A stretch of DNA of 64,000 nt, from positions 1-64,000 of the forward strand of contig JABCZR010000006.1 of the NCBI GenBank assembly GCA_013289585.1, read 5' to 3'. The position numbers and the translations under genes were made by a program. The DNA comes from Acidobacteriota bacterium (lineage in GTDB: Bacteria > Acidobacteriota > Terriglobia > Acidiferrales > UBA7541). Below are positions 1-64,000 of the stretch, one piece after another; position 1 is the first letter of the stretch; every line of letters begins with the position of its first letter. The notes under the pieces were generated by a model. That model was not told the origin of the DNA. It did no database searches and was given only the letters and a program-made list of their open reading frames with translations.

Positions 1-184
1 TGGTCGTCGATGCAGAGAAGAAAGAAAACGAAAGAAAACGAAAGAGAAAAACTCTTTTAGGTGAAAAGAAAGAAGTGTCATCAAAAAGAGCTTGCCAGGG
101 CCGACATTGTTAGAGATGTCCGGTAAGCCGACTAACCAGGACTTGGCCAACTTCATGAGGTAGAATTTCGCAAGTGGGCGAACA

Positions 185-583
185 ATGACAAAATCTCTTG
201 CGAGAACTGCGGCTCTAGCGCTCACGCTTTTCGTTGCTGTCGTCATCGGCTGGGCTCTGACTTATCCATCCGACAGCGACCCCAAGAACATCAAGTACGT
301 CCTCTGGAAAAACGGCCTCTACGGAATGAACCTTGATACTGTGACGGGCACGATGATTGGCGATGCCAGCCGTGAGAAGTTGGTTGTAGGTAAGACAAGA
401 ACCCAATTGCGAGAAAGGTTTGGCTATCTCTCGACGCCTGCAGATGTATCGCCATATCTGAGAGGCTGTTATCAGGACTCCGCCTGGAAAGACCGAGATG
501 CGCTCTTCATCCGAAAGAGCCCCTGGATGGTGATTTTTGACGGCGACAAAGCAACAGAGCTTGTGCTCATTAAGGGGTGTTGA
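185..583 (+). CDS. hypothetical protein with N-terminal hydrophobic/signal segment
   Basis: 132 aa ORF; N-terminus ARTAALALTLFVAVVIGWALTYP is membrane-anchor-like. Confidence 0.6.
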   Translation: MTKSLARTAALALTLFVAVVIGWALTYPSDSDPKNIKYVLWKNGLYGMNLDTVTGTMIGDASREKLVVGKTRTQLRERFGYLSTPADVSPYLRGCYQDSAWKDRDALFIRKSPWMVIFDGDKATELVLIKGC

Positions 584-633
584 CTGAACGCATTGACCGG
601 AAACCAGTCCCAGGAAGACGTTCAAGTATTTTC

Positions 634-1065
634 CTACACTGCGTGCTTAGGTTTCTCGCCGACCCATGTCACAGCCGCATCGCGGCCAGCAATATTGATG
701 CATGCATTCCAATCGTCAACAAAGAAGCAGTAACACCAACTTCCAGCAGGGAGCTTTGCAACTAAATCCGGCACGAAAGGCGGAGCACCGTCCTTTGCCT
801 TGGCCCCGGTCACCAGAATCGGTTTTCCGCTCGGAACAAAGGGATACGTTGAGTAAGGCGGGTCAATCGAACAGAAACATAAACCTTCAACGACCAGTGT
901 CGCTTCCTGATACGCCTGACTCTCCGGCCCTGGGTCGTCGGGCCATCCGACCAATAAATTCAGATGGAATTTCGCAATCCCGGCCGCATAGTCCAGTTCA
1001 AATGAAAATATCTCTGCGTCATGGAATCCATTCGGCAACGCGTCTTCTAGCTCTTCCAAAGTCAC
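634..1065 (-). CDS. hypothetical protein
   Basis: 143 aa ORF of normal composition; starts MTLEELEDALPNGFHDAEIFSFELDY. Confidence 0.6.
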   Translation of the reverse strand: MTLEELEDALPNGFHDAEIFSFELDYAAGIAKFHLNLLVGWPDDPGPESQAYQEATLVVEGLCFCSIDPPYSTYPFVPSGKPILVTGAKAKDGAPPFVPDLVAKLPAGSWCYCFFVDDWNACINIAGRDAAVTWVGEKPKHAV

Positions 1066-1272
1066 AGGTTTTTCTCCGAACGACAGGATGTCAGATTGTC
1101 AGCCAGTGTACACAAGCCCCACCAGGACTGGCACTAACATCAACTCCTGATTAACGCGCTAACCGTCCAAGTGAAGTATTACTTCACATCTCCGGTAAGG
1201 CGATTTACCGGGCACTGGCTGGCGAAGGGAAAGCTATCGATGGTACTTATCCGAACCAAGGGTTTTTGGACT

Positions 1273-1713
1273 CTACCCTGAAGGCCACAAGTCCACTTTT
1301 ATCCCTGCCTTTTCTAGAAGGCGTACCAATTCTTCTTTGTTTCTTTTGATTCGCGCATCGTCGCCGCGGGCACGCACACCGTTCTCCTGCACCGCTACGA
1401 CAAGGCCATAGGGCCATTCCATTGGCGGCAGTTTTTCCAAGTACGCGACCACTTCCACAGGCGACATGGTCGGAGCTTCCGTAGCGGCGCTGATTGGACG
1501 GGCATCAATTCCATTTGCTTTCACCATCAGATACGGGTTCTGCCAATCACGCGCATCCCTAACGGAGCGGTACTTATTGGCGTCTGGGGGAGGGATGCGA
1601 TTCTTGAGCAGGGATGCTTCGGTGTCGGCGACTCTCTGCATACTCGTGGGCTGCGAGCAGGAAACAAAAGCAATTGCTGCACACAGGAAAGCCGCGAGTA
1701 GGCTTCGGGCCAT
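1273..1713 (-). CDS. putative lipoprotein, hypothetical
   Basis: Start chosen at internal Met; MARSLLAAFLCAAIAFVSCSQ resembles a lipoprotein signal. Confidence 0.55.
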   Translation of the reverse strand: MARSLLAAFLCAAIAFVSCSQPTSMQRVADTEASLLKNRIPPPDANKYRSVRDARDWQNPYLMVKANGIDARPISAATEAPTMSPVEVVAYLEKLPPMEWPYGLVVAVQENGVRARGDDARIKRNKEELVRLLEKAGIKVDLWPSG

Positions 1714-1902
1714 GTATCGCATTCTAGACCGAATCTGTTCCGCAATCACGCGGGGCAGTCTGGCAAAATCACCGTCAGGTCCTGATAAACGCGGAAACCG
1801 GACAAGTGAGGTAATACTGTATGTGTCCGGCATGGACCGGCAGCTGCTACAATTCCTAGTACTCCGCCTTGGCTTGCTTTAGGACGCCGATGATAAGATT
1901 CG

Positions 1903-3522
1903 TTGATGCCACTAAGCGAAATTGAAACAAAAATAGTTAAGTCAGTCGTGGACAGGTTCATGAACTCTAAGGAGGCCACCAAGCGTAAAGACCTGGTGAC
2001 CAACTTTAGAGCGCCCCAAGCGGTAGACCGATTGATTAATGCTGGAATTCTGAAGGAACTCGATAACGACAAGAACTTGGCGCCCTCGGCGCTCGGAGTT
2101 GAATTCTCAGAAGACTCGGATTCCGTAGTACGAGCGAAGTTGTCTTTGGAATTCGTTTTGCAGGCTCTCCAAAATCTTTACGATGTCACGCCCGAGGGGA
2201 AGCAAATCTCGCGCAATGAAATCCAGATCGAAGTAAACAAAACGCGGGGAGAAACTGCGTCGGAAGTGATTCAGCGTGGACTCTACTTCCTCCAAGAATT
2301 TCCAGCTCTAACTTCCTACGGCCCAGCACCAGGCCCGGTTCGGCACCCAGTGTTCAACCTTGAGTGGTTGCAGATTTCGGAACAAATCGTCACGATCGAT
2401 GTAAATAATGCTTGGCATGAACACATCCAGAACCGTAGACGGAGGAGCGAATCAATCAGTAGTACTGTGGAGATGACCACACCAGCAGATTCAGGACTAT
2501 CGAACGAGTCCGACGACCGCACGTTTGCTCGCCTTGCCATCGATGAAGCGCGAAAGAGCGTCCCGGAGAACGACGGCAGACCGCATCCTTGGGTGGGAGC
2601 CGTAGTGGTAAAAGATGGCAAAGTGCTTGGTACAGCACACCGAGGAGAGGTGCGCGGCAACCACGCTGAGTTTGTCGCGTTAGAGAGAAACCTCTCTGAT
2701 GTAGCTGTTGCGGGTGCCACAGTGTATACAACCCTTGAGCCATGCACCACACGTAATCCTCCCAAAATTCCCTGTGTGGACAGACTAATCGCACGCAGAG
2801 TGGCGCGTGTTGTCATCGGAATTCTGGACCCTGACGAAAGAATCAGAGGGAAGGGACAGCGAAAATTGAGCAATGCCGGAATCGCAACCTCTTTATTCCC
2901 GCACGACTTGGCAATGGAGGTTGAAGAACTGAACCGCGAATTCACGCAGTTTTGTGAGCAGCATACGCTCAACCCGTCTTTGCCGACCACGGACGAAGAT
3001 CAGTCAAGCTGGCCCGACGTTATTCTGGAATGCCAATGGCCTTCGTTGGTACATGAGGCTAAGATTCCCGGCTCCCACACCGTTAGAAAAAGACCCTGGA
3101 TACTCCGGTATAGAGGTCCTGGCGCAGTCTATAACGTCCGCGTCCACGACATAGATTTCGGCGCGTATAAAGCCTCGTTCCCCTTTCCAGTGCCAACACT
3201 GACTGACACCGCGTCTGTACACCCGATTATTTGTCGGAAATCAGATGGACTGGTCATTACTACCCATGATCTGGAATCTCTTATACAAAATCCACCTTCG
3301 GGATGCGATGTCCAGCAATATGCTGTTGAAATCGATGGAGCCGAAGGTGAGGAAATTCAGCTTGGGGATTTCATACTCGAAGTAGAGATTTCGGTTACGA
3401 TCAGTTACGATGATAAGAATGGAAATCAATTTAAGATTAAATACCTTCTCCGCTACGACACCTATATGGAAAAGGGCGAGATGATGCGGCTAGGCAGAAT
3501 TGAAAAGGTCACGCCCAAATAG
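1903..3522 (+). CDS. RibD-like cytidine/pyrimidine deaminase-domain protein with N-terminal winged-helix-like region and C-terminal extension
   Basis: 539 aa; zinc deaminase motifs GNHAEFVAL (HAE) and EPCTTRNPPKIPC (PC..C); ATHRGE-like RibD context HPWVGAVVVKDGKVLG. Confidence 0.85.
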   Translation: MMPLSEIETKIVKSVVDRFMNSKEATKRKDLVTNFRAPQAVDRLINAGILKELDNDKNLAPSALGVEFSEDSDSVVRAKLSLEFVLQALQNLYDVTPEGKQISRNEIQIEVNKTRGETASEVIQRGLYFLQEFPALTSYGPAPGPVRHPVFNLEWLQISEQIVTIDVNNAWHEHIQNRRRRSESISSTVEMTTPADSGLSNESDDRTFARLAIDEARKSVPENDGRPHPWVGAVVVKDGKVLGTAHRGEVRGNHAEFVALERNLSDVAVAGATVYTTLEPCTTRNPPKIPCVDRLIARRVARVVIGILDPDERIRGKGQRKLSNAGIATSLFPHDLAMEVEELNREFTQFCEQHTLNPSLPTTDEDQSSWPDVILECQWPSLVHEAKIPGSHTVRKRPWILRYRGPGAVYNVRVHDIDFGAYKASFPFPVPTLTDTASVHPIICRKSDGLVITTHDLESLIQNPPSGCDVQQYAVEIDGAEGEEIQLGDFILEVEISVTISYDDKNGNQFKIKYLLRYDTYMEKGEMMRLGRIEKVTPK

Positions 3523-3653
3523 TTCACGACATCATTTTCGCGAATGATTTGTGCATCAGCCCCGGACCTGCGATGGTCAAGATGTCTTGCGATCTGTGGC
3601 AAAAGAAGTAGAATTAATTCCCCTACCTTTGCCAAATCCATTTCCGAGTTCCC

Positions 3654-3953
3654 ATGTCGATTAGCAAATGCATCGTCCGGTTGAACGACAGCCACGATAC
3701 CGAGCACAGTGTCGTCGTCTACGCAGAATCCTTATATGAAGCCGTCGTTCGCGGATTGAATCAGTTGGGGGATGTAGGATGGGAATCCGACTCGGGTGAA
3801 ACAATAAAAGAAGTCGAGGTAGAAATTCACCAAGAGCCGACCAAGCATGTTGTGGATGTCCCGAAGCTATTGAAGTGGGTTCAGCAAAATTCCATGTATC
3901 CGGGACAAGAAACCCGAAAGGAAAAGCTGAGGAAGTTACTCGGCAGACGGTAG
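3654..3953 (+). CDS. small hypothetical protein
   Basis: 99 aa ORF with charged C-terminus, plausible start ATG. Confidence 0.6.
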   Translation: MSISKCIVRLNDSHDTEHSVVVYAESLYEAVVRGLNQLGDVGWESDSGETIKEVEVEIHQEPTKHVVDVPKLLKWVQQNSMYPGQETRKEKLRKLLGRR

Positions 3954-3964
3954 GGCCAGCCGCC

Positions 3965-4942
3965 TTACTCGTTGTTTTGCAGCATCGGTGAATCGGCAGG
4001 CTTGTCGGAAAAGTAGATCATCGCCACCGAACTGCGCGGCACGAAGATCGCTTTCAATTCCTTCGGCCCCACAATATAAAAGCCCTCGTCCGACTCTTCG
4101 ATCAACTGCGCCTGCACAGACCTGTTCGGGCTAAGCAAAGAGTCCCTTGAGAAGTAAATGGTGACATTCGCAGGTGTCCCGCCGCCCCACGACGCTTTAA
4201 GATGCGGATAGAGTTCCCGCGAGAATATCAGTAATAGGCCGAAGAGAAGGACTAGCGGCTTGGACCACTCCCCATCCTCCGCGAGATTCCTGCCAGTTCG
4301 TACTTCGAATTCCAGCTTCACTGCCAAAGTGGTCGCGAAAAACCAGAGAGCCAGAGTCGAAAAGTCAAACTGGTGGTAGGTGAAAACGTTGCGGACAGAG
4401 AAACTGACAGAATACAGAGCGAGAGAAACTGAGAGAGTTGCCACAATCCACTGAGGAGCTGTTTTCTTTTTCACCGAAACTTGAAGCAATATCATAGCAG
4501 CCAGCCCGAAGAGCGATACGGCCCAACCCCACTTCCCGGGAGGCAGATAATTTGGATTAGGAGGAAAATCAAACAGTAGATTGCCGAGCGGCAGACTCAG
4601 ACTGCAACTTCCAATCCACAGAAAGAACGCATTTCGCGCAATTCTTGACCACGGTTCGGTCCTATATCTCAACGCGATGGAAGTGGGTATTGCTGTGAAG
4701 AGAAAGAACCACGCCCCGGCAGCAAGAATTCTAGGACGAAACGGATTGGTACCAACGAAGCCGTATTTGGAGTGGTAGATCGAGATTATGAGGAAGCCTG
4801 AGGCATACAATGCGATCACGATTCCTGCGACCGCTTTCGAGAGAGTTTCGGCCCACGGGCCTGCGGTTGTTAGAAATTCTCGTTTAGGCTGGATTAGTTG
4901 CTGCTCTGCTTCTGCCAAAACCCGGATTCTATCCCAAAACAC
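3965..4942 (-). CDS. multi-pass membrane protein, hypothetical
   Basis: 325 aa with several hydrophobic segments. Confidence 0.7.
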   Translation of the reverse strand: MFWDRIRVLAEAEQQLIQPKREFLTTAGPWAETLSKAVAGIVIALYASGFLIISIYHSKYGFVGTNPFRPRILAAGAWFFLFTAIPTSIALRYRTEPWSRIARNAFFLWIGSCSLSLPLGNLLFDFPPNPNYLPPGKWGWAVSLFGLAAMILLQVSVKKKTAPQWIVATLSVSLALYSVSFSVRNVFTYHQFDFSTLALWFFATTLAVKLEFEVRTGRNLAEDGEWSKPLVLLFGLLLIFSRELYPHLKASWGGGTPANVTIYFSRDSLLSPNRSVQAQLIEESDEGFYIVGPKELKAIFVPRSSVAMIYFSDKPADSPMLQNNE

Positions 4943-5124
4943 AGGATACGTACTCTTATCGTAACTCAGCTTTTGAGATAGAATCCGCCCGATGGAGAAG
5001 AAGTACGGGAAGAAAAATCTTCTCGTGGCCGATTTCGGATGGGATGTTCAACGGGAAACTCTCTGCGTTGCGTTGGGTCTTAGGTGACGAGTGGGACGTG
5101 CCGACAGCTAACCAAGGAGCCTCA

Positions 5125-5199
5125 ATGATGGACGACGACTCTAAGGACAGCCTTGAATCCGCTGTTGAACAAGTGGAGACAGCAAGGGTAGCCGCCTAG
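5125..5199 (+). CDS. candidate microprotein MMDDDSKDSLESAVEQVETARVAA
   Basis: AAGGAG SD at 5113-5118, 24 codons, TAG stop at 5197-5199, terminator just downstream. Confidence 0.4.
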   Translation: MMDDDSKDSLESAVEQVETARVAA

Positions 5200-5225
5200 T
5201 TCCTGCCGGAACCTCAGCCGTCAGG

Positions 5226-5273
5226 TAGGGTCGGATAGAGAAGGTAAAACCCACTATCCGGCCCTATTTTCTT
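5226..5273 (+). terminator. rho-independent terminator
   Basis: 13-bp stem TAGGGTCGGATAG/CTATCCGGCCCTA (one G-U) followed by TTTTCTT. Confidence 0.8.
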
Positions 5274-5315
5274 GTAAGATTCTTTTTCCTTGGAGACGGC
5301 AAAAGGAGACACCTT

Positions 5316-6443
5316 ATGAGTGGCAGACGCACTTTCCTTGGGAACGCAACCGCCGCCGTGGTTATAACGAAAATCTCACCGTTGAGGTCGCTCGGGTTCG
5401 CAACGGAAGGTCCGGAAACGATTCTTCCAACAATGTCAGACCGCGAGAAAGCTGGGCTTCGCGGCCCCGTTGCAGCTTGTTTTGAGGAACAAGACTTGAA
5501 CGACGCAGGAAAGTATTCATGTACGACGGAATACAGTCTTGACGGAAAACACGTCGCGAGTCGCAGTATTCATCCGGTTGGCGGAGAGAGTGTCAGCACG
5601 TTTACCTACGACGATGATGGCCGTTTAATCAAAATTACTGGAGGCCCGCCGAACGGGCCCAGCACTGAGAGCCTTTACACCTACTCCGTCCAACACGATG
5701 AGCAGAACCGCAAAATTGTGACCAAAGGCTTTGACCCTGAGACTCTCCAACGAGCACAAGGCGCTATGGTCTGCGGTTCCCTTTGGGACGCCGCTGTTTG
5801 GTCGGGCGTTGGGGTGCCCGTTGGCGGCACTCTCACTTTAATCCACAACAACGAAGATCAACCCATTGAGGCGCAAATGCGCGACGGTGATGGGCGAATT
5901 GTGAACCGATTGGTTCGCACCTACGATGCGAATGGACGAGTCCTTGAAGAGAAGAGAATCCAGGTGAATCCTGAGTTTGACTGTGAGACAACCGAACAGG
6001 AGCGAGAATTCAAAAACCCCGAGGAAGAAGTAATGCATCGAGCCATGGTACTGACGCTCAGCGGTCAGCTTGCCTCGGGATTATCCTACACTCGCGATGC
6101 CCAAGGCCGTGTAATCGAAGAGCGCATTGGCAGTTTCGCGTTTGCTAAAGTTACGACAACCAAATACAACGAACAGGGCTACAAAGCCGAGGAGCAACTA
6201 GCTTTCATTGGAAAGTCTGTCAGCCCGGTAGGAACTCTCTGCTCAGCGGACGAAAATAGCACCCTAACCCCGAGCGAACCCGCCGCAGAACTACCAATTT
6301 CAGTTGTTCGAGTGGTCTCCGATATTGCCTATTCCTACGAATACGACGGCAACGGCAACTGGACGCGGCAAAATTGGAATGCCCGCACCAGACCAAACGA
6401 CCCGCCCATCCGTGTTCATCGCCGCACGATTACTTATTACTAG
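5316..6443 (+). CDS. secreted YD/RHS-repeat-like protein
   Basis: Tat-like SGRRTFLGNATAAV start; repeated YDDDGRL / YDANGRVLEE / RDAQGRVIEE / YEYDGNGNW motifs. Confidence 0.75.
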   Translation: MSGRRTFLGNATAAVVITKISPLRSLGFATEGPETILPTMSDREKAGLRGPVAACFEEQDLNDAGKYSCTTEYSLDGKHVASRSIHPVGGESVSTFTYDDDGRLIKITGGPPNGPSTESLYTYSVQHDEQNRKIVTKGFDPETLQRAQGAMVCGSLWDAAVWSGVGVPVGGTLTLIHNNEDQPIEAQMRDGDGRIVNRLVRTYDANGRVLEEKRIQVNPEFDCETTEQEREFKNPEEEVMHRAMVLTLSGQLASGLSYTRDAQGRVIEERIGSFAFAKVTTTKYNEQGYKAEEQLAFIGKSVSPVGTLCSADENSTLTPSEPAAELPISVVRVVSDIAYSYEYDGNGNWTRQNWNARTRPNDPPIRVHRRTITYY

Positions 6444-6455
6444 ACCTACGGGAGT

Positions 6456-6716
6456 TTATCCAAGCGAGGGGACAGACCGGGATTTGTTCTGTTTCTTGAA
6501 GCGTAGAACCACAGTTTTGACGGGGTGTCCTACTGGTGCGTCTTCGGGCAAAGTGTAAAAACCATTGGCAAGATCGTGCACATAAAGGCAGTTTGTCCGT
6601 GGGCAAACAAAACATGGTTTTGGAAACGGTTCAGAGTTTTGTTGAATCCAGTGGGTTGCCGCAACCATAAAGGTTCCGTGGATTGGACAAATTGGGCGGA
6701 GATCGTTCACTAACAC
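6456..6716 (-). CDS. small protein with Cys-rich putative zinc-binding motif
   Basis: 86 aa ORF with CPIHG ... CFVCPRTNC pattern. Confidence 0.4.
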   Translation of the reverse strand: MLVNDLRPICPIHGTFMVAATHWIQQNSEPFPKPCFVCPRTNCLYVHDLANGFYTLPEDAPVGHPVKTVVLRFKKQNKSRSVPSLG

Positions 6717-6772
6717 GATGCCCCTACTTTATCACGCCTTGGTTGGGCTGCTGACAGCGACTCTGAACGAAA

Positions 6773-7084
6773 TCAAACAGCGCACTGCACATTATGATAT
6801 TTCTTGCCCCCGTCCCGCTGATAGCCAGCGCGAGGTCCAAAGAACCGATGCTGCAGAACAGTGACATTGGATATTTCCGACAGGAGGTATTCGCGCCAGC
6901 CTTGAGTTTCTGGTGTCTCGCTGGCTCCGCCAAGACACCACGCACTAAGGGACAAATTCCCGGCCTCGTTATAGGCGACCATGTGCGGCTCAACTGTTCG
7001 GAAGCCTATGGCCTCATCTCCGGTGTAATAAATCCGGACGATATTCTGCGTTGCGATTGCGTGGCAAAGGGTGGCTTGGGGCAT
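6773..7084 (-). CDS. stand-alone WYL-like domain protein
   Basis: 103 aa; IVRIYYTGDEAIGFRTVEPHMVAYNEAGNLSLSAWCL...WREYLLSEISNVTVL fits WYL-domain pattern. Confidence 0.65.
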   Translation of the reverse strand: MPQATLCHAIATQNIVRIYYTGDEAIGFRTVEPHMVAYNEAGNLSLSAWCLGGASETPETQGWREYLLSEISNVTVLQHRFFGPRAGYQRDGGKKYHNVQCAV

Positions 7085-7257
7085 ATAGCCTCCAAACGCC
7101 CGGGACTAGGCGGAACGGCAGCTTAGGCACTCTTTCTAGAATAGTGGGAACATTATCTGCGTTAAATGGCCTGATTGCTACGCAAACGATGTGAGTGTTA
7201 GGCTCATCGAGCCGTGAATCCAAAGCGCCCAAATGTAGAGTCGATTCGCACGGCTAT

Positions 7258-7503
7258 GACATGCGCGTCGTCATAGAGGAAGACACCTTTCTTGAGGACA
7301 AAGGGAAGCTACGATATTCGCCTGAACAGCTTGACGAGATTCTTCGCAGCGTTATCGAGCGCATTGCTAAGAAACCCGAAGAATTGCTTAGTCTTGGGGC
7401 GGGTTTCGGAATGGTAAAAATAGACAGCGACCCGCCTCTGTACATCTGGTTTGCATTTGACGCCGAGTGCGTTCGTCTCCATCTGATAAAGGAAGGAGAA
7501 TGA
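7258..7503 (+). CDS. small hypothetical protein
   Basis: MRVVIEEDTFLEDKGKLRYSPEQLDEILRSVIERI...; internal ATG chosen. Confidence 0.5.
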   Translation, partial: DMRVVIEEDTFLEDKGKLRYSPEQLDEILRSVIERIAKKPEELLSLGAGFGMVKIDSDPPLYIWFAFDAECVRLHLIKEGE

Positions 7504-7589
7504 GCGTCGTAGACTCGCCGCCCAAGCCTAGTAGCGGGGTCTCGGGACTGAGTTAACCCTTAGACGACTGGCCTTATAGGGTTAGGAAT

Positions 7590-8180
7590 TTGCGATTCCA
7601 GAAACATGCCAGACTTCCTTTGAGGTGGGTCATGGTCCAAACATTCCAACGGAAGAAAGTGTGTGCCAGTTTCACCGCACTCCTCGTGACTACACTGGTG
7701 CCTTTAAGCTTAACGAGCCAGCAACGTCCGGCCCGACCAGCATGGCCGAAGCAAGCGGGAGCCTATATCGCGACCTCAAGCGAAGCTATCCCTGCTTTCC
7801 CTCGTGAACTTAGCGGGTTTCGCTCCGAAGATGGGAAGGATTTTTGGGGCAAACCGTTTTCTGTTACGGGGACGATGCGAGTTTTTCAAGGCAACGGTTG
7901 GCTGGGAATATATAAGTTTCCGAGTACGATGAATGGCTGCTCTTCTGGTTTCTTCATGATTCGTTGGCGGTCTGCTTCTCCAGATACGCCCGTTCAGTCG
8001 AGCGTGCGTCCTTCCGCTGCAGTCGCAGGAAGTGGGGACACTAAGCCGGGGGCTTTCGGCTACATGTCTGGAACTAACTGTGAGCAACCGATGTTCAATT
8101 TTGGAGCTACACGAAATCGCAACGGCGCAACTTTAGTTGATATTCATTACGAATTGAAGTTCTGGCAGGCAGGACCGTAA
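7590..8180 (+). CDS. hypothetical secreted protein
   Basis: 196 aa ORF with hydrophobic N-terminal segment SFTALLVTTLVPLSLTSQ. Confidence 0.55.
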   Translation: MRFQKHARLPLRWVMVQTFQRKKVCASFTALLVTTLVPLSLTSQQRPARPAWPKQAGAYIATSSEAIPAFPRELSGFRSEDGKDFWGKPFSVTGTMRVFQGNGWLGIYKFPSTMNGCSSGFFMIRWRSASPDTPVQSSVRPSAAVAGSGDTKPGAFGYMSGTNCEQPMFNFGATRNRNGATLVDIHYELKFWQAGP

Positions 8181-8212
8181 TCAATCTTGCTGCCCGGCTA
8201 AGGCTGAGAATA

Positions 8213-8530
8213 TCAGGTCATTGAGTAACCAGCCGCCTTCCACGCCTCGACGCCGCCCTCTAGCACCTTGACGTTGGTAAAACCCTGCTTTCGATATTTC
8301 GCTGCCTGACCGACAGCGCTGGCTTCGCCGGGTCAACCTCAATAGAAAATGATTTCCTGTGTCTTCGGCAGCGACGCCACCCGGGACTGCAAGCTGGTGA
8401 AGGATATGGACCCGTCCAGATTTAGCATCCGGCACTTGGCCTCGTCCTCGTAAGCGCAAACTAGCAGGGCTTGGTTTGCTTTTGTCTTTGCGTGCGCTTG
8501 TTGCGCGCTGATTCGCTGGATGTCCACCAT
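8213..8530 (-). CDS. rhodanese-like protein with two in-frame UGA codons (candidate selenoprotein)
   Basis: Reading through TGA at 8339-8341 and 8333-8335 gives MVDIQRISAQQAHAKTKANQALLVCAYEDEAKCRMLNLDGSISFTSLQSRVASLPKTQEIIFY-U-G-U-PGEASAVGQAAKYRKQGFTNVKVLEGGVEAWKAAGYSMT; the two UGAs fall on the rhodanese C-x-C-P loop. Confidence 0.7.
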
Positions 8531-8768
8531 GTGACCTCTTTATAAGAGCGTACCACGTGCGGTTCAGCGAGTGGCCGTGCGCCCAATTTTGCGCACCAGC
8601 ATCCTAGGTGATTTAGATGTTTTGATAAGCGGACCAGAATCGCTCCACTTCCACGACGCATGACTCTCACCGAAACTCTCACCGAAGTGCTCAAAAACAC
8701 CCCAATTTTGCCTAACGCAACCTAACGTAAGTCGTTGAAAACACTAATAAACACTAGCTATTTCCCAC

Positions 8769-8808
8769 ATCCTAAGTCTTGCGCGTCTGCCAGTTCCGCC
8801 ATTTCGGG
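8769..8808 (-). pseudogene. truncated 5' half of a tRNA-Leu-like gene
   Basis: CCCGAAATGGCGGAACTGGCAGACGCGCAAGACTTAGGAT matches a tRNA-Leu acceptor/D-arm/anticodon 5' half, then similarity ends. Confidence 0.7.
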
Positions 8809-9299
8809 AGAACCATTCAAAATGGCACGCCAGGAGCCCCTGACATCTCTGAGATGCGCTCCGCCAATCGTCTGCGTATACCTCAAAGGCGAATTGGCCG
8901 TATAAGGCGATAGCAATCCCAGCCCAACGGATACCGCCATTCCCCCATTCCGGCTCCCTTCCTGAGGCTATGTTGCACAACGCAAAGGAGTTGGCGTTGG
9001 CTCGGATGGGCCATAAGGGTCAATTTTCAGTCCTCGTAAAACGGTGTGGGAGTGAACCCAAGAATGTCCTTGCCGTGGTGCCCCGTGTCCCTCTAGTCGT
9101 CAAAACCAGAATGATTTCTTGTCATTTCCCGGAACATGCAACCGTAAGAATTCAAAAGCCTTATGCATGAAAAAGTACGCTGCGGGGGGATTTTGAAAGA
9201 CGACAAAATGCACTAATTTTGGAGGAAATTTAAAACCCGCATTAGGCTGTGGAAGTAGGTTCCCGAGACTGGAGGGATGGTAGGGCCTCTTTCCTTCCT

Positions 9300-10490
9300 C
9301 TATCTAGGAGTAGTTTCGGGAACCACTTGGATGGAAGCAATAGGTTGTGACGGCAATCTCGGAATCAAACCCGCCCCAACCAGTAGCTCCTCCGCCGTGG
9401 CCGTCAGTTGGGAACCAAAGACGATTCCAGCGAACTGAAGGTCCTCCGTCGCACGACCAATCGTTGCCTTCGGTAGTCCAAGAGAGTGTGGGCTCTTGTC
9501 CTCGATGAGAGCCCTCAGGACCACAGTCCGGGTAGGCGGCAAACTATCGAAAGCCACGCGGCATACCAAATTGTAATCTTCGTCGTTCACTTCCGAGCGT
9601 CTGTCGAGCAAGGCCGAGCCGCGAGCAATCTGGCAAAGCTCTTGGGGTAGCCGCGTGTTGCCCTCCGTCACAGGCACGCCACTTGCTTCGCGGCTATGGC
9701 CGTCGCGTTCAACGTAGGTGCGTGCGAGCGCAATTAGTTCACTCAGGTTGGCAATCTTCAGCGAGATTGCTTCTGGAATCTCCGGGGCCGTTTGCGGAGT
9801 AGTCAGTATTGGACGCATCAACGAGTGGACGACAGCACGCAGTTCTTCAGGAACATTCGCTGTATGCTTCATAGCTTGCATTCCCGTTTCTACGCCACCG
9901 GCGCGGGGCCATCGCACACGAACGAATCGCTCACCCAGTTTTTGAAAAAGAGAGTAATGACCATCAATATCAGGCACGGCTCCGGCGAACACGGTCACCC
10001 GTCCTCGCCAGCTTCTCTCATCCAAGTTTTCATCTGTCCCGAATTCGCGGGAAAAGTGGCCATCATAAATTCGCCTGAGTTGGGCCAGAATTACCTGGAG
10101 TGTCTTAGGGTTTGAAGTAAAGGTACTGAAGTCGGCAGCGACCAGCACTCCATCGCTCCCAATTCGATGCAACCAGCCTGCAGGTTTAGTTCTCTTCCGC
10201 CCTTTCTCATCAACTTTGCCGGACAGAAACGTGTTGGTCGTGACTTCATCCACGAAATGCACATCCGGGAGACCCCGAAAGCTCTCTAGAAAATCCGTCT
10301 TCATCGAACCGGGTGGGGCTATCGCCAACGTCCAAGCGGGAGGGAACTGCTTCAGCGAGTGGCTGGCCAACGCAGAGCATAAAATGCGTGCAGCTTCGAT
10401 GTCGGGATTTTTATAGTGCTTGTTTAGGACGTCTGCGATGGCCTGCCAGTCCCCTTGCGCGTGCTGAGAGCCATTAGCATGTTCGCTCAT
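9300..10490 (-). CDS. P-loop ATPase-like protein of an integrated element
   Basis: APPGSMKTDFLESF Walker-A-like motif; ATGA overlap with upstream HTH gene. Confidence 0.6.
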   Translation of the reverse strand: MSEHANGSQHAQGDWQAIADVLNKHYKNPDIEAARILCSALASHSLKQFPPAWTLAIAPPGSMKTDFLESFRGLPDVHFVDEVTTNTFLSGKVDEKGRKRTKPAGWLHRIGSDGVLVAADFSTFTSNPKTLQVILAQLRRIYDGHFSREFGTDENLDERSWRGRVTVFAGAVPDIDGHYSLFQKLGERFVRVRWPRAGGVETGMQAMKHTANVPEELRAVVHSLMRPILTTPQTAPEIPEAISLKIANLSELIALARTYVERDGHSREASGVPVTEGNTRLPQELCQIARGSALLDRRSEVNDEDYNLVCRVAFDSLPPTRTVVLRALIEDKSPHSLGLPKATIGRATEDLQFAGIVFGSQLTATAEELLVGAGLIPRLPSQPIASIQVVPETTPR

Positions 10491-10693
10491 CGACACACCC
10501 CATTCGCAGTTTCTGCATGAGCAGGCACCACACTGGTCGCAATAAGGGCCTCCAGGTCGCTGCGACGAAACAACACTCTGCGGCCTAGCTTCACAAACGG
10601 AATCTTGCGCCGAAGGACCCAAGCCCGCATCGTGGACGGTTTCAGATGTAGTGCTGCTGCTGCCTCGGTGAGACTCAATAGATTGTCAGGCAT
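10487..10693 (-). CDS. excisionase-family HTH DNA-binding protein
   Basis: LSLTEAAAALHLKPSTMRAWVLRRKIPFVKLGRRVLFRRSDLEALI. Confidence 0.85.
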   Translation of the reverse strand: MPDNLLSLTEAAAALHLKPSTMRAWVLRRKIPFVKLGRRVLFRRSDLEALIATSVVPAHAETANGVCR

Positions 10694-10871
10694 TGGCTTT
10701 TCTCCTTAGACGCTGCTCGATGGAAGACAGGGGGATACGCCACACCATGCCCTTCTTCTGTGCGCCAGGTAACTTTCGCTCGTAGAGCAGATCTCGCACC
10801 CACTTCTGTGAGCAGCCCAACAGAAGAGCAGCTTCCCGAACTGATAGGACCGTGTTGGTTGTTTGTTTCAT
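10686..10871 (-). CDS. excisionase-like HTH DNA-binding protein
   Basis: VLSVREAALLLGCSQKWVRDLLYERKLPGAQKKGMVWRIPLSSIEQRL. Confidence 0.75.
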   Translation of the reverse strand: MKQTTNTVLSVREAALLLGCSQKWVRDLLYERKLPGAQKKGMVWRIPLSSIEQRLRRKANA

Positions 10872-10925
10872 TTTCAATTCCCTCCGTTTCAGTAACATTT
10901 CCAATTGCAATAGTTCCAGTTCTTG

Positions 10926-10938
10926 TTGTAGACTACAA
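10926..10938. promoter_or_regulatory. palindrome in divergent intergenic region, possible operator
   Basis: TTGTAG-A-CTACAA perfect palindrome between the HTH gene and the zinc-finger gene. Confidence 0.4.
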
Positions 10939-10941
10939 GTC

Positions 10942-11703
10942 ATGAAAAGCATTACCCATAACAAAGCCATTACGCAGGTCAACCTGCCCGACCAGCCATT
11001 CCCGGTGTTGGTGCCCTTAAATGAATCGCAGATGCAATACAGAAGGGAGCGGGGCATTGTCGAGGCCGTGGATGGATTCTTTTACGAGGATGTGGGGAAA
11101 ATGGTGCCAGTTCGTTACGTTTCAGAAACGCTGGAAACGCTATCGGACGGAGATAAACGGTATGCATTCGAGGTTAAGTACGGTCTCACTGTTTCCGATA
11201 ATGCTTTGAGGAATGCGTTCTTTGTTCTCATGCTGGCACAAGCATGTACAGGCCATGACCCAGACAGGGATGTTCAACAAGCACTTAGGTATTATCGCGG
11301 CGACCCACCTCGTGGACTGTTCCGAGAAGGCGGTCCGGTAAGTAAGAGAATCCAGCATGAGCCGTTCGCAGTCGTCCTAGAGGAGTTGAATCGAGGACTT
11401 GAAAGAGCGCGTCCGGTTGTCTGGTGGTCGCTTGTAAAGAAGAAAGCCTCGCTCGGTTTGTACTGCCCAGATGCCTATTCCGCTCTCTTCGCCCTGGCTC
11501 TGAGGGGAATGGGGTTGCCTGGAGGCTCAGGCGTTTGCCAGCGATGCGGAAATCCCTTCCTGCGTTCACGCAGCACACAGCGTTACTGTTCTCATCGTTG
11601 CCAGTTGACTGCAAGTATGCGTCGATTTCGAGAACGCCATCTGAAAACTCGCAAACGCAGCAAGCGGACAAAGACCCGTATCCGTAAACATTTCAGGAGG
11701 TAG
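10942..11703 (+). CDS. protein with C-terminal CxxC zinc finger (CGNR-like)
   Basis: CQRCGNPFLRSRSTQRYCSHRCQLTASMRRFRERH at C-terminus. Confidence 0.65.
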   Translation: MKSITHNKAITQVNLPDQPFPVLVPLNESQMQYRRERGIVEAVDGFFYEDVGKMVPVRYVSETLETLSDGDKRYAFEVKYGLTVSDNALRNAFFVLMLAQACTGHDPDRDVQQALRYYRGDPPRGLFREGGPVSKRIQHEPFAVVLEELNRGLERARPVVWWSLVKKKASLGLYCPDAYSALFALALRGMGLPGGSGVCQRCGNPFLRSRSTQRYCSHRCQLTASMRRFRERHLKTRKRSKRTKTRIRKHFRR

Positions 11704-11708
11704 TAGCG

Positions 11709-12899
11709 ATGATTTACAAACGCGGTTGCAACAAAGATGGGCCAGAGAAGACTTGCAGCAAATGCGGCGAGCGTGGTGCTTGCGGCGTCTACTGGTACAA
11801 GTTCATGTGGCAGGGCAAGCTCATACGCGAATCCACTAAGCAGGGTAACGATAAAGTGGCACGGAGTATGGAAGCAGCGCACCGCACGTCCTTGGCAAAG
11901 GGTGAGGTGGGTATCCGCGACAAAAAAATCATCCCAACCCTCGCAGAATTTATTGAGCAACAGTTCGAACCGTGGGCGAGAGGAACTTTTGAGAAGTCCT
12001 CCCCGAAAACTTGGCGCGACTATTACAAGGTTGGGATTAAGGCAATTCTGGACTTCAAATCATTCGCAGATACAAAACTCAACGAGGTAACAAGCGAAAC
12101 GGCTTCAGGCTTCGCAGCTCATCGTCAATCAAAGGGATTGCAAGTGACTTCAGTGAATAGCTCACTACAAATCCTGCGCCGCATGCTTCGCTTGGCCGCC
12201 GAATGGGGAGTCATTGATAAAGCTCCTTTAATTCGTCTGCTTCCAGGTGGACGCCATAGAGAGCATGTGGTTACCCGCGAGGAAGAAGCCAGATACTTAG
12301 CAGCGGCCCCCGATACTCTGTCTCATGTTTCAACGGTTCTGGTGGACACCGGTTTGCGACCCGAGGAGTGCTTCCGGCTTCGCTGGGAAGCAATCACCTG
12401 GTCCAATGGAAGGTACGGGACGTTCATAGTCACGCATGGAAAAACGGCTGCGGCTCGGCGCGTCTTGCCCATGACCCTTCGCGTTAGAATGATTCTAGAA
12501 GACCTTTGGGAAAAGGCTGGGAAGCCCCTAGAGGGATGGGTATGGCCAGCTCAAACCCGCAGTGGTCATCTCGAATCTTCGAGCCTCAAGAAACAGCTCG
12601 CTCGTACTTTCAAGACTCTGTCCGAGAATGCGAAAAAAAGCGGCGCACAGCCGGTTCGTAAGTTTGTCTTATACTCTTTGCGTCACACGTTCCTCACTCG
12701 CCTAGGAGAATCGGGCTGTGATGCTTGGACGCTTGCTCGAATCGCAGGCCACAGTTCTATCGCAATGTCCACGCGCTACGTTCACCCCTCGGAGGATGCC
12801 GTGTTCACGGCAATGGAAAGATTGGGTGGGCACAAAATTAGGCACACGACAGAGATTGCAAATTCGGAAGGAAACACGAGGAAGCAGCTACCGTCTTGA
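11709..12899 (+). CDS. tyrosine recombinase / site-specific integrase
   Basis: DTGLRPEECFRLRWE, SLRHTFLTRLGESGCDAWTLARIAGHSSIAMSTRYVHP: R...H-x-x-R...H...Y catalytic set. Confidence 0.95.
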   Translation: MIYKRGCNKDGPEKTCSKCGERGACGVYWYKFMWQGKLIRESTKQGNDKVARSMEAAHRTSLAKGEVGIRDKKIIPTLAEFIEQQFEPWARGTFEKSSPKTWRDYYKVGIKAILDFKSFADTKLNEVTSETASGFAAHRQSKGLQVTSVNSSLQILRRMLRLAAEWGVIDKAPLIRLLPGGRHREHVVTREEEARYLAAAPDTLSHVSTVLVDTGLRPEECFRLRWEAITWSNGRYGTFIVTHGKTAAARRVLPMTLRVRMILEDLWEKAGKPLEGWVWPAQTRSGHLESSSLKKQLARTFKTLSENAKKSGAQPVRKFVLYSLRHTFLTRLGESGCDAWTLARIAGHSSIAMSTRYVHPSEDAVFTAMERLGGHKIRHTTEIANSEGNTRKQLPS

Positions 12900-12918
12900 A
12901 ATCAAAGAAGAAAAGTGG

Positions 12919-12993
12919 TCGGGGCGAATGGATTTGAACCATCGACCTCCTGGTCCCGAACCAGGCGCGCTAGCCAGGCTGCGCTACGCCCCG
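12919..12993 (-). tRNA. tRNA-Pro(CGG)
   Basis: Cloverleaf CGGGGCGTAGCGCAGCCTGGCTAGCGCGCCTGGTTCGGGACCAGGAGGTCGATGGTTCAAATCCATTCGCCCCGA. Confidence 0.95.
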
Positions 12994-13209
12994 ACCGATA
13001 CGCTCCGGCGCGTGCTTTGCGCCCAAGCAGGAATATCAGATTAACATAGCTCTGGAATCGCCGCCAGACGGCTTGTGCACCGCTTTTCTAATTCCAGGCA
13101 GCCATAAACCACGTCAGCAGCGAATAACGTCAACTACCCTCTCGCCAAAAGAAGATAAGGCCGCGCGATTTGCCTGTCTTTCGAATCCACCCATAAGGGT
13201 GGGCGGCTT

Positions 13210-14808
13210 TTAGCCGTGGCCCAGCCGCAGAAGCTTCGCTTCCGTAATTGCGGGGATGGCGCGGATCGGATTGAGGATTGCGGCTGACACTTCCCCGTCG
13301 ATACGAACCAGGGAGACGGCTTCAGCACCGCGCTGCGCTTCGCGGCGGCCAAGCGCAAACGTCGCGATATTCACCCCATGCTTGCCGAGGGTCGTCCCAA
13401 CTTGCCCGATGACTCCAGGCTCGTCGCGGTTCCTCAGGTAAAGAATCGTGCCTTCGAGCTGTGCCTCCAGCGGAATGCCCTCGATCTGCAGCACCCGGGG
13501 CGAGCCGTCGTGCAGGACGGTGCCTTCGGCCGTGAATCCTTTTGCCGTTCCCGTTTTTTCCGGCAGCGCGGAAACCTCCAACGTATTTGGGAAGCCATGC
13601 TCGCGTCTTCTTGTTTCTTCTTCCACGGTCAGTCCTCTTGCCGCTGCCACCGCAGGCGCGTTCACGACATTCACTTTTTCATCCAGGACCGCATTGAGCA
13701 CGCCTGCCAGCACGGCGCTGCGCAGTAAGTGCGTGCCGACCTCCGCCACTTCTCCCGCATAGCGAATGCGAATCCGCGCGGGGCGCGTGTCCGCCGCCTG
13801 CGAAACCAACGACCCGAGCCGCTCCGCCAGTTCCAGGTAAGGCCGCACGCGCCGGTACTGGTCCGCAGAGAGCGCCGGCAGATTCACTGCGTTTCGAATG
13901 ATGCCTTCCGCTAGGTAATCCTTGATCTGTACCGCCACCTGTGTGCCAACCTCTTCCTGAGCTTCCGTCGTCGAACCGGCAACATGCGGCGTGGCAATCA
14001 CGTTCGAAAGACCGATGAGAGGAGAGTTTTTCGGAGGCTCTTCGGCAAACACGTCCAGCGCTGCACCCGCAAGTTTGCCGCTCTTCAATGCCGCTGCAAG
14101 GGCCGCTTCGTCGATTAACTCTCCGCGTGCGGCGTTGATGACGCGCGCCCCTTTTTTCATCTTTTCGATCGTCGCGGTGTTAATCAGATTCTGAGTAGCG
14201 GGACTCAGCGCCGTGTGCAGAGAGACGAAATCGCTTTCGGCAAGAAGTATTTCGAGCGGTACGAGTTCCACCGACACTTCGCGTGCCGCCGCTTCACTGA
14301 TGTACGGGTCATACGCCAGCACGCGCATGTCGAAAGCCTCGGCTCGCACCGCGACCTCGCTGCCAATTCGCCCTAGGCCGATCAATCCGAGCGTCTTTCC
14401 ACGCACTTCCGTTCCCGCCGCGGAAGATTTCTCCCAGCGCCCTTCATGAATCGCCTTGTCCAGCCGCGGCACCTGCCGTGCCAACGCCAGGAGCAGCGCA
14501 AAGGTGTGCTCCGCCACGCTCACGGCGTTTCCGCCGGGCGTACTCATCACCAGCACGCCGCGCTTGGTGGCTGCTTCCAGGTCGATATTATCCACGCCCA
14601 CGCCCGCTCGGCCCACCGCGCGCAGCTTCGTGGCAATCTCCAGCAATTCGGAAGTGACTTTCGTCGCGCTGCGCACTATCAGCGCGTCCGCATCCGCGAT
14701 TTCTGCGTTCAGCGTGTCCTTCGACGTCAGCACGACGTTCCAGCCGGGCTGTTCCTTCAACAGTTGCAGGCCCCGCTCGCTGATCTTGTCCGCCACGATG
14801 ACTTTCAT
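13210..14808 (-). CDS. serA: D-3-phosphoglycerate dehydrogenase
   Basis: MKVIVADKISERGLQLL; GLIGLGRIGSEVA; long form with C-terminal ACT-like region. Confidence 0.95.
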   Translation of the reverse strand: MKVIVADKISERGLQLLKEQPGWNVVLTSKDTLNAEIADADALIVRSATKVTSELLEIATKLRAVGRAGVGVDNIDLEAATKRGVLVMSTPGGNAVSVAEHTFALLLALARQVPRLDKAIHEGRWEKSSAAGTEVRGKTLGLIGLGRIGSEVAVRAEAFDMRVLAYDPYISEAAAREVSVELVPLEILLAESDFVSLHTALSPATQNLINTATIEKMKKGARVINAARGELIDEAALAAALKSGKLAGAALDVFAEEPPKNSPLIGLSNVIATPHVAGSTTEAQEEVGTQVAVQIKDYLAEGIIRNAVNLPALSADQYRRVRPYLELAERLGSLVSQAADTRPARIRIRYAGEVAEVGTHLLRSAVLAGVLNAVLDEKVNVVNAPAVAAARGLTVEEETRRREHGFPNTLEVSALPEKTGTAKGFTAEGTVLHDGSPRVLQIEGIPLEAQLEGTILYLRNRDEPGVIGQVGTTLGKHGVNIATFALGRREAQRGAEAVSLVRIDGEVSAAILNPIRAIPAITEAKLLRLGHG

Positions 14809-15004
14809 GAGGTCCTTACAGTCTCCACCGGGTTTTTCCCGCGCAATATAAGAGAACAACGTTAGCGAGCCCTCGCAACACTGTCAAATCGAGGTTGGGG
14901 CGGGATGCTTGCTTACGCGGCGCGGCTCCAGATCTTCGACTCTTCTTTCTCTCAACCTATCGCCTTGTCTCGTCTGCTATATTCATTGTCATGAGGAGCT
15001 TGCG

Positions 15005-15460
15005 ATGAGTCTTGCCGAAACAATCCAGAAGGATCTGGTCGACGCCATGCGCGCGAAAGACGAGCTGCGCCTCAGCGTCTTGCGCGGAATCAAGGCCGCC
15101 ATCAAGCATCGGGAAGTCGAGAAAATTCGCGTGCTCGACGAACCCGAGTCTATCCAGATCCTGCAAACGCTCGTAAAACAGCGTAAGGAATCCATCGAGC
15201 AGTTCACCAAAGGCAATCGCCCGGAGCTTGCCGAAAAAGAAACCAAGGAGCTCGCCATCATCGAGTCCTATTTGCCTGCGGGTGCGAGCAGCGCGGAAAT
15301 GGACGCGGCAATCACCAGGGCCATCGGAGAAACCGGCGCGAATTCCATCAAACAGATGGGCGCCGTAGTCAAAGCTGCGAAAGCCTCATTGGAAGGCAAG
15401 ACTGTCGACGGCAAAGCGCTTAGCGACCTGGTGCGCGACCGTCTTTCGAAACTCGGCTGA
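15005..15460 (+). CDS. yqeY: GatB/YqeY domain protein
   Basis: MSLAETIQKDLVDAMRAKDELRLSVLRGIKAAIKHREVEK; IIESYLPAGAS. Confidence 0.9.
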   Translation: MSLAETIQKDLVDAMRAKDELRLSVLRGIKAAIKHREVEKIRVLDEPESIQILQTLVKQRKESIEQFTKGNRPELAEKETKELAIIESYLPAGASSAEMDAAITRAIGETGANSIKQMGAVVKAAKASLEGKTVDGKALSDLVRDRLSKLG

Positions 15461-15514
15461 GACTTGCTGGGGTATTCGCTCTTTCAACCGCAATCGTCTT
15501 CACTTGCATCCACC

Positions 15515-16153
15515 ATGCCCCTGCCCGAAACCATCGCGATCCGCTTCACGGAAGAAGACGCCGGCTACGTGACCGTTCGCCCCGTCGTTAAGCAAATTTT
15601 TCGGCTGGCCGAGCTGATCGATATGGTCGTGAGCGTCACCGGAAAGAATGTCCCTCGCGTGCAGCAGATTCTGCATGCCGGCACCGTTGTCTACAATGGC
15701 TATCGCTACCGGTGGGATGGTTTCACTTCCGAAGCCTCAGAACTCTCAGGGCTTCTTGCGCCTTTCCCCGACGATGATCCTTCGCGTCCGTTCGAGGCTG
15801 CCTTGGCCACCGCCGTATCCCTCGAAATCGGCGGTGGCGCACAGCGGTCATTGACTGAAATCACGCGCCAGCAAGCCCTGGCAAAGCGTCTATTCCACTC
15901 GCAGAGTCTCTGGGAAATCCTGCTGAACGCGGCGCATAATTTCACACCGCGCTACGAAAAATACTCCCACGCTCATCGCGCGGACCTCTACCGTCTGCAT
16001 CTGCCCGCCGAAGCCGCTCTCGCTCTGCGCAACGAGATGCTCGAAGCCGCACCGCGAGACCTGCGGAAGAAATTCATAGCAATACAGCCGCCTTCCGCGC
16101 TTCTGTTTTTTGTTCCTCGAACGAATTCCGCCGGCTCAGAATCCCATCCTTAG
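15515..16153 (+). CDS. conserved hypothetical protein
   Basis: 213 aa from internal ATG: MPLPETIAIRFTEEDAGYVTVRPVVKQ. Confidence 0.65.
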   Translation: MPLPETIAIRFTEEDAGYVTVRPVVKQIFRLAELIDMVVSVTGKNVPRVQQILHAGTVVYNGYRYRWDGFTSEASELSGLLAPFPDDDPSRPFEAALATAVSLEIGGGAQRSLTEITRQQALAKRLFHSQSLWEILLNAAHNFTPRYEKYSHAHRADLYRLHLPAEAALALRNEMLEAAPRDLRKKFIAIQPPSALLFFVPRTNSAGSESHP

Positions 16154-16189
16154 ACAGACGCGCAAGGCACACTTCCCGTAATGCTACCT

Positions 16190-18178
16190 TCACTGACCTA
16201 CCGGTTTCAGCACTGCCGTGTTTCGCTCATCGCCTGCGATGATGCGATAAAGCTTCTTCAGATCGTCTACCTTGCTCACCGGCACGCTCAACTCTTTCAC
16301 CTCGAACGTTCGCGTGTACTTCAGTGTGTTCCCGCTCACTTCCGTCTTGCTGTGATAACTCGCGAAGCTGTATTCCGCGCTGATAGGCGGAGGCAGGTCA
16401 TCCACTTCGTAGCCAGCGGGGATTGCAATTTCGAACGTGTCCGTGTCCCGTTCCGGCCCCGGAAATTCCACTGCGAACTGGCGCGGCTCTTTGGTCTCGA
16501 GAATGTCACTTGATCTAGTGCCCAGGACTCGTGGCCGCACCAACAATAGATTCCCAGCCGTCTTTGCGTAGTTCTCGGCGACCAGCGAATAGTGGTATTC
16601 GAAGGGTTGATCCGTCTGGTTGAGATTCGAGACGGTTGCCTTGGTGATCTGAAAGGTCGAAAGAGAATTCGAGACCATACTCTCAATCGGCTTGATCTTG
16701 TCTGATTCCTTCGTGACGGTCTTTAACATCGCTCTCTGCCACAAGCCCGAATCTCCCAGCCGCGTCTCGACGATTTCGCCGGTCAGCGTGCCCTTGGGGC
16801 TCAGCGTCAGTTTTCCCGTGCGCTGGACTCCACTCGTCGCCGGAGGCAGCTGCGGCAGTCTCACCAGATCACCGCCGTCAGGCGTAACGAACAATCCGTA
16901 GTTTGCCTGTAACTCGCCCCGCAACTGCCCGAACGGCGTGTATTCGTCTGTAGGGTCAAAAATCAGGAGACGGCCGAGTTTCGGGTGATCGACAACCGCG
17001 ACTAGTGAATTATCCTTGACGTCGTTCGGCAGCCGCACCGCCAGGATCTCGTGGTTAAACCACCCGATCATGGGAGGCCGGTCCGGAGCGGCTCCTCCGC
17101 GCACGGTATTGATAGAGATGAAGTACGATTCCACCCCAATCTCGTGCAGCATCGAACTCATGAGCGTCGCTTTATCTTTGCAATCCCCATAACGATGCGT
17201 GAATATCTCCGGCGCTGGATGCGGCTGCCAGCCTCCGATTCCCAATTCGATCGCCACGTAACGGATATCTCCCTGAACGAACTTCGCCAGAGCCTGCATT
17301 TTCGCAAGCTGCGTGGCGCTTGAAATTGTCAGCGCGGCAACCTTCTGCTTGATTTCAGGGGAAGCATCTCGCCGCCCTTGCTCCAGGCCTGCTTCCCAAT
17401 TCCCCATGTCTCGCCAATTCTGGAACCCCTTGTTTGCGCCCCCGCCCGGGGGCACAAAGGAGACCACCAGCAACCCGGCGATTCCTGGCCACGGCGGCAT
17501 TTCTCCTTCGGGCCGGATTCCTTTCACGTCGCTCACAACCCACTGTACCTGGTTGCCCGTTTGCGTCGGCTTGGCTTCCGGATAATTCATCCACGTTGCT
17601 TTGTATTCCCAGCCTGCGGGCAGTTGCACTGTGTAGTGAGATTCGCGCACAGGATTCGTTCTCTGAAATCCCCAGATGTCTTGCAAAACGAAAGGCTGCG
17701 ACTCTTCCTCGTATTCGAATCCCACGATGTTTCCCGGATCGGAAGCAGGGATGCGAAGAAGTTTGTCCTTAACGTCGGATACCAGTTCGCTCCCTTCGAT
17801 CTTCGGCAGCGATATCTCGACGGCTTCCTTGTCTTTCACTTCATAGTCTTTGCCCTGCGCAGGTATACACCAGCCGCGCATGCCGGTGATCTTGGAATGA
17901 GAGTTGAAAGACGCGGCCACGATTCCATATTCCCGCCCGCCGGGTCGTAGAATTTTGTAAGCTTCCCGGACAGTAGTCTTGATCTTGTCCGCGGATTGCA
18001 CGGTTACAATTCTTTCAGAATAAAGCAGCACCGCGTCCGTCTTTTCGTCGTGAGCCGGAAGTGGCACTCCCACCAGCGCGTGCATCCATCCAGGAGCGTC
18101 TCCCGCGAATGCGCGTGGCATTTGGCCAATCGCACAGAATGCGAGAAGCGTGGCGAGATAAACAAATGGGCGTCGCAT
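16190..18178 (-). CDS. DUF3857 / transglutaminase-like domain protein (paralog 1)
   Basis: Signal peptide; YGDCKDKATLMSSMLHEIGVESY transglutaminase motif. Confidence 0.85.
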   Translation of the reverse strand: MRRPFVYLATLLAFCAIGQMPRAFAGDAPGWMHALVGVPLPAHDEKTDAVLLYSERIVTVQSADKIKTTVREAYKILRPGGREYGIVAASFNSHSKITGMRGWCIPAQGKDYEVKDKEAVEISLPKIEGSELVSDVKDKLLRIPASDPGNIVGFEYEEESQPFVLQDIWGFQRTNPVRESHYTVQLPAGWEYKATWMNYPEAKPTQTGNQVQWVVSDVKGIRPEGEMPPWPGIAGLLVVSFVPPGGGANKGFQNWRDMGNWEAGLEQGRRDASPEIKQKVAALTISSATQLAKMQALAKFVQGDIRYVAIELGIGGWQPHPAPEIFTHRYGDCKDKATLMSSMLHEIGVESYFISINTVRGGAAPDRPPMIGWFNHEILAVRLPNDVKDNSLVAVVDHPKLGRLLIFDPTDEYTPFGQLRGELQANYGLFVTPDGGDLVRLPQLPPATSGVQRTGKLTLSPKGTLTGEIVETRLGDSGLWQRAMLKTVTKESDKIKPIESMVSNSLSTFQITKATVSNLNQTDQPFEYHYSLVAENYAKTAGNLLLVRPRVLGTRSSDILETKEPRQFAVEFPGPERDTDTFEIAIPAGYEVDDLPPPISAEYSFASYHSKTEVSGNTLKYTRTFEVKELSVPVSKVDDLKKLYRIIAGDERNTAVLKPVGQ

Positions 18179-18179
18179 T

Positions 18180-20144
18180 TCAGTTGCTAACCGCTGCGGT
18201 GCCCGGTTGCAGCACGACCTGTTGGTCATCCCCGCTCCTCACTACCTGAAAAAAACTTCTCAACACTGGATAGGACTTTGGATCGACCATGACAAGGTCT
18301 ACCCTCAACCGCCGGGTCACGTGCAGCGTCCCCTTGTCGTCCTCTGCCTTCATCAGGTAAAGCACCGCCTTGGCATCCTGGTTCTGTGGCGCGGGCAGGC
18401 TGCTGACTTTCCAGGCCAGCGGCAGGTCGATGGCAACCTCATCTATTTTTTCAAATGGATACTCAAAGTAGATCGGGTGCACCCGGTTAGCGTGTTCGAA
18501 AACGTGTTTCTCTGTCGCACTGAAGAGTCCCATCGGTACGAGCGCCCGTTTCCCCGCCCCGGAAGCCCAACCCTGCACCTTGAGATCGTACTCGGCAACC
18601 AATGTCGGCGCAGAACTCCCCCAATCGGGCTTGTTCGTCAGTTCCACGTCGATTCCCACCGGAATGTATTCCCTCAACTGATCCTCGAGGAACTTTTTAC
18701 GGTTGGCGTCGTCTTCGTTGCGCTGCTCGATCCTCCGCTGCAGGGCTTCCAAACCGGAGAACGTGACGCTGACCTTTCCCTCCAGCGACCCCGTTTCCGT
18801 CAGCTTCATGTCCGCTTTACGCTGTATTTGAGAAACCGAGCTTTGCGGCAAAGTTGTCGTCACCCAGCTTCCGCCGTCCTTATCGAGCTTCAGCCCTTGT
18901 ACTCCTGTTTCCGGCCATGGCAGCAAACCGAATGGCGCAAATTTCATCGCCGGGTCGCAATAGACATCCTTGCCGTTCAGCTTCACAAGCACGACGTCGC
19001 CATTCAGCTGCGAAACGCTCATCACCTGCGGTTTGAAAAAGTATTCATTGCGGCTCGAAATGTACACGGAATAGGCCTCGAACCCCGCCGCTCTTGCAAG
19101 TGCCAGGAACAACCAATTAACTTGGCGGCTATCGCCGTAGCCCTGCTTCCAGAGATCTTCGACATTGTTGACATCCTTCTGCTTCTCGCGTTTCGCTTCC
19201 TGCTCTGTCTTGGAAACTTCCCAGGAAGTGTTGCGCACCTTCTGCACCCGGTCATAAATCTTCTGGAGCTTGGCATCAGGCGTATCATTTGGCACCACGA
19301 TTCCCGCCACTGCCTGTTCCATGGCCTTGCGCCTTCCTGTAAACGCCTCCACCCGGTCGTTATACCTTTTCCCCTCCTTCTTCCAGAACTTGACCGTATC
19401 TTGCTCATCGTTGTTATCGCTGTAGACAAAATCGACGCGGTATTTCAGCTCGTTCTCCGGAGGCATATAGTCCTCGACCTGGAAGGCAGGGACATTCTGT
19501 GTCTCCAGCCGAATCAATCCACCCTCTTTTTCCGGAGCTTTCGTTCCGGGAGGCAGACCGATCGGCCAGCTCCAGCGCAATCCAAATTCCGTGTTGGGCT
19601 TCAAAGTAAACTTGGCCCGCTTCGTGAACAGCTCCTCGCTCAAAATCCAGTGCGAATTGAAAACCCAGTTCTCTTCCAGATCCATCATGTAGTGATACTC
19701 AATGACGCTTCCGACTTGAACATCTGGCAAAGTAAACGTCTTCGCCTGATATTTCAGGCCCTTGGCTTTCACGATGGTCTTGTCAAAAGCTTTGCCTTCA
19801 AAGTGAGCGATGGATCCGTCGGGGCGGATCGTGCGTGCTTTGATCCCGGAGATGTTTCCTTCGCCTTTAAAGAAGGGAATTTCGACATCGCCGTATTTCC
19901 TTCCTTCCTCGGTGAGAATCTTGATCCGCACATAGTTGTACTCATGGCCGTTACGCGAATCGTCACGATCCACCTGGCGATAAAGATACACAGCCGGGGC
20001 TCCTGGCGCCTCCGGCACGCTAGTCATCTTGAGCTCTTCGGGCGAGATAGGCAGCCAGTCGTCGCCGCTCACGAGCGTCGTGCGCTGCGCGGCGGCACCG
20101 GCCATTAACACGACGGCCATCAAAAACACTCGGCGAAAGTTCAC
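18180..20144 (-). CDS. DUF3857 / transglutaminase-like domain protein (paralog 2)
   Basis: GTG start MNFRRVFLMAVVLMAGAAAQ; GYGDSRQVNWLFLALARAAGFEAYSVYIS; directly adjacent to paralog 1. Confidence 0.85.
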   Translation of the reverse strand: MNFRRVFLMAVVLMAGAAAQRTTLVSGDDWLPISPEELKMTSVPEAPGAPAVYLYRQVDRDDSRNGHEYNYVRIKILTEEGRKYGDVEIPFFKGEGNISGIKARTIRPDGSIAHFEGKAFDKTIVKAKGLKYQAKTFTLPDVQVGSVIEYHYMMDLEENWVFNSHWILSEELFTKRAKFTLKPNTEFGLRWSWPIGLPPGTKAPEKEGGLIRLETQNVPAFQVEDYMPPENELKYRVDFVYSDNNDEQDTVKFWKKEGKRYNDRVEAFTGRRKAMEQAVAGIVVPNDTPDAKLQKIYDRVQKVRNTSWEVSKTEQEAKREKQKDVNNVEDLWKQGYGDSRQVNWLFLALARAAGFEAYSVYISSRNEYFFKPQVMSVSQLNGDVVLVKLNGKDVYCDPAMKFAPFGLLPWPETGVQGLKLDKDGGSWVTTTLPQSSVSQIQRKADMKLTETGSLEGKVSVTFSGLEALQRRIEQRNEDDANRKKFLEDQLREYIPVGIDVELTNKPDWGSSAPTLVAEYDLKVQGWASGAGKRALVPMGLFSATEKHVFEHANRVHPIYFEYPFEKIDEVAIDLPLAWKVSSLPAPQNQDAKAVLYLMKAEDDKGTLHVTRRLRVDLVMVDPKSYPVLRSFFQVVRSGDDQQVVLQPGTAAVSN

Positions 20145-20482
20145 GGAGTGCCTCCACACTGAATTTGAAAGAAAGGCGCAAATCGATGGTTTACGAGGAG
20201 ATCCCGCGGGTTTGCCGCCCCGAGCGTGCATCCCCCTGAGCTTACCCATGCGCTTGCCCGTTTCGCGGTCGTCAGCGAGGTGGAAGGATCCCAAACATTA
20301 GGCATTATTACCGACCTGAATACTGTATAGCGCCGGACAATACTAGGATGCCTCACTTGTGTCAAGAGAACCGAAGCCCAATTTCAAGGCTCGCAGCAGG
20401 ATTCTCTTCCCCGCCCCGCCTACCTGCGGCATAATCCCCCGCACGCGGCTGCACGCGCATCCAATCGAAGACCAGGGAGGTT

Positions 20483-22714
20483 TTGGTGAGCGATCGTCCA
20501 TGGAGTTCCACGGCCCCTCCGGGCGAATTCCGCACCTACATTTCAGCGGAAGAAAGCATCAAGGAATTCACCATTCGCGCGGTGATTCTAGGTGCGCTCT
20601 TTGGATTGTTGTTCGGGGCGGTGACCGTCTACGTCGGTCTGCGCGCCGGGCTCACCGTTTCCGCTTCCATCCCCATTTCCGTGCTCTCCATCAGCATTCT
20701 TCGCGCCTTCGGCCGCTCCACCATCCTCGAAAACAACATTGTCCAGACCACCGGTTCCGCCGGCGAATCGCTCGCCGCAGGAGTGATGTTCACGCTCCCG
20801 GCGTTGATCTTTCTCGGCTTCGGTTCGGAGTTCACTTTCTGGCGCATCTTCCCCCTCGCGCTCCTCGGCGGCTGGCTTGGCGTCTTGTTCATGGTGCCTC
20901 TCCGCCGCCAGCTCATCGTCAAGGAACACGGCAATCTCGCCTTTCCCGAAGGCACTGCCTGCGCCGACGTCCTCGTTGCCGGCGAACGCGGCGGTTCTTT
21001 CGCCGGGCGCGTCTTCTGGGGACTTGGCCTCGGCGGTATCTACACTTTTTTCATGAACACTCTGCAAGCCTGGACCGGCCAGCCCGAAGCGCAGCCTGGT
21101 TGGTTCCCCGGCGCCTCTTTCCGCGCAGCCATCACTTCCGAATACCTTGGCGTTGGCTACATCATCGGTCCGCGAGTCTCCGGCATCCTCTTCGCCGGCG
21201 GCATCATCTCCTGGCTGGTCATGATGCCTGCTATCAAGTTCTACGGCCAGCTCGCGGGCAATTCTCCCATCTACCCCTCCACCATTCCGATTCCACTCAT
21301 GACCCCAGACGACATCTGGCGCAGTTACATCCGCCCCATGGGCGCCGGCGCCGTTGCCGCCGCTGGGTTGATCACTCTGCTTCGCACACTGCCCACAATC
21401 ATCTCCGCTCTCCGCGCCGGCCTCAAAGACGTGCGCGCGGAAGGCGCCGGACAGGCCGCCTCCTCCAGCCGCATCGAACGCGACATTCCCATGCGCACCG
21501 TGGTCATCGGTTCCATCCTCATCGTCGCCATGATGTGGGTCTTGCTCACCTTTCATCCCATGCAAGGCGCCAGCACGTTCTGGTATCAGAATCTTTTCGC
21601 CGCCGTCTTCGTCGTGGTCTTCGGCTTTTTGTTTGTCACCGTCGCTGGACGCATCAGCGGCCTTCTCGGGAACTCTTCCAACCCCATCAGCGGCATGAGC
21701 ATCGCCACCCTCATGGCCACCTGCGCCGTCTTCTTCCTGGCAGGCTGGACAGCGCCAAACTATGCGGTCCTCGCTCTGATGATCGGCGGCGTGGTCTGTA
21801 TCGCCGCGGCCATCGCCGGAGCCACTTCCCAGGACCTCAAAACCGGCTATCTCGTCGGTGCCACCCCGTTCTGGCAACAGATGGGTTTGCTCGTGGGCGT
21901 CACCGTCTCCACCGTGGCCATCGGAGCGACGCTGAATCTAATGAACAAAGGCCTCGAAAAATATATCCCCACGCCAATCCCCGTAAACATCCAAGCTCTG
22001 CCTTCCGGCGTCAAAATCGAGCGCGACACCTTTATCTATCACGACAAAAACTACGTCCTCATCAATTCCCTCGGCTCACACGAAATCCCCGATGGCGAAT
22101 ATCTCTACGACTCCGGAACCAAACAAATCGAATTTCAGTGGGCCCAAGGCATCGGCAGCGACAAGGCTCCTGCTCCCCAGGCGCGTTTGATGGCCACCGT
22201 CATCAACGGCATTCTGAATCAGCGCCTTCCCTGGCGCCTCGTGCTCATGGGCGTCGCACTGGTCATCGCCGTGGAAATCCTCGGCGTTCGCTCTCTGGCC
22301 TTCGCTACCGGTTCCTATCTTTCCATCGCCACCACCGGGGCCATGTTCGCCGGGGGCCTCGTCCGCGCGCTCGTTGAAGCCACCACCAAGAAAAAAGACG
22401 AAAGCGAAGCCAGCCCCGGCGCGCTCTATTCCAGCGGTCTGATCGCTGCCGGCGGGGTCTTCGGCCTGCTCGGGATCATCATCGCTCTATTCCAGGACCA
22501 GGAAATCTCCCACCATGTCCCGCATTGGCTCTCGGCAGTTTTGCGTCTCCCTTGGCCAGAAAAACTTTTCGCCTTCGGCCCTCGGCATTGGCCATGGCTC
22601 GCAGCCAACGACAAACTGCCCATGCCCACGAGCGCGCAATCCCTCTTCGGCGTTTTCATGTTCGCGCTCCTTGCAGCTTCACTCTTCTATTTCGCGCGCA
22701 AGAAACTCGATTAG
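20483..22714 (+). CDS. OPT family oligopeptide transporter
   Basis: FTIRAVILGALFGLLFGAVTVYVGLRAGLTVSASIPISVLSI; many TM segments. Confidence 0.9.
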   Translation: MVSDRPWSSTAPPGEFRTYISAEESIKEFTIRAVILGALFGLLFGAVTVYVGLRAGLTVSASIPISVLSISILRAFGRSTILENNIVQTTGSAGESLAAGVMFTLPALIFLGFGSEFTFWRIFPLALLGGWLGVLFMVPLRRQLIVKEHGNLAFPEGTACADVLVAGERGGSFAGRVFWGLGLGGIYTFFMNTLQAWTGQPEAQPGWFPGASFRAAITSEYLGVGYIIGPRVSGILFAGGIISWLVMMPAIKFYGQLAGNSPIYPSTIPIPLMTPDDIWRSYIRPMGAGAVAAAGLITLLRTLPTIISALRAGLKDVRAEGAGQAASSSRIERDIPMRTVVIGSILIVAMMWVLLTFHPMQGASTFWYQNLFAAVFVVVFGFLFVTVAGRISGLLGNSSNPISGMSIATLMATCAVFFLAGWTAPNYAVLALMIGGVVCIAAAIAGATSQDLKTGYLVGATPFWQQMGLLVGVTVSTVAIGATLNLMNKGLEKYIPTPIPVNIQALPSGVKIERDTFIYHDKNYVLINSLGSHEIPDGEYLYDSGTKQIEFQWAQGIGSDKAPAPQARLMATVINGILNQRLPWRLVLMGVALVIAVEILGVRSLAFATGSYLSIATTGAMFAGGLVRALVEATTKKKDESEASPGALYSSGLIAAGGVFGLLGIIIALFQDQEISHHVPHWLSAVLRLPWPEKLFAFGPRHWPWLAANDKLPMPTSAQSLFGVFMFALLAASLFYFARKKLD

Positions 22715-22814
22715 TCTTTTCGAAACACGTGCATTGGTTAAAAAAGGGCTCAACGCGATTGGTACATGTTCCACACTTTGACGGATATCCTAGCCCGCCG
22801 TAAACTCAAGTAGT

Positions 22815-23606
22815 ATGGGCTCCCGGTCAGGCATCAAGAGCTATCGCGTCAGCTTCAATTTCTATATCACTCCGGGTGTGCAGTGGCTGATCATCGCCAC
22901 GTTCGCGGTCTTCTTCCTGCAGGTATTGATTCGAGTTTTCTTCGGTGTTTACACTCACCAGAAATTCCTGCTCTGGTTCGGCCTTGTTCCTTCGGGTGTG
23001 ATTCCGGGCTTGCGAATCTGGCAACCCTTCACCTACCTATTTCTGCACGACCCCAACGATTTCTTGCACGTCTTGTTCAACATGCTCATGCTGTGGATGT
23101 TTGGCCGCGAATTGGAACTTGTTTGGGGCAAGGCTCGCTTCATCCGCTATTACTTTCTGACTGGTGTGGGCGCGGGGCTCATCGAAGTTCTTGTAAAAAC
23201 CATTCCCGTATTTTTCGGACACCGAGCTTCCGACATCCCGACGATCGGCGCTTCGGGCGCGATCTTCGGCATTTTCGCGGCCTGCGCCATTCTGTTCCCC
23301 GACCGCCAGGTCAGCATTATGTTTCTGCCCGTTCGCATGTCCATGCGCTCGTTTGTCTTGCTCCTGGCTGGTCTGGAGTTTTTCGTTCCACTTCTCCTTC
23401 GTTCCGCCGGAGACAATGTCAGTCACATCTGCCATCTCGGCGGCATGCTCGTCGGCTGGCTATATCTCCGCCGCGGCTCCTTCCTCTACAACGTCCGCAA
23501 TAGCGTCACTGACTGGCAAAACAAACGCAACCGCCGCCGCTTCGAGGTCTACATCAACAAGCACAAGAAAGACCCCCCGTCCCGCCCGGACAACTGGGTC
23601 AACTGA
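22815..23606 (+). CDS. rhomboid family intramembrane serine protease
   Basis: HVLFNMLMLWMFGRELE, IGASGAIFGI, HLGGMLVGW. Confidence 0.93.
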   Translation: MGSRSGIKSYRVSFNFYITPGVQWLIIATFAVFFLQVLIRVFFGVYTHQKFLLWFGLVPSGVIPGLRIWQPFTYLFLHDPNDFLHVLFNMLMLWMFGRELELVWGKARFIRYYFLTGVGAGLIEVLVKTIPVFFGHRASDIPTIGASGAIFGIFAACAILFPDRQVSIMFLPVRMSMRSFVLLLAGLEFFVPLLLRSAGDNVSHICHLGGMLVGWLYLRRGSFLYNVRNSVTDWQNKRNRRRFEVYINKHKKDPPSRPDNWVN

Positions 23607-23698
23607 CCGCGTCGCGTGCCGGGTGTCGCGCAAACTTTTCCTTGATCTTCCCCTATACGCTTGCTACACTTCCCACTGTAGATAACTCCCTTTGTAGT

Positions 23699-23721
23699 GC
23701 GGCAGTCTTGCTGCCGCTTTT
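23699..23721 (+). terminator. terminator-like / REP-like hairpin
   Basis: GCGGCAG-TCTTG-CTGCCGC-TTTTC. Confidence 0.65.
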
Positions 23722-23803
23722 CTTCCTACCGACACACCCGCCGCATCGCACAAGTCAAATTCCTAGGAGCGTCACCGAATCGCCACAGTTCCACTCAAAG
23801 CAA

Positions 23804-23907
23804 TCTAAACTTAACTCGTTTAGAATCAACACTTAATCAGGTGCCCGTAAGTGCTGATTTTAAACCACATACAGAGACTCTAAGTTGTTTAGATGCAACA
23901 CTTACAA
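23804..23907. repeat. cluster of three ~19-nt related motifs (two direct, one inverted)
   Basis: GTTTAGAATCAACACTTA, inverted GGTTTAAAATCAGCACTTA, GTTTAGATGCAACACTTA; first also part of TCTAAAC-N7-GTTTAGA. Confidence 0.6.
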
Positions 23908-24014
23908 AAATGCGGGGGGCGCCTTGGGGCAGGGACCGGGCTAATGGCTGGAATAGTCCGGAAGCATTCCCAACGCACGCTGATCATTAGGATGAAAAGA
24001 TTTTCGAGGCGCTC

Positions 24015-25439
24015 TTATTTCTTCCCACCAATTACGTGAAATTTCATGAAGTTCGTCGTGCCGCGGATCCCCATCGGCGTGCCCGCCACGATTCCAATCA
24101 CGTCGCCCTGGCGCACTAGCCGCTCCTGCAGCAGCCGTTTCTCGGCAACGGGCGCCAGCCCGTCCACCTTGCGGACATCCTGGATGTTCCGGGGGTACAC
24201 GCCCCAGATCAGCGCCATCCGCCTCCGTGTTTCCGCCTCCGGCGAGAACGCCACGATCGGCACCAGTGGCCGGTAGCGCGAGACCAGCCGCGCTGTGAAT
24301 CCGCTGTGCGTAAACACGGCGATCAGTTTCATGTGCAGTTCGCGCGAAGCGTGGCACACCAGCTCCGCCACGGTCTCCGCCACTTTCAGCCGCTCCTCGG
24401 TGGCCGGACGCGGAAATTCCTTGATGCTCGCTTCCGCTTCTTCGATGATTCGTGCCATCATGTCCGCGGCTTCGATCGGATATTTTCCGCTCGCAGTTTC
24501 CGCGGAAAGCATCACCGCATCCGATCCGTCGAAAATCGCGTTCGCCACATCGGAAGCTTCCGCGCGCGTCGGCCGCGGATTCTCCGTCATGGATTCCAGC
24601 ATCTGCGTTGCGGTGATTACTGGCCGGCGGAGCTCTCTCGCCCGCGCGATGATCATCTTCTGGACCACCGGCACGCGCTCCGGATTCATCTCCACGCCGA
24701 GGTCCCCGCGCGCCACCATTACGCCGTCCGCCGCGCGCAGGATGGCATCCAGGTTTTCGATCGCTTCCGGCTTCTCCAGCTTCGCGATCACTGGAGTGTC
24801 TTTTCCCGCGCGTCGAATCAATCGCTTGGCCAAAACAACGTCTTCCGGGCGCCGCACAAAACTCACGGCGATGTAGTCTGCCCCGTATTTAAGAGCGAAG
24901 ATCAAGTCCGCGCGGTCTTTCGGTGTCATCGCCGGCACGCGCAGCTTCACCCCCGGCAAATTGATCCCTTTGTGCTCGCCAAGCGCGCCGCCGTTCACCA
25001 CTTCGCAGATCACCTGCCTGTCCCGGACCTGCACGACGCGCAGCTCGATCAGCCCGTCCGAAAGCAGGATGCGATCCCCGCGGTGAACTTCCCGCGGCAA
25101 CGGCGTAAACGTCGTATTCACGCGTGTCGAATCGCCCAGAATTTTCTGTGTGGTGATCACGAATTGTTGGCCGGTGCGCAGCAGCACCGGGCCGCCGCCG
25201 GCCAAAGGTCCCGTACGGATTTTCGGCCCTTGCAGGTCGGCCAGAATGGCGATGGGTTTCTGGTGCTTGACGGCGGCGGCGCGCAGCACGGAAATATTTT
25301 TGGCGTGCTCCTCATGCGTGCCGTGCGAAAAATTGAGCCGCGCTACGTCCATTCCCGCGCGCAGCAGACGGTCGATCATTTGCGGCGAACGGCTTGCCGG
25401 CCCGATCGTGCAGACAATTTTGGAGTGACGAAAGCTCAT
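24015..25439 (-). CDS. pyk: pyruvate kinase
   Basis: KIVCTIGPASRSPQMIDRLLRAGMDVARLNFSHGTHEEH; MVARGDLGVE; TATQMLESM. Confidence 0.97.
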   Translation of the reverse strand: MSFRHSKIVCTIGPASRSPQMIDRLLRAGMDVARLNFSHGTHEEHAKNISVLRAAAVKHQKPIAILADLQGPKIRTGPLAGGGPVLLRTGQQFVITTQKILGDSTRVNTTFTPLPREVHRGDRILLSDGLIELRVVQVRDRQVICEVVNGGALGEHKGINLPGVKLRVPAMTPKDRADLIFALKYGADYIAVSFVRRPEDVVLAKRLIRRAGKDTPVIAKLEKPEAIENLDAILRAADGVMVARGDLGVEMNPERVPVVQKMIIARARELRRPVITATQMLESMTENPRPTRAEASDVANAIFDGSDAVMLSAETASGKYPIEAADMMARIIEEAEASIKEFPRPATEERLKVAETVAELVCHASRELHMKLIAVFTHSGFTARLVSRYRPLVPIVAFSPEAETRRRMALIWGVYPRNIQDVRKVDGLAPVAEKRLLQERLVRQGDVIGIVAGTPMGIRGTTNFMKFHVIGGKK

Positions 25440-25543
25440 GTTCTCAACTTGGAAGAATATTCCGTTCTGTCCGGTTTTCCTATGGGAAGGCGCAGGGAGC
25501 AGCCGCTATTTTTTCAATCTTCGTTATGCGCTTCTTCGCTCTC

Positions 25544-27010
25544 TTACCTTGTCACCGCGAATTCCGCCACGATGCGGGCCAGTACATCGATTCCTTTGTC
25601 GAAAGCCGCCAATGGAATTCTCTCATCATCGCCGTGCATTCTCTTCAAATCTTCATCCGTCAGCGGAAATGGCACCAGGCCGTAGGCCTGAACGTTATGC
25701 AGTCTTAACTGCGAGGAATCCGTCGCCCATGTGGACTGAAATGGCAGTACCGGCGCTCCGGCGAACTCCTGTGACGCGACTTTTGAGATCACCGCGTAAA
25801 AGTCTGATTCCAACGACGACGGCGGCGCCGCCAGCCCGCCATTCGGCTTCACTTCCAGTTTCACTTGTGGATCGTCCACGAGTTTTGCCAGTTCCGCCAC
25901 GATCGTCTCGATGGTGTCCCCCGGCAGCATCCGCACGTTCAAATTCGCGCGGGCTTCCCCGGGTATCACGTTGTTCGCCACTCCTGCGGTCAGCATCGTC
26001 GGCGCAATCGTATCGCGCAGCATCGCGTTCCAAAGCGGACTCGCACCGGAGAGGACCTTCTGCGCGTGTTCACCGCGGTCCGCCGTATCGAGCGACCGCA
26101 TCCATTTTCCGATTTCGTCGTCCTCAAGCGGAGCCAGCCCTTCAAAATATCTCCTTACAATCGAGGTCAGGTGAACCGGCGCGGAATAGCCTCCGATCTT
26201 GCTCACCGCCGTCGCCAGGTGCACCACGGCATTGTCTTTCGTCGGTTGCGAGGCGTGGCCCGCCGTCCCACGCGCCACAACGTCGATATTCGCAGCCACC
26301 TTTTCGCTGGCTTGCACTCCGACGTACATCACTTTTCCATTCTTCATGAAGACGTTTCCGCCTTCATTAATTGAAAATCCTGCGGCAAACTTGTCCCAGT
26401 ATTTCGCGATTAGAATCTTGATGTTGGCTTCGCCGCCATTTTCTTCGTCCGCTGTCGCCAGAAAAATCACGTCGCGGGTCAAGTGCAAATTGGCGCGCTT
26501 CAGCGCGATGAATGCCGCCAGATTCGCCGCCAGCATTCCTTTGTCGTCGATTGTTCCTCGCCCATACATGTAGCCGTCTTTGATTACTGCGCCGAACGGA
26601 TCGACCGTCCATCTCGATTTGTCAGCCGCAACCACGTCCATGTGCGCCACCAGCAGTAGCGACTTCGAGGGGTCGGCCATCGCCGCGCTTCGCAGACGCG
26701 CCACCACGGCGCTGCGGCCGGGTGCTATTTCCAGGATTTCAGATGTAATTCCTTCTTTCTCCAGGACGCCGGCAACGTACTTCGCCGTCGCTTGTTCGTT
26801 CCCAGGGGGATTCGTGGTGTTGATCTTTATGAGATCCGCGAGCCAGATTTCTGCTTCCTTAGAGATCCCCGTGGTGTCTCCCTGGCGCGTTGGATTCGCT
26901 GGAATCCCCGGCCCGGCAGAAGGCGCCACCTGCGCCGCAACCGGTAAACATGCGGCCAGCAACGCCGTGAACGCTACTGCCGACACCCGAACCATGCGAT
27001 ACCAGATCAC
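25544..27010 (-). CDS. M20 family metallopeptidase, secreted
   Basis: LLLVAHMDVVAADKSRWTVDPFGAVIKDGYMYGRGTIDDKG; ATADEENGG. Confidence 0.92.
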   Translation of the reverse strand: MIWYRMVRVSAVAFTALLAACLPVAAQVAPSAGPGIPANPTRQGDTTGISKEAEIWLADLIKINTTNPPGNEQATAKYVAGVLEKEGITSEILEIAPGRSAVVARLRSAAMADPSKSLLLVAHMDVVAADKSRWTVDPFGAVIKDGYMYGRGTIDDKGMLAANLAAFIALKRANLHLTRDVIFLATADEENGGEANIKILIAKYWDKFAAGFSINEGGNVFMKNGKVMYVGVQASEKVAANIDVVARGTAGHASQPTKDNAVVHLATAVSKIGGYSAPVHLTSIVRRYFEGLAPLEDDEIGKWMRSLDTADRGEHAQKVLSGASPLWNAMLRDTIAPTMLTAGVANNVIPGEARANLNVRMLPGDTIETIVAELAKLVDDPQVKLEVKPNGGLAAPPSSLESDFYAVISKVASQEFAGAPVLPFQSTWATDSSQLRLHNVQAYGLVPFPLTDEDLKRMHGDDERIPLAAFDKGIDVLARIVAEFAVTR

Positions 27011-27225
27011 GAATCCATCCTCCTCGTAGAACGGGGCCGCGCTCCGGCACCCTCAGCAAACGTTTTGCTTCAAATCTGCTTCATACTAACATGCAGGTGT
27101 AGGCTACTGGCCGCGGCTTTGGCTGCGCGTTGCCAAAACTCAACGGTTGCGCGCCCGCAACACAATCACGTAGCTGCGGGCAGATGATAGCGTCAGGAAG
27201 TCTGATTTCGAATCGAGGGTTCAAG

Positions 27226-28326
27226 ATGAAAGCTACTGTTTCTCTCATCCTACTTGCTGCTCTGGCGGCCGCTCTGGTTTTCCCGCTGACCGGCGACACC
27301 GTTCATGCTCAGGCACCCACTGGCCCGCAGGGCGGTGCGCAACCGCCGCAGGGCCCGCCTCCTGCAAAACCCCCTGCAAGCGCGCCGCCACAAGAGGGAG
27401 GCGTTACGATCGCGGTGGATGTCCCCGTCGTCACGCTCGAGGTTGTCGCGACTACGCAGCACGGCGACATCATCCCCGGCCTCAAGAAAGAAAACTTTCG
27501 TGTTGTCGACGATGGCGTGACGCAAACCATTACGAACTTTGGTCCCACCGACGCTCCCATCACCATGGTGCTTCTCCTCGAGTTCAGCAGCCGCGGTTAC
27601 TATAATTTTTTCTCCCAAGTCGGAAAGTATTGGGCCACGGCGCTCTTTCCCAACTTGCAGCCAAAAGACTGGATTGCCCTCGAGACGTTTGACATGAAAT
27701 CCCGCATCGAAGTGGACTTCACGCAGAACAAAGAGGAGGTCATACAGGGGCTCTACCATCTGTATTTTCCGGGATTTAATGAATCAAACGTGTTTGATGC
27801 CATTCTGGATACGGTTGATCGCCTGAAAGATGTAAAAGGCAAGAAATCCATTGTTGTAGTGGCGAGCGGCGTGGACACTTTCTCCAAACATACTCTCGAT
27901 CAGACCATGAAGCAGCTCCGCCAGAGTGACGTTACAATTTTTTGCATCGGCATGGGGCGCGCCTATCAGAACTTCGCGGAGATGAACGGTGGAATGGGCA
28001 GCATGCAGCGCATGAATTATCTCCAGGCGGAAAATCAGCTAAAGACATTTGCTCAGGAAACGGGAGGCTTCGCGTGGTTCCCTCAATTTGAAGGCGAGAT
28101 GCCAGGTGTGTTTCACGACGTCGCAGCCTTCCTGCGCCACCAGTACAGCATCTCTTATTCGCCGACGACCGGTGCAAAAGACGGAAGATTTCATAAGGTG
28201 AAAGTGGAACTGGTTGCACCCGATGGTGGTCCGCTCACCATCCTCGATCAGAAGGGCAAAAAACAGAAATACCAGGTCTACGCTCGCGAGGGATACCAGG
28301 CTCCCAAAAGTGGCGTCGGCGACTGA
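27226..28326 (+). CDS. VWFA-related domain protein, secreted
   Basis: Signal peptide, Pro-rich linker, ENFRVVDDGVTQTITNF, GKKSIVVVASGVDTFSKHTLDQ. Confidence 0.85.
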   Translation: MKATVSLILLAALAAALVFPLTGDTVHAQAPTGPQGGAQPPQGPPPAKPPASAPPQEGGVTIAVDVPVVTLEVVATTQHGDIIPGLKKENFRVVDDGVTQTITNFGPTDAPITMVLLLEFSSRGYYNFFSQVGKYWATALFPNLQPKDWIALETFDMKSRIEVDFTQNKEEVIQGLYHLYFPGFNESNVFDAILDTVDRLKDVKGKKSIVVVASGVDTFSKHTLDQTMKQLRQSDVTIFCIGMGRAYQNFAEMNGGMGSMQRMNYLQAENQLKTFAQETGGFAWFPQFEGEMPGVFHDVAAFLRHQYSISYSPTTGAKDGRFHKVKVELVAPDGGPLTILDQKGKKQKYQVYAREGYQAPKSGVGD

Positions 28327-28349
28327 GCGGAGCGGATACCGGAAAATAG

Positions 28350-28430
28350 AAAATTGAAATTGGAAAATAGGAGGATTTCCATTTCACTGCGACCTGTGAG
28401 TTTCCAGTTTCAATTTCCAATTTCAATTTT
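28350..28430. terminator. bidirectional hairpin between convergent genes
   Basis: Perfect 17-bp inverted repeat AAAATTGAAATTGGAAA / TTTCCAATTTCAATTTT with 47-nt spacer. Confidence 0.6.
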
Positions 28431-28435
28431 GACTT

Positions 28436-29443
28436 TTAGTAGCCGCGCGCAAAATCGACAAGGTTGAAGAGTTCGCGGCCGTCAAACCATCTCTCCAGCA
28501 ACTCCATCAGAATGGCTGTCTGTCGATGCCACAGCCGGTCACTGACCCCGCTGGTGTGCGGCGTGATCATCAAATTCGGCGTTTTCCATAAAGAACTCTC
28601 TGCCGGAAGAGGTTCCACTCTCGTTACATCCAGCGCCGCTCCGCCAAGTACTCCGCTTTTCAATGCCTGGACCAACGCAGCTTCATCCAGCAGCGATCCA
28701 CGCCCGACGTTAATCAGTCTCGCTCCACGTTTCATTTTCGCGATTTGCTCGGCGCCGATCAGGTGCCTTGTCTCCGCCGTTTCGGGCGCGGCAATCAGCA
28801 CGAAATCTGCTTCGGGCAGTGCGTCGTGCAGGTCCTCCACAGCGAGGATTTTTTCCGCGTGCGCCAGATCGCCTTTGCCGGAGCGCGTTACGCCCCAGAC
28901 GCGCATGTCGAAGGCTCTGGCTCGCTTGGCCACTTCCCGTCCGATGGAACCAAACCCGACAATCAGCAGTACTTGCCCATTGAGTTCAGTCAAATGCTGT
29001 GGTTTGTCCCACAATTCCTGCTGTGACCAGTGCGCAAGATCCTGTTGTCGCACCGAGTCAGGAAAATTGCGCGCCAGCGCCAGCAGCAACCCCATGGTGT
29101 GCTCGGCCATCGGAACGGAAAAGATGCCGCTCGGGTTCGTGACCACGATTCCGGAATCCCGGAGCTCCGGGTACATTAATTGCGCCACACCCGCTGCCGT
29201 CGAATGAATCCACTTGAGCTTTCGGGCAGCCGTTAATTGCTCCGCTCGCAGCGAGTAGCCGACAAAAATATCCGTATCCGGCAGTTCCTGCGGCAATCCG
29301 TCGTAATTCGGCAGATGCAAAACACGCACCTGCGGCCATCGCTTCCGGATGGCTTCGGCCATAAACGGTTTCGGACGCCATTCGGTAAACGGGTGCCACA
29401 CGCAAATGACGAGTTTAGTTTCCGCGGGTATTGTTCGAATCAT
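28436..29443 (-). CDS. D-2-hydroxyacid dehydrogenase
   Basis: VLLIVGFGSIGREVAKRARAFDMRVWGV; INVGRGSLLDE. Confidence 0.9.
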   Translation of the reverse strand: MIRTIPAETKLVICVWHPFTEWRPKPFMAEAIRKRWPQVRVLHLPNYDGLPQELPDTDIFVGYSLRAEQLTAARKLKWIHSTAAGVAQLMYPELRDSGIVVTNPSGIFSVPMAEHTMGLLLALARNFPDSVRQQDLAHWSQQELWDKPQHLTELNGQVLLIVGFGSIGREVAKRARAFDMRVWGVTRSGKGDLAHAEKILAVEDLHDALPEADFVLIAAPETAETRHLIGAEQIAKMKRGARLINVGRGSLLDEAALVQALKSGVLGGAALDVTRVEPLPAESSLWKTPNLMITPHTSGVSDRLWHRQTAILMELLERWFDGRELFNLVDFARGY

Positions 29444-29450
29444 GGCGAGT

Positions 29451-31010
29451 TTATGGAATAAGGCGCAAATCCGTGCCGGTCATGTCGGCAGGTTGAGGCT
29501 GACCCAACGCACTCAGCATCGTCGGCGCAATATCGCGAAGCGACCCGCCCGGCTTCAAGCGCAATAGATCATTGTCGCTCACCAAAATAAACGGCACAGG
29601 ATTCGTCGTGTGATAGGTGTGCGGCCCGCCCGTAATGGGGTCGATCATGGTCTCGGCATTCCCGTGGTCAGCGGTGATGATCCAAACGCCGCCACGTGGT
29701 TTCAGCGCTTGATAAATTTGCGCGAGGCCTGCGTCCACGGCTTCCACGGCTTTGATTGCGGCTTCCAGTTTTCCGGAATGGCCCACCATGTCGGCATTGG
29801 CGTAATTCATGATGATGGCGTCGAACTCGTTTTTTTCGATGGCTTTCACGACCGTGTCCGTAATGCCGGCCGCTGACATTTCCGGCTTCAAATCGTATGT
29901 GGCAACTTTTGGAGAGGGCACCAGAATTCGCTCTTCTCCGCTGAACGGTTTCTCCACGCCGCCATTGAAAAAATAAGTCACATGCGCGTACTTTTCCGTC
30001 TCGGCAGTACGCAAGTTCTTGTATTGCAGATCCGCGAAGACCTGCGCCAGGATATGCTCTAGTTTTTCCGGCGCGATCACGTACTTCAGCCACGGCCAGT
30101 TTTTATCGTACTGCGTCATCCCCACATAAAAGAGATTCTTCGGCCGTTTGGAATCGGCAAATTTGGCAAAATCCGGCGCTGCCAATGCGTAAGTCATCTG
30201 CCGGGCGCGGTCGGCGCGAAAATTGAAAAAGATTACCGCATCATCGTCGCGAATCAGGCTGACGGGTGCGGCGGCTCCTCCGCTGCCTTTTGTTACTACG
30301 ATGGGCTTGATGAATTCGTCGGTTACATCCTGTTCGTAACTCCGCTGCAGTGCCGCGACGGGATCGTCAGTCCTCGTCTCCGCTTCACCGTGGACCAAGG
30401 CGCGATACGCCAGCTCGATACGCTCCCAGCGATTGTCGCGGTCCATGGCATAGTAGCGCCCCACCAGTGTGGCGATCTGGCCCAGGCTCAACTCGCGCAT
30501 TTTCTGTTGCAGCTGCCGCACGAAATCGCGCCCGCTGTTCGGCGGGGTGTCGCGCCCGTCCATAAAACAATGCACAAACACGTTTTCTACTTTTTGCTGC
30601 TTGGCCATCTCCAGAAGCGCAAATAAATGTTGAATATGCGAATGGACGCCGCCGTCGCTCAACAATCCGACGAAATGCAGTTGCCGCGTCCGCCCGCGCT
30701 CCATGGCCTGTTGAAAAAGCGGCACATTCTGCAGCTGCTTGTTGGCGATCAGCAAGTCGATCCGGGTGATGTCCATATGGACGATGCGGCCCGCGCCCAT
30801 GTTCATGTGCCCTACTTCGCTGTTGCCCATCTGGCCTTCGGGCAATCCGACGAACGGCCCTGAGGTATGAATCAGCGTGTTTGGAAATTTCCGAAGGAGT
30901 TCGTCATACGCCGGCTTCCGCGCCAGAGCAATGGCATTGCCCTTCGTCTCCGCGCGGTATCCCCAACCATCGAGTACGGTCAAAACAATCGGTTTCGGTC
31001 GTTTGCTCAT
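29451..31010 (-). CDS. gpmI: 2,3-bisphosphoglycerate-independent phosphoglycerate mutase
   Basis: [49 protein letters not shown]. Confidence 0.97.
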
Positions 31011-31081
31011 AGCGCGTCAGAATACACGGATTTTGCGGTTCCGCGAAGATGCCGACTCGCAATCCTCAGATTTGGATACCC

Positions 31082-32731
31082 TTATTGCTTCTCGATTGAC
31101 GGTGCGGATGCGGCGGATTGGGGAATTTGCGAATTTGGGAGCCGTCTGGTTGCCTCTCCGTAGAGAAACGTCTTGTACTCCATGCGCTCCACAAAATCGT
31201 ATCCCTGCGTAAATTCGTTCAAATCCTTTTTGGCGACAAAGACGGTTCGTGGCTGACCATCCGCAAACTGTTTGTCGAGGTCTTCGTATTTGTCCGCCCA
31301 CTCATAAGGCCGGTCTGACTAATAGGTCAGCGCGGGCCCTGGCGCACCGGCGCCATACGGGCGGCCAAAAATCAGGATGGCCTGCTGGTCCTGCGGAAAC
31401 GCACGGGCAATCATCTTGCCGAAATGCGCGACGTCCGTCTCGCGATTGTGATAGAGATCCGGCAATGTGGCAGCACCTATCAACAAAATCCCACCGAATA
31501 TTATGGCTGCCACCGCACGCTGCGCGAGCTCCTGGCGACGGTGCAAAACCAGATATGCCAGCACGGCTAGTGCGCCGAAGACTGCAACCGCCGCCGGCGG
31601 GCCCATCAAAGCATCGAGGACTCCTCCCAGGAGGATCGCACCAAGCGCAGCCGCATCACTCTTCTTCCACGCCTGGAGAAACAAGGCTGCCGTAAGCAAG
31701 GCCAGCGCTGGATACAGCGGAAGCATGTACCACGGATTTTTGGTTTGCACCGCGGTGTAGAGAACAAAAACTACTGCGACATGGAGCAACAATAAGCGGA
31801 GGCCCACCTGACGTTCACGGAGAATATTCCGTAACGCGATGGCCAGCGCGAAGAGCCCAGGAAAAAACCAGGGGTAAAAATCATTTTGCAATTGCCCAAG
31901 ATAAAATAGCCGGCCACCGTGGTAGAAACTGCCCACCCCCGCCCTCATCCGAGTGACCACCTGCAATCCGAGGTATTCCCGCCAAAATGCCATTCCGTGT
32001 TCCAAGTGCATTATGAGGTGCCATGGCCCGACGATTACCACGGCAATGAGAATACCCACCCAGAATTGCGGGCAGAGCAATGTTTGCTTGATCTTCTTTG
32101 GTCCGTCCAAAAGCAGCGATGCGCCGATGACCGCGGGGCCGACAGCAGCTGCCATGCTTTTATCCAGAACCGCGAATCCCAAGGCCGCTCCCACGACCAG
32201 CCAGCCGCGCGCTTTTCCCGCTTCGACTCGGAGAAAACCGTAGAAAGCAAGCCAAAGGAATAGCGTTAGCAGAATGTCCGTAGTGCCAAACCGGCTGCGA
32301 AACAAGAATTCGTTATTCGTCAGGAGGATTAATCCGGCAAGGATTCCGATCCATCGGTCGCCAAGTATCTTGCCGAAAGCAGGGAGCAGGCCAAAGAGAG
32401 CCACTGCCGCCAGCGCGGAAACTACGCGCGCGGAAAATTCGCTGATTCCTCCGATCTTGTAGGCAACTGCCGTAAGCCACATGAACAGAGGCGGCTTTTC
32501 GAACCAGGATTGGCCCCTCCAATGAAGCGTCAGCCAATCATGGGTACGCACAATCTCCTTCGAAATCTGCGCGTACAGTCCTTCATCCCAATCCAGCAAA
32601 CTGCTTGCGCCCAGCCGGAAAAACAGAATCGCGAACGCAAGAACCAGGTACACAGCAACGGGCCAGTGGCTGCCTTGCAGCCACGTGGCGCGAAGCGAAT
32701 CTCGTCCCTGTGAATTTGATTGGTCCGTCAT
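31082..32731 (-). pseudogene. GT39/ArnT-like membrane glycosyltransferase interrupted by one in-frame TAG (31319-31321)
   Basis: LDWDEGLYAQISKEIVRTHDWLTLHWRGQSWFEKPPLFMWL; frame continues 78 aa after TAG: SDRPYEWADKYEDLDKQFADGQPRTVFVAKKDLNEFTQGYDFVERMEYKTFLYGEATRRL. Confidence 0.8.
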
Positions 32732-32971
32732 CGATGCCCCGGTTGGAGAGTGGCCAGAGTCTACCTGAAGTGCTCCGTTGGCTTCCAGTGTGGCTTTTGC
32801 GCGGGCCCGGCGCTCTGCATCGGCCTTCGAGCGGCTCCCGATGTGCGTAGCGAGCGCATATTTTTTCGGTCTTACCGATTGATGACGGCCTGGGAGCCGG
32901 TTTCGCTTTTTGGTCTTACTCTTTTTGCGCGAGGTGCAGCCGGATAGACTGGCAAGATTCTGCTGTAACCA

Positions 32972-34246
32972 CTAACGCGCAAACTCTTCCAGCGCACTGA
33001 GCAAGCGATCTACTTCTTCGGCGGTGTTATAGTGCACCAGGCCGACGCGGAGGACGCCGCCTTTTTGTTCGAGGCCGAGACGCTCGGAGAGGTTCAAGGC
33101 GTAGAAATTTCCGTCCCAGGTAAAGATTCCGCGTTCGCCGAGGAACGTGGCGATTTCGGTTGGATGATGGTCGCCCAGCCGAAAGGAGAGCGTCGAGCAG
33201 CGCTCGTCAAATCGCTTGGAATCGGTTATCCCAAAAATCTGGACGCCGGGAATCGCAAGCAACCCTTCAATGAGCTTCGTGACGAGCGAGGTTTCGTAGC
33301 CGTGCGTCGCACGGTAGGCTGCGTGCAATGCTTCACGGCGATTTTTCACGGTTGGGTCGCATCGTCGCCCCAGTTCTGCGATGTAATCGACGGCCGCGGC
33401 AATTCCTGCGATCAATTCCTGGATTTGCGTGCCGGTTTCCCAGCATTCGGGCGATATATCGGTTGCCGGGCGCACTTTGTAGGGTTTGAGGCGTTCTAGG
33501 TGTTCTTTCTTGCCATAGAGCGTGCCCATGTGCGGGCCGAAAAATTTGTAGGGCGAGCACACCAGAAAATCGCAATCCAGGGCTTTTACGTCGATCAGTC
33601 CATGAGGAGCGTAGTGCACGGCATCAACAAACATCAGAGAACCCGCCGCGTGCGCGAGTTTGGTGATTTCCGCTACAGGATTGATTGTGCCAACCATGTT
33701 GGAGGCATATCCCACGGCAACCAGTTTCGTTTTCGGCGTAATCTTTCGCTTCAAATCATTTATATCGAGCGTGCAGTCCGCTTCGCGAATATCCACTTGC
33801 TGGATCACCACGCCTTTTTCTTCCAGCGCCCGCCACGGCGCCACGTTGGCATCGTGGTCCAGCGTGGTGACAACAATCTCATCGCCGGTTTTCAGTTCCC
33901 GCCCAATCGCGCGCGACAGCGCAAAAGTAATGGTCGTCATGTTCTGGCCGAAGACCACCTCATTCGGATCGCAATTGAAGAAATCGGCCATCGCGGCGCG
34001 GGAAGACGCAATCATTTCGTTGGCGCGCCGGCTCGTGAGAAACGCCCCATAAGTATTCGCATTGGCGCCCAGAAAATAATATTGCACGGCGTCCATCACC
34101 TGTTTCGGAACCTGTGTGCCCGCAGGGCCATCCAGAAACGCGGAGCCGTGGCGGCGATACTGCAAACTCAGCGAAGGAAACTGTTCCCTCACCCAGGCAA
34201 TGTCGAACGCTTTGCTATCGGTGCCTTGCATTGCTGGTGTGCTCAT
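32972..34246 (-). CDS. cysteine desulfurase-like PLP enzyme
   Basis: FLDGPAGTQVPKQV; TTLDHDANVAPWR; SPYKFFGPHMGTLYGKKE. Confidence 0.9.
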   Translation of the reverse strand: MSTPAMQGTDSKAFDIAWVREQFPSLSLQYRRHGSAFLDGPAGTQVPKQVMDAVQYYFLGANANTYGAFLTSRRANEMIASSRAAMADFFNCDPNEVVFGQNMTTITFALSRAIGRELKTGDEIVVTTLDHDANVAPWRALEEKGVVIQQVDIREADCTLDINDLKRKITPKTKLVAVGYASNMVGTINPVAEITKLAHAAGSLMFVDAVHYAPHGLIDVKALDCDFLVCSPYKFFGPHMGTLYGKKEHLERLKPYKVRPATDISPECWETGTQIQELIAGIAAAVDYIAELGRRCDPTVKNRREALHAAYRATHGYETSLVTKLIEGLLAIPGVQIFGITDSKRFDERCSTLSFRLGDHHPTEIATFLGERGIFTWDGNFYALNLSERLGLEQKGGVLRVGLVHYNTAEEVDRLLSALEEFAR

Positions 34247-34516
34247 TTTCTTTTGTGCTCCCGAAAAGCGGCTGAAATTCTCCGAGCCGCTAGTCTCTCA
34301 TACGAGTTGCTTAGGTTGTAGAGGGGTGCGCGCGATGCAACCAAATTGGAATCTGATTCTTGAGGATCGGCCAGCCGGCGGGCAGCAGGGGTTTCGCGGG
34401 CCGTGATAGCATGTTTACAGTTGTTCCTCACTCATGCCGCTTTGGCGCCGGCTATAAATCAAATGAGCGGCCGCGCGGCGGCCGTCTCCGCGCCATGTTT
34501 CTCCAAGAGGTGCTCC

Positions 34517-35170
34517 GTGCCCGAAATGATCCCGCCGACCGAGCGTACGCGCGTGGTGCGCGAATCGCAGCGCGGCGCTTACGATCGCAAAGATATTTAT
34601 GCGATCCTCGATGAAGGTTACGTGTGCCATGTGGGATTCACGATGGAGGGACAGCCCTATGTGATCCCTACACTTTTCGCGCGCATCGGCGACAACATCT
34701 ATTTTCACGGCTCCGCCGCTAGCCGCATGTTGCGCAATGTGAGCGCGGGAATATCCGTGTGCATCACGGTGACACTTACAGACGGTTTCGTTCTGGCGCG
34801 ATCGGTCTTCAATCACTCGATGAACTATCGCTCCGTTGTGGCGCTCGGCAAAGCCACGGTCGTTGATGCGCCGAAAGAAAAGCTAGAGGCCCTGCACGCT
34901 TTCACGGAGAAAATCCTTCCCGGCCGCTGGGCGGATGCGCGCCAGCCGAACGAGAAAGAACTGAAAGCCACGAGCATTTTGCGGCTGCCGCTTACGGAGG
35001 TTTCGGCAAAGATTCGCGTTGGACCACCGGAGGACGACGCTCCGGACTACGAACTTCCGATATGGGCGGGCGTGATTCCACTGCGGCTTGCTCCGGGTGC
35101 GCCGATCCGGGACGAGAAATGTGATCCTAAGATTCCCACACCCGCCTATGCGGCGCAGTACAAGCGGTAG
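34517..35170 (+). CDS. pyridoxamine 5'-phosphate oxidase family (NimA-like) flavoprotein
   Basis: GTG start; GYVCHVGFTMEGQPYVIPTLFARIGDNIYFHGSAASRMLRNV. Confidence 0.85.
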   Translation: MPEMIPPTERTRVVRESQRGAYDRKDIYAILDEGYVCHVGFTMEGQPYVIPTLFARIGDNIYFHGSAASRMLRNVSAGISVCITVTLTDGFVLARSVFNHSMNYRSVVALGKATVVDAPKEKLEALHAFTEKILPGRWADARQPNEKELKATSILRLPLTEVSAKIRVGPPEDDAPDYELPIWAGVIPLRLAPGAPIRDEKCDPKIPTPAYAAQYKR

Positions 35171-35172
35171 CC

Positions 35173-35535
35173 ATGAGTGAATTTATTCCGGCCCCGGTGA
35201 AGCCTGTCGTTGGAATCGAAGCCCTTGAGGCTCTGGACATTCGTGTTGGCACCATCGAGAGAGTGGAAGAAATCCCCGGCTCGGAAAAGCTGATGAAGCT
35301 TAGGGTGAATTTCGGCGACCATTCGCGGACGATTCTTGCGGGAATCAAGAACGAGCGCGAAAACCCGCGCGAGATCGAGGGGCGGCAGGCTTTGTTTGTC
35401 CTGAACCTGAAGTCTCGCAAAATGGCAGGCGAGATATCGGAAGGGATGTTGTTCGACATCGGCTACGCGGACGGAGTGACGCCAGTTCTTTCGATTCCAG
35501 AACGGGCGGTGCCGAACGGATCGCGAGCCGGATGA
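35173..35535 (+). CDS. tRNA-binding (EMAP/CsaA-type) domain protein
   Basis: LDIRVGTIERVEEIPGSEKLMKLRVNFGD...ILAGIKNE. Confidence 0.85.
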   Translation: MSEFIPAPVKPVVGIEALEALDIRVGTIERVEEIPGSEKLMKLRVNFGDHSRTILAGIKNERENPREIEGRQALFVLNLKSRKMAGEISEGMLFDIGYADGVTPVLSIPERAVPNGSRAG

Positions 35536-35539
35536 TGGG

Positions 35540-36547
35540 CTAGGGCTGCACGGCGCGGAGAAAATCAGCGAGAAGGCCATAGGCAGTCGCTTCGATTCCC
35601 GGATTGTGTTCAACAAGAGAGAAACTGAATACGTCCAGATCGAAACGGATCGCGGAACTAGTACCCTCCAGATTCGCGAGCGGATCGGAAGCCAGCAAGA
35701 GTTCGGGTTGCACGGTGCAATCCACGGAATCACCCCGGCGCGCAGCGCGGCAGACGAGCTTGTAGCGCATCCCGGCAGCGCGCACGGAGCGGATTTTTTC
35801 TTCGCTGAGTTCGCGGATGCCAGTGCGCTGCACCTGCTCCAGCCTTACCGGCACACCCATCAGGACAATTGCCAGCGCAGCCACTTTTACAGCGGAGTCC
35901 CAGCCATCGATGTCCGCCGCGGGGTCCGTTTCCACCACGCCAATGGCCTGCGCACGTTTCACCGCTTCGTCAAAGGAGCGGCCTTTTTCGATTTCCGTAA
36001 GAACAACGTTGGTGGTGGAATTGAGTACGCCGGCAAAGCTCTGCAGCGCCGTAGCCGGCAAGCCCAAAGGAAATAGCGAAAAAATCGGGATGCCATCCAT
36101 GACGGTCGCTTCGTAGAGAAACTTCTTCTGTTTTTCGTGAGCCAGCGTGGCGAGTTCGCGAAAGGCATGCACGATCGGACCTTTGTTGGCGGTGATGGCG
36201 TGCGCTCCAAGTTCGAGCGCAGCCTTTAGATGTTCGATGGCAGGCTGGCCGGTTTGCGGAACCAGCGAACTGGCTTCAAACAAAACATCGGCGCGCGCTT
36301 TTTCCAGCCATTCGTGAACATTCCGACAGGGTTGAGGGGGCGGAGCCGGCCAATGGCCATTGAGGATGGCAAGAGGATTCAGGCCATCGGGGTCAGCGAC
36401 CCAGCCGGCGCGTCGCGTAGCCACGCCCGTCAGCCGCCATCGCACGTCATAGCGACGGCGCAGTTCGGTCTCTTTCGAAACGAGGAGATGCAGAAACGCA
36501 CGGCCGACGTTGCCAAAACCAACGATTGCGAGGTTATAGGAAGGAAT
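35540..36547 (-). CDS. hom: homoserine dehydrogenase (start uncertain, possible AUU)
   Basis: IPSYNLAIVGFGNVGRAFLHLLVSKETELRRRYDVRWRLTGVATRRAG ... TANKGPIV ... LNSTTNVVLTEIEKGRSFDEAVKRAQAIGVVETDPAADIDGWDSAVKVAAL. Confidence 0.85.
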   Translation of the reverse strand: MPSYNLAIVGFGNVGRAFLHLLVSKETELRRRYDVRWRLTGVATRRAGWVADPDGLNPLAILNGHWPAPPPQPCRNVHEWLEKARADVLFEASSLVPQTGQPAIEHLKAALELGAHAITANKGPIVHAFRELATLAHEKQKKFLYEATVMDGIPIFSLFPLGLPATALQSFAGVLNSTTNVVLTEIEKGRSFDEAVKRAQAIGVVETDPAADIDGWDSAVKVAALAIVLMGVPVRLEQVQRTGIRELSEEKIRSVRAAGMRYKLVCRAARRGDSVDCTVQPELLLASDPLANLEGTSSAIRFDLDVFSFSLVEHNPGIEATAYGLLADFLRAVQP

Positions 36548-36565
36548 GGCCCCGCCCTTTCCGAA

Positions 36566-38854
36566 TCAATGTGCCGTTGCTGCCGCCAATTTTGCAGCGG
36601 CGGACGAAATGAGATCTGCTTCCTGCTGTAGAACAAGTGCGACGACAACGATGGCTTCGTCGGCCTGCTTCCATTGTTTCTGCTCGATGGCTTCGCGTAC
36701 GGCGGGCACTGTCTTGGCGGCGTAGCCGGTGTAAAAACCCGGGGCGTAGAGCTGATGCTTGAACCACGGGCGATTCGGCAAGCCTTCGTTGTTGGTGAGT
36801 TTTCGCTCGCTGGTCATGAGCATTTTATTTACTTCGGCGAGTGAAGCGGAGGCCAGCAAAGCGCCGCCGTTGGCATTGGCCTGGTCAAGGGCTTTGCGAT
36901 ACTCCGCCGCGCTGCGCACGAGCATATCGGCGGCATTTTCGAGCGGCGCGAAATTCAGATGCGGCGGAACGGTTTCGGCCGGGGGCGGAAGGAGCGGCCG
37001 TCGCGGATCGTTTGTGGCTTTGAAGACGCCTTCTTCGATTTCGCGATTGCGCTCGCGAATGTCGTCCTGCGATTTCTGCAAAAGTGTTTTCAATTCCTTC
37101 AGGTAAGTTTGCACGGTGTCGGCGAAGTCGCCGAATTCGAATGGAAGGAGCTCGGCGTCGGCCAAGCGCATGACGGCCGTACCGCCGGTCTGCGCGAGCG
37201 CGCGGCCATAGACAAAGTCCGTGTCGCTGAAATGCGTAAACCAGTAAAAATCGTCGTAGATGGAATGGTAGATGCCGCCGCCATCTTCGCCGCTAAAACC
37301 AATGTTGAGCGAAGCCACGCCATCGTGCTGAAGGAAGGCGGTGTAGTCGGAGCCGGAACCGAGAGCGGGTATGCGAAGATCGGGGCGTTTGCGAATTTCT
37401 TCCCGCTGCTCCGGAGTCTTGGCGTTGGCGATGGCCCGGAGTTGCTCACGTTTCCAGGCGCTGAGTTTTGTTTCCGGGTCGCAGATTTCGCGCGCGATTT
37501 CGTTGCTGAATTTCTCGAGCGTGTGGGCGCCTTCGATATTGAGATAACCCCGCCCGTTGCCGTCCGAATTAATGTAGGCGACACCATGCGCGCGCAACTC
37601 GTCGTAATGAGCTTCGGCCCATTCCGTGGAGCCGAGAAGCCCGGGCTCCTCGCCGTCCCACGCGCAATAAATGATAGTGCGCTTGGGCTTCCATCCGGAT
37701 TTGAGCAGCTCGCCCAGGGCGCGGGCCTCTTCCATTTCCGCAACGAGTCCCGCGATGGGATCTTCGGCGCCGTTCACCCAGGCGTCGTGATGGTTTCCGC
37801 GAATTACCCATTCATCCGGAAAAACAGCGCCTGGAATTTTCCCTACAACGTCGTAGACGGGCTTAGTGAGCCAGTTCGATGTCACTTTCAAGTGAACTTT
37901 AGCCGCACCCGGTCCGACGTGATAGGTGATTCCTAGTCCGCCACGCCAGCCTTCCGGAGCAACCGGCCCGGTGAGCGCCGCAAGGAGCGGTTGCGCGTCA
38001 GCGTAGGAAATCGGGAGGACGGGGATTTTGGTGATGGTGGCGGCTTCTTCGATTTTCAGGCGTTTGGCATCTTTCGTGGCGCCGACACCGGGGGTGAGCG
38101 GATCGCCGGGATAGAAGGGCATGTCCGCGACGCTGCCGCGTTGCACACCGTCGGGAGGGCGATACGGTCCGGCAGGAAAAGTTTCCCCCTGGACGAATCC
38201 ATCCTCGTGCGGATCGGAATAGATGAGACAGCCGATGGCACCGTGTTCAGCGGCTACTTTGGGCTTGATGCCGCGCCAGGAGTGATAGTAGCGAGCAATC
38301 ACGATCTTGCCTTTCACGGAAACGCCGAGGCGCTCGAGATATTCGTAGTCTTCAGGAATGCCGTAGTTGACGTAGACGAGCGGAGCGGTGACGTCTCCAT
38401 CGATGGAGTAGGCGTTGTACGTGGGAAGCTGCTCGGCTTGCTGATCCGACGTGGGGTCGACGGAAACCGCGGGCTCCTGGAGCTTGGCGACAAATTTGGG
38501 ACCTCCGTCGACGAGTTCGACTACGCGCTCCTTGGGCGTGGGAAAGAGAACGTCGAATTGTTCGATGTGGGTGTCGAGACCGAACTCCTTGAATTTAGCG
38601 GCGATCCATTCAGCGTTGTCTTTGTCGTAGGGAGAGCCAACGTTGTGGGGGCGGGCCGTGAGCCGCTGCATATAGGAGCGAAGATTATCGGGAGTAGGAA
38701 TGGCGCGCAGCTTTTCTTCCCATTGGCGTTCGGTGCGCGACGACGCGGCGGAGTAACCAAAGAACGGCTGTTCGTCGGCGATGACGTGCTTGCCGAGTGG
38801 GGCGAGCGAGAGCCCTGCGATAACAAGTGAGGCAAACACGGCGCTACGATTCAT
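36566..38854 (-). CDS. M28 family metallopeptidase (glutamate carboxypeptidase II-like)
   Basis: VIRGNHHDAWVNGAEDPIAGLVAEMEEARALGEL; WDGEEPGLLGSTEWAE; secreted start MNRSAVFASLVIAGLSLA. Confidence 0.93.
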   Translation of the reverse strand: MNRSAVFASLVIAGLSLAPLGKHVIADEQPFFGYSAASSRTERQWEEKLRAIPTPDNLRSYMQRLTARPHNVGSPYDKDNAEWIAAKFKEFGLDTHIEQFDVLFPTPKERVVELVDGGPKFVAKLQEPAVSVDPTSDQQAEQLPTYNAYSIDGDVTAPLVYVNYGIPEDYEYLERLGVSVKGKIVIARYYHSWRGIKPKVAAEHGAIGCLIYSDPHEDGFVQGETFPAGPYRPPDGVQRGSVADMPFYPGDPLTPGVGATKDAKRLKIEEAATITKIPVLPISYADAQPLLAALTGPVAPEGWRGGLGITYHVGPGAAKVHLKVTSNWLTKPVYDVVGKIPGAVFPDEWVIRGNHHDAWVNGAEDPIAGLVAEMEEARALGELLKSGWKPKRTIIYCAWDGEEPGLLGSTEWAEAHYDELRAHGVAYINSDGNGRGYLNIEGAHTLEKFSNEIAREICDPETKLSAWKREQLRAIANAKTPEQREEIRKRPDLRIPALGSGSDYTAFLQHDGVASLNIGFSGEDGGGIYHSIYDDFYWFTHFSDTDFVYGRALAQTGGTAVMRLADAELLPFEFGDFADTVQTYLKELKTLLQKSQDDIRERNREIEEGVFKATNDPRRPLLPPPAETVPPHLNFAPLENAADMLVRSAAEYRKALDQANANGGALLASASLAEVNKMLMTSERKLTNNEGLPNRPWFKHQLYAPGFYTGYAAKTVPAVREAIEQKQWKQADEAIVVVALVLQQEADLISSAAAKLAAATAH

Positions 38855-38965
38855 TTTTCCCCCATAAAGTAAGGTGAGGATTATTTACTGTAGTCTTTGG
38901 ACTCGCAAGCCCGAAGTTTGGTTTCGAGGCGGGACACAATTCTGGCCGGTTGCGCGAACAGAATC

Positions 38966-39484
38966 TCAGCAGAGGGATTTTGACATCTCAATGTAATGGC
39001 AGGGAACTTTTGTCTCGACTTCGGGGGGGATTGGGGCGGTGCTTGTTTCGAGGTATCCGAGGTGGCGGTAAAAGGCAGGGAGCGGTGCACGCGCGCTGAT
39101 GATGCGAAGATCGATGGCAACACTGCCTGATTCGCGAAAATAACTTTCCGCTGCCGCCATTAATTTGCGGCCCAGGCCGGTGCCTTGGCGTCGCGGTTCG
39201 ACTCCAAGGAGACCGAGGTAGCCGCGATTGCCGCGGAGTTCGACGTAGACGCAGCCGGCGAGGTCGGCAGAATCCTCGGCGATCAGGAATTTTCCTTTTT
39301 TCATGTACTCACGAACGCCGTCGGGGCTGATGCGATCGCCGTCGATGAAAGGCAGCTCGACGCGGAACGCGACGTTGATCAGCGCAGAGAGGGATTCCAC
39401 GTCCGCCGGGCCTGCGTGGCGGATACCGAGGTCATCGCGAGAACGCCGGGATTTTGCAGCTTCGTCCATGGGATAAGCACTCAT
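38966..39484 (-). CDS. GNAT family N-acetyltransferase
   Basis: GYLGLLGVEPRRQGTGLGRKLMAAAESYFRESG. Confidence 0.88.
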   Translation of the reverse strand: MSAYPMDEAAKSRRSRDDLGIRHAGPADVESLSALINVAFRVELPFIDGDRISPDGVREYMKKGKFLIAEDSADLAGCVYVELRGNRGYLGLLGVEPRRQGTGLGRKLMAAAESYFRESGSVAIDLRIISARAPLPAFYRHLGYLETSTAPIPPEVETKVPCHYIEMSKSLC

Positions 39485-39531
39485 CCTATCGCGGGATTGC
39501 AGCCTGCGGGGTTCGGACAGGTGGCACGGGC

Positions 39532-40350
39532 TCAATGCGTAGCTTGATTGAGGAATGAAAATACTTTGGGGGCCCAAATCTCTCCACCGTGGACACAGAA
39601 TTCGTGGGCTTCTTGAGCGGTCTTACCAAACGCGGGAAAAATCATGCTCTCGTGCGGCTTGTTTACTTTTTCCATTTCCGCGGCGAGAACGCGACTGGGG
39701 GCCAGGTCGTAGTCGTTTTGCGCCTGGATAAAGAGGACCGGCATTTGGGCCTGGTGGACGGCCTTTATCAGACGATCACGCAATTCCGGAGATTCCTTCC
39801 AGGTTTGCGCGGCTCCGGCAAAATCAACCGCGGCGCGAAGGCCGACACCGCGTTCCGCCATCAGGACAGTCTGAATCCCGCCGAAGGAACACCCCGCGAC
39901 GGAGATCCTCTGCGCATCTACCTCAGGTAATCCTTTCAAGTAAGTAAGCGCGGCAATCTGATCCTGAAGCTGCAACTCCATTAATTGGACCAGTCTCTTG
40001 CCGCGAGCTTGCTGTCCGCCGCTTCCGCCAGCCTGCGCAAGCTCGTCCATGATGTACTCGCCAGGTGAGCGGCCGTGGCCGCGGCGTTGAGGAATGAACA
40101 GAATATATCCCCGACTGATGAAGAGGGGGGCGAGGTCGGGGAGCCAGCCGGGACGTCGCTCGCTGCCATGGTTCCAGAGGACCGCGGGAAACGGCCCATT
40201 GCCAGCTGGTTTATAGATAAACCCGTGAAGAACGAGGTTGCCGCTGGGAAATGTAACTTCAACGGGGTTCGCAGGCTGTTCGAGCTGCGCCGAGACCGCC
40301 GGCACGCGCAGCAGGAAGAGGAATACGATTGCGATGAATGTGTATTTCAT
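39532..40350 (-). CDS. secreted alpha/beta hydrolase (dienelactone hydrolase-like)
   Basis: Signal MKYTFIAIVFLFLLRVPAVSA; LWNHGSERRPGW; VAGCSFGGIQT. Confidence 0.85.
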   Translation of the reverse strand: MKYTFIAIVFLFLLRVPAVSAQLEQPANPVEVTFPSGNLVLHGFIYKPAGNGPFPAVLWNHGSERRPGWLPDLAPLFISRGYILFIPQRRGHGRSPGEYIMDELAQAGGSGGQQARGKRLVQLMELQLQDQIAALTYLKGLPEVDAQRISVAGCSFGGIQTVLMAERGVGLRAAVDFAGAAQTWKESPELRDRLIKAVHQAQMPVLFIQAQNDYDLAPSRVLAAEMEKVNKPHESMIFPAFGKTAQEAHEFCVHGGEIWAPKVFSFLNQATH

Positions 40351-40372
40351 TTTGCTTCTCACCGCTTCCGGA

Positions 40373-41689
<1,317 letters not shown>

Positions 41690-41805
41690 TCAGCAATCTC
41701 CTGATTCAGGATGAATTGGAGATTGTATCAGACCGAACGATTGCGCTTTGCAGGGATATCGGTCTGCCGAAGGGCAAGACTCAGCTTAGGATTGTGACCG
41801 TAGGA

Positions 41806-41825
41806 GCACAGTCTGAAGGCTGTGC
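41806..41825. repeat. REP-like hairpin
   Basis: GCACAGTC-TGAA-GGCTGTGC, 8-bp stem (one G-U), tetraloop. Confidence 0.6.
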
Positions 41826-41845
41826 CAGAAAGTGCTAAGGCGAAA

Positions 41846-43084
41846 TTAAGCGCTTTCGGGTTCTTCGATTAAGGATTCCTGACGGACGACGACGACGATG
41901 CCGGAATCGGTGACGTGGAAACGGCGGCGGTCGGCTTCGAGGTCGTAGCCGATTTCAGTACGCTCGGGAAGGCTGACGTGGCGATCAATGATGGCGCGGC
42001 GGATGCGGGAATGACGGCCGACGTTCACATGATTGTAGAAGATGGAGTCCGAGACTTCGCAGTAGCTGTTGACGCGGACGTTGTTGCCGATGACAGATTT
42101 TTGAACGCGGCCGCCGGAGATGACGGAACCGCCGGCGACGATGGAATCGAGCGCGGCGCCCATGCGTTCGGGGTCGGCGAAGACGAATTTTGCGGGCGGG
42201 TATTGGTGCTGCCAGGTGCGCAAAGGCCAATTATTATCGTACAAATTGAAAACGGGTGAAACACTGACGAGGTCCATGTTGGCCTCGTAATAGGCATCGA
42301 GAGTGCCGACGTCCCGCCAGTAGAGCGCATCCTTGCTGTTTTCATCGACGAAATTATAGGCGAATACACGGTGCTTCGAGATGATGCGTGGCAGGATGTC
42401 CTTGCCGAAATCGTGGCTGGACTTGGGATCCTCCGAATCCGCAAGGAGGATGGGAATCATGAGCTGGGTGTTGAAGATGTAGATGCCCATGGAAGCGTTG
42501 CAATTCCCGGGATGGTGCGGAGACTGTTTGGGCTCGGCGGGTTTTTCTTCGAAGCCGATGATACGCCAGTCCTTGTCGACTTCAATGACGCCAAACTGGC
42601 GAGCAGCTTCAGCAACTGTAATCTGGATGGTGGCGACGGTGACTTCGGCGCCGGAGTCCACGTGCTGCTTGAGCATCTTGGCGTAATTCATCTTGTAAAT
42701 GTGATCGCCGGAGAGAATGAAGACGTACTTGGAGCGCTCGCTGCCGATGGAATAAATGTTCTGGTAAACGGCGTCGGCGGTGCCCTGATACCACTCCTTC
42801 GAGACGCGCATTTGCGGAGTTAGGACTTCGATGTAGTCGCCGAGGCCGGCGAGGGGCGACCAGCCGGCACGGACGTGGCGATTGAGGCTGAGAGCTTTGT
42901 ACTGCGTGAGGACGAAGATGCGGCGGAGATCGGAGTTGATGCAATTGGAGAGCGTGATGTCAATGATGCGATAAAGAGCGCCGAAAGGAACGGCGGGTTT
43001 GGCACGGTCGCGGGTCAGCGGCCAGAGGCGTTCGCCCTGGCCTCCTGCGAGGAGAACTCCGATCGCGTCGCGCATATCCGACAT
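41846..43084 (-). CDS. glgC: glucose-1-phosphate adenylyltransferase
   Basis: VLLAGGQGERLWPLTRDRAKPAVPFGALYRIIDITLSNCINSDLRRI; LSGDHIYKMNY. Confidence 0.95.
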   Translation of the reverse strand: MSDMRDAIGVLLAGGQGERLWPLTRDRAKPAVPFGALYRIIDITLSNCINSDLRRIFVLTQYKALSLNRHVRAGWSPLAGLGDYIEVLTPQMRVSKEWYQGTADAVYQNIYSIGSERSKYVFILSGDHIYKMNYAKMLKQHVDSGAEVTVATIQITVAEAARQFGVIEVDKDWRIIGFEEKPAEPKQSPHHPGNCNASMGIYIFNTQLMIPILLADSEDPKSSHDFGKDILPRIISKHRVFAYNFVDENSKDALYWRDVGTLDAYYEANMDLVSVSPVFNLYDNNWPLRTWQHQYPPAKFVFADPERMGAALDSIVAGGSVISGGRVQKSVIGNNVRVNSYCEVSDSIFYNHVNVGRHSRIRRAIIDRHVSLPERTEIGYDLEADRRRFHVTDSGIVVVVRQESLIEEPESA

Positions 43085-43445
43085 GGATGGACCCCCGCTG
43101 GGCGCGTCTTAAGAAGCGGCTCATTTTACGTAAGGGCGGAGGGGAGTACAAGCGTGACGGAGAGGAAGCCGGGAGCAGGAAGAGGCTTATAGAAAACTGC
43201 ATTCTTAATTTACTGTAGAATAATATAGTAACTTTATTGCCAGTACATGGGTTCAGTACTGCGGGGACTGGTGGGCAGGTAGAAAGATTCCTTGACTTGG
43301 ATGGCAAGAATTGATTAGAAGATGCCAGCGACCTTTCTGGTGCAGCCGCGAAGCGGACAATACGTGCGATAATTAAGAACAGGGGCGGTGCCCGCAGCAG
43401 TGCATAGCCGGCGGCAGCATGGCCGGCGAGAGGCGCCGCAAGATA

Positions 43446-43464
43446 CCAATCCGAACCGGATTGG
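43446..43464 (+). promoter_or_regulatory. hairpin in rpsU 5' leader
   Basis: CCAATCCG-AAC-CGGATTGG perfect 8-bp stem immediately before the GGGGTGA region. Confidence 0.5.
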
Positions 43465-43479
43465 GGGTGAATTAATAAA

Positions 43480-43677
43480 GTGGCTGAAGTCATCATCCAA
43501 GAGAGTGAATCTCTGGAAAATGCCCTGCGGCGTTTTAAACGCAAGGTGCAACAGGAAGACATCATCAAGGAAATCAAGAAGCACAGCTTCTACATGAAAC
43601 CCGGCGAGAAGCGCCGGGCAAAAGAAGCGCTTTCGCGGAAGCGACTGCGCAAGAAGCAGCGGCGGGAAGCGGATTAG
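43480..43677 (+). CDS. rpsU: 30S ribosomal protein S21
   Basis: GTG start; VIIQESESLENALRRFKRKVQQEDIIKEIKKHSFYMKPGEKRRAKEALSRKRLRKKQRR. Confidence 0.97.
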   Translation: MAEVIIQESESLENALRRFKRKVQQEDIIKEIKKHSFYMKPGEKRRAKEALSRKRLRKKQRREAD

Positions 43678-43684
43678 TTCAGGG

Positions 43685-43720
43685 AGGCGGCCCCGGTCAG
43701 GTTGGGGCCGCCTATCCGTT
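43685..43720 (+). terminator. rho-independent terminator of rpsU
   Basis: Perfect 10-bp stem AGGCGGCCCC / GGGGCCGCCT then ATCCGTTTTA. Confidence 0.75.
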
Positions 43721-43925
43721 TTACGTCGCGGCTCTGCGCCGCACTTCCGAGAATCAGGCCCCCGGTTAGGCAAGGAAGTATTGGGTTCGTGTTTCAGCTT
43801 CGTGCCCGCAGGCCCAAGGGATCCGCGCCCGGCGTCCCCGGATACAGGTTTCCTCAAGCAATTCGGCTCTCCGGTACAAAGTCTGCCCAACCTCCTGCCC
43901 GACACGGGACCAGGGAGAGCGGCTG

Positions 43926-44231
43926 ATGGAATACCACGACAAGGTGTTGAAGTGTTCGGAATGCGGGGCTGAGTTTGTGTTCACGGGCGGCGAGCAGATG
44001 TTTTTCGCCGACAAGGGTTTCAAGAACGAGCCCAAACGCTGCAAAGCCTGCAAGGCGAAACGAGCCGAAGGAGGAGGTGGCGGCGGACACGCTTCACCGA
44101 TGCGGTCGGAGACAAAGACAAACTGCTCTCAGTGTGGCAAGGAGACGACTGTTCCCTTCCGGCCCACGCAGGGGCGTCCGGTCTTCTGCCGGGAGTGCTT
44201 CCAGCAGCGAAGAGCGATGGGCGCAGCATAG
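43926..44231 (+). CDS. zinc-ribbon domain protein
   Basis: LKCSECGAEFVFTGGEQMFFADKGFKNEPKRCKACK ... CSQCGKETTVPFRPTQGRPVFCRECF. Confidence 0.9.
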   Translation: MEYHDKVLKCSECGAEFVFTGGEQMFFADKGFKNEPKRCKACKAKRAEGGGGGGHASPMRSETKTNCSQCGKETTVPFRPTQGRPVFCRECFQQRRAMGAA

Positions 44232-44301
44232 CAGGATCGAAATAAAGAAGTAATGAAGTAACGAAGTGACGAGAGGGCCCCGCGAGGTTACACCTACGGA
44301 G

Positions 44302-44323
44302 GGACAGGCACGAATGCCTGTCC
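44302..44323. repeat. REP-like hairpin
   Basis: GGACAGGCA-CGAA-TGCCTGTCC, perfect 9-bp stem, tetraloop. Confidence 0.65.
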
Positions 44324-44358
44324 TACTTCTTGAATCCGCCTTCGATTGCAAATTTTCT

Positions 44359-45471
44359 TCAGGGATGTGAATCCAAGTAGGCGCCGAATTGCGCCAAGGC
44401 TTCGGGCATGTTCTTGCGGCCGAAGCCGAAGCGGATGTGGCGCGGCTGGTCGTAGACGGTGCCCGGCAGCAGAAGGACTCCTGCATCGCGGACAGTTTTT
44501 TCGCAGAAAGCGAGTACGTCTTGCTCGGGTTTGAGCCGGACGAACCCGATGGGGCTGGCGTTGGGCCTCACCCATTCAAATCGGTTCGAGCGCCGAAGGA
44601 TAAAGGCATCGAGAAGCTGCAGGTTGCGTAATACAAGTTCCCGGTTGCGCTGCACCAGGACTTCGCGATGGCGGAGGGCGAGCGCGCTAAGAAATTCGCT
44701 GGGAGCGCTGTTGCAAATGGTGGTGTAGTACCTGAATCCCAGACAGCGGCGGAGAATTTCTGGATTGCGACTGGCGAGCCATCCGAGACGAAGGCCGGGC
44801 AGACCGTAGGTCTTACTCATGGAGCCCAGGCTAACGGCATTTTCGTACACTTCGCAGGCGGCCGGGAGACGCGTCGCGGGTTCGTGTTCGAGCTCGCGGT
44901 AGACTTCATCCGAAAACAAAATAATCCTGCGGCTCGCCGCCAGATCAAGAACTTGTTTGAAAATGCCTGCCGGCATTAAGAGGCCGGTAGGATTGTGAGG
45001 CGTGTTGATGTAGATGATTTTGGTGTTTGGCTGGAGCAACTTTTCAAGGACGGCGACGTTGTGTGCCCATCCGCTTTCGAATGAGCGGGGCCATTCGCTC
45101 ACCTGAGCCCCGGTGCTACGCGCAACCTCCAGGCCGCTCTCGTAACATGGGGTTTCGACGATGATGTGATCGCCGGGCCCCGCTAATGCGTGGTAGAGGA
45201 CGAAGATACCTTCTTCGGCGGCTGCTACAACAAGAACATCGTCCGGGCTGAGTGGATGGTAGATAGCGGCGATCGCTTGCCGAAGATCGGGGGCCCCCGG
45301 CGATTCGGTGTAGCCGCACCAGTGTTTGAGGAGGCGGTCGTGGGCGCCTGGCTCTAGATCGAGCAGTTCCTGTATCGCGCGGGACTCCGCATCGGAACTA
45401 GAGAGCAGGTATTTGGCGGTGAACTCATATTTGCCGAAATACTGCTCTATACGAAAGGGTTTGATTTGCAT
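44359..45471 (-). CDS. PLP-dependent class I/II aminotransferase
   Basis: YINTPHNPTGLLMPAG; LFSDEVYRELEH; SLGSMSKTYGLPGLRLGWL. Confidence 0.92.
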   Translation of the reverse strand: MQIKPFRIEQYFGKYEFTAKYLLSSSDAESRAIQELLDLEPGAHDRLLKHWCGYTESPGAPDLRQAIAAIYHPLSPDDVLVVAAAEEGIFVLYHALAGPGDHIIVETPCYESGLEVARSTGAQVSEWPRSFESGWAHNVAVLEKLLQPNTKIIYINTPHNPTGLLMPAGIFKQVLDLAASRRIILFSDEVYRELEHEPATRLPAACEVYENAVSLGSMSKTYGLPGLRLGWLASRNPEILRRCLGFRYYTTICNSAPSEFLSALALRHREVLVQRNRELVLRNLQLLDAFILRRSNRFEWVRPNASPIGFVRLKPEQDVLAFCEKTVRDAGVLLLPGTVYDQPRHIRFGFGRKNMPEALAQFGAYLDSHP

Positions 45472-45657
45472 GCGAAAGAGTCTGGCAAGCCCTGTATCCC
45501 GCAGTCCAGAACCAAATTGACCGGGTCGCCCGGAAGCTAAGCCAATCGGGATATTGGCGTTCCTCCAGAGGTTGATGCAGGTGCAATTTGGCGGGCTGGC
45601 GGGTATGATACGAGGCTCGAAGTCCCCAACACGACCAAGTGACCAGAGGGCCACTCC

Positions 45658-46794
45658 ATGGCTCACCGCTTTACTATCGGCGTCGAAGAAGAATTTCAAA
45701 TCATAGATCCCGCCACGTGCGAGCTACGTTCGCACGTCAGCCACATCGTCTCAGAGATTTCCCCGGATATCGCCGAGCAGGTTAAAAATGAGCTTCACCA
45801 ATCGATCGTGGAAACCGGCACGCGGATCTGCGAGAACGTTAGTGAATTGCGCATCGAGATGCACCGGACGCGAGGCGAATTGGTGGCAGCGGCGGAACGC
45901 GCGGGGCTCCAGGTTGCGGCGGCGGGCACGCATCCTTTTTCAAGCTGGATCGATCAGGTTATCTCTCCCGGCGAACGTTACCAGCACATCGTGGAAGAGA
46001 TGGGGCAACTGGCGAGATCGTTGCTCATCTTCGGGATGCACGTGCACGTCGCAATGCCGGACAAGCAGACCACCATCGACATGATGAACGGTGTTCGCTA
46101 TTTCCTGCCACACCTGCTGGCGCTTTCCACCAGCTCGCCATTCTGGATGGGACGGAACACGGGATTGAAGTCTTTCCGCACGACGGTGTTTCGCCGGTTT
46201 CCGCGGACGGGCGTGCCGGAGCAATTCGAATCGTGGAGCGCTTACGAAAATTTCGTAAACCTTCTCATCCGGCTGAACTGTATCGACAACGGGAAGAAAA
46301 TCTGGTGGGATGTGCGGCCGCATCCGACATTTGGCACGCTGGAATTCCGGATGTTCGATGTCTCGACGAAAGTGGAAGAGGCAGTGGCCATCGCGGCACT
46401 CACGCAGGCGATCATCGTGAAGCTGCATCGCCTTTACCAGGGCAATATGAGCTGGCGGCTCTACCGGCGGGCACTGATCGAAGAAAACAAGTGGCGGGCG
46501 GCGCGCTACGGCATTGAAGGAAAGCTCATCGACTTCGGCAAAGAAACCGAAGTGCCCATGCGCCAACTAATCGTGGAATTGTTGGAATTTGTGGAGGATG
46601 TGGTCGACGACCTGGGAAGCCGCAGCGCGGTCGAATACGTTCACACAATTATTAATGAGGGCACCAGCGCCGACCGGCAATTGCGTGTGTATAAGGAAAC
46701 GGGCGACCTGAAAGCCGTAGTGCGCCACCTCGTTGCAGAAACGCGCGGCGGAGTGACCGAGCCGCACACATCTTCCGCGCACGCGGTGAATTAG
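45658..46794 (+). CDS. carboxylate-amine ligase (GCS2/YbdK-like)
   Basis: FTIGVEEEFQIIDPATCELRSHV; ELRIEMHRTRGEL; HVHVAMPDKQTTIDMMNG. Confidence 0.9.
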   Translation: MAHRFTIGVEEEFQIIDPATCELRSHVSHIVSEISPDIAEQVKNELHQSIVETGTRICENVSELRIEMHRTRGELVAAAERAGLQVAAAGTHPFSSWIDQVISPGERYQHIVEEMGQLARSLLIFGMHVHVAMPDKQTTIDMMNGVRYFLPHLLALSTSSPFWMGRNTGLKSFRTTVFRRFPRTGVPEQFESWSAYENFVNLLIRLNCIDNGKKIWWDVRPHPTFGTLEFRMFDVSTKVEEAVAIAALTQAIIVKLHRLYQGNMSWRLYRRALIEENKWRAARYGIEGKLIDFGKETEVPMRQLIVELLEFVEDVVDDLGSRSAVEYVHTIINEGTSADRQLRVYKETGDLKAVVRHLVAETRGGVTEPHTSSAHAVN

Positions 46795-46830
46795 TGAGCC
46801 AGTTCCACAGGTCCTTGCGGGAGCACAAAT

Positions 46831-47901
46831 ATGAAAAAAGTTGGCCTTCTTTGCGGGCGAGAATACAGCTTTCCTCCGGCGTTTATCGAGCGAGTGAATG
46901 CGCTTGGCGCGAAGGATGGAGTGACAGCGGAATTTGTAAAGCTTGGCGGCACGCGCATGGGCGAGCCAGCGAAGTACAGCGTGATCGTGGACCGCATCTC
47001 CCATGAAGTCGAGTATTACCGCGGCTACCTGAAGCATGCCGTTCTACAGGGCACGTACGTCATCAACAATCCGTTCTGGTGGACGGCCGACGACAAGTTT
47101 TTCAACTATGCGGTGGCTGCGAAGCTGGGTATCGCCATCCCGAAAACGGTCTTGCTGCCACAGAAGGGTTACCCGAGCGATGTGGATATCAACAGCGAAT
47201 CGCTGCACAACCTGGAATACCCCGTGGATTGGGACGGTTTGCTGGACTATGTTGGACGGCCGGCGATCCTTAAGCCATTTTCCGGCGGTGGATGGAAGCA
47301 CGTCTACAAGGTGAATAACAAAGAAGAATTGCTGGCGGCGTATGACAAGACCTCGCCGTATTGCATGACATTGCAGGAGTTCATCGATTTCACTCAGTAT
47401 GTGCGCTGCTTCACGTTCGGGAAGATGGACATCCTGCCAGTGCACTACGATCCGAAAGAACGCAAGTACCTGGTGGAACACCAGTATCTGACCGCGGAGC
47501 TTGGCGCCCGCGTGGTGAAAGATGCGCAGACGATCAACCAGGCGCTCGGCTATGAGATGAATACCATTGAGTTTGCCGTTAAAGACGGTGTGCCTTACGC
47601 CATCGACTTCCTGAATCCCGCTCCGGACTTTGAACGCGACCGCATCACGGAATTTTATTTCGCGCACGTGGTGGAGAAGATGGCGCGGCTGGTGATCGAC
47701 CGCGCGGTGAATGGGAAGGCCTCGAATCCCTGGCCACGATGGGAAGAGATGCTGGGAATCGGCGCCGCGGCTGGATTTACGGGAGCGCCGAGGAGCGTCG
47801 CAGCAACGCAGTCCGCGAGCGGGCAGGCAACGACAAAGGTTCAAGCAGCTCCGGCGGCAGCCGTACCCTCAGCAGGACCATCGGGAACTCCGACAAAATG
47901 A
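46831..47901 (+). CDS. ATP-grasp domain protein
   Basis: GRPAILKPFSGGGWKHVYKV; EMNTIEFAVKDGVPYAIDFLNPAPDFERD. Confidence 0.85.
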   Translation: MKKVGLLCGREYSFPPAFIERVNALGAKDGVTAEFVKLGGTRMGEPAKYSVIVDRISHEVEYYRGYLKHAVLQGTYVINNPFWWTADDKFFNYAVAAKLGIAIPKTVLLPQKGYPSDVDINSESLHNLEYPVDWDGLLDYVGRPAILKPFSGGGWKHVYKVNNKEELLAAYDKTSPYCMTLQEFIDFTQYVRCFTFGKMDILPVHYDPKERKYLVEHQYLTAELGARVVKDAQTINQALGYEMNTIEFAVKDGVPYAIDFLNPAPDFERDRITEFYFAHVVEKMARLVIDRAVNGKASNPWPRWEEMLGIGAAAGFTGAPRSVAATQSASGQATTKVQAAPAAAVPSAGPSGTPTK

Positions 47902-49295
47902 CGAGCGCCGCTCCAGCTTCGATGACTCCTCCGACTCCACAGGAGGAATGGAACGAGATTTTGAAGACGACGCTTCTGCGCGTGCCCTCCCTTCCTCAGG
48001 ATCTGTTCAAGCGGATGCGCAAAGCGAAGCTCACGTTTGGCGATCGTGTGCACTGTCCTTTTTTGCGTCCGTTTTTTCTTTCTCCCGAAGATGAGGACCG
48101 CGTTCGAACGGTGGCGGAAGGCATCGCGGCACTGGCCGAGCGCGTCACCCTGGCTGCACTTGACGATCGGCATCTCTTCGCGCAATTCCATCTCCGGGAG
48201 GAAGAGGAACGCCTGGCGCGGATGCACACGGGATATGGACCGGCGAGCACCGCTTCGCGGCTCGATGCGTTTTTGCTCCCCGATTCACTCAAGTTTGCCG
48301 AATACAACGGCGAGTCGCCCGCGGGTGCGGGCTACGCGGAGACGCTGGCCGGGATTTTCAGCGAACTCCCGGTCATGGGCAAATTTTCGCAACATTATGA
48401 GGTCCACACTTACCCGCTCATCGCCAAGCTGCTGGACGCGCTGATGATGAGTTATCTGGACTGGGGCGGCTCGTCGACGACTCCGCAGATAGCCATTGTG
48501 GATTGGGAAGGTGTGCCCACCTGGAGCGAATTCGAAATCCTCCAGGAGCGTTTTGAGAGAATGGGCGTGCCCACGCTGATCGCGGATCCACGAGAACTGG
48601 AGTTCGACGGCAAGACGCTGGTGGCACAGGGCAAAGTCATTGACATGGTCTACCGCCGGGTGTTGATCAACGACATCGTGGCGAAGCCGGCGGAATGCGC
48701 CGCGCTGGTAAAAGCGTACTCCGCGAACGCCGTATGTGTGGCGAATAACTTTCGCTGCAAAATTCCGCACGTGAAAGCTTTTTTCGCGGTGCTGACGGAC
48801 GAGCAAAACGGCGCGCTGTTCTCGCACAGCGAACGCGAACTGATTCGAAATCATATTCCCTGGACGCGCATCGTCGCCGACATCAAGACGGCGCATTACG
48901 GACGGCAGGTGGAGTTGCTCGCCTTTATCCGGGAGCAGAGGGAAAACCTGGTGCTGAAGCCCAGCGACGAATATGGCGGCTCTGGCGTCACGCTCGGTTG
49001 GGAAACGGAGGAAGCCGCGTGGGATGACGCGATCGAACGCGCGTTGACAGCGAAAAATGGCGTTTGGATCACCCAGGAGCGAATTCCGATTCGCCGCGAG
49101 GTCTTTCCATACATCACGGATGTAGGTCAGGTGCATTACCGCGACATGCTGGTGGATTTTGCGCCTTATTTGTTTAGAGGAAAGTTATGCGGATTCCTAA
49201 CGCGGCTGAGCGCCACGGGCCTCGCGAACGTGACCAGCGGCGGCGGCCAGGTTCCAGCGTATCGAGTCTCCGCGAAAACTCTCGCGGCCGAGTGA
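47898..49295 (+). CDS. circularly permuted type ATP-grasp protein
   Basis: ATGA overlap with upstream gene; LKFAEYNGESPAGAGYAETLAGIF; NLVLKPSDEYGGSGVTLGWE. Confidence 0.85.
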   Translation: MTSAAPASMTPPTPQEEWNEILKTTLLRVPSLPQDLFKRMRKAKLTFGDRVHCPFLRPFFLSPEDEDRVRTVAEGIAALAERVTLAALDDRHLFAQFHLREEEERLARMHTGYGPASTASRLDAFLLPDSLKFAEYNGESPAGAGYAETLAGIFSELPVMGKFSQHYEVHTYPLIAKLLDALMMSYLDWGGSSTTPQIAIVDWEGVPTWSEFEILQERFERMGVPTLIADPRELEFDGKTLVAQGKVIDMVYRRVLINDIVAKPAECAALVKAYSANAVCVANNFRCKIPHVKAFFAVLTDEQNGALFSHSERELIRNHIPWTRIVADIKTAHYGRQVELLAFIREQRENLVLKPSDEYGGSGVTLGWETEEAAWDDAIERALTAKNGVWITQERIPIRREVFPYITDVGQVHYRDMLVDFAPYLFRGKLCGFLTRLSATGLANVTSGGGQVPAYRVSAKTLAAE

Positions 49296-49426
49296 TAGCA
49301 ACATCACTGCGGGGGTGAGAGTTTGCAACAACGTGCCAGCCCCCTGACCGTCTGGCCAGTTTGGAACAGAACGCATCTGGAATGCTTACCCTAGAAAATT
49401 TTCCCAATTCAAGTAGAATTAATTAG

Positions 49427-50452
49427 ATGAACTTTGGTACTCCCAGAGCCGAGTTGATGCCAGGCGCGCGCAACGCCGTGGAAACATGCCTCAGTGTTCG
49501 GCCCGGCGAGCATGTCGCGCTCATTGCCGACGATGCCAGTCGCGCCGTCGCAGCGGGTATTGCCGCAGCACTGGACGACCGCGGCGCCGTATACACCGGA
49601 TTGTTGCTTGAAGACTTCGGCCCCCGGCCGATGACCGCGGCGCCACCAGCCGTCTTGCAAGCACTGGAAATGGCGGACGTAGGCGTGATGTGCATGACGC
49701 CACAGCCTGGCGAGCTGGCGGCGCGTATGGCCATCGTGCGAGTGGTCGAGCGGCGTCAGATCCGTTATGCACATATGGTTGGCGTTACTCCAGAAATTAT
49801 GCAGCAGGGCATGCGTGCGGACTACCGCATGGTGGACAAGCTGAGCGACAAACTTCGCGAACGCATGCTGCGCGCGGAAACACTTACGGTGAAGTCCGAT
49901 GCCGGAACAGAGATTGCCGCGCATTTCGATCGTGGCCTCGACTGGGTAAAGACCAGCGGGCTCATCAGCCCGCGCTATTGGTCGAACCTTCCGGCCGGAG
50001 AAGTTTTCACGACTCCCGCGACCGTGGACGGCAGATTTGTGTGTGATGCCACGGCGGGCGACCATTTCAATGGCAAGTATGGGGATCTGCAGACCACGCC
50101 GCTGGTGCTGGAGATTAAAGGCGCGCGGCTTGTTGACGTCGAATGCGCGCGAAAAGACTTGGAAAAGGAATTTTGGGAATACTGCCACACAGATGAGAAC
50201 AGCGACCGAGTCGGCGAGCTGGCTTTCGGCACCAATCTCGGCCTGTCGGAGATGATTGGAATTCTGCTTCAGGATGAAAAGTTTCCCGGCGTGCACATCG
50301 CTTTCGGCGACCCTTATGGCAGCCAGACCCACGCGGACTGGAAATCCCGGACACACGTGGACGTACTGACTCGCAACTGCGACGTCTGGATCGACGACGA
50401 CCAAGTCATCGAAAAGGGCAAATACCAGCTCGAACATCTCGGCCTGGCCTGA
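49427..50452 (+). CDS. aminopeptidase (M29 / aminopeptidase T-like)
   Basis: GEHVALIADDASRAVAAGIAAAL; ELAFGTNLGLSEMIGILLQDEKFPGVHIAFGDPYGSQTHADWKSRTHVDVL. Confidence 0.8.
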   Translation: MNFGTPRAELMPGARNAVETCLSVRPGEHVALIADDASRAVAAGIAAALDDRGAVYTGLLLEDFGPRPMTAAPPAVLQALEMADVGVMCMTPQPGELAARMAIVRVVERRQIRYAHMVGVTPEIMQQGMRADYRMVDKLSDKLRERMLRAETLTVKSDAGTEIAAHFDRGLDWVKTSGLISPRYWSNLPAGEVFTTPATVDGRFVCDATAGDHFNGKYGDLQTTPLVLEIKGARLVDVECARKDLEKEFWEYCHTDENSDRVGELAFGTNLGLSEMIGILLQDEKFPGVHIAFGDPYGSQTHADWKSRTHVDVLTRNCDVWIDDDQVIEKGKYQLEHLGLA

Positions 50453-50494
50453 AGTCTCCGCTACTCGGCGGTAGATCTGCTTCGAGTTTCAAAT

Positions 50495-51226
50495 TCAAAA
50501 CAACTTGGAGATGTATTCGCGCATCTGGTGTTTCCAGTACGGCCAGTCATGGCCGCCCTGCGGGCCCCAATTGTCGAGCGAATGGCAGATGCCTTTGCTG
50601 GAGAGAATTTCGGAGAGGCGGTAGGTTGGCCCGCTGTTTTCCCACTGGCCGGTGCCGGTGGTGATATGGATGTCGCACGAAGCGATCTGCTCATAAAACC
50701 AGGGATCGTTCATGTTGGAGAGGTAGTCGACGGGATTATTGAAATAGAAATTGTCGTCGTACATGCCGTCCATGAAATTTTTCACGTCGTAGACGCCAGA
50801 CATAGCGAAGCATCGCTTGATGACGTCGGGGTGTTTGAAAAGAGAGTTCGCGGCATGATACGCGCCGAAGGAAGCACCCATCGTGGAGATGCCGATTCCC
50901 GGCGATTGGCAGCTATCCCAGATAAAAGGGACGACTTCTTCGCGCAAATAAGAGTCGAAAACGGACTGCACATAGCTTCGATGAAAGGGATGCGCGCCTT
51001 TATTGTAAAAGCTGAGGCCATTGATGGAATTAATGGTGAAGAATTTCACTCTTCCAGCGTCAATGAAATCCGCCAGCGCGCCGACCATGCTTTGGCCTTC
51101 GAGTTCCATCTCGTCGCCCGCACTGGTGGGGAAACCTAGCAGTGGTGGCCCCCAATGGCCGTAGACAACGACACCAAGCTCCATGCCGAGCCGCGGGGAA
51201 TGCCAGCGGTGATATTCACGTTTCAT
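50495..51226 (-). CDS. esterase-family alpha/beta hydrolase
   Basis: MKREYHRWHSPRLGMELGVVVYGHWGPPLLGFPTS; GISTMGASFGAYHAANSL. Confidence 0.85.
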   Translation of the reverse strand: MKREYHRWHSPRLGMELGVVVYGHWGPPLLGFPTSAGDEMELEGQSMVGALADFIDAGRVKFFTINSINGLSFYNKGAHPFHRSYVQSVFDSYLREEVVPFIWDSCQSPGIGISTMGASFGAYHAANSLFKHPDVIKRCFAMSGVYDVKNFMDGMYDDNFYFNNPVDYLSNMNDPWFYEQIASCDIHITTGTGQWENSGPTYRLSEILSSKGICHSLDNWGPQGGHDWPYWKHQMREYISKLF

Positions 51227-51379
51227 CAGTTTCCTCTTGTCGAATGTAAGAAAGAAAGTATGCCAGCCCAACTGGTTGCAGGGCAATCGCGATCGCTGCA
51301 GGCGGACGGAGTTTCCCATCGACCGCGGCGTTCGCTAGAATGAGCCTGCGATTATCTTGGGGCAAACAGGAGAACGTCC

Positions 51380-51526
51380 ATGGCTTCAGCCTCATTATGC
51401 CTGGCGGGAAGCGACGCCTACACTTTCTCCGAATATGAGAAGATGTTTGGGAACGCGGGGTTTGTGAAAACGACATTGCATCCTGTTCCGAACATGCCGC
51501 AACAGGTGCTTCTCTCAGAAAAGTAG
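51380..51526 (+). pseudogene. C-terminal methyltransferase remnant
   Basis: GSDAYTFSEYEKMFGNAGFVKTTLHPVPNMPQQVLLSEK resembles the extreme C-terminus of SAM methyltransferases; no catalytic part upstream. Confidence 0.55.
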
Positions 51527-51535
51527 GAAACGGAC

Positions 51536-52063
51536 GTGAAGAAAAAAAAGAAAAAGACCACAAAAAAGAAGGTTGCAGGTGGAAACAAGGATCAGGCGCT
51601 CCGCGAGCATCTGGTTGCCCTGTTGAAGGGCGGGGGCGCCCACGTACACTTCATGGACGGAATCGATGGATTCCCGGAGCCGCAACGTGGAGCGTTCATT
51701 TCAGGCTTGCCACACACCGGCTGGCAGTTACTGGAGCACGCGCGACTGGCTCAGTGGGACATCCTGGAATTCAGCCGTAATCCCAAACACAAATCGCCGG
51801 GATTTCCGGAAGGCTACTGGCCGAAGACGCCTGTGCCGCCGGATGATTCGGCATGGGACAAGTGCGTGGAAGCATTTCAGCGCGATCTGCAGGAGATGAT
51901 CAAACTGGTGAAAAACCCCAAAACCGATTTGTACGCCAAAATTCCACACGGGGACGGACAGACGATTCTTCGCGAAGCACTGATCCTCGCCGATCACAAT
52001 GCGTATCACCTAGGACAATTGGTGGATTTGCGGCGCGCGCTAGGCGCCTGGCCGGAGCGGTAG
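51536..52063 (+). CDS. DinB-family protein
   Basis: [49 protein letters not shown]. Confidence 0.88.
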
Positions 52064-52206
52064 CGGCAGGAACTGACTCTGACTCCGCTAGAGTTGTGGC
52101 GCAATTCCGGATTTCTGAGCTTGCAAGAAACGGGATTGGCAGTAGGATGGACCGTAGATTGCGCGGTTTTGTGTCTATTTCTGTATAAAGGTAGAGCGAG
52201 GACTGC

Positions 52207-54477
52207 ATGATTCGTTTTGAAAATGTGAGCAGGCGCGGATTCATGAAGGGAATGCTGGGAGCGGGAGCGTTTATTCTGAGCGTCCGCGTGGTGCCGGAGG
52301 AACTGTTTGGAGCGGTTTCGAACGCGAGCGCTTCCGATGCCATGGCTAAAGCCGTGCTTCAGCCCAGCGTTTATCTAGCAATCGATACGCAGGGAACCGC
52401 CTACATCATTGCGCATCGTTCAGAGATGGGAAGCGGCAGCCGAACCGCGCTTCCCCGCATCGTGGCGGATGAACTGGATGCGGACTGGGCGCGCGTGACC
52501 ATCGTGCAGGCTACTGGTGACGAAAAATATGGCGATCAGGATACGGACGGATCGCATTCGGTGCGGAGCTTCTTCGACACCTTGCGCGAGGCCGGCGCAA
52601 CCGCGCGGCTGATGCTGGTCCAGGCTGCGGCAGCGCAGTGGGGAGTCCCGGCCGCGGAATGCGCGACAAGCATGAGCATCGTGATCCACAAGCCTTCAGG
52701 TAAGAAACTTGGCTATGGAGAACTGGCAACAGGCGCGGCGAAATTGGGTGTGCCGAAAAAGGAAGATGTGAAGCTGAAGGCACGCAGCGATTGGCGATAT
52801 ATCGGAAAAGGCGCCTCGAGTTACGACCTGAAGGACATGTGCACCGGGAAGGCGGTTTACGGACAGGATACCCATGCGGAGGGGATGCTGTATGCCAGCG
52901 TGGCGCATCCACCGGTGTTCGGGAGCGCGGTGAAATCCGTGGATGACAAGGCGGCACTCGGCGTCGCGGGCGTGAAGCAGACGGCGACCATCGACGCGTT
53001 CAAGCCTCCCGTCGGTTTTCAGGCGCTGGGCGGCGTAGCAGTTTTGGCGGACAGTACGTGGGCGGCGGTGCAAGGAAAGAAAAAACTGAAGATCGAATGG
53101 GAAAAGAGCCCGAACAGCGTTTGGAACTCGGACGCCTACAAGAAAGAACTGCAGGAGACGGCGCGAAAGCCCGGCAAGGTTGTGCGAGAGAACGGCAACG
53201 TGGACGCAACGTTCGCCAAGGGCGGCAAGATCGTTGAAGCCGAGTATTATGCCCCGCTGCTGGCGCACGCTTCGATGGAGCCGCCGGCTGCCCTGGCAAT
53301 CTACCGCGACGGAAAAGTGGAAGCGTGGGCCGCGACGCAGAATCCGCAGGGTGCCCGCGATGCAATCGCGCAAGCCGTAGGATTGAAAAAGGAAGATGTT
53401 ACGGTGCATGTGACGCTGCTGGGCGGGGCGTTCGGCAGAAAATCTTTTCCGGATTTCGTCGTAGAAGCAGCAGTGCTCTCGAAAAAAACGGGAAAGCCAG
53501 TGAAGGTAGTCTGGAGCCGCGAAGACGACATCAAGTTTGATGTCTATCACTCCGTCGCGGCGATGTATATGAGAGCGGCGTTGGGTCCGGATGGGATGCC
53601 GGCAGCCTGGTTGCAGAGAACGGTTTTTCCGCCCATTGGCTCGACTTTCGATTCGAGCGCAAATTATTCCGCTCCAGACGAGCTTGGCCTGGGCTTCACG
53701 GATGTACCGTTTGCGTTGCCGAACTTGCGCGCTGAGAATGGCCCGGCGACGGCGCACGTTCGAATCGGCTGGCTGCGTTCGGTGGCCAATGTCTATCATG
53801 CATTTGGGATTCATTCCTTCGCTGACGAGCTGGCGCATGCGGCAGGCAAGGATCCCGCCCAATATCTACTGCAACTGCTCGGACCCGACCGGATTATTCC
53901 GAAGGACGAAATCGGCAAGGACTATCCGAATTACGATGGGGACTACACTCAATATCCGATTGATACGGCAAGATTTCGACGCGTGCTGACACTGGCGACG
54001 GAAAAGGCCGGATGGGGCAAACAAAAACCGGGTAACGGCTACGGTATCGGAGTGGCGATGCACCGCAGCTTTCTGACCTACGTGGCTACCGTGGTGCAGG
54101 TGCAGGTGGACGACGCGGGCATGGTACAGATCAAAAGAGTGGACACCGCTTTGGACGCGGGCACCGTCGTCAATCCGGAGATGGCGCGCCAACAATTTGA
54201 AGGTGCCGCAGTCATGGGAACAAGCATCGCTTTTTATGGAGAGATCACCGCGACCAACGGCGTGATAGACCAATCCAACTTCGACTCCTACCAAATGGCA
54301 CGGATGAACGTTGCGCCTCGCGAAACAAATGTCTACATCACCCCTAGCGACGCACCACCCGCGGGAATCGGCGAACCCGGATTGCCTCCCTTTGCACCGG
54401 CGTTGTGCAACGCCATCTTCTCCGCGACTGGCAAGCGTATCCGCGAATTGCCACTCGCGAAGTCAGGACTCGCGTAG
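52207..54477 (+). CDS. molybdopterin-binding hydroxylase large subunit (isoquinoline 1-oxidoreductase beta-like), Tat-exported
   Basis: SRRGFMKGMLGAGAF; HRSEMGSGSRTALPRIVADEL; GGAFGRKSFPDFVVEAA; GIGEPGLPPFAPALCNAIF. Confidence 0.92.
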   Translation: MIRFENVSRRGFMKGMLGAGAFILSVRVVPEELFGAVSNASASDAMAKAVLQPSVYLAIDTQGTAYIIAHRSEMGSGSRTALPRIVADELDADWARVTIVQATGDEKYGDQDTDGSHSVRSFFDTLREAGATARLMLVQAAAAQWGVPAAECATSMSIVIHKPSGKKLGYGELATGAAKLGVPKKEDVKLKARSDWRYIGKGASSYDLKDMCTGKAVYGQDTHAEGMLYASVAHPPVFGSAVKSVDDKAALGVAGVKQTATIDAFKPPVGFQALGGVAVLADSTWAAVQGKKKLKIEWEKSPNSVWNSDAYKKELQETARKPGKVVRENGNVDATFAKGGKIVEAEYYAPLLAHASMEPPAALAIYRDGKVEAWAATQNPQGARDAIAQAVGLKKEDVTVHVTLLGGAFGRKSFPDFVVEAAVLSKKTGKPVKVVWSREDDIKFDVYHSVAAMYMRAALGPDGMPAAWLQRTVFPPIGSTFDSSANYSAPDELGLGFTDVPFALPNLRAENGPATAHVRIGWLRSVANVYHAFGIHSFADELAHAAGKDPAQYLLQLLGPDRIIPKDEIGKDYPNYDGDYTQYPIDTARFRRVLTLATEKAGWGKQKPGNGYGIGVAMHRSFLTYVATVVQVQVDDAGMVQIKRVDTALDAGTVVNPEMARQQFEGAAVMGTSIAFYGEITATNGVIDQSNFDSYQMARMNVAPRETNVYITPSDAPPAGIGEPGLPPFAPALCNAIFSATGKRIRELPLAKSGLA

Positions 54478-54488
54478 TTTTTCCCGGA

Positions 54489-57041
54489 GTGTGCTTGCTG
54501 AAAAAACTGTTTTTTGCAGCTCTGACGATTCCCTCGCTCCTTCTGCCCTGTGCGGCGCAGCGAAAGCCGGTTCTGCCTCAGATTGACCTTCCTCACCCTT
54601 ACTATTTTCGCGAAATGTATTTGCCGCAGCTGACCAGCGGGCCGAGCAGCCTGGCGTGGTCGCCGGATTCGAGGGAATTGGTTTATTCGATGGCGGGATC
54701 CTTGTGGCGGCAAAAAATCGACTCGAAAACCGCGCAACAACTGACAGACGGCCCCGGGTATGACTACCAGCCGGACTGGTCTCCGGATGGAAGAAGTGTG
54801 GTGTACGTTTCCTACCAAAAAGATGCCATGGAGCTGTGGTTGCTCGATGTGGGGACGGGAAAGACGCAGCAACTCACCAGTGGCGGAGCGGTGAATGTTG
54901 AGCCGCGCTGGTCTCCCGACGGGAAGCGCATCGCTTTCGTTTCGACTTCCTACAACAAGCGCTTTCATGTTTTCCGCGCGGACGTGCGCGACGGAATGCT
55001 TGAGAATGTCACGCGGCTGACCGGCGAAACGAAGAGCGATCTCCCCCGCTACTACTATAGCGCGTACGACATGGAGATCAGCCCCGTCTGGACGCGCGAC
55101 GGCCAGGAGATTCTCTTCATCTCCAACAAAGGACATATCCACGGTACCGGCGGGTTTTGGCGCATGAAGGCGGAGCCGGGAGCCGAAGCGCACGAAATTC
55201 ACTACGAAGAAACCAATTGGAAAGCGCGTCCTGATTTTTCGCCCGACGGTTCGCGGATGGTGTACAGCTCCTACCTCGGCCGCCAGTGGCACCAACTCTG
55301 GGTGATGCCTGCAAACGGCGGCGATGCATTTTCGATCTCCTATGGTCTCTGGGACGACACCTATCCGCGATGGTCGCCAGACGGCAGCCGCATCGCTCAC
55401 GTCGTCAATACAGAGGGGAATACAGGCATCGCTTGGCAAACGATTCCGGGAGCGGAGGAACATAAACTCGAAATCGAAGAGCGCCGTTTTCTTCGCCCTC
55501 ATGGTTCACTCTCGATTGAGGTTTTTCTCAATAGCAGAAATCCCGCTGCGCGCGTTTCCGTCACCGATGCCGCAGGGAGATTCTATGCGCCGAATTGGGC
55601 GTGGATCTGCGGAGATGATGGCTTCGACCGCAGCGAACGGCCATACGAAGTCCACTACTTCCTGATTACCGGCAGCCACGCGCCACTGGACTTGCCGCCC
55701 GGGAAATTCACTGTCGAAGTCATGAAGGGGTTTGAATATCGCCCGGTCAAGCGAGAGATCGAAGTATCCGCCGGTCGGATATTAAATCTTAAGATCGAAC
55801 TCGTGCGGATCGAAGAAAGCAAAACCACGGGCAGCCGCTGGGTGAGCGGCGACTTGCACGTCCACATGAATTATGGCGGCACCTATAAGGACAATCGCGG
55901 CTATCTGGTTGCACAAGCGGAATCGGAAAATCTCGACTTCCTGAACGAACTGGTCGTCAATAAAGAACAGCGATTCCCCGACGAAACCTATGAGGGCACC
56001 GGGCTCGGGCCAAAGATGGTTCGGAATCCCCCGATTATCTTTGGGCAAGAGTTTCATACGAGCTACTGGGGGCATCGAGGCCTGTTGAATATCCAGGATC
56101 ACCTTTTGTTACCCGGTTACGCGGGGTATCCGAACACGGCGGCGGCGAGCTTGTATCCCATGGATGCTGACATCTACGACATGGCGCACGCGCAAGGTGC
56201 GCTAGTGGGAGCGGTGCATCCGTTTGATGCAGTTCCCGATCCGTTTGCCGAACCGCCGCAACGGATCACCGATGAACTCCCCATCGATGTTGCGCTGGGA
56301 AAACTGGATTACATGGAAATCGTGGGTTTCAGCGATCATCGAGCGACTGCGGCTGTCTGGTACAAGTTGCTGAATCTGGGATACCGGATTCCCGCGGGAG
56401 GAGGGACCGATGCGATGGCGAACTACGCATCCCTTCGTGGGCCGGTGGGGATGAATCGCGTTTATGTGCGCGTACCGGCAGGCCCACTTAGAATTGATAG
56501 CTTTCTGGATGCGCTAAAAAAGGGGCGCACCTTTGCAACGAACGGGCCGTTGATCGAATTCACCCTGGGCGGCCGGCAAGTCGGTGACGAACTGAAATAT
56601 GATGGGCCGCAGGCAGCGGTTCCCTTCACCGCAAAGTTGCGCTCCATTGTTCCAGTGGATCATCTCGAACTCATTTGCAACGGGCGCGTTCTCCAATCGT
56701 TCTTGCGCGATGGACCAAAAGATTCCGCGGACGTCAACGGCACCGTCGCCGTCAAAGAGAGCGGATGGTGCGTGCTTCGCGCCTCAAGCGACAAGGCAGA
56801 ATATCCAGTGCTGGACAACTACGTGTACGCCACAACAAGCCCGGTATACGCGACAATCAGCGGGAAACCGGCGCGTTCGCCGGAAGATGCGAAATATTTT
56901 TCTGCATGGATCGATCGCGTGATCGATGCAACCACACAGTACCCGGACTGGAATTCGGCCGCGGAGAAAGCTGGCGTACTCGGCAAACTCGCACAAGCGA
57001 AGCAAGTGTTCGAGAAAATGCGGCAGGCACCACCGATGTGA
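54489..57041 (+). CDS. TolB/PD40-repeat plus CehA/McbA-type (PHP) metallohydrolase fusion
   Basis: QPDWSPDGRSVVYVS, EPRWSPDGKRIAFVS repeats; SGDLHVHMNYGGTYKDN, GAVHPFD, GGGTDAMANYASLRGPVG. Confidence 0.87.
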   Translation: MCLLKKLFFAALTIPSLLLPCAAQRKPVLPQIDLPHPYYFREMYLPQLTSGPSSLAWSPDSRELVYSMAGSLWRQKIDSKTAQQLTDGPGYDYQPDWSPDGRSVVYVSYQKDAMELWLLDVGTGKTQQLTSGGAVNVEPRWSPDGKRIAFVSTSYNKRFHVFRADVRDGMLENVTRLTGETKSDLPRYYYSAYDMEISPVWTRDGQEILFISNKGHIHGTGGFWRMKAEPGAEAHEIHYEETNWKARPDFSPDGSRMVYSSYLGRQWHQLWVMPANGGDAFSISYGLWDDTYPRWSPDGSRIAHVVNTEGNTGIAWQTIPGAEEHKLEIEERRFLRPHGSLSIEVFLNSRNPAARVSVTDAAGRFYAPNWAWICGDDGFDRSERPYEVHYFLITGSHAPLDLPPGKFTVEVMKGFEYRPVKREIEVSAGRILNLKIELVRIEESKTTGSRWVSGDLHVHMNYGGTYKDNRGYLVAQAESENLDFLNELVVNKEQRFPDETYEGTGLGPKMVRNPPIIFGQEFHTSYWGHRGLLNIQDHLLLPGYAGYPNTAAASLYPMDADIYDMAHAQGALVGAVHPFDAVPDPFAEPPQRITDELPIDVALGKLDYMEIVGFSDHRATAAVWYKLLNLGYRIPAGGGTDAMANYASLRGPVGMNRVYVRVPAGPLRIDSFLDALKKGRTFATNGPLIEFTLGGRQVGDELKYDGPQAAVPFTAKLRSIVPVDHLELICNGRVLQSFLRDGPKDSADVNGTVAVKESGWCVLRASSDKAEYPVLDNYVYATTSPVYATISGKPARSPEDAKYFSAWIDRVIDATTQYPDWNSAAEKAGVLGKLAQAKQVFEKMRQAPPM

Positions 57042-57154
57042 GGCACGGCCGAAAAGTTTGCCTGAAACAACCACGCGTTCGGCCCGACGTTGTTACCTAT
57101 AGTAGCCGGTACGTTCTGTAACCCATGTGTCCGGGTTGGAGCATTGAAAGTTGG

Positions 57155-57227
<73 letters not shown>

Positions 57228-57885
57228 CTTGAAAATAAAAGACTTATTGGCCTACTTAAAGCGACCAACAATTTTGCGTCATTCTTGCGTTGCAGTCTAC
57301 TCGGATTCGGCCCGTCGTTGCCCTTCTTTCGATCGCAAATGCGCCTTCTAATAGGAACCGCTCTCCGCTCTATTGTCTTGCGACTATCGTGCTTCTATCT
57401 TTACTTAGGCTTTCATTTTCCTGGCGCGCACGAAACGAACCGACGACACCTTAGAACGGATAAGCAAAGTTGATTCTAGGTTCGTCCCACTCCGTTCGCA
57501 AGCGTTGAGTTTACTGGCTTTGACAGCGAGGATGACGGTTAACTGCCCACGGACCGAAAGCCTCCGGCATAGAAAGGGCAATCGCGGCACATGTGTCCCT
57601 TCGCACTGTAGCTATGTATGAGGGAAGCAAGAAAGGTTTCAGCCCCAGAATTTACGCAGATCTATGCTCTTTGTTTCGCCAAGAATTCCGTCAAAGAAAG
57701 AACGGCGGATTGGTGCGGATCCAAATTCTGCTGTTCCCACGGTCACCTGCGGCGTCGCAGCAGTTCTCAGAAAGGTCGTGTTCATTAATCGGTACTCTAG
57801 CACCCTTCGGTTAACGGACATCTGAATTCTGCATAGTCACGGAGACTTGACTTGCCGTTAAGCGCGACCACCAGAACATAATCGA

Positions 57886-59697
57886 TTAATTCCGATTGGG
57901 CGACGCATGATGGCTCAGGCCCCACACATACGCTGCGAGCGCTGATACTTGGTCGCGGGTAAGTTGAGCTCCACCCATGGGCGGCATAGGGCTGCGATAT
58001 TGTTTCGGTTGTGACACACCATCGGTGATCGTCTTCTCGATTCCGGCGTAGCTACCGTCGCTCCACAGCCATTTCTTGCCCGTTAGATCAGGCCCCAGGG
58101 GAGTGCCCTGACCGCTATCACCATGGCAGCCGGTGCACGCTGCTCCGCCGACTTGACCGCGGTAGATGCGCTCACCGAGCAGGACCAGTTCTCGCGTTGC
58201 ACCTTGAGGAACGGGAAGATTGTTTGGGGCCGCACCAGCGTCTGAATGCGTCCCCTCGGGCGGTTGCGCGGCGACTTCAACGGGGCTGCCAGCCGGAGCT
58301 GTTAAGCTCGGACATGGCGTGACGTTCGCGGGGCCCTGTTCGGAGCCGCCTTGATAGACAATCCGGTAGATCCGTCCACGAATATCGTCGGACACGTAGA
58401 GTGCACCGTCAGGACCCACCGCCAAGCCACTGGGGCGATGTTCGGCTCTGGCGGGCGACTTCACGGCTCCCGCGAAACCATCCGCAAATATTTCGCACTG
58501 GCCGGATGCGCGATCCCCGTCGAGTGCCTGAAAAACCACATTATAGCCACCTTGAGCATATGGCGCCCGGTCCCATGACCCGTGGAAAGCGAGGAAGACA
58601 CCGCCGCGGTAGCGCGCCGGAAATTGCTTCTTGTCGTACAGCACCATCGCATTCGGCGCCCAATGAGCGGGAAATGCGGCAATGGGGGCGATCTTGTTCG
58701 CACATACACCGATCGCCTTCCCGCCGTCGCCACCGTATTCCGGCGCCAGAACCAGCCTTTGCACGAAGGCGTCGTAGTAGCATTCCGGCCAGCCGTAATC
58801 CCCCTTAGCTTTCAAAAGCAACAATTCTTCCGCAGGTTGCGTTGCCTCCTGGTCGGGTTTGTACAGGTCGGGCCAGTTCGCGCGCAATTGATCGCGTCCG
58901 TGTTGGGATACAAACATTCGGCCGCTTGAGTCGATTGCAAAACCTTCCGCGTTGCGAATTCCTGTAGCGAAGCGCTCAGCCGTTGAAAAAGTTTGGTTCG
59001 TCTTGTTCGCGTCGTAGCGCCAGATACCCCCACGGGTCTCAAGTTCCGTGCACGGTTGCACACCCGGCGACTTGAGTGTCCGATTTTTCAGCTGGCAGGA
59101 ATTGGTCGCGGTTCCCAAGTCAACGTACATTGATCCTTCGGTGTTGATGATGAACGGGTGCATTGGATGGTCGCCGCCCAGAGGCAATCCAGAAACGATG
59201 GTATCGGGTGTGCTCTGTGGCACGATGGAATCGCCGGGCAGCGAATATCGCACAATGCGATCGTTGATCTCGGCGTAGACCCATCCTTTATATAGGCCAA
59301 TGCCGGTTCCGCCTGCTCCGCCTGTTTGGACGGTTTCGCCAAAGCGCTCAATCACATCCGCCTTCCCGGATCCGCTCTTGTCCTGCAGGGCCATGAGGAA
59401 ACCGCCTGCATGCGGCGTGTCGTTACCGTAGTACCTGCCCGACCAGGTATTGACGTATAGAACGCCGTTCGGCGCGACGACCATGTGACGGGCGTGGCCA
59501 ATGTTGTCAGCGAAAATCGTCGCACAGAACCCGGCGGGTAGATGCAACCCAGTATCGCCATTCGGGCATGCTTGGTTCTTGGCTTCTGCAGCTGGATTGG
59601 ATTGATCGTGAGCCGGCGCCAATAAACTGCCCAAAAACACTGCAGTGAGCGCTACGAGTGCAGGCAGCAGGGTTCTGTTTCTTACGTTATTCCGCAT
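57886..59697 (-). CDS. PQQ-dependent sugar dehydrogenase fused to c-type cytochrome
   Basis: GVLYVNTWSGRYYGNDTPHAGGFLMAL; C-terminal CTGCHGDSGQGTPLGPDLTG. Confidence 0.9.
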   Translation of the reverse strand: MRNNVRNRTLLPALVALTAVFLGSLLAPAHDQSNPAAEAKNQACPNGDTGLHLPAGFCATIFADNIGHARHMVVAPNGVLYVNTWSGRYYGNDTPHAGGFLMALQDKSGSGKADVIERFGETVQTGGAGGTGIGLYKGWVYAEINDRIVRYSLPGDSIVPQSTPDTIVSGLPLGGDHPMHPFIINTEGSMYVDLGTATNSCQLKNRTLKSPGVQPCTELETRGGIWRYDANKTNQTFSTAERFATGIRNAEGFAIDSSGRMFVSQHGRDQLRANWPDLYKPDQEATQPAEELLLLKAKGDYGWPECYYDAFVQRLVLAPEYGGDGGKAIGVCANKIAPIAAFPAHWAPNAMVLYDKKQFPARYRGGVFLAFHGSWDRAPYAQGGYNVVFQALDGDRASGQCEIFADGFAGAVKSPARAEHRPSGLAVGPDGALYVSDDIRGRIYRIVYQGGSEQGPANVTPCPSLTAPAGSPVEVAAQPPEGTHSDAGAAPNNLPVPQGATRELVLLGERIYRGQVGGAACTGCHGDSGQGTPLGPDLTGKKWLWSDGSYAGIEKTITDGVSQPKQYRSPMPPMGGAQLTRDQVSALAAYVWGLSHHASPNRN

Positions 59698-60207
59698 CGT
59701 GTTATGTCCTTTCCAAACGATTCGTCGTCCGTACGAGAACCTCTCTTCGTTATCCCCCTGTGAGACAGCCGATGCATCCAGAATGCCATAGTGAAGCGTG
59801 AGCGAGATCCTCAGGAATTGTTCGAAACGGGCAACCTAGACAGAAAGGACGGAAGGTGAGCGCCAGCGCTTAAACGCGAGTAGTCCAGCGAATTGAATGG
59901 TTTTGAGCGCGGTTGGAGGATGTTTTTCCGGCAAAAAGAATGTGAATCTACATTGCCCTTGTAAGACCCTGCTAACGCTTGATGGTTATACACAATTGCA
60001 ATCCAATTTCCAGCAGGCTGACAGTGTCCAATGGATTCAACAGACGACTCTAACCAACTGAGAGGCGAGTACCTTTGCTTGCCAGTCGTATTCTCCATGC
60101 TACCAACATCTTCCATGAACATTTGGCGCCCTTCGCGAAACGGCGCAACACGTGCTTTTGACTCAGGTGGAATTTGAAGTCGTAACTCAGTCTAAAGGCA
60201 CTTCATC

Positions 60208-61125
60208 ATGAAACCAATTACGCAGGAAAACGCCAGGCTCGGATTTGTTGGAATCGGCTACATGGGACGGCCGATCGCGAGGAGGTTACTGGAAGCCGGC
60301 TTCAGGCTGACAGCGTACGACCGGGACCACAGCAAGGCGGAGGAGTTAATTCCATTTGGCGGCACCGTCGCGCAGAGCGTTTCGGAACTTTCCTCAAGTT
60401 GCAACGTCGTATTGTCCTGCTTACCAAGCGATGAAGCTGTGTTGGACATTTATCGAGGGCCTGACGGCGTTTTCACGAGTGCGCGCGGCGGCTCGCTTGT
60501 CATTGATCTGAGCACGGTGTATCCAGAGACCTCGCAAGAACTCTCGAGACTCGGGCTGGGGCGCGGAGTTGAAGTCCTCGATGTGACTATGTCTGGAAGT
60601 ACTCCGATTGCAGAGTCCGGATTACTGACCCTGTTTGGTGGCGGGGACAAGGAGTGTTTCGACTCCGCCGAGTCGATCTTTCGCGTTATCGCCAAGAAGT
60701 ACTTTTATCTTGGGCCGAGCGGTTCCGGGGCGACGATGAAGCTTGTGGTGAATACCTTACTGGGAATCGGAATGCAGGCGATTGCCGAAGCCGTCACGCT
60801 CGGCGAGAAGGCCGGTCTTGATCGCAATCGTTTGCTGGACGTCTTGTCCCAGACTTCGGTGGTCGCTCCCGCCCATGTGGGCAAACTGGAAAGAGCAAAG
60901 AATCGCGACTATACCCCACAGTTTCCGATTCGCCTAATGAACAAGGATTTCGGCTTGATTCTAGAACTCGCGTCCACCGTTGGAGCACGAATGCCAGCGG
61001 CGGGAGCTGCATTTGAAATCAATGCACGGCAATCAGACGAAGGAGCGGAGCAAGATTTTTCGGCGGTGATTCTGCAAATGGAGAAACGTGCGCATGTGGG
61101 TTCCAACGGCAACGGGCGGACGTGA
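60208..61125 (+). CDS. 3-hydroxyisobutyrate dehydrogenase-family NAD(P)-dependent oxidoreductase
   Basis: LGFVGIGYMGRPIARRLLEAGFRLTAYDR; DVTMSGSTPIAESGLLTLFGGG; GSGATMKLVVN. Confidence 0.92.
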   Translation: MKPITQENARLGFVGIGYMGRPIARRLLEAGFRLTAYDRDHSKAEELIPFGGTVAQSVSELSSSCNVVLSCLPSDEAVLDIYRGPDGVFTSARGGSLVIDLSTVYPETSQELSRLGLGRGVEVLDVTMSGSTPIAESGLLTLFGGGDKECFDSAESIFRVIAKKYFYLGPSGSGATMKLVVNTLLGIGMQAIAEAVTLGEKAGLDRNRLLDVLSQTSVVAPAHVGKLERAKNRDYTPQFPIRLMNKDFGLILELASTVGARMPAAGAAFEINARQSDEGAEQDFSAVILQMEKRAHVGSNGNGRT

Positions 61126-61318
61126 TCCGGCGTCAATTTACCGTCGCATCGGCGAAAACATAGGGCTACTCGAATGAAGTTTATCGCTTGTGAAACTGTC
61201 CGCGGGGAGACACGAGAACGCTTCTACTAAGGGTTAAGGGAATTGAACAGCCGTTTACCAGCCTGGTTGAGCGATAAGGGCCATTTGTAAGACTTCTTCA
61301 ACATGGGAGAACAATGCT

Positions 61319-61894
61319 ATGAGCAAGATAAAACGAATAGGTTGTGCATTGGTATTGATTGGGATCGCGGGCCTGACGGCGTATTCGCAGGAGAAAGAAA
61401 GTGAATATGTCGCCCCGTCAGAAGCCATTCCAAGGGGCAAGGCCCCTAAGATGAAGGTTCGATTACTGAATCCCGGAGAGACGACGAGACAGTACGAGGT
61501 CATTTTCTATCAGGGAGACGAGGCTTTTTCCGGACTCGTAGAGTTTGCGCAGCAATATCACGTTACGAGTGCGCATTTCACCGCTATTGGAGCGCTGAAT
61601 GGAGCAGTGTTGGGCTGGTTCGATCCTGGGCGCAAAATGTACAAGAAGATTCCCATAAACGGTCAACTGGAAGCGATTGGAATGAGCGGCGATATCGCCC
61701 TCTATCAAGGAAAGCCTATGGTCCATACGCACATGGCGGTGGGTGGCCCGGATGGAGCGGCACACGGTGGTCACGTTCTCGAGGCGCATGTATCGCCGAC
61801 GCTAGAAGTGATGGTTACAGTCGATCCAGTAACGATGCAAAAGCGCTTCGATCCGGAAACAGACCTCACGTTGATTGACCCGGCTGTGCAATAA
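61319..61894 (+). CDS. PPC/DUF296-domain protein with signal peptide
   Basis: LVLIGIAGLTAYSQ signal; VTSAHFTAIGALNGAVLGWFDP; HTHMAVGGPDGAAHGGHVLEAHVSPTLEVMV. Confidence 0.88.
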   Translation: MSKIKRIGCALVLIGIAGLTAYSQEKESEYVAPSEAIPRGKAPKMKVRLLNPGETTRQYEVIFYQGDEAFSGLVEFAQQYHVTSAHFTAIGALNGAVLGWFDPGRKMYKKIPINGQLEAIGMSGDIALYQGKPMVHTHMAVGGPDGAAHGGHVLEAHVSPTLEVMVTVDPVTMQKRFDPETDLTLIDPAVQ

Positions 61895-61933
61895 CACGAA
61901 ATTGTGCCGGCAAATGCAAAATGGAGAGAAACC

Positions 61934-62242
61934 ATGACTGAAGTATATGTGATCGCAAGATCTGTGGCGCGCGGAGGGAGGGAAAACCAACTCAGAGAAC
62001 TCCTGCGGGGCATGTTAGCTCCTACCCGTGCCGAATCGGGATGCAAATTGTATGAACTCTATGAGTCAGACTCGAAGGGACGCTTCTATTTCTACGAAAT
62101 ATGGGAGAGTCAAACTGCGCTCGATAAACACGCAGCCAGCCCTCACTTTAAGCACTTGGAGCAGACTGTCGGCGAACTAGTGCAGGAGCCCTTCGATGTA
62201 AATATCTTGGAGAGGGTTTTGACCCGCTCCGCAGCATTGTGA
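61934..62242 (+). CDS. antibiotic biosynthesis monooxygenase (ABM) domain protein
   Basis: ESGCKLYELYESDSKGRFYFYEIWESQTALDKHAASPHFKHL. Confidence 0.9.
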   Translation: MTEVYVIARSVARGGRENQLRELLRGMLAPTRAESGCKLYELYESDSKGRFYFYEIWESQTALDKHAASPHFKHLEQTVGELVQEPFDVNILERVLTRSAAL

Positions 62243-62304
62243 ATTCTGCAGTCTACGCGAAGAGTCGAAAGCGAGACAAAATTAAGAGGAGGAGAACATA
62301 CGTC

Positions 62305-63387
62305 GTGAGTGTCAAGAACGATCCATATCCTCAAGAGGACTCGCGTCAACCAAATCTCGGGCTGGTGGCGAGAACTCATGATGCAGCGGGTGCCGGAGTG
62401 TCGCGCCGGGAATTCCTGGGATTAGCGGCGGCGTCTATTTTCCTTGCGCACGCTGACCACCAGTCCCCGGGTTCAGAATCCAGGAACGGCATTCCTTATC
62501 GGACGCTGGGCCGTAGCGGAGAGAGAGTTTCGCTCATCGGGCTCGGTGGCTATCATCTCGGCAAACAAGCGGAACCCCAGGAAAGTATTCGCATCATCCG
62601 TACGGGTCTTGATGAGGGCATCAATTTTCTCGACAACTGCTGGGACTACAACGGCGGCGAGAGTGAAATCCGCATGGGCAACGCGCTACGCGATGGCTAT
62701 CGCCAAAAGGCTTTTCTGATGTCCAAGATCGATGGGCGCACGAAAGCTGCCGCTGCAAGCCAAATCAGTGAATCCTTGCGCCGTCTTCAGACTGACCGGA
62801 TCGATCTGCTCCAATTTCATGAGGTTATTCGCGACACCGATCCAGATCGCATTTTTGCCGAAGGCGGCGCAATGGCAGCCATCCTGGAGGCGCAAAAGGC
62901 AGGCAAAGTTCGCTTTATCGGCTTCACAGGCCACAAGAGTCCGGACATTCATTTGAAAATGCTGGAAACCGCTTCAAATCATAACTTCACGTTTGATGCC
63001 GTTCAGATGCCTCTCAATGTCATGGACGCGCACTTCAACAGTTTTGAAAAGAAGGTTCTGCCGGCCTTGCTCAAGAGCGATATCGGGGTCCTGGGTATGA
63101 AGCCCATGGGCGACCACTTCATTCTCGACAGCAAAACAGCTACCGCGGTGGAGTGCCTTCACTATGCCATGAATCTTCCCACCAGTGTGGTGATCACGGG
63201 CTGCGATTCGCTCCCGATTCTTCAGCAAGCGCTTGAAGCTGCTCGCAGTTTCCAGCCGATGAATTCGTCCCAAGTCGCAGCTCTTTTGGCAAAAACAGCA
63301 AAGGCTGCGGAAGCCGGGCGGTTCGAGCTTTATAAAACGAGCCACCAGTTCGACGGCACCTACGCCAACCCGCAGTGGCTTGGCTAG
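62305..63387 (+). CDS. aldo/keto reductase, Tat-exported
   Basis: AGGAGGAG SD; SRREFLGLAAASIFLAHA; DEGINFLDNCWDYNGGESEIRMGNAL. Confidence 0.9.
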   Translation: MSVKNDPYPQEDSRQPNLGLVARTHDAAGAGVSRREFLGLAAASIFLAHADHQSPGSESRNGIPYRTLGRSGERVSLIGLGGYHLGKQAEPQESIRIIRTGLDEGINFLDNCWDYNGGESEIRMGNALRDGYRQKAFLMSKIDGRTKAAAASQISESLRRLQTDRIDLLQFHEVIRDTDPDRIFAEGGAMAAILEAQKAGKVRFIGFTGHKSPDIHLKMLETASNHNFTFDAVQMPLNVMDAHFNSFEKKVLPALLKSDIGVLGMKPMGDHFILDSKTATAVECLHYAMNLPTSVVITGCDSLPILQQALEAARSFQPMNSSQVAALLAKTAKAAEAGRFELYKTSHQFDGTYANPQWLG

Positions 63388-63425
63388 AAGGGAACCATTT
63401 CCAATTAAGCAGGGAGAGGGACAAC

Positions 63426-64000
63426 ATGCTGGAATATATCAACATTAAAGGCACGACTCTCCAGAGTTCGCGAATCGCACTCGGCACTTGGGCCATCGGC
63501 GGCTGGATGTGGGGTGGAAGCGACGAGAAAGACTCCATTCGCACCATTCATGCGGCACTGGATCAAGGCATCAATTTAATCGACACTGCACCCATCTACG
63601 GTCAGGGGCGCTCCGAAGAAATCGTGGGCAAAGCCTTGCTCCAAAACGGTGGCCGCGAGGATGTCATCCTGGCCACGAAAGTGGGGATCGACTGGAGCAC
63701 CGGCAGAATCGAGCGCAACTCTTCGCGCCGGCGCATTCTGCAGGAGCTCGAGGATTCGCTCCGTCGCCTTCAGACGGATTACATCGATCTGTATCAGGTG
63801 CATTGGCCCGACCCCCTCGTCCCGATCGAGGAGACAGCCTCCACTCTTCGCGAACTATACGAGCAGGGAAAGATTCGCGCCATCGGAGTGAGCAATCATT
63901 CGCCTGAAGAGTTGGCGCGTTTCGAATCTGCCGCGCCATTGCACACCATTCAGCCGCCTTACAATCTCTTCGAACGCGAAATCGAGCGCGATGTTTTGCC
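63426..64000 (+). CDS. aldo/keto reductase, truncated by window end
   Basis: MLEYINIKGTTLQSSRIALGTWAIGGWMWGG; INLIDTAPIYGQGRSEEIVGKAL; open at base 64000. Confidence 0.92.
   Translation, partial: MLEYINIKGTTLQSSRIALGTWAIGGWMWGGSDEKDSIRTIHAALDQGINLIDTAPIYGQGRSEEIVGKALLQNGGREDVILATKVGIDWSTGRIERNSSRRRILQELEDSLRRLQTDYIDLYQVHWPDPLVPIEETASTLRELYEQGKIRAIGVSNHSPEELARFESAAPLHTIQPPYNLFEREIERDVL

Follow-up and report, generated by a model that had tools for sequence, protein, structure and literature searches.

The 64,000-nucleotide stretch of soil Acidobacteriota DNA analysed here (the window) contains a run of five genes at 45658-51226, all of them where the first-pass annotation had placed them. Four lie on the plus strand: YbdK (45658-46794, 378 aa), a YbdK-type GCS2 carboxylate-amine ligase (PRK13515); ATPg (46831-47901, 356 aa), a Ddl/LysX/RimK-like ATP-grasp ligase; cpATPg (47898-49295, 465 aa), a circularly permuted ATP-grasp with a predicted glutathione synthetase / glutathionylspermidine synthetase / YgiC fold; and M29 (49427-50452, 341 aa), an M29-type metallopeptidase-like protein (PF02073). 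The fifth, Est (50495-51226, minus strand, 243 aa), is a convergent PF00756 alpha/beta-hydrolase. The intergenic gaps along the five genes are 36, -4, 131 and 42 bases, and a precursor gene longer than about 40 codons would not fit into them. The negative gap is the expected overlap of cpATPg with its neighbour, an ATGA at 47898-47901. Those catalytic motifs that we examined are kept.

Several other neighbours were considered as members and rejected. The PLP aminotransferase at 44359-45501, a zinc-finger gene, DinB and a molybdenum-enzyme gene are syntenic within the genus only, while the TPR and LolA-like neighbours in Blastocatellia are specific to that group. A search for plasmid carriage of the module gave no match.

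The five genes form a genuine gene module that is found, with its genes rearranged, in three or more bacterial phyla. Acidobacteriota, Chloroflexota and Cyanobacteriota all carry these gene families together and in differing orders, so the co-conservation on which the proposal of a shared pathway depended is indeed found. ATPg is the core of the module. Among Acidobacteriota loci picked by ATPg alone, one or more partner genes lie within about 10 kb at 28/36, and at least two partners at 20/36; ATPg is also linked to partner genes at 10/13 loci in Chloroflexota and at 7/7 in Cyanobacteriota. We estimate that, in a 5-Mb genome, one such gene would be linked by chance in well below 1% of cases. 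Chance is excluded because the module recurs in distant taxa with other gene orders, and the shuffling of gene order across phyla argues for selection rather than inherited synteny.

The same association appears at the genome level. In an evenly drawn sample of 159 Acidobacteriota genomes, ATPg is present in all 24 genomes with cpATPg (24/24, p 4.5e-17), in 34/45 with a close YbdK (p 4.7e-17) and in 11/12 with M29 (p 1.9e-6). Genomes of one family (f31) retain all three ligases, though scattered. The distances of the three ligases correlate at r 0.84-0.91, against a maximum of 0.19 over 999 permutations. Common descent is partly expected to give correlated distances and co-occurrence.

Two of the slots can be filled by different proteins. 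cpATPg is present in 46 cases and a second cp-like ATP-grasp in 26, with both in none; the two are weakly related (hhalign probability 78%, E 1.9e-5). Likewise, M29 is found in 47 cases and a cysteine-hydrolase-like (GATase-like) protein in 6, again with both in none. The gene families, their intact motifs, linkage, genome-wide co-occurrence and slot replacement are established, with the folds coming from models. It is highly improbable that the five genes are independent neighbours catalysing separate known reactions, a reading we reject on linkage and co-occurrence. A close YbdK does occur without ATPg in 11/45 of the sampled genomes, but independence is contradicted by the three-phylum recurrence in shuffled order, the complete co-occurrence of cpATPg with ATPg and the exclusive slots. 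The ligase parts may act in other settings too, since ATPg lacks a partner in 31 loci (within the stretch retrieved, some stretches being short), 9 of the 159 genomes have ATPg without a close YbdK, and those 11 have YbdK without ATPg. M29 and Est are each absent at many loci.

Cross-phylum co-conservation, shuffled order and slot-for-slot replacement thus support the single amide or peptide pathway that had been suggested from the window. We think it reasonably likely that the five genes act together in a single amidoligase pathway that makes a small metabolite without an NRPS, and the product is probably a small, peptide-like compound that the module both makes and recycles. On the best reading, the three ligases build a short peptide, probably gamma-glutamyl, or a peptide-amine. 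YbdK would phosphorylate the carboxylate of a side chain, with the glutamate gamma-carboxylate as the likeliest substrate, and couple it to either an amino acid or an amine. The C-terminal carboxylate of the dipeptide would then be phosphorylated by cpATPg, which would add a second amino acid or an amine, and ATPg may form a further peptide bond on the same compound. M29 would cleave or trim the product, a role that would elsewhere fall to the cysteine hydrolase of amidotransferase type, and Est may hydrolyse an ester or thioester on the product or a precursor. In this scheme we infer the step order, the substrates and the action of the hydrolases on the same compound.

By profile, YbdK scores 206 bits to PF04107 and 527 bits to the NCBIfam equivalog PRK13515 / NF010039 (cut-off 371). 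Its closest solved structure is E. coli YbdK (1r8g, E 1.6e-53). The metal motif G-V-E-E-E is kept, with G8 and E10-E12 conserved at 95% or more across 53 sequences. PF04107 and this motif together point to a GCS2-type gamma-glutamyl ligase, an assignment that does not extend to cysteine specificity. ATPg is without a Pfam match, and the RimK model reaches 35 bits, under its cut-off; its profile matches Ddl, and also biotin and pyruvate carboxylases. The AlphaFold model (pLDDT 90) finds Ddl (3r23), LysX (3vpd) and RimK (5zk6) with Foldseek, and K148, G152-G154, E247, D259 and N262 are invariant in 45 sequences.

The likeness of ATPg to RimK and LysX, which act on protein or carrier-protein substrates, allows for ligases that modify a macromolecule (protein, peptidoglycan or lipid) in the style of RimK or the Pup ligase, with the peptidase removing the tag. 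The Pup ligase is itself thought to derive from GCS2 (PMC2588565). We nevertheless consider this unlikely: among the neighbour clusters identified, none that recurs next to the module was seen to encode a tag peptide, a carrier protein or a target, the gaps exclude a precursor gene above the size given earlier, and GSS, GspS, Ddl and YbdK, all of them small-molecule enzymes, are the better fit.

Assignment of cpATPg leans on structure, as PF14403 scores 26.9 bits, under its cut-off of 32, and a Pfam scan of the 465 aa found no PF03738 (GSP_synth) and no second domain. Its AlphaFold model (pLDDT 94) folds like glutathionylspermidine synthetase and the eukaryotic type of glutathione synthetase: Foldseek matches human GSS with E 1.6e-17 and TM 0.67, at about 14% identity, and GspS, trypanothione synthetase and YgiC/YjfC with E of about 6e-15 to 1e-9. 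The family profile matches 3n6x (E 6.4e-9), Cp1B (E 4.8e-5) and YgiC (E 0.003), and the sequence model PRK12458 gives a weak match (E 0.009).

This fold group, which holds GspS, trypanothione synthetase and E. coli YgiC/YjfC, also suggests amine handling, in which YbdK and cpATPg would put glutamyl or peptide groups on polyamines or toxic amines and the peptidase and esterase would release them, giving buffering or envelope protection with no dedicated end product. YgiC and YjfC are reported to be peptide-spermidine ligases (cited in PMC12568646), and some cpATPg relatives match the GSP_synth Pfam model PF03738 weakly, under its cut-off. A GspS-like ligase is also described from PspA and polyamine operons (PMC11237479), and ATPg lies near a PspA gene in about 10 Blastocatellia-type loci. 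However, this adjacency is limited to a single group of loci, a polyamine gene is not prominent among the recurrent neighbour clusters identified, and cpATPg matches amino-acid-adding glutathione synthetases equally well. Amine handling is a minority possibility that we judge rather unlikely, though less so than macromolecule tagging.

The predicted M29-like peptidase and convergent esterase both score above their cut-offs (PF02073, 41 bits against 27; PF00756, 36.6 bits against 22). In M29, three conserved residues (E192, E264 and H290) fall at metal-ligand positions of the aminopeptidase AmpS in the alignment, and together with PF02073 they indicate a putative M29 metallopeptidase. H310/D312 align with the H-x-D of NicX and are conserved too. 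NicX is the best PDB sequence match, yet it is without several peptidase ligands that M29 keeps, and a role as dihydroxypyridine dioxygenase was rejected. Est carries a G-A-S-F-G nucleophile motif and H-D-W-P, and in other classes its family lies upstream of ATPg and co-directional with it.

PF00756 includes S-formylglutathione hydrolase, and Est members weakly match models of that enzyme and of enterochelin esterase. A glutathione-like low-molecular-weight thiol might then be assembled by YbdK as gamma-glutamyl-cysteine ligase and cpATPg as glutathione synthetase analogue, with Est as S-acyl-thiol hydrolase. GCS2 together with a glutathione-synthetase fold speaks for this, as does a genome without a GSH-S_ATP match. 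But those Est matches score far under the cut-offs, and Cyanobacteria, known glutathione makers, carry the module too. The genome also encodes BshC (298 bits), making bacillithiol the likely thiol; with BshC present and GSH-S_ATP unmatched, a thiol product is disfavoured and quite improbable. The cpATPg fold and the GCS2 character of YbdK lend some structural support to the glutathione-like product once proposed, but a thiol is not favoured.

Returning to the small peptide-like metabolite, the ATPg core is present in 43/159 Acidobacteriota and about 37-39/151 Chloroflexota genomes (about a quarter of each sample), so such a compound may be common among soil and water bacteria. It may be a widely distributed primary metabolite, a reading to which we give somewhat less than even odds. 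It would then serve as a cofactor, an osmolyte or a protectant, and might be a tripeptide of gamma-glutamyl type or a peptide-amine. Acidobacteriota, Chloroflexota, Cyanobacteriota and neighbouring groups would make it, and part of the module would be dedicated to its turnover. If true, its spread would be comparable to that of known small thiols and compatible solutes. With five genes, clear substitutions and a cultured carrier genus, Edaphobacter (e.g. Edaphobacter lichenicola, L111), product identification is directly testable, and would give functions to ligase families barely recognised by Pfam and NCBIfam.

Among known systems, glutathione biosynthesis likewise pairs a GCS2 ligase with a eukaryotic-type GSS, and cpATPg resembles the latter by fold and the PRK12458 match only; the module differs in adding a Ddl/RimK-like ligase, a metallopeptidase and an esterase, and in the low identity of cpATPg to GSS. 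Glutathionylspermidine and trypanothione synthetases and YgiC/YjfC share the cpATPg fold, whereas cpATPg is without the fused amidase domain of glutathionylspermidine synthetase and no polyamine genes were seen nearby. In the E-64 / Cp1B pathway, a stand-alone ATP-grasp forms a pseudodipeptide before a second ligase acts (PMC12568646). That ATP-grasp also shares the cpATPg fold, but the pathway is fungal, with an oxygenase-made warhead, an ANL-type amide synthetase and no GCS2. The COG2308 / alpha-E / NTN-hydrolase peptide-tagging system differs in that PF14403 of cpATPg falls under the cut-off, and alpha-E and NTN hydrolase are absent from the eight window genes (Pfam scan) and from the recurrent neighbour clusters identified. 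As for graspetides and other RiPPs, the gaps within the five-gene run are too short for a leader-core gene in that run. We found no published description of the exact gene set, a comparison that did not take in Iyer et al. 2009. In that work, Iyer, Abhiman, Burroughs and Aravind reportedly predicted NRPS-independent amidoligase pathways from comparative genomics, with ATP-grasp and GCS2 ligases and peptidases sharing neighbourhoods. The general idea of such pathways is already known; the slot replacements and cross-phylum statistics come from the present analysis.

All five genes of the candidate module lie where the first-pass annotation had placed them. A GCS2-type carboxylate-amine ligase (YbdK; 45658-46794, plus strand), whose score exceeds the NCBIfam equivalog cut-off for PRK13515, is followed after 36 bases by a Ddl/LysX/RimK-like ATP-grasp protein (ATPg; 46831-47901, plus) and a circularly permuted ATP-grasp protein (cpATPg; 47898-49295, plus); the ATGA overlap reported between the latter two is real (47898-47901). 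An M29-type metallopeptidase-like protein (M29; 49427-50452, plus) begins 131 bases further on, and a convergent PF00756 esterase (Est; 51226-50495, minus) lies 42 bases beyond it. Since ATPg has no Pfam match and cpATPg scores below the PF14403 cut-off, the sequence evidence for both is weak; structure models support the two assignments. For ATPg (model pLDDT 90) the structural matches are D-Ala-D-Ala ligase, LysX/ArgX, RimK and graspetide macrocyclases; for cpATPg (model pLDDT 94) they are the glutathione synthetases of human and plants, glutathionylspermidine and trypanothione synthetases, YgiC/YjfC of E. coli and fungal Cp1B. Relatives at 44-79% identity keep K148, G152-G154, E247, D259 and N262 in ATPg, and R121, D123, N137, E139, K354, D357 and D420 in cpATPg, where E135 is nearly invariant. 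R-x-D then E-x-N is the substrate/magnesium pattern of eukaryotic glutathione synthetase and GspS, and offers a lead for cpATPg. M29 keeps E192, E264, H290, H310 and D312, and in a profile alignment three of these five line up with AmpS. The Est alignment shows G-[AC]-S-[FL]-G in almost every row, and H-D-W-P is kept too.

Searching the named genome collection with the ATPg profile gave at least 561 relatives; the top 80 belong to records of Acidobacteriota, Chloroflexi, Obscuribacterales, Armatimonadetes and Ignavibacteriae. The window's order is YbdK>ATPg>cpATPg>M29><Est. In Terriglobia (Edaphobacter, Bryobacter, Acidobacteriaceae) it is typically Est>ATPg>YbdK>M29>cp', where cp' is a second ATP-grasp family; in Obscuribacterales and Chloroflexota, Est>ATPg>cpATPg>YbdK; and in the phylum of locus L102, an Obscuribacterales record and hence presumably Cyanobacteriota in GTDB, cpATPg>YbdK>M29>ATPg. 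What speaks for Est as a member is that elsewhere it directly precedes ATPg in the same direction; its convergent position in the window is no argument on its own. In several Acidobacteriota loci Est is adjoined by a second, longer PF00756 esterase (L111:8178-9059, L069:14398-15234 and about 14 more). An outer family of ATPg relatives (L184, L185, L186, L187; about 28-31% identity) lies outside the module, with Est following only in L187. In L134, a contig filed under Ignavibacteriae, ATPg is followed by the second cp-like ATP-grasp.

Closer to home, cpATPg is present in 35/61 relatives, nearly all from the window's genus. YbdK, ATPg and cpATPg are adjacent in fetched loci of sufficient reach, and M29 and Est usually come after them, at times several kb away. 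In L038, from a genome of a different family in the class, YbdK-ATPg-cpATPg-M29 stand together although the gene order that surrounds them in the genus is missing, indicating that these four genes are kept together beyond local gene order. No module partners are seen in two class members with cpATPg identity of about 30% (L039, L040). A PLP aminotransferase of the PRK07324/capreomycidine-synthase-like group (44359-45501), divergent from YbdK, adjoins the module in conserved fashion only inside the genus.

Two positions of the module can be filled by other families. The second ATP-grasp family (about 400 aa), which closes the Terriglobia operons, can be aligned to cpATPg in the K-P..G-x-G-V region (hhalign probability 78%, E 1.9e-5). 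Of the 87 loci that carry both YbdK and ATPg, cpATPg is present in 46, the second family in 26, and the two never occur together. Similarly, a cysteine-hydrolase-like family (GAT) stands in for M29 in Vicinamibacterales and elsewhere (L153:13060-14196, L073:12304-13440, L170:11904-12974, L159:6919-7917, L098:3605-4735), in orders such as cpATPg>GAT><Est (L073) and YbdK>GAT>cp' (L159). It matches none of the Pfam models searched; its motifs, A-V-C-H-[ST]-F-G and N-H-H-P-E, resemble the Cys-His-Glu triad found in class I amidotransferases. M29 occurs in 47 loci, GAT in six and both in none. That two unrelated hydrolases share one slot speaks for amide hydrolysis as a genuine step.

Similarity had guided the choice of the first 80 loci, so we drew an independent sample, searching 159 Acidobacteriota genomes for ATPg and fetching 40 loci irrespective of neighbours. 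At least one module partner lies on the fetched stretch in 28 of the 36 strong-ATPg loci (cp-type ATP-grasp 20/36, YbdK 18/36, Est 17/36, M29 6/36). Across the 159 genomes, ATPg is also present in 34/45 with a close YbdK and 11/12 with a strong M29. Co-occurrence p-values are inflated by phylogeny, but ATPg spans 20 families, and cpATPg is found in 12 of these. Family f31 keeps the three ligases though they are scattered (e.g. contigs 11, 15 and 21 of genome G097). No module partners were seen around YbdK in four loci fetched from genomes without strong ATPg (L237-L240). The cluster first annotated as a possible undescribed peptide or amide pathway is co-conserved: its genes recur in shuffled orders in distant taxa, and ATPg accompanies cpATPg in 24/24 strong-cpATPg genomes of the 159.

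Three ATP-dependent ligases, the absence of an NRPS or carrier protein, and a run too tight for a precursor gene suggest that a small compound is built step by step. By analogy with the chemistry of the closest folds, YbdK would perform a first step of gamma-glutamyl type and cpATPg may extend the product at its C-terminal end; of the three, ATPg is the hardest to place. The hydrolases of such operons could serve turnover or maturation. The strongest rival is amine conjugation, since peptide-spermidine ligases have the same fold as cpATPg and a GspS-like ligase is reported to adjoin PspA and polyamine genes (PMC11237479); ATPg itself lies near PspA in about ten Blastocatellia-type loci. In these (L090, L095, L097, L100, L104, L106, L107, L110, L119, L166), PspA (PF04012) and an unnamed protein of about 283 aa are found upstream of ATPg, and PspA is divergent from cpATPg in L095, L106 and L119. 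A thiol product is less likely because the window's genome carries a BshC (bacillithiol) gene outside the window (G000:C3:145203-146297); no GSH-S_ATP domain was found in this genome.

NRPS-independent amidoligase neighbourhoods are a known kind of system. We did not find this gene set described in the papers searched; the survey by Iyer et al. (2009) may list the module. Beyond the known kind, the present evidence adds the distribution across phyla, the two slots with replacements and the assignment of folds.
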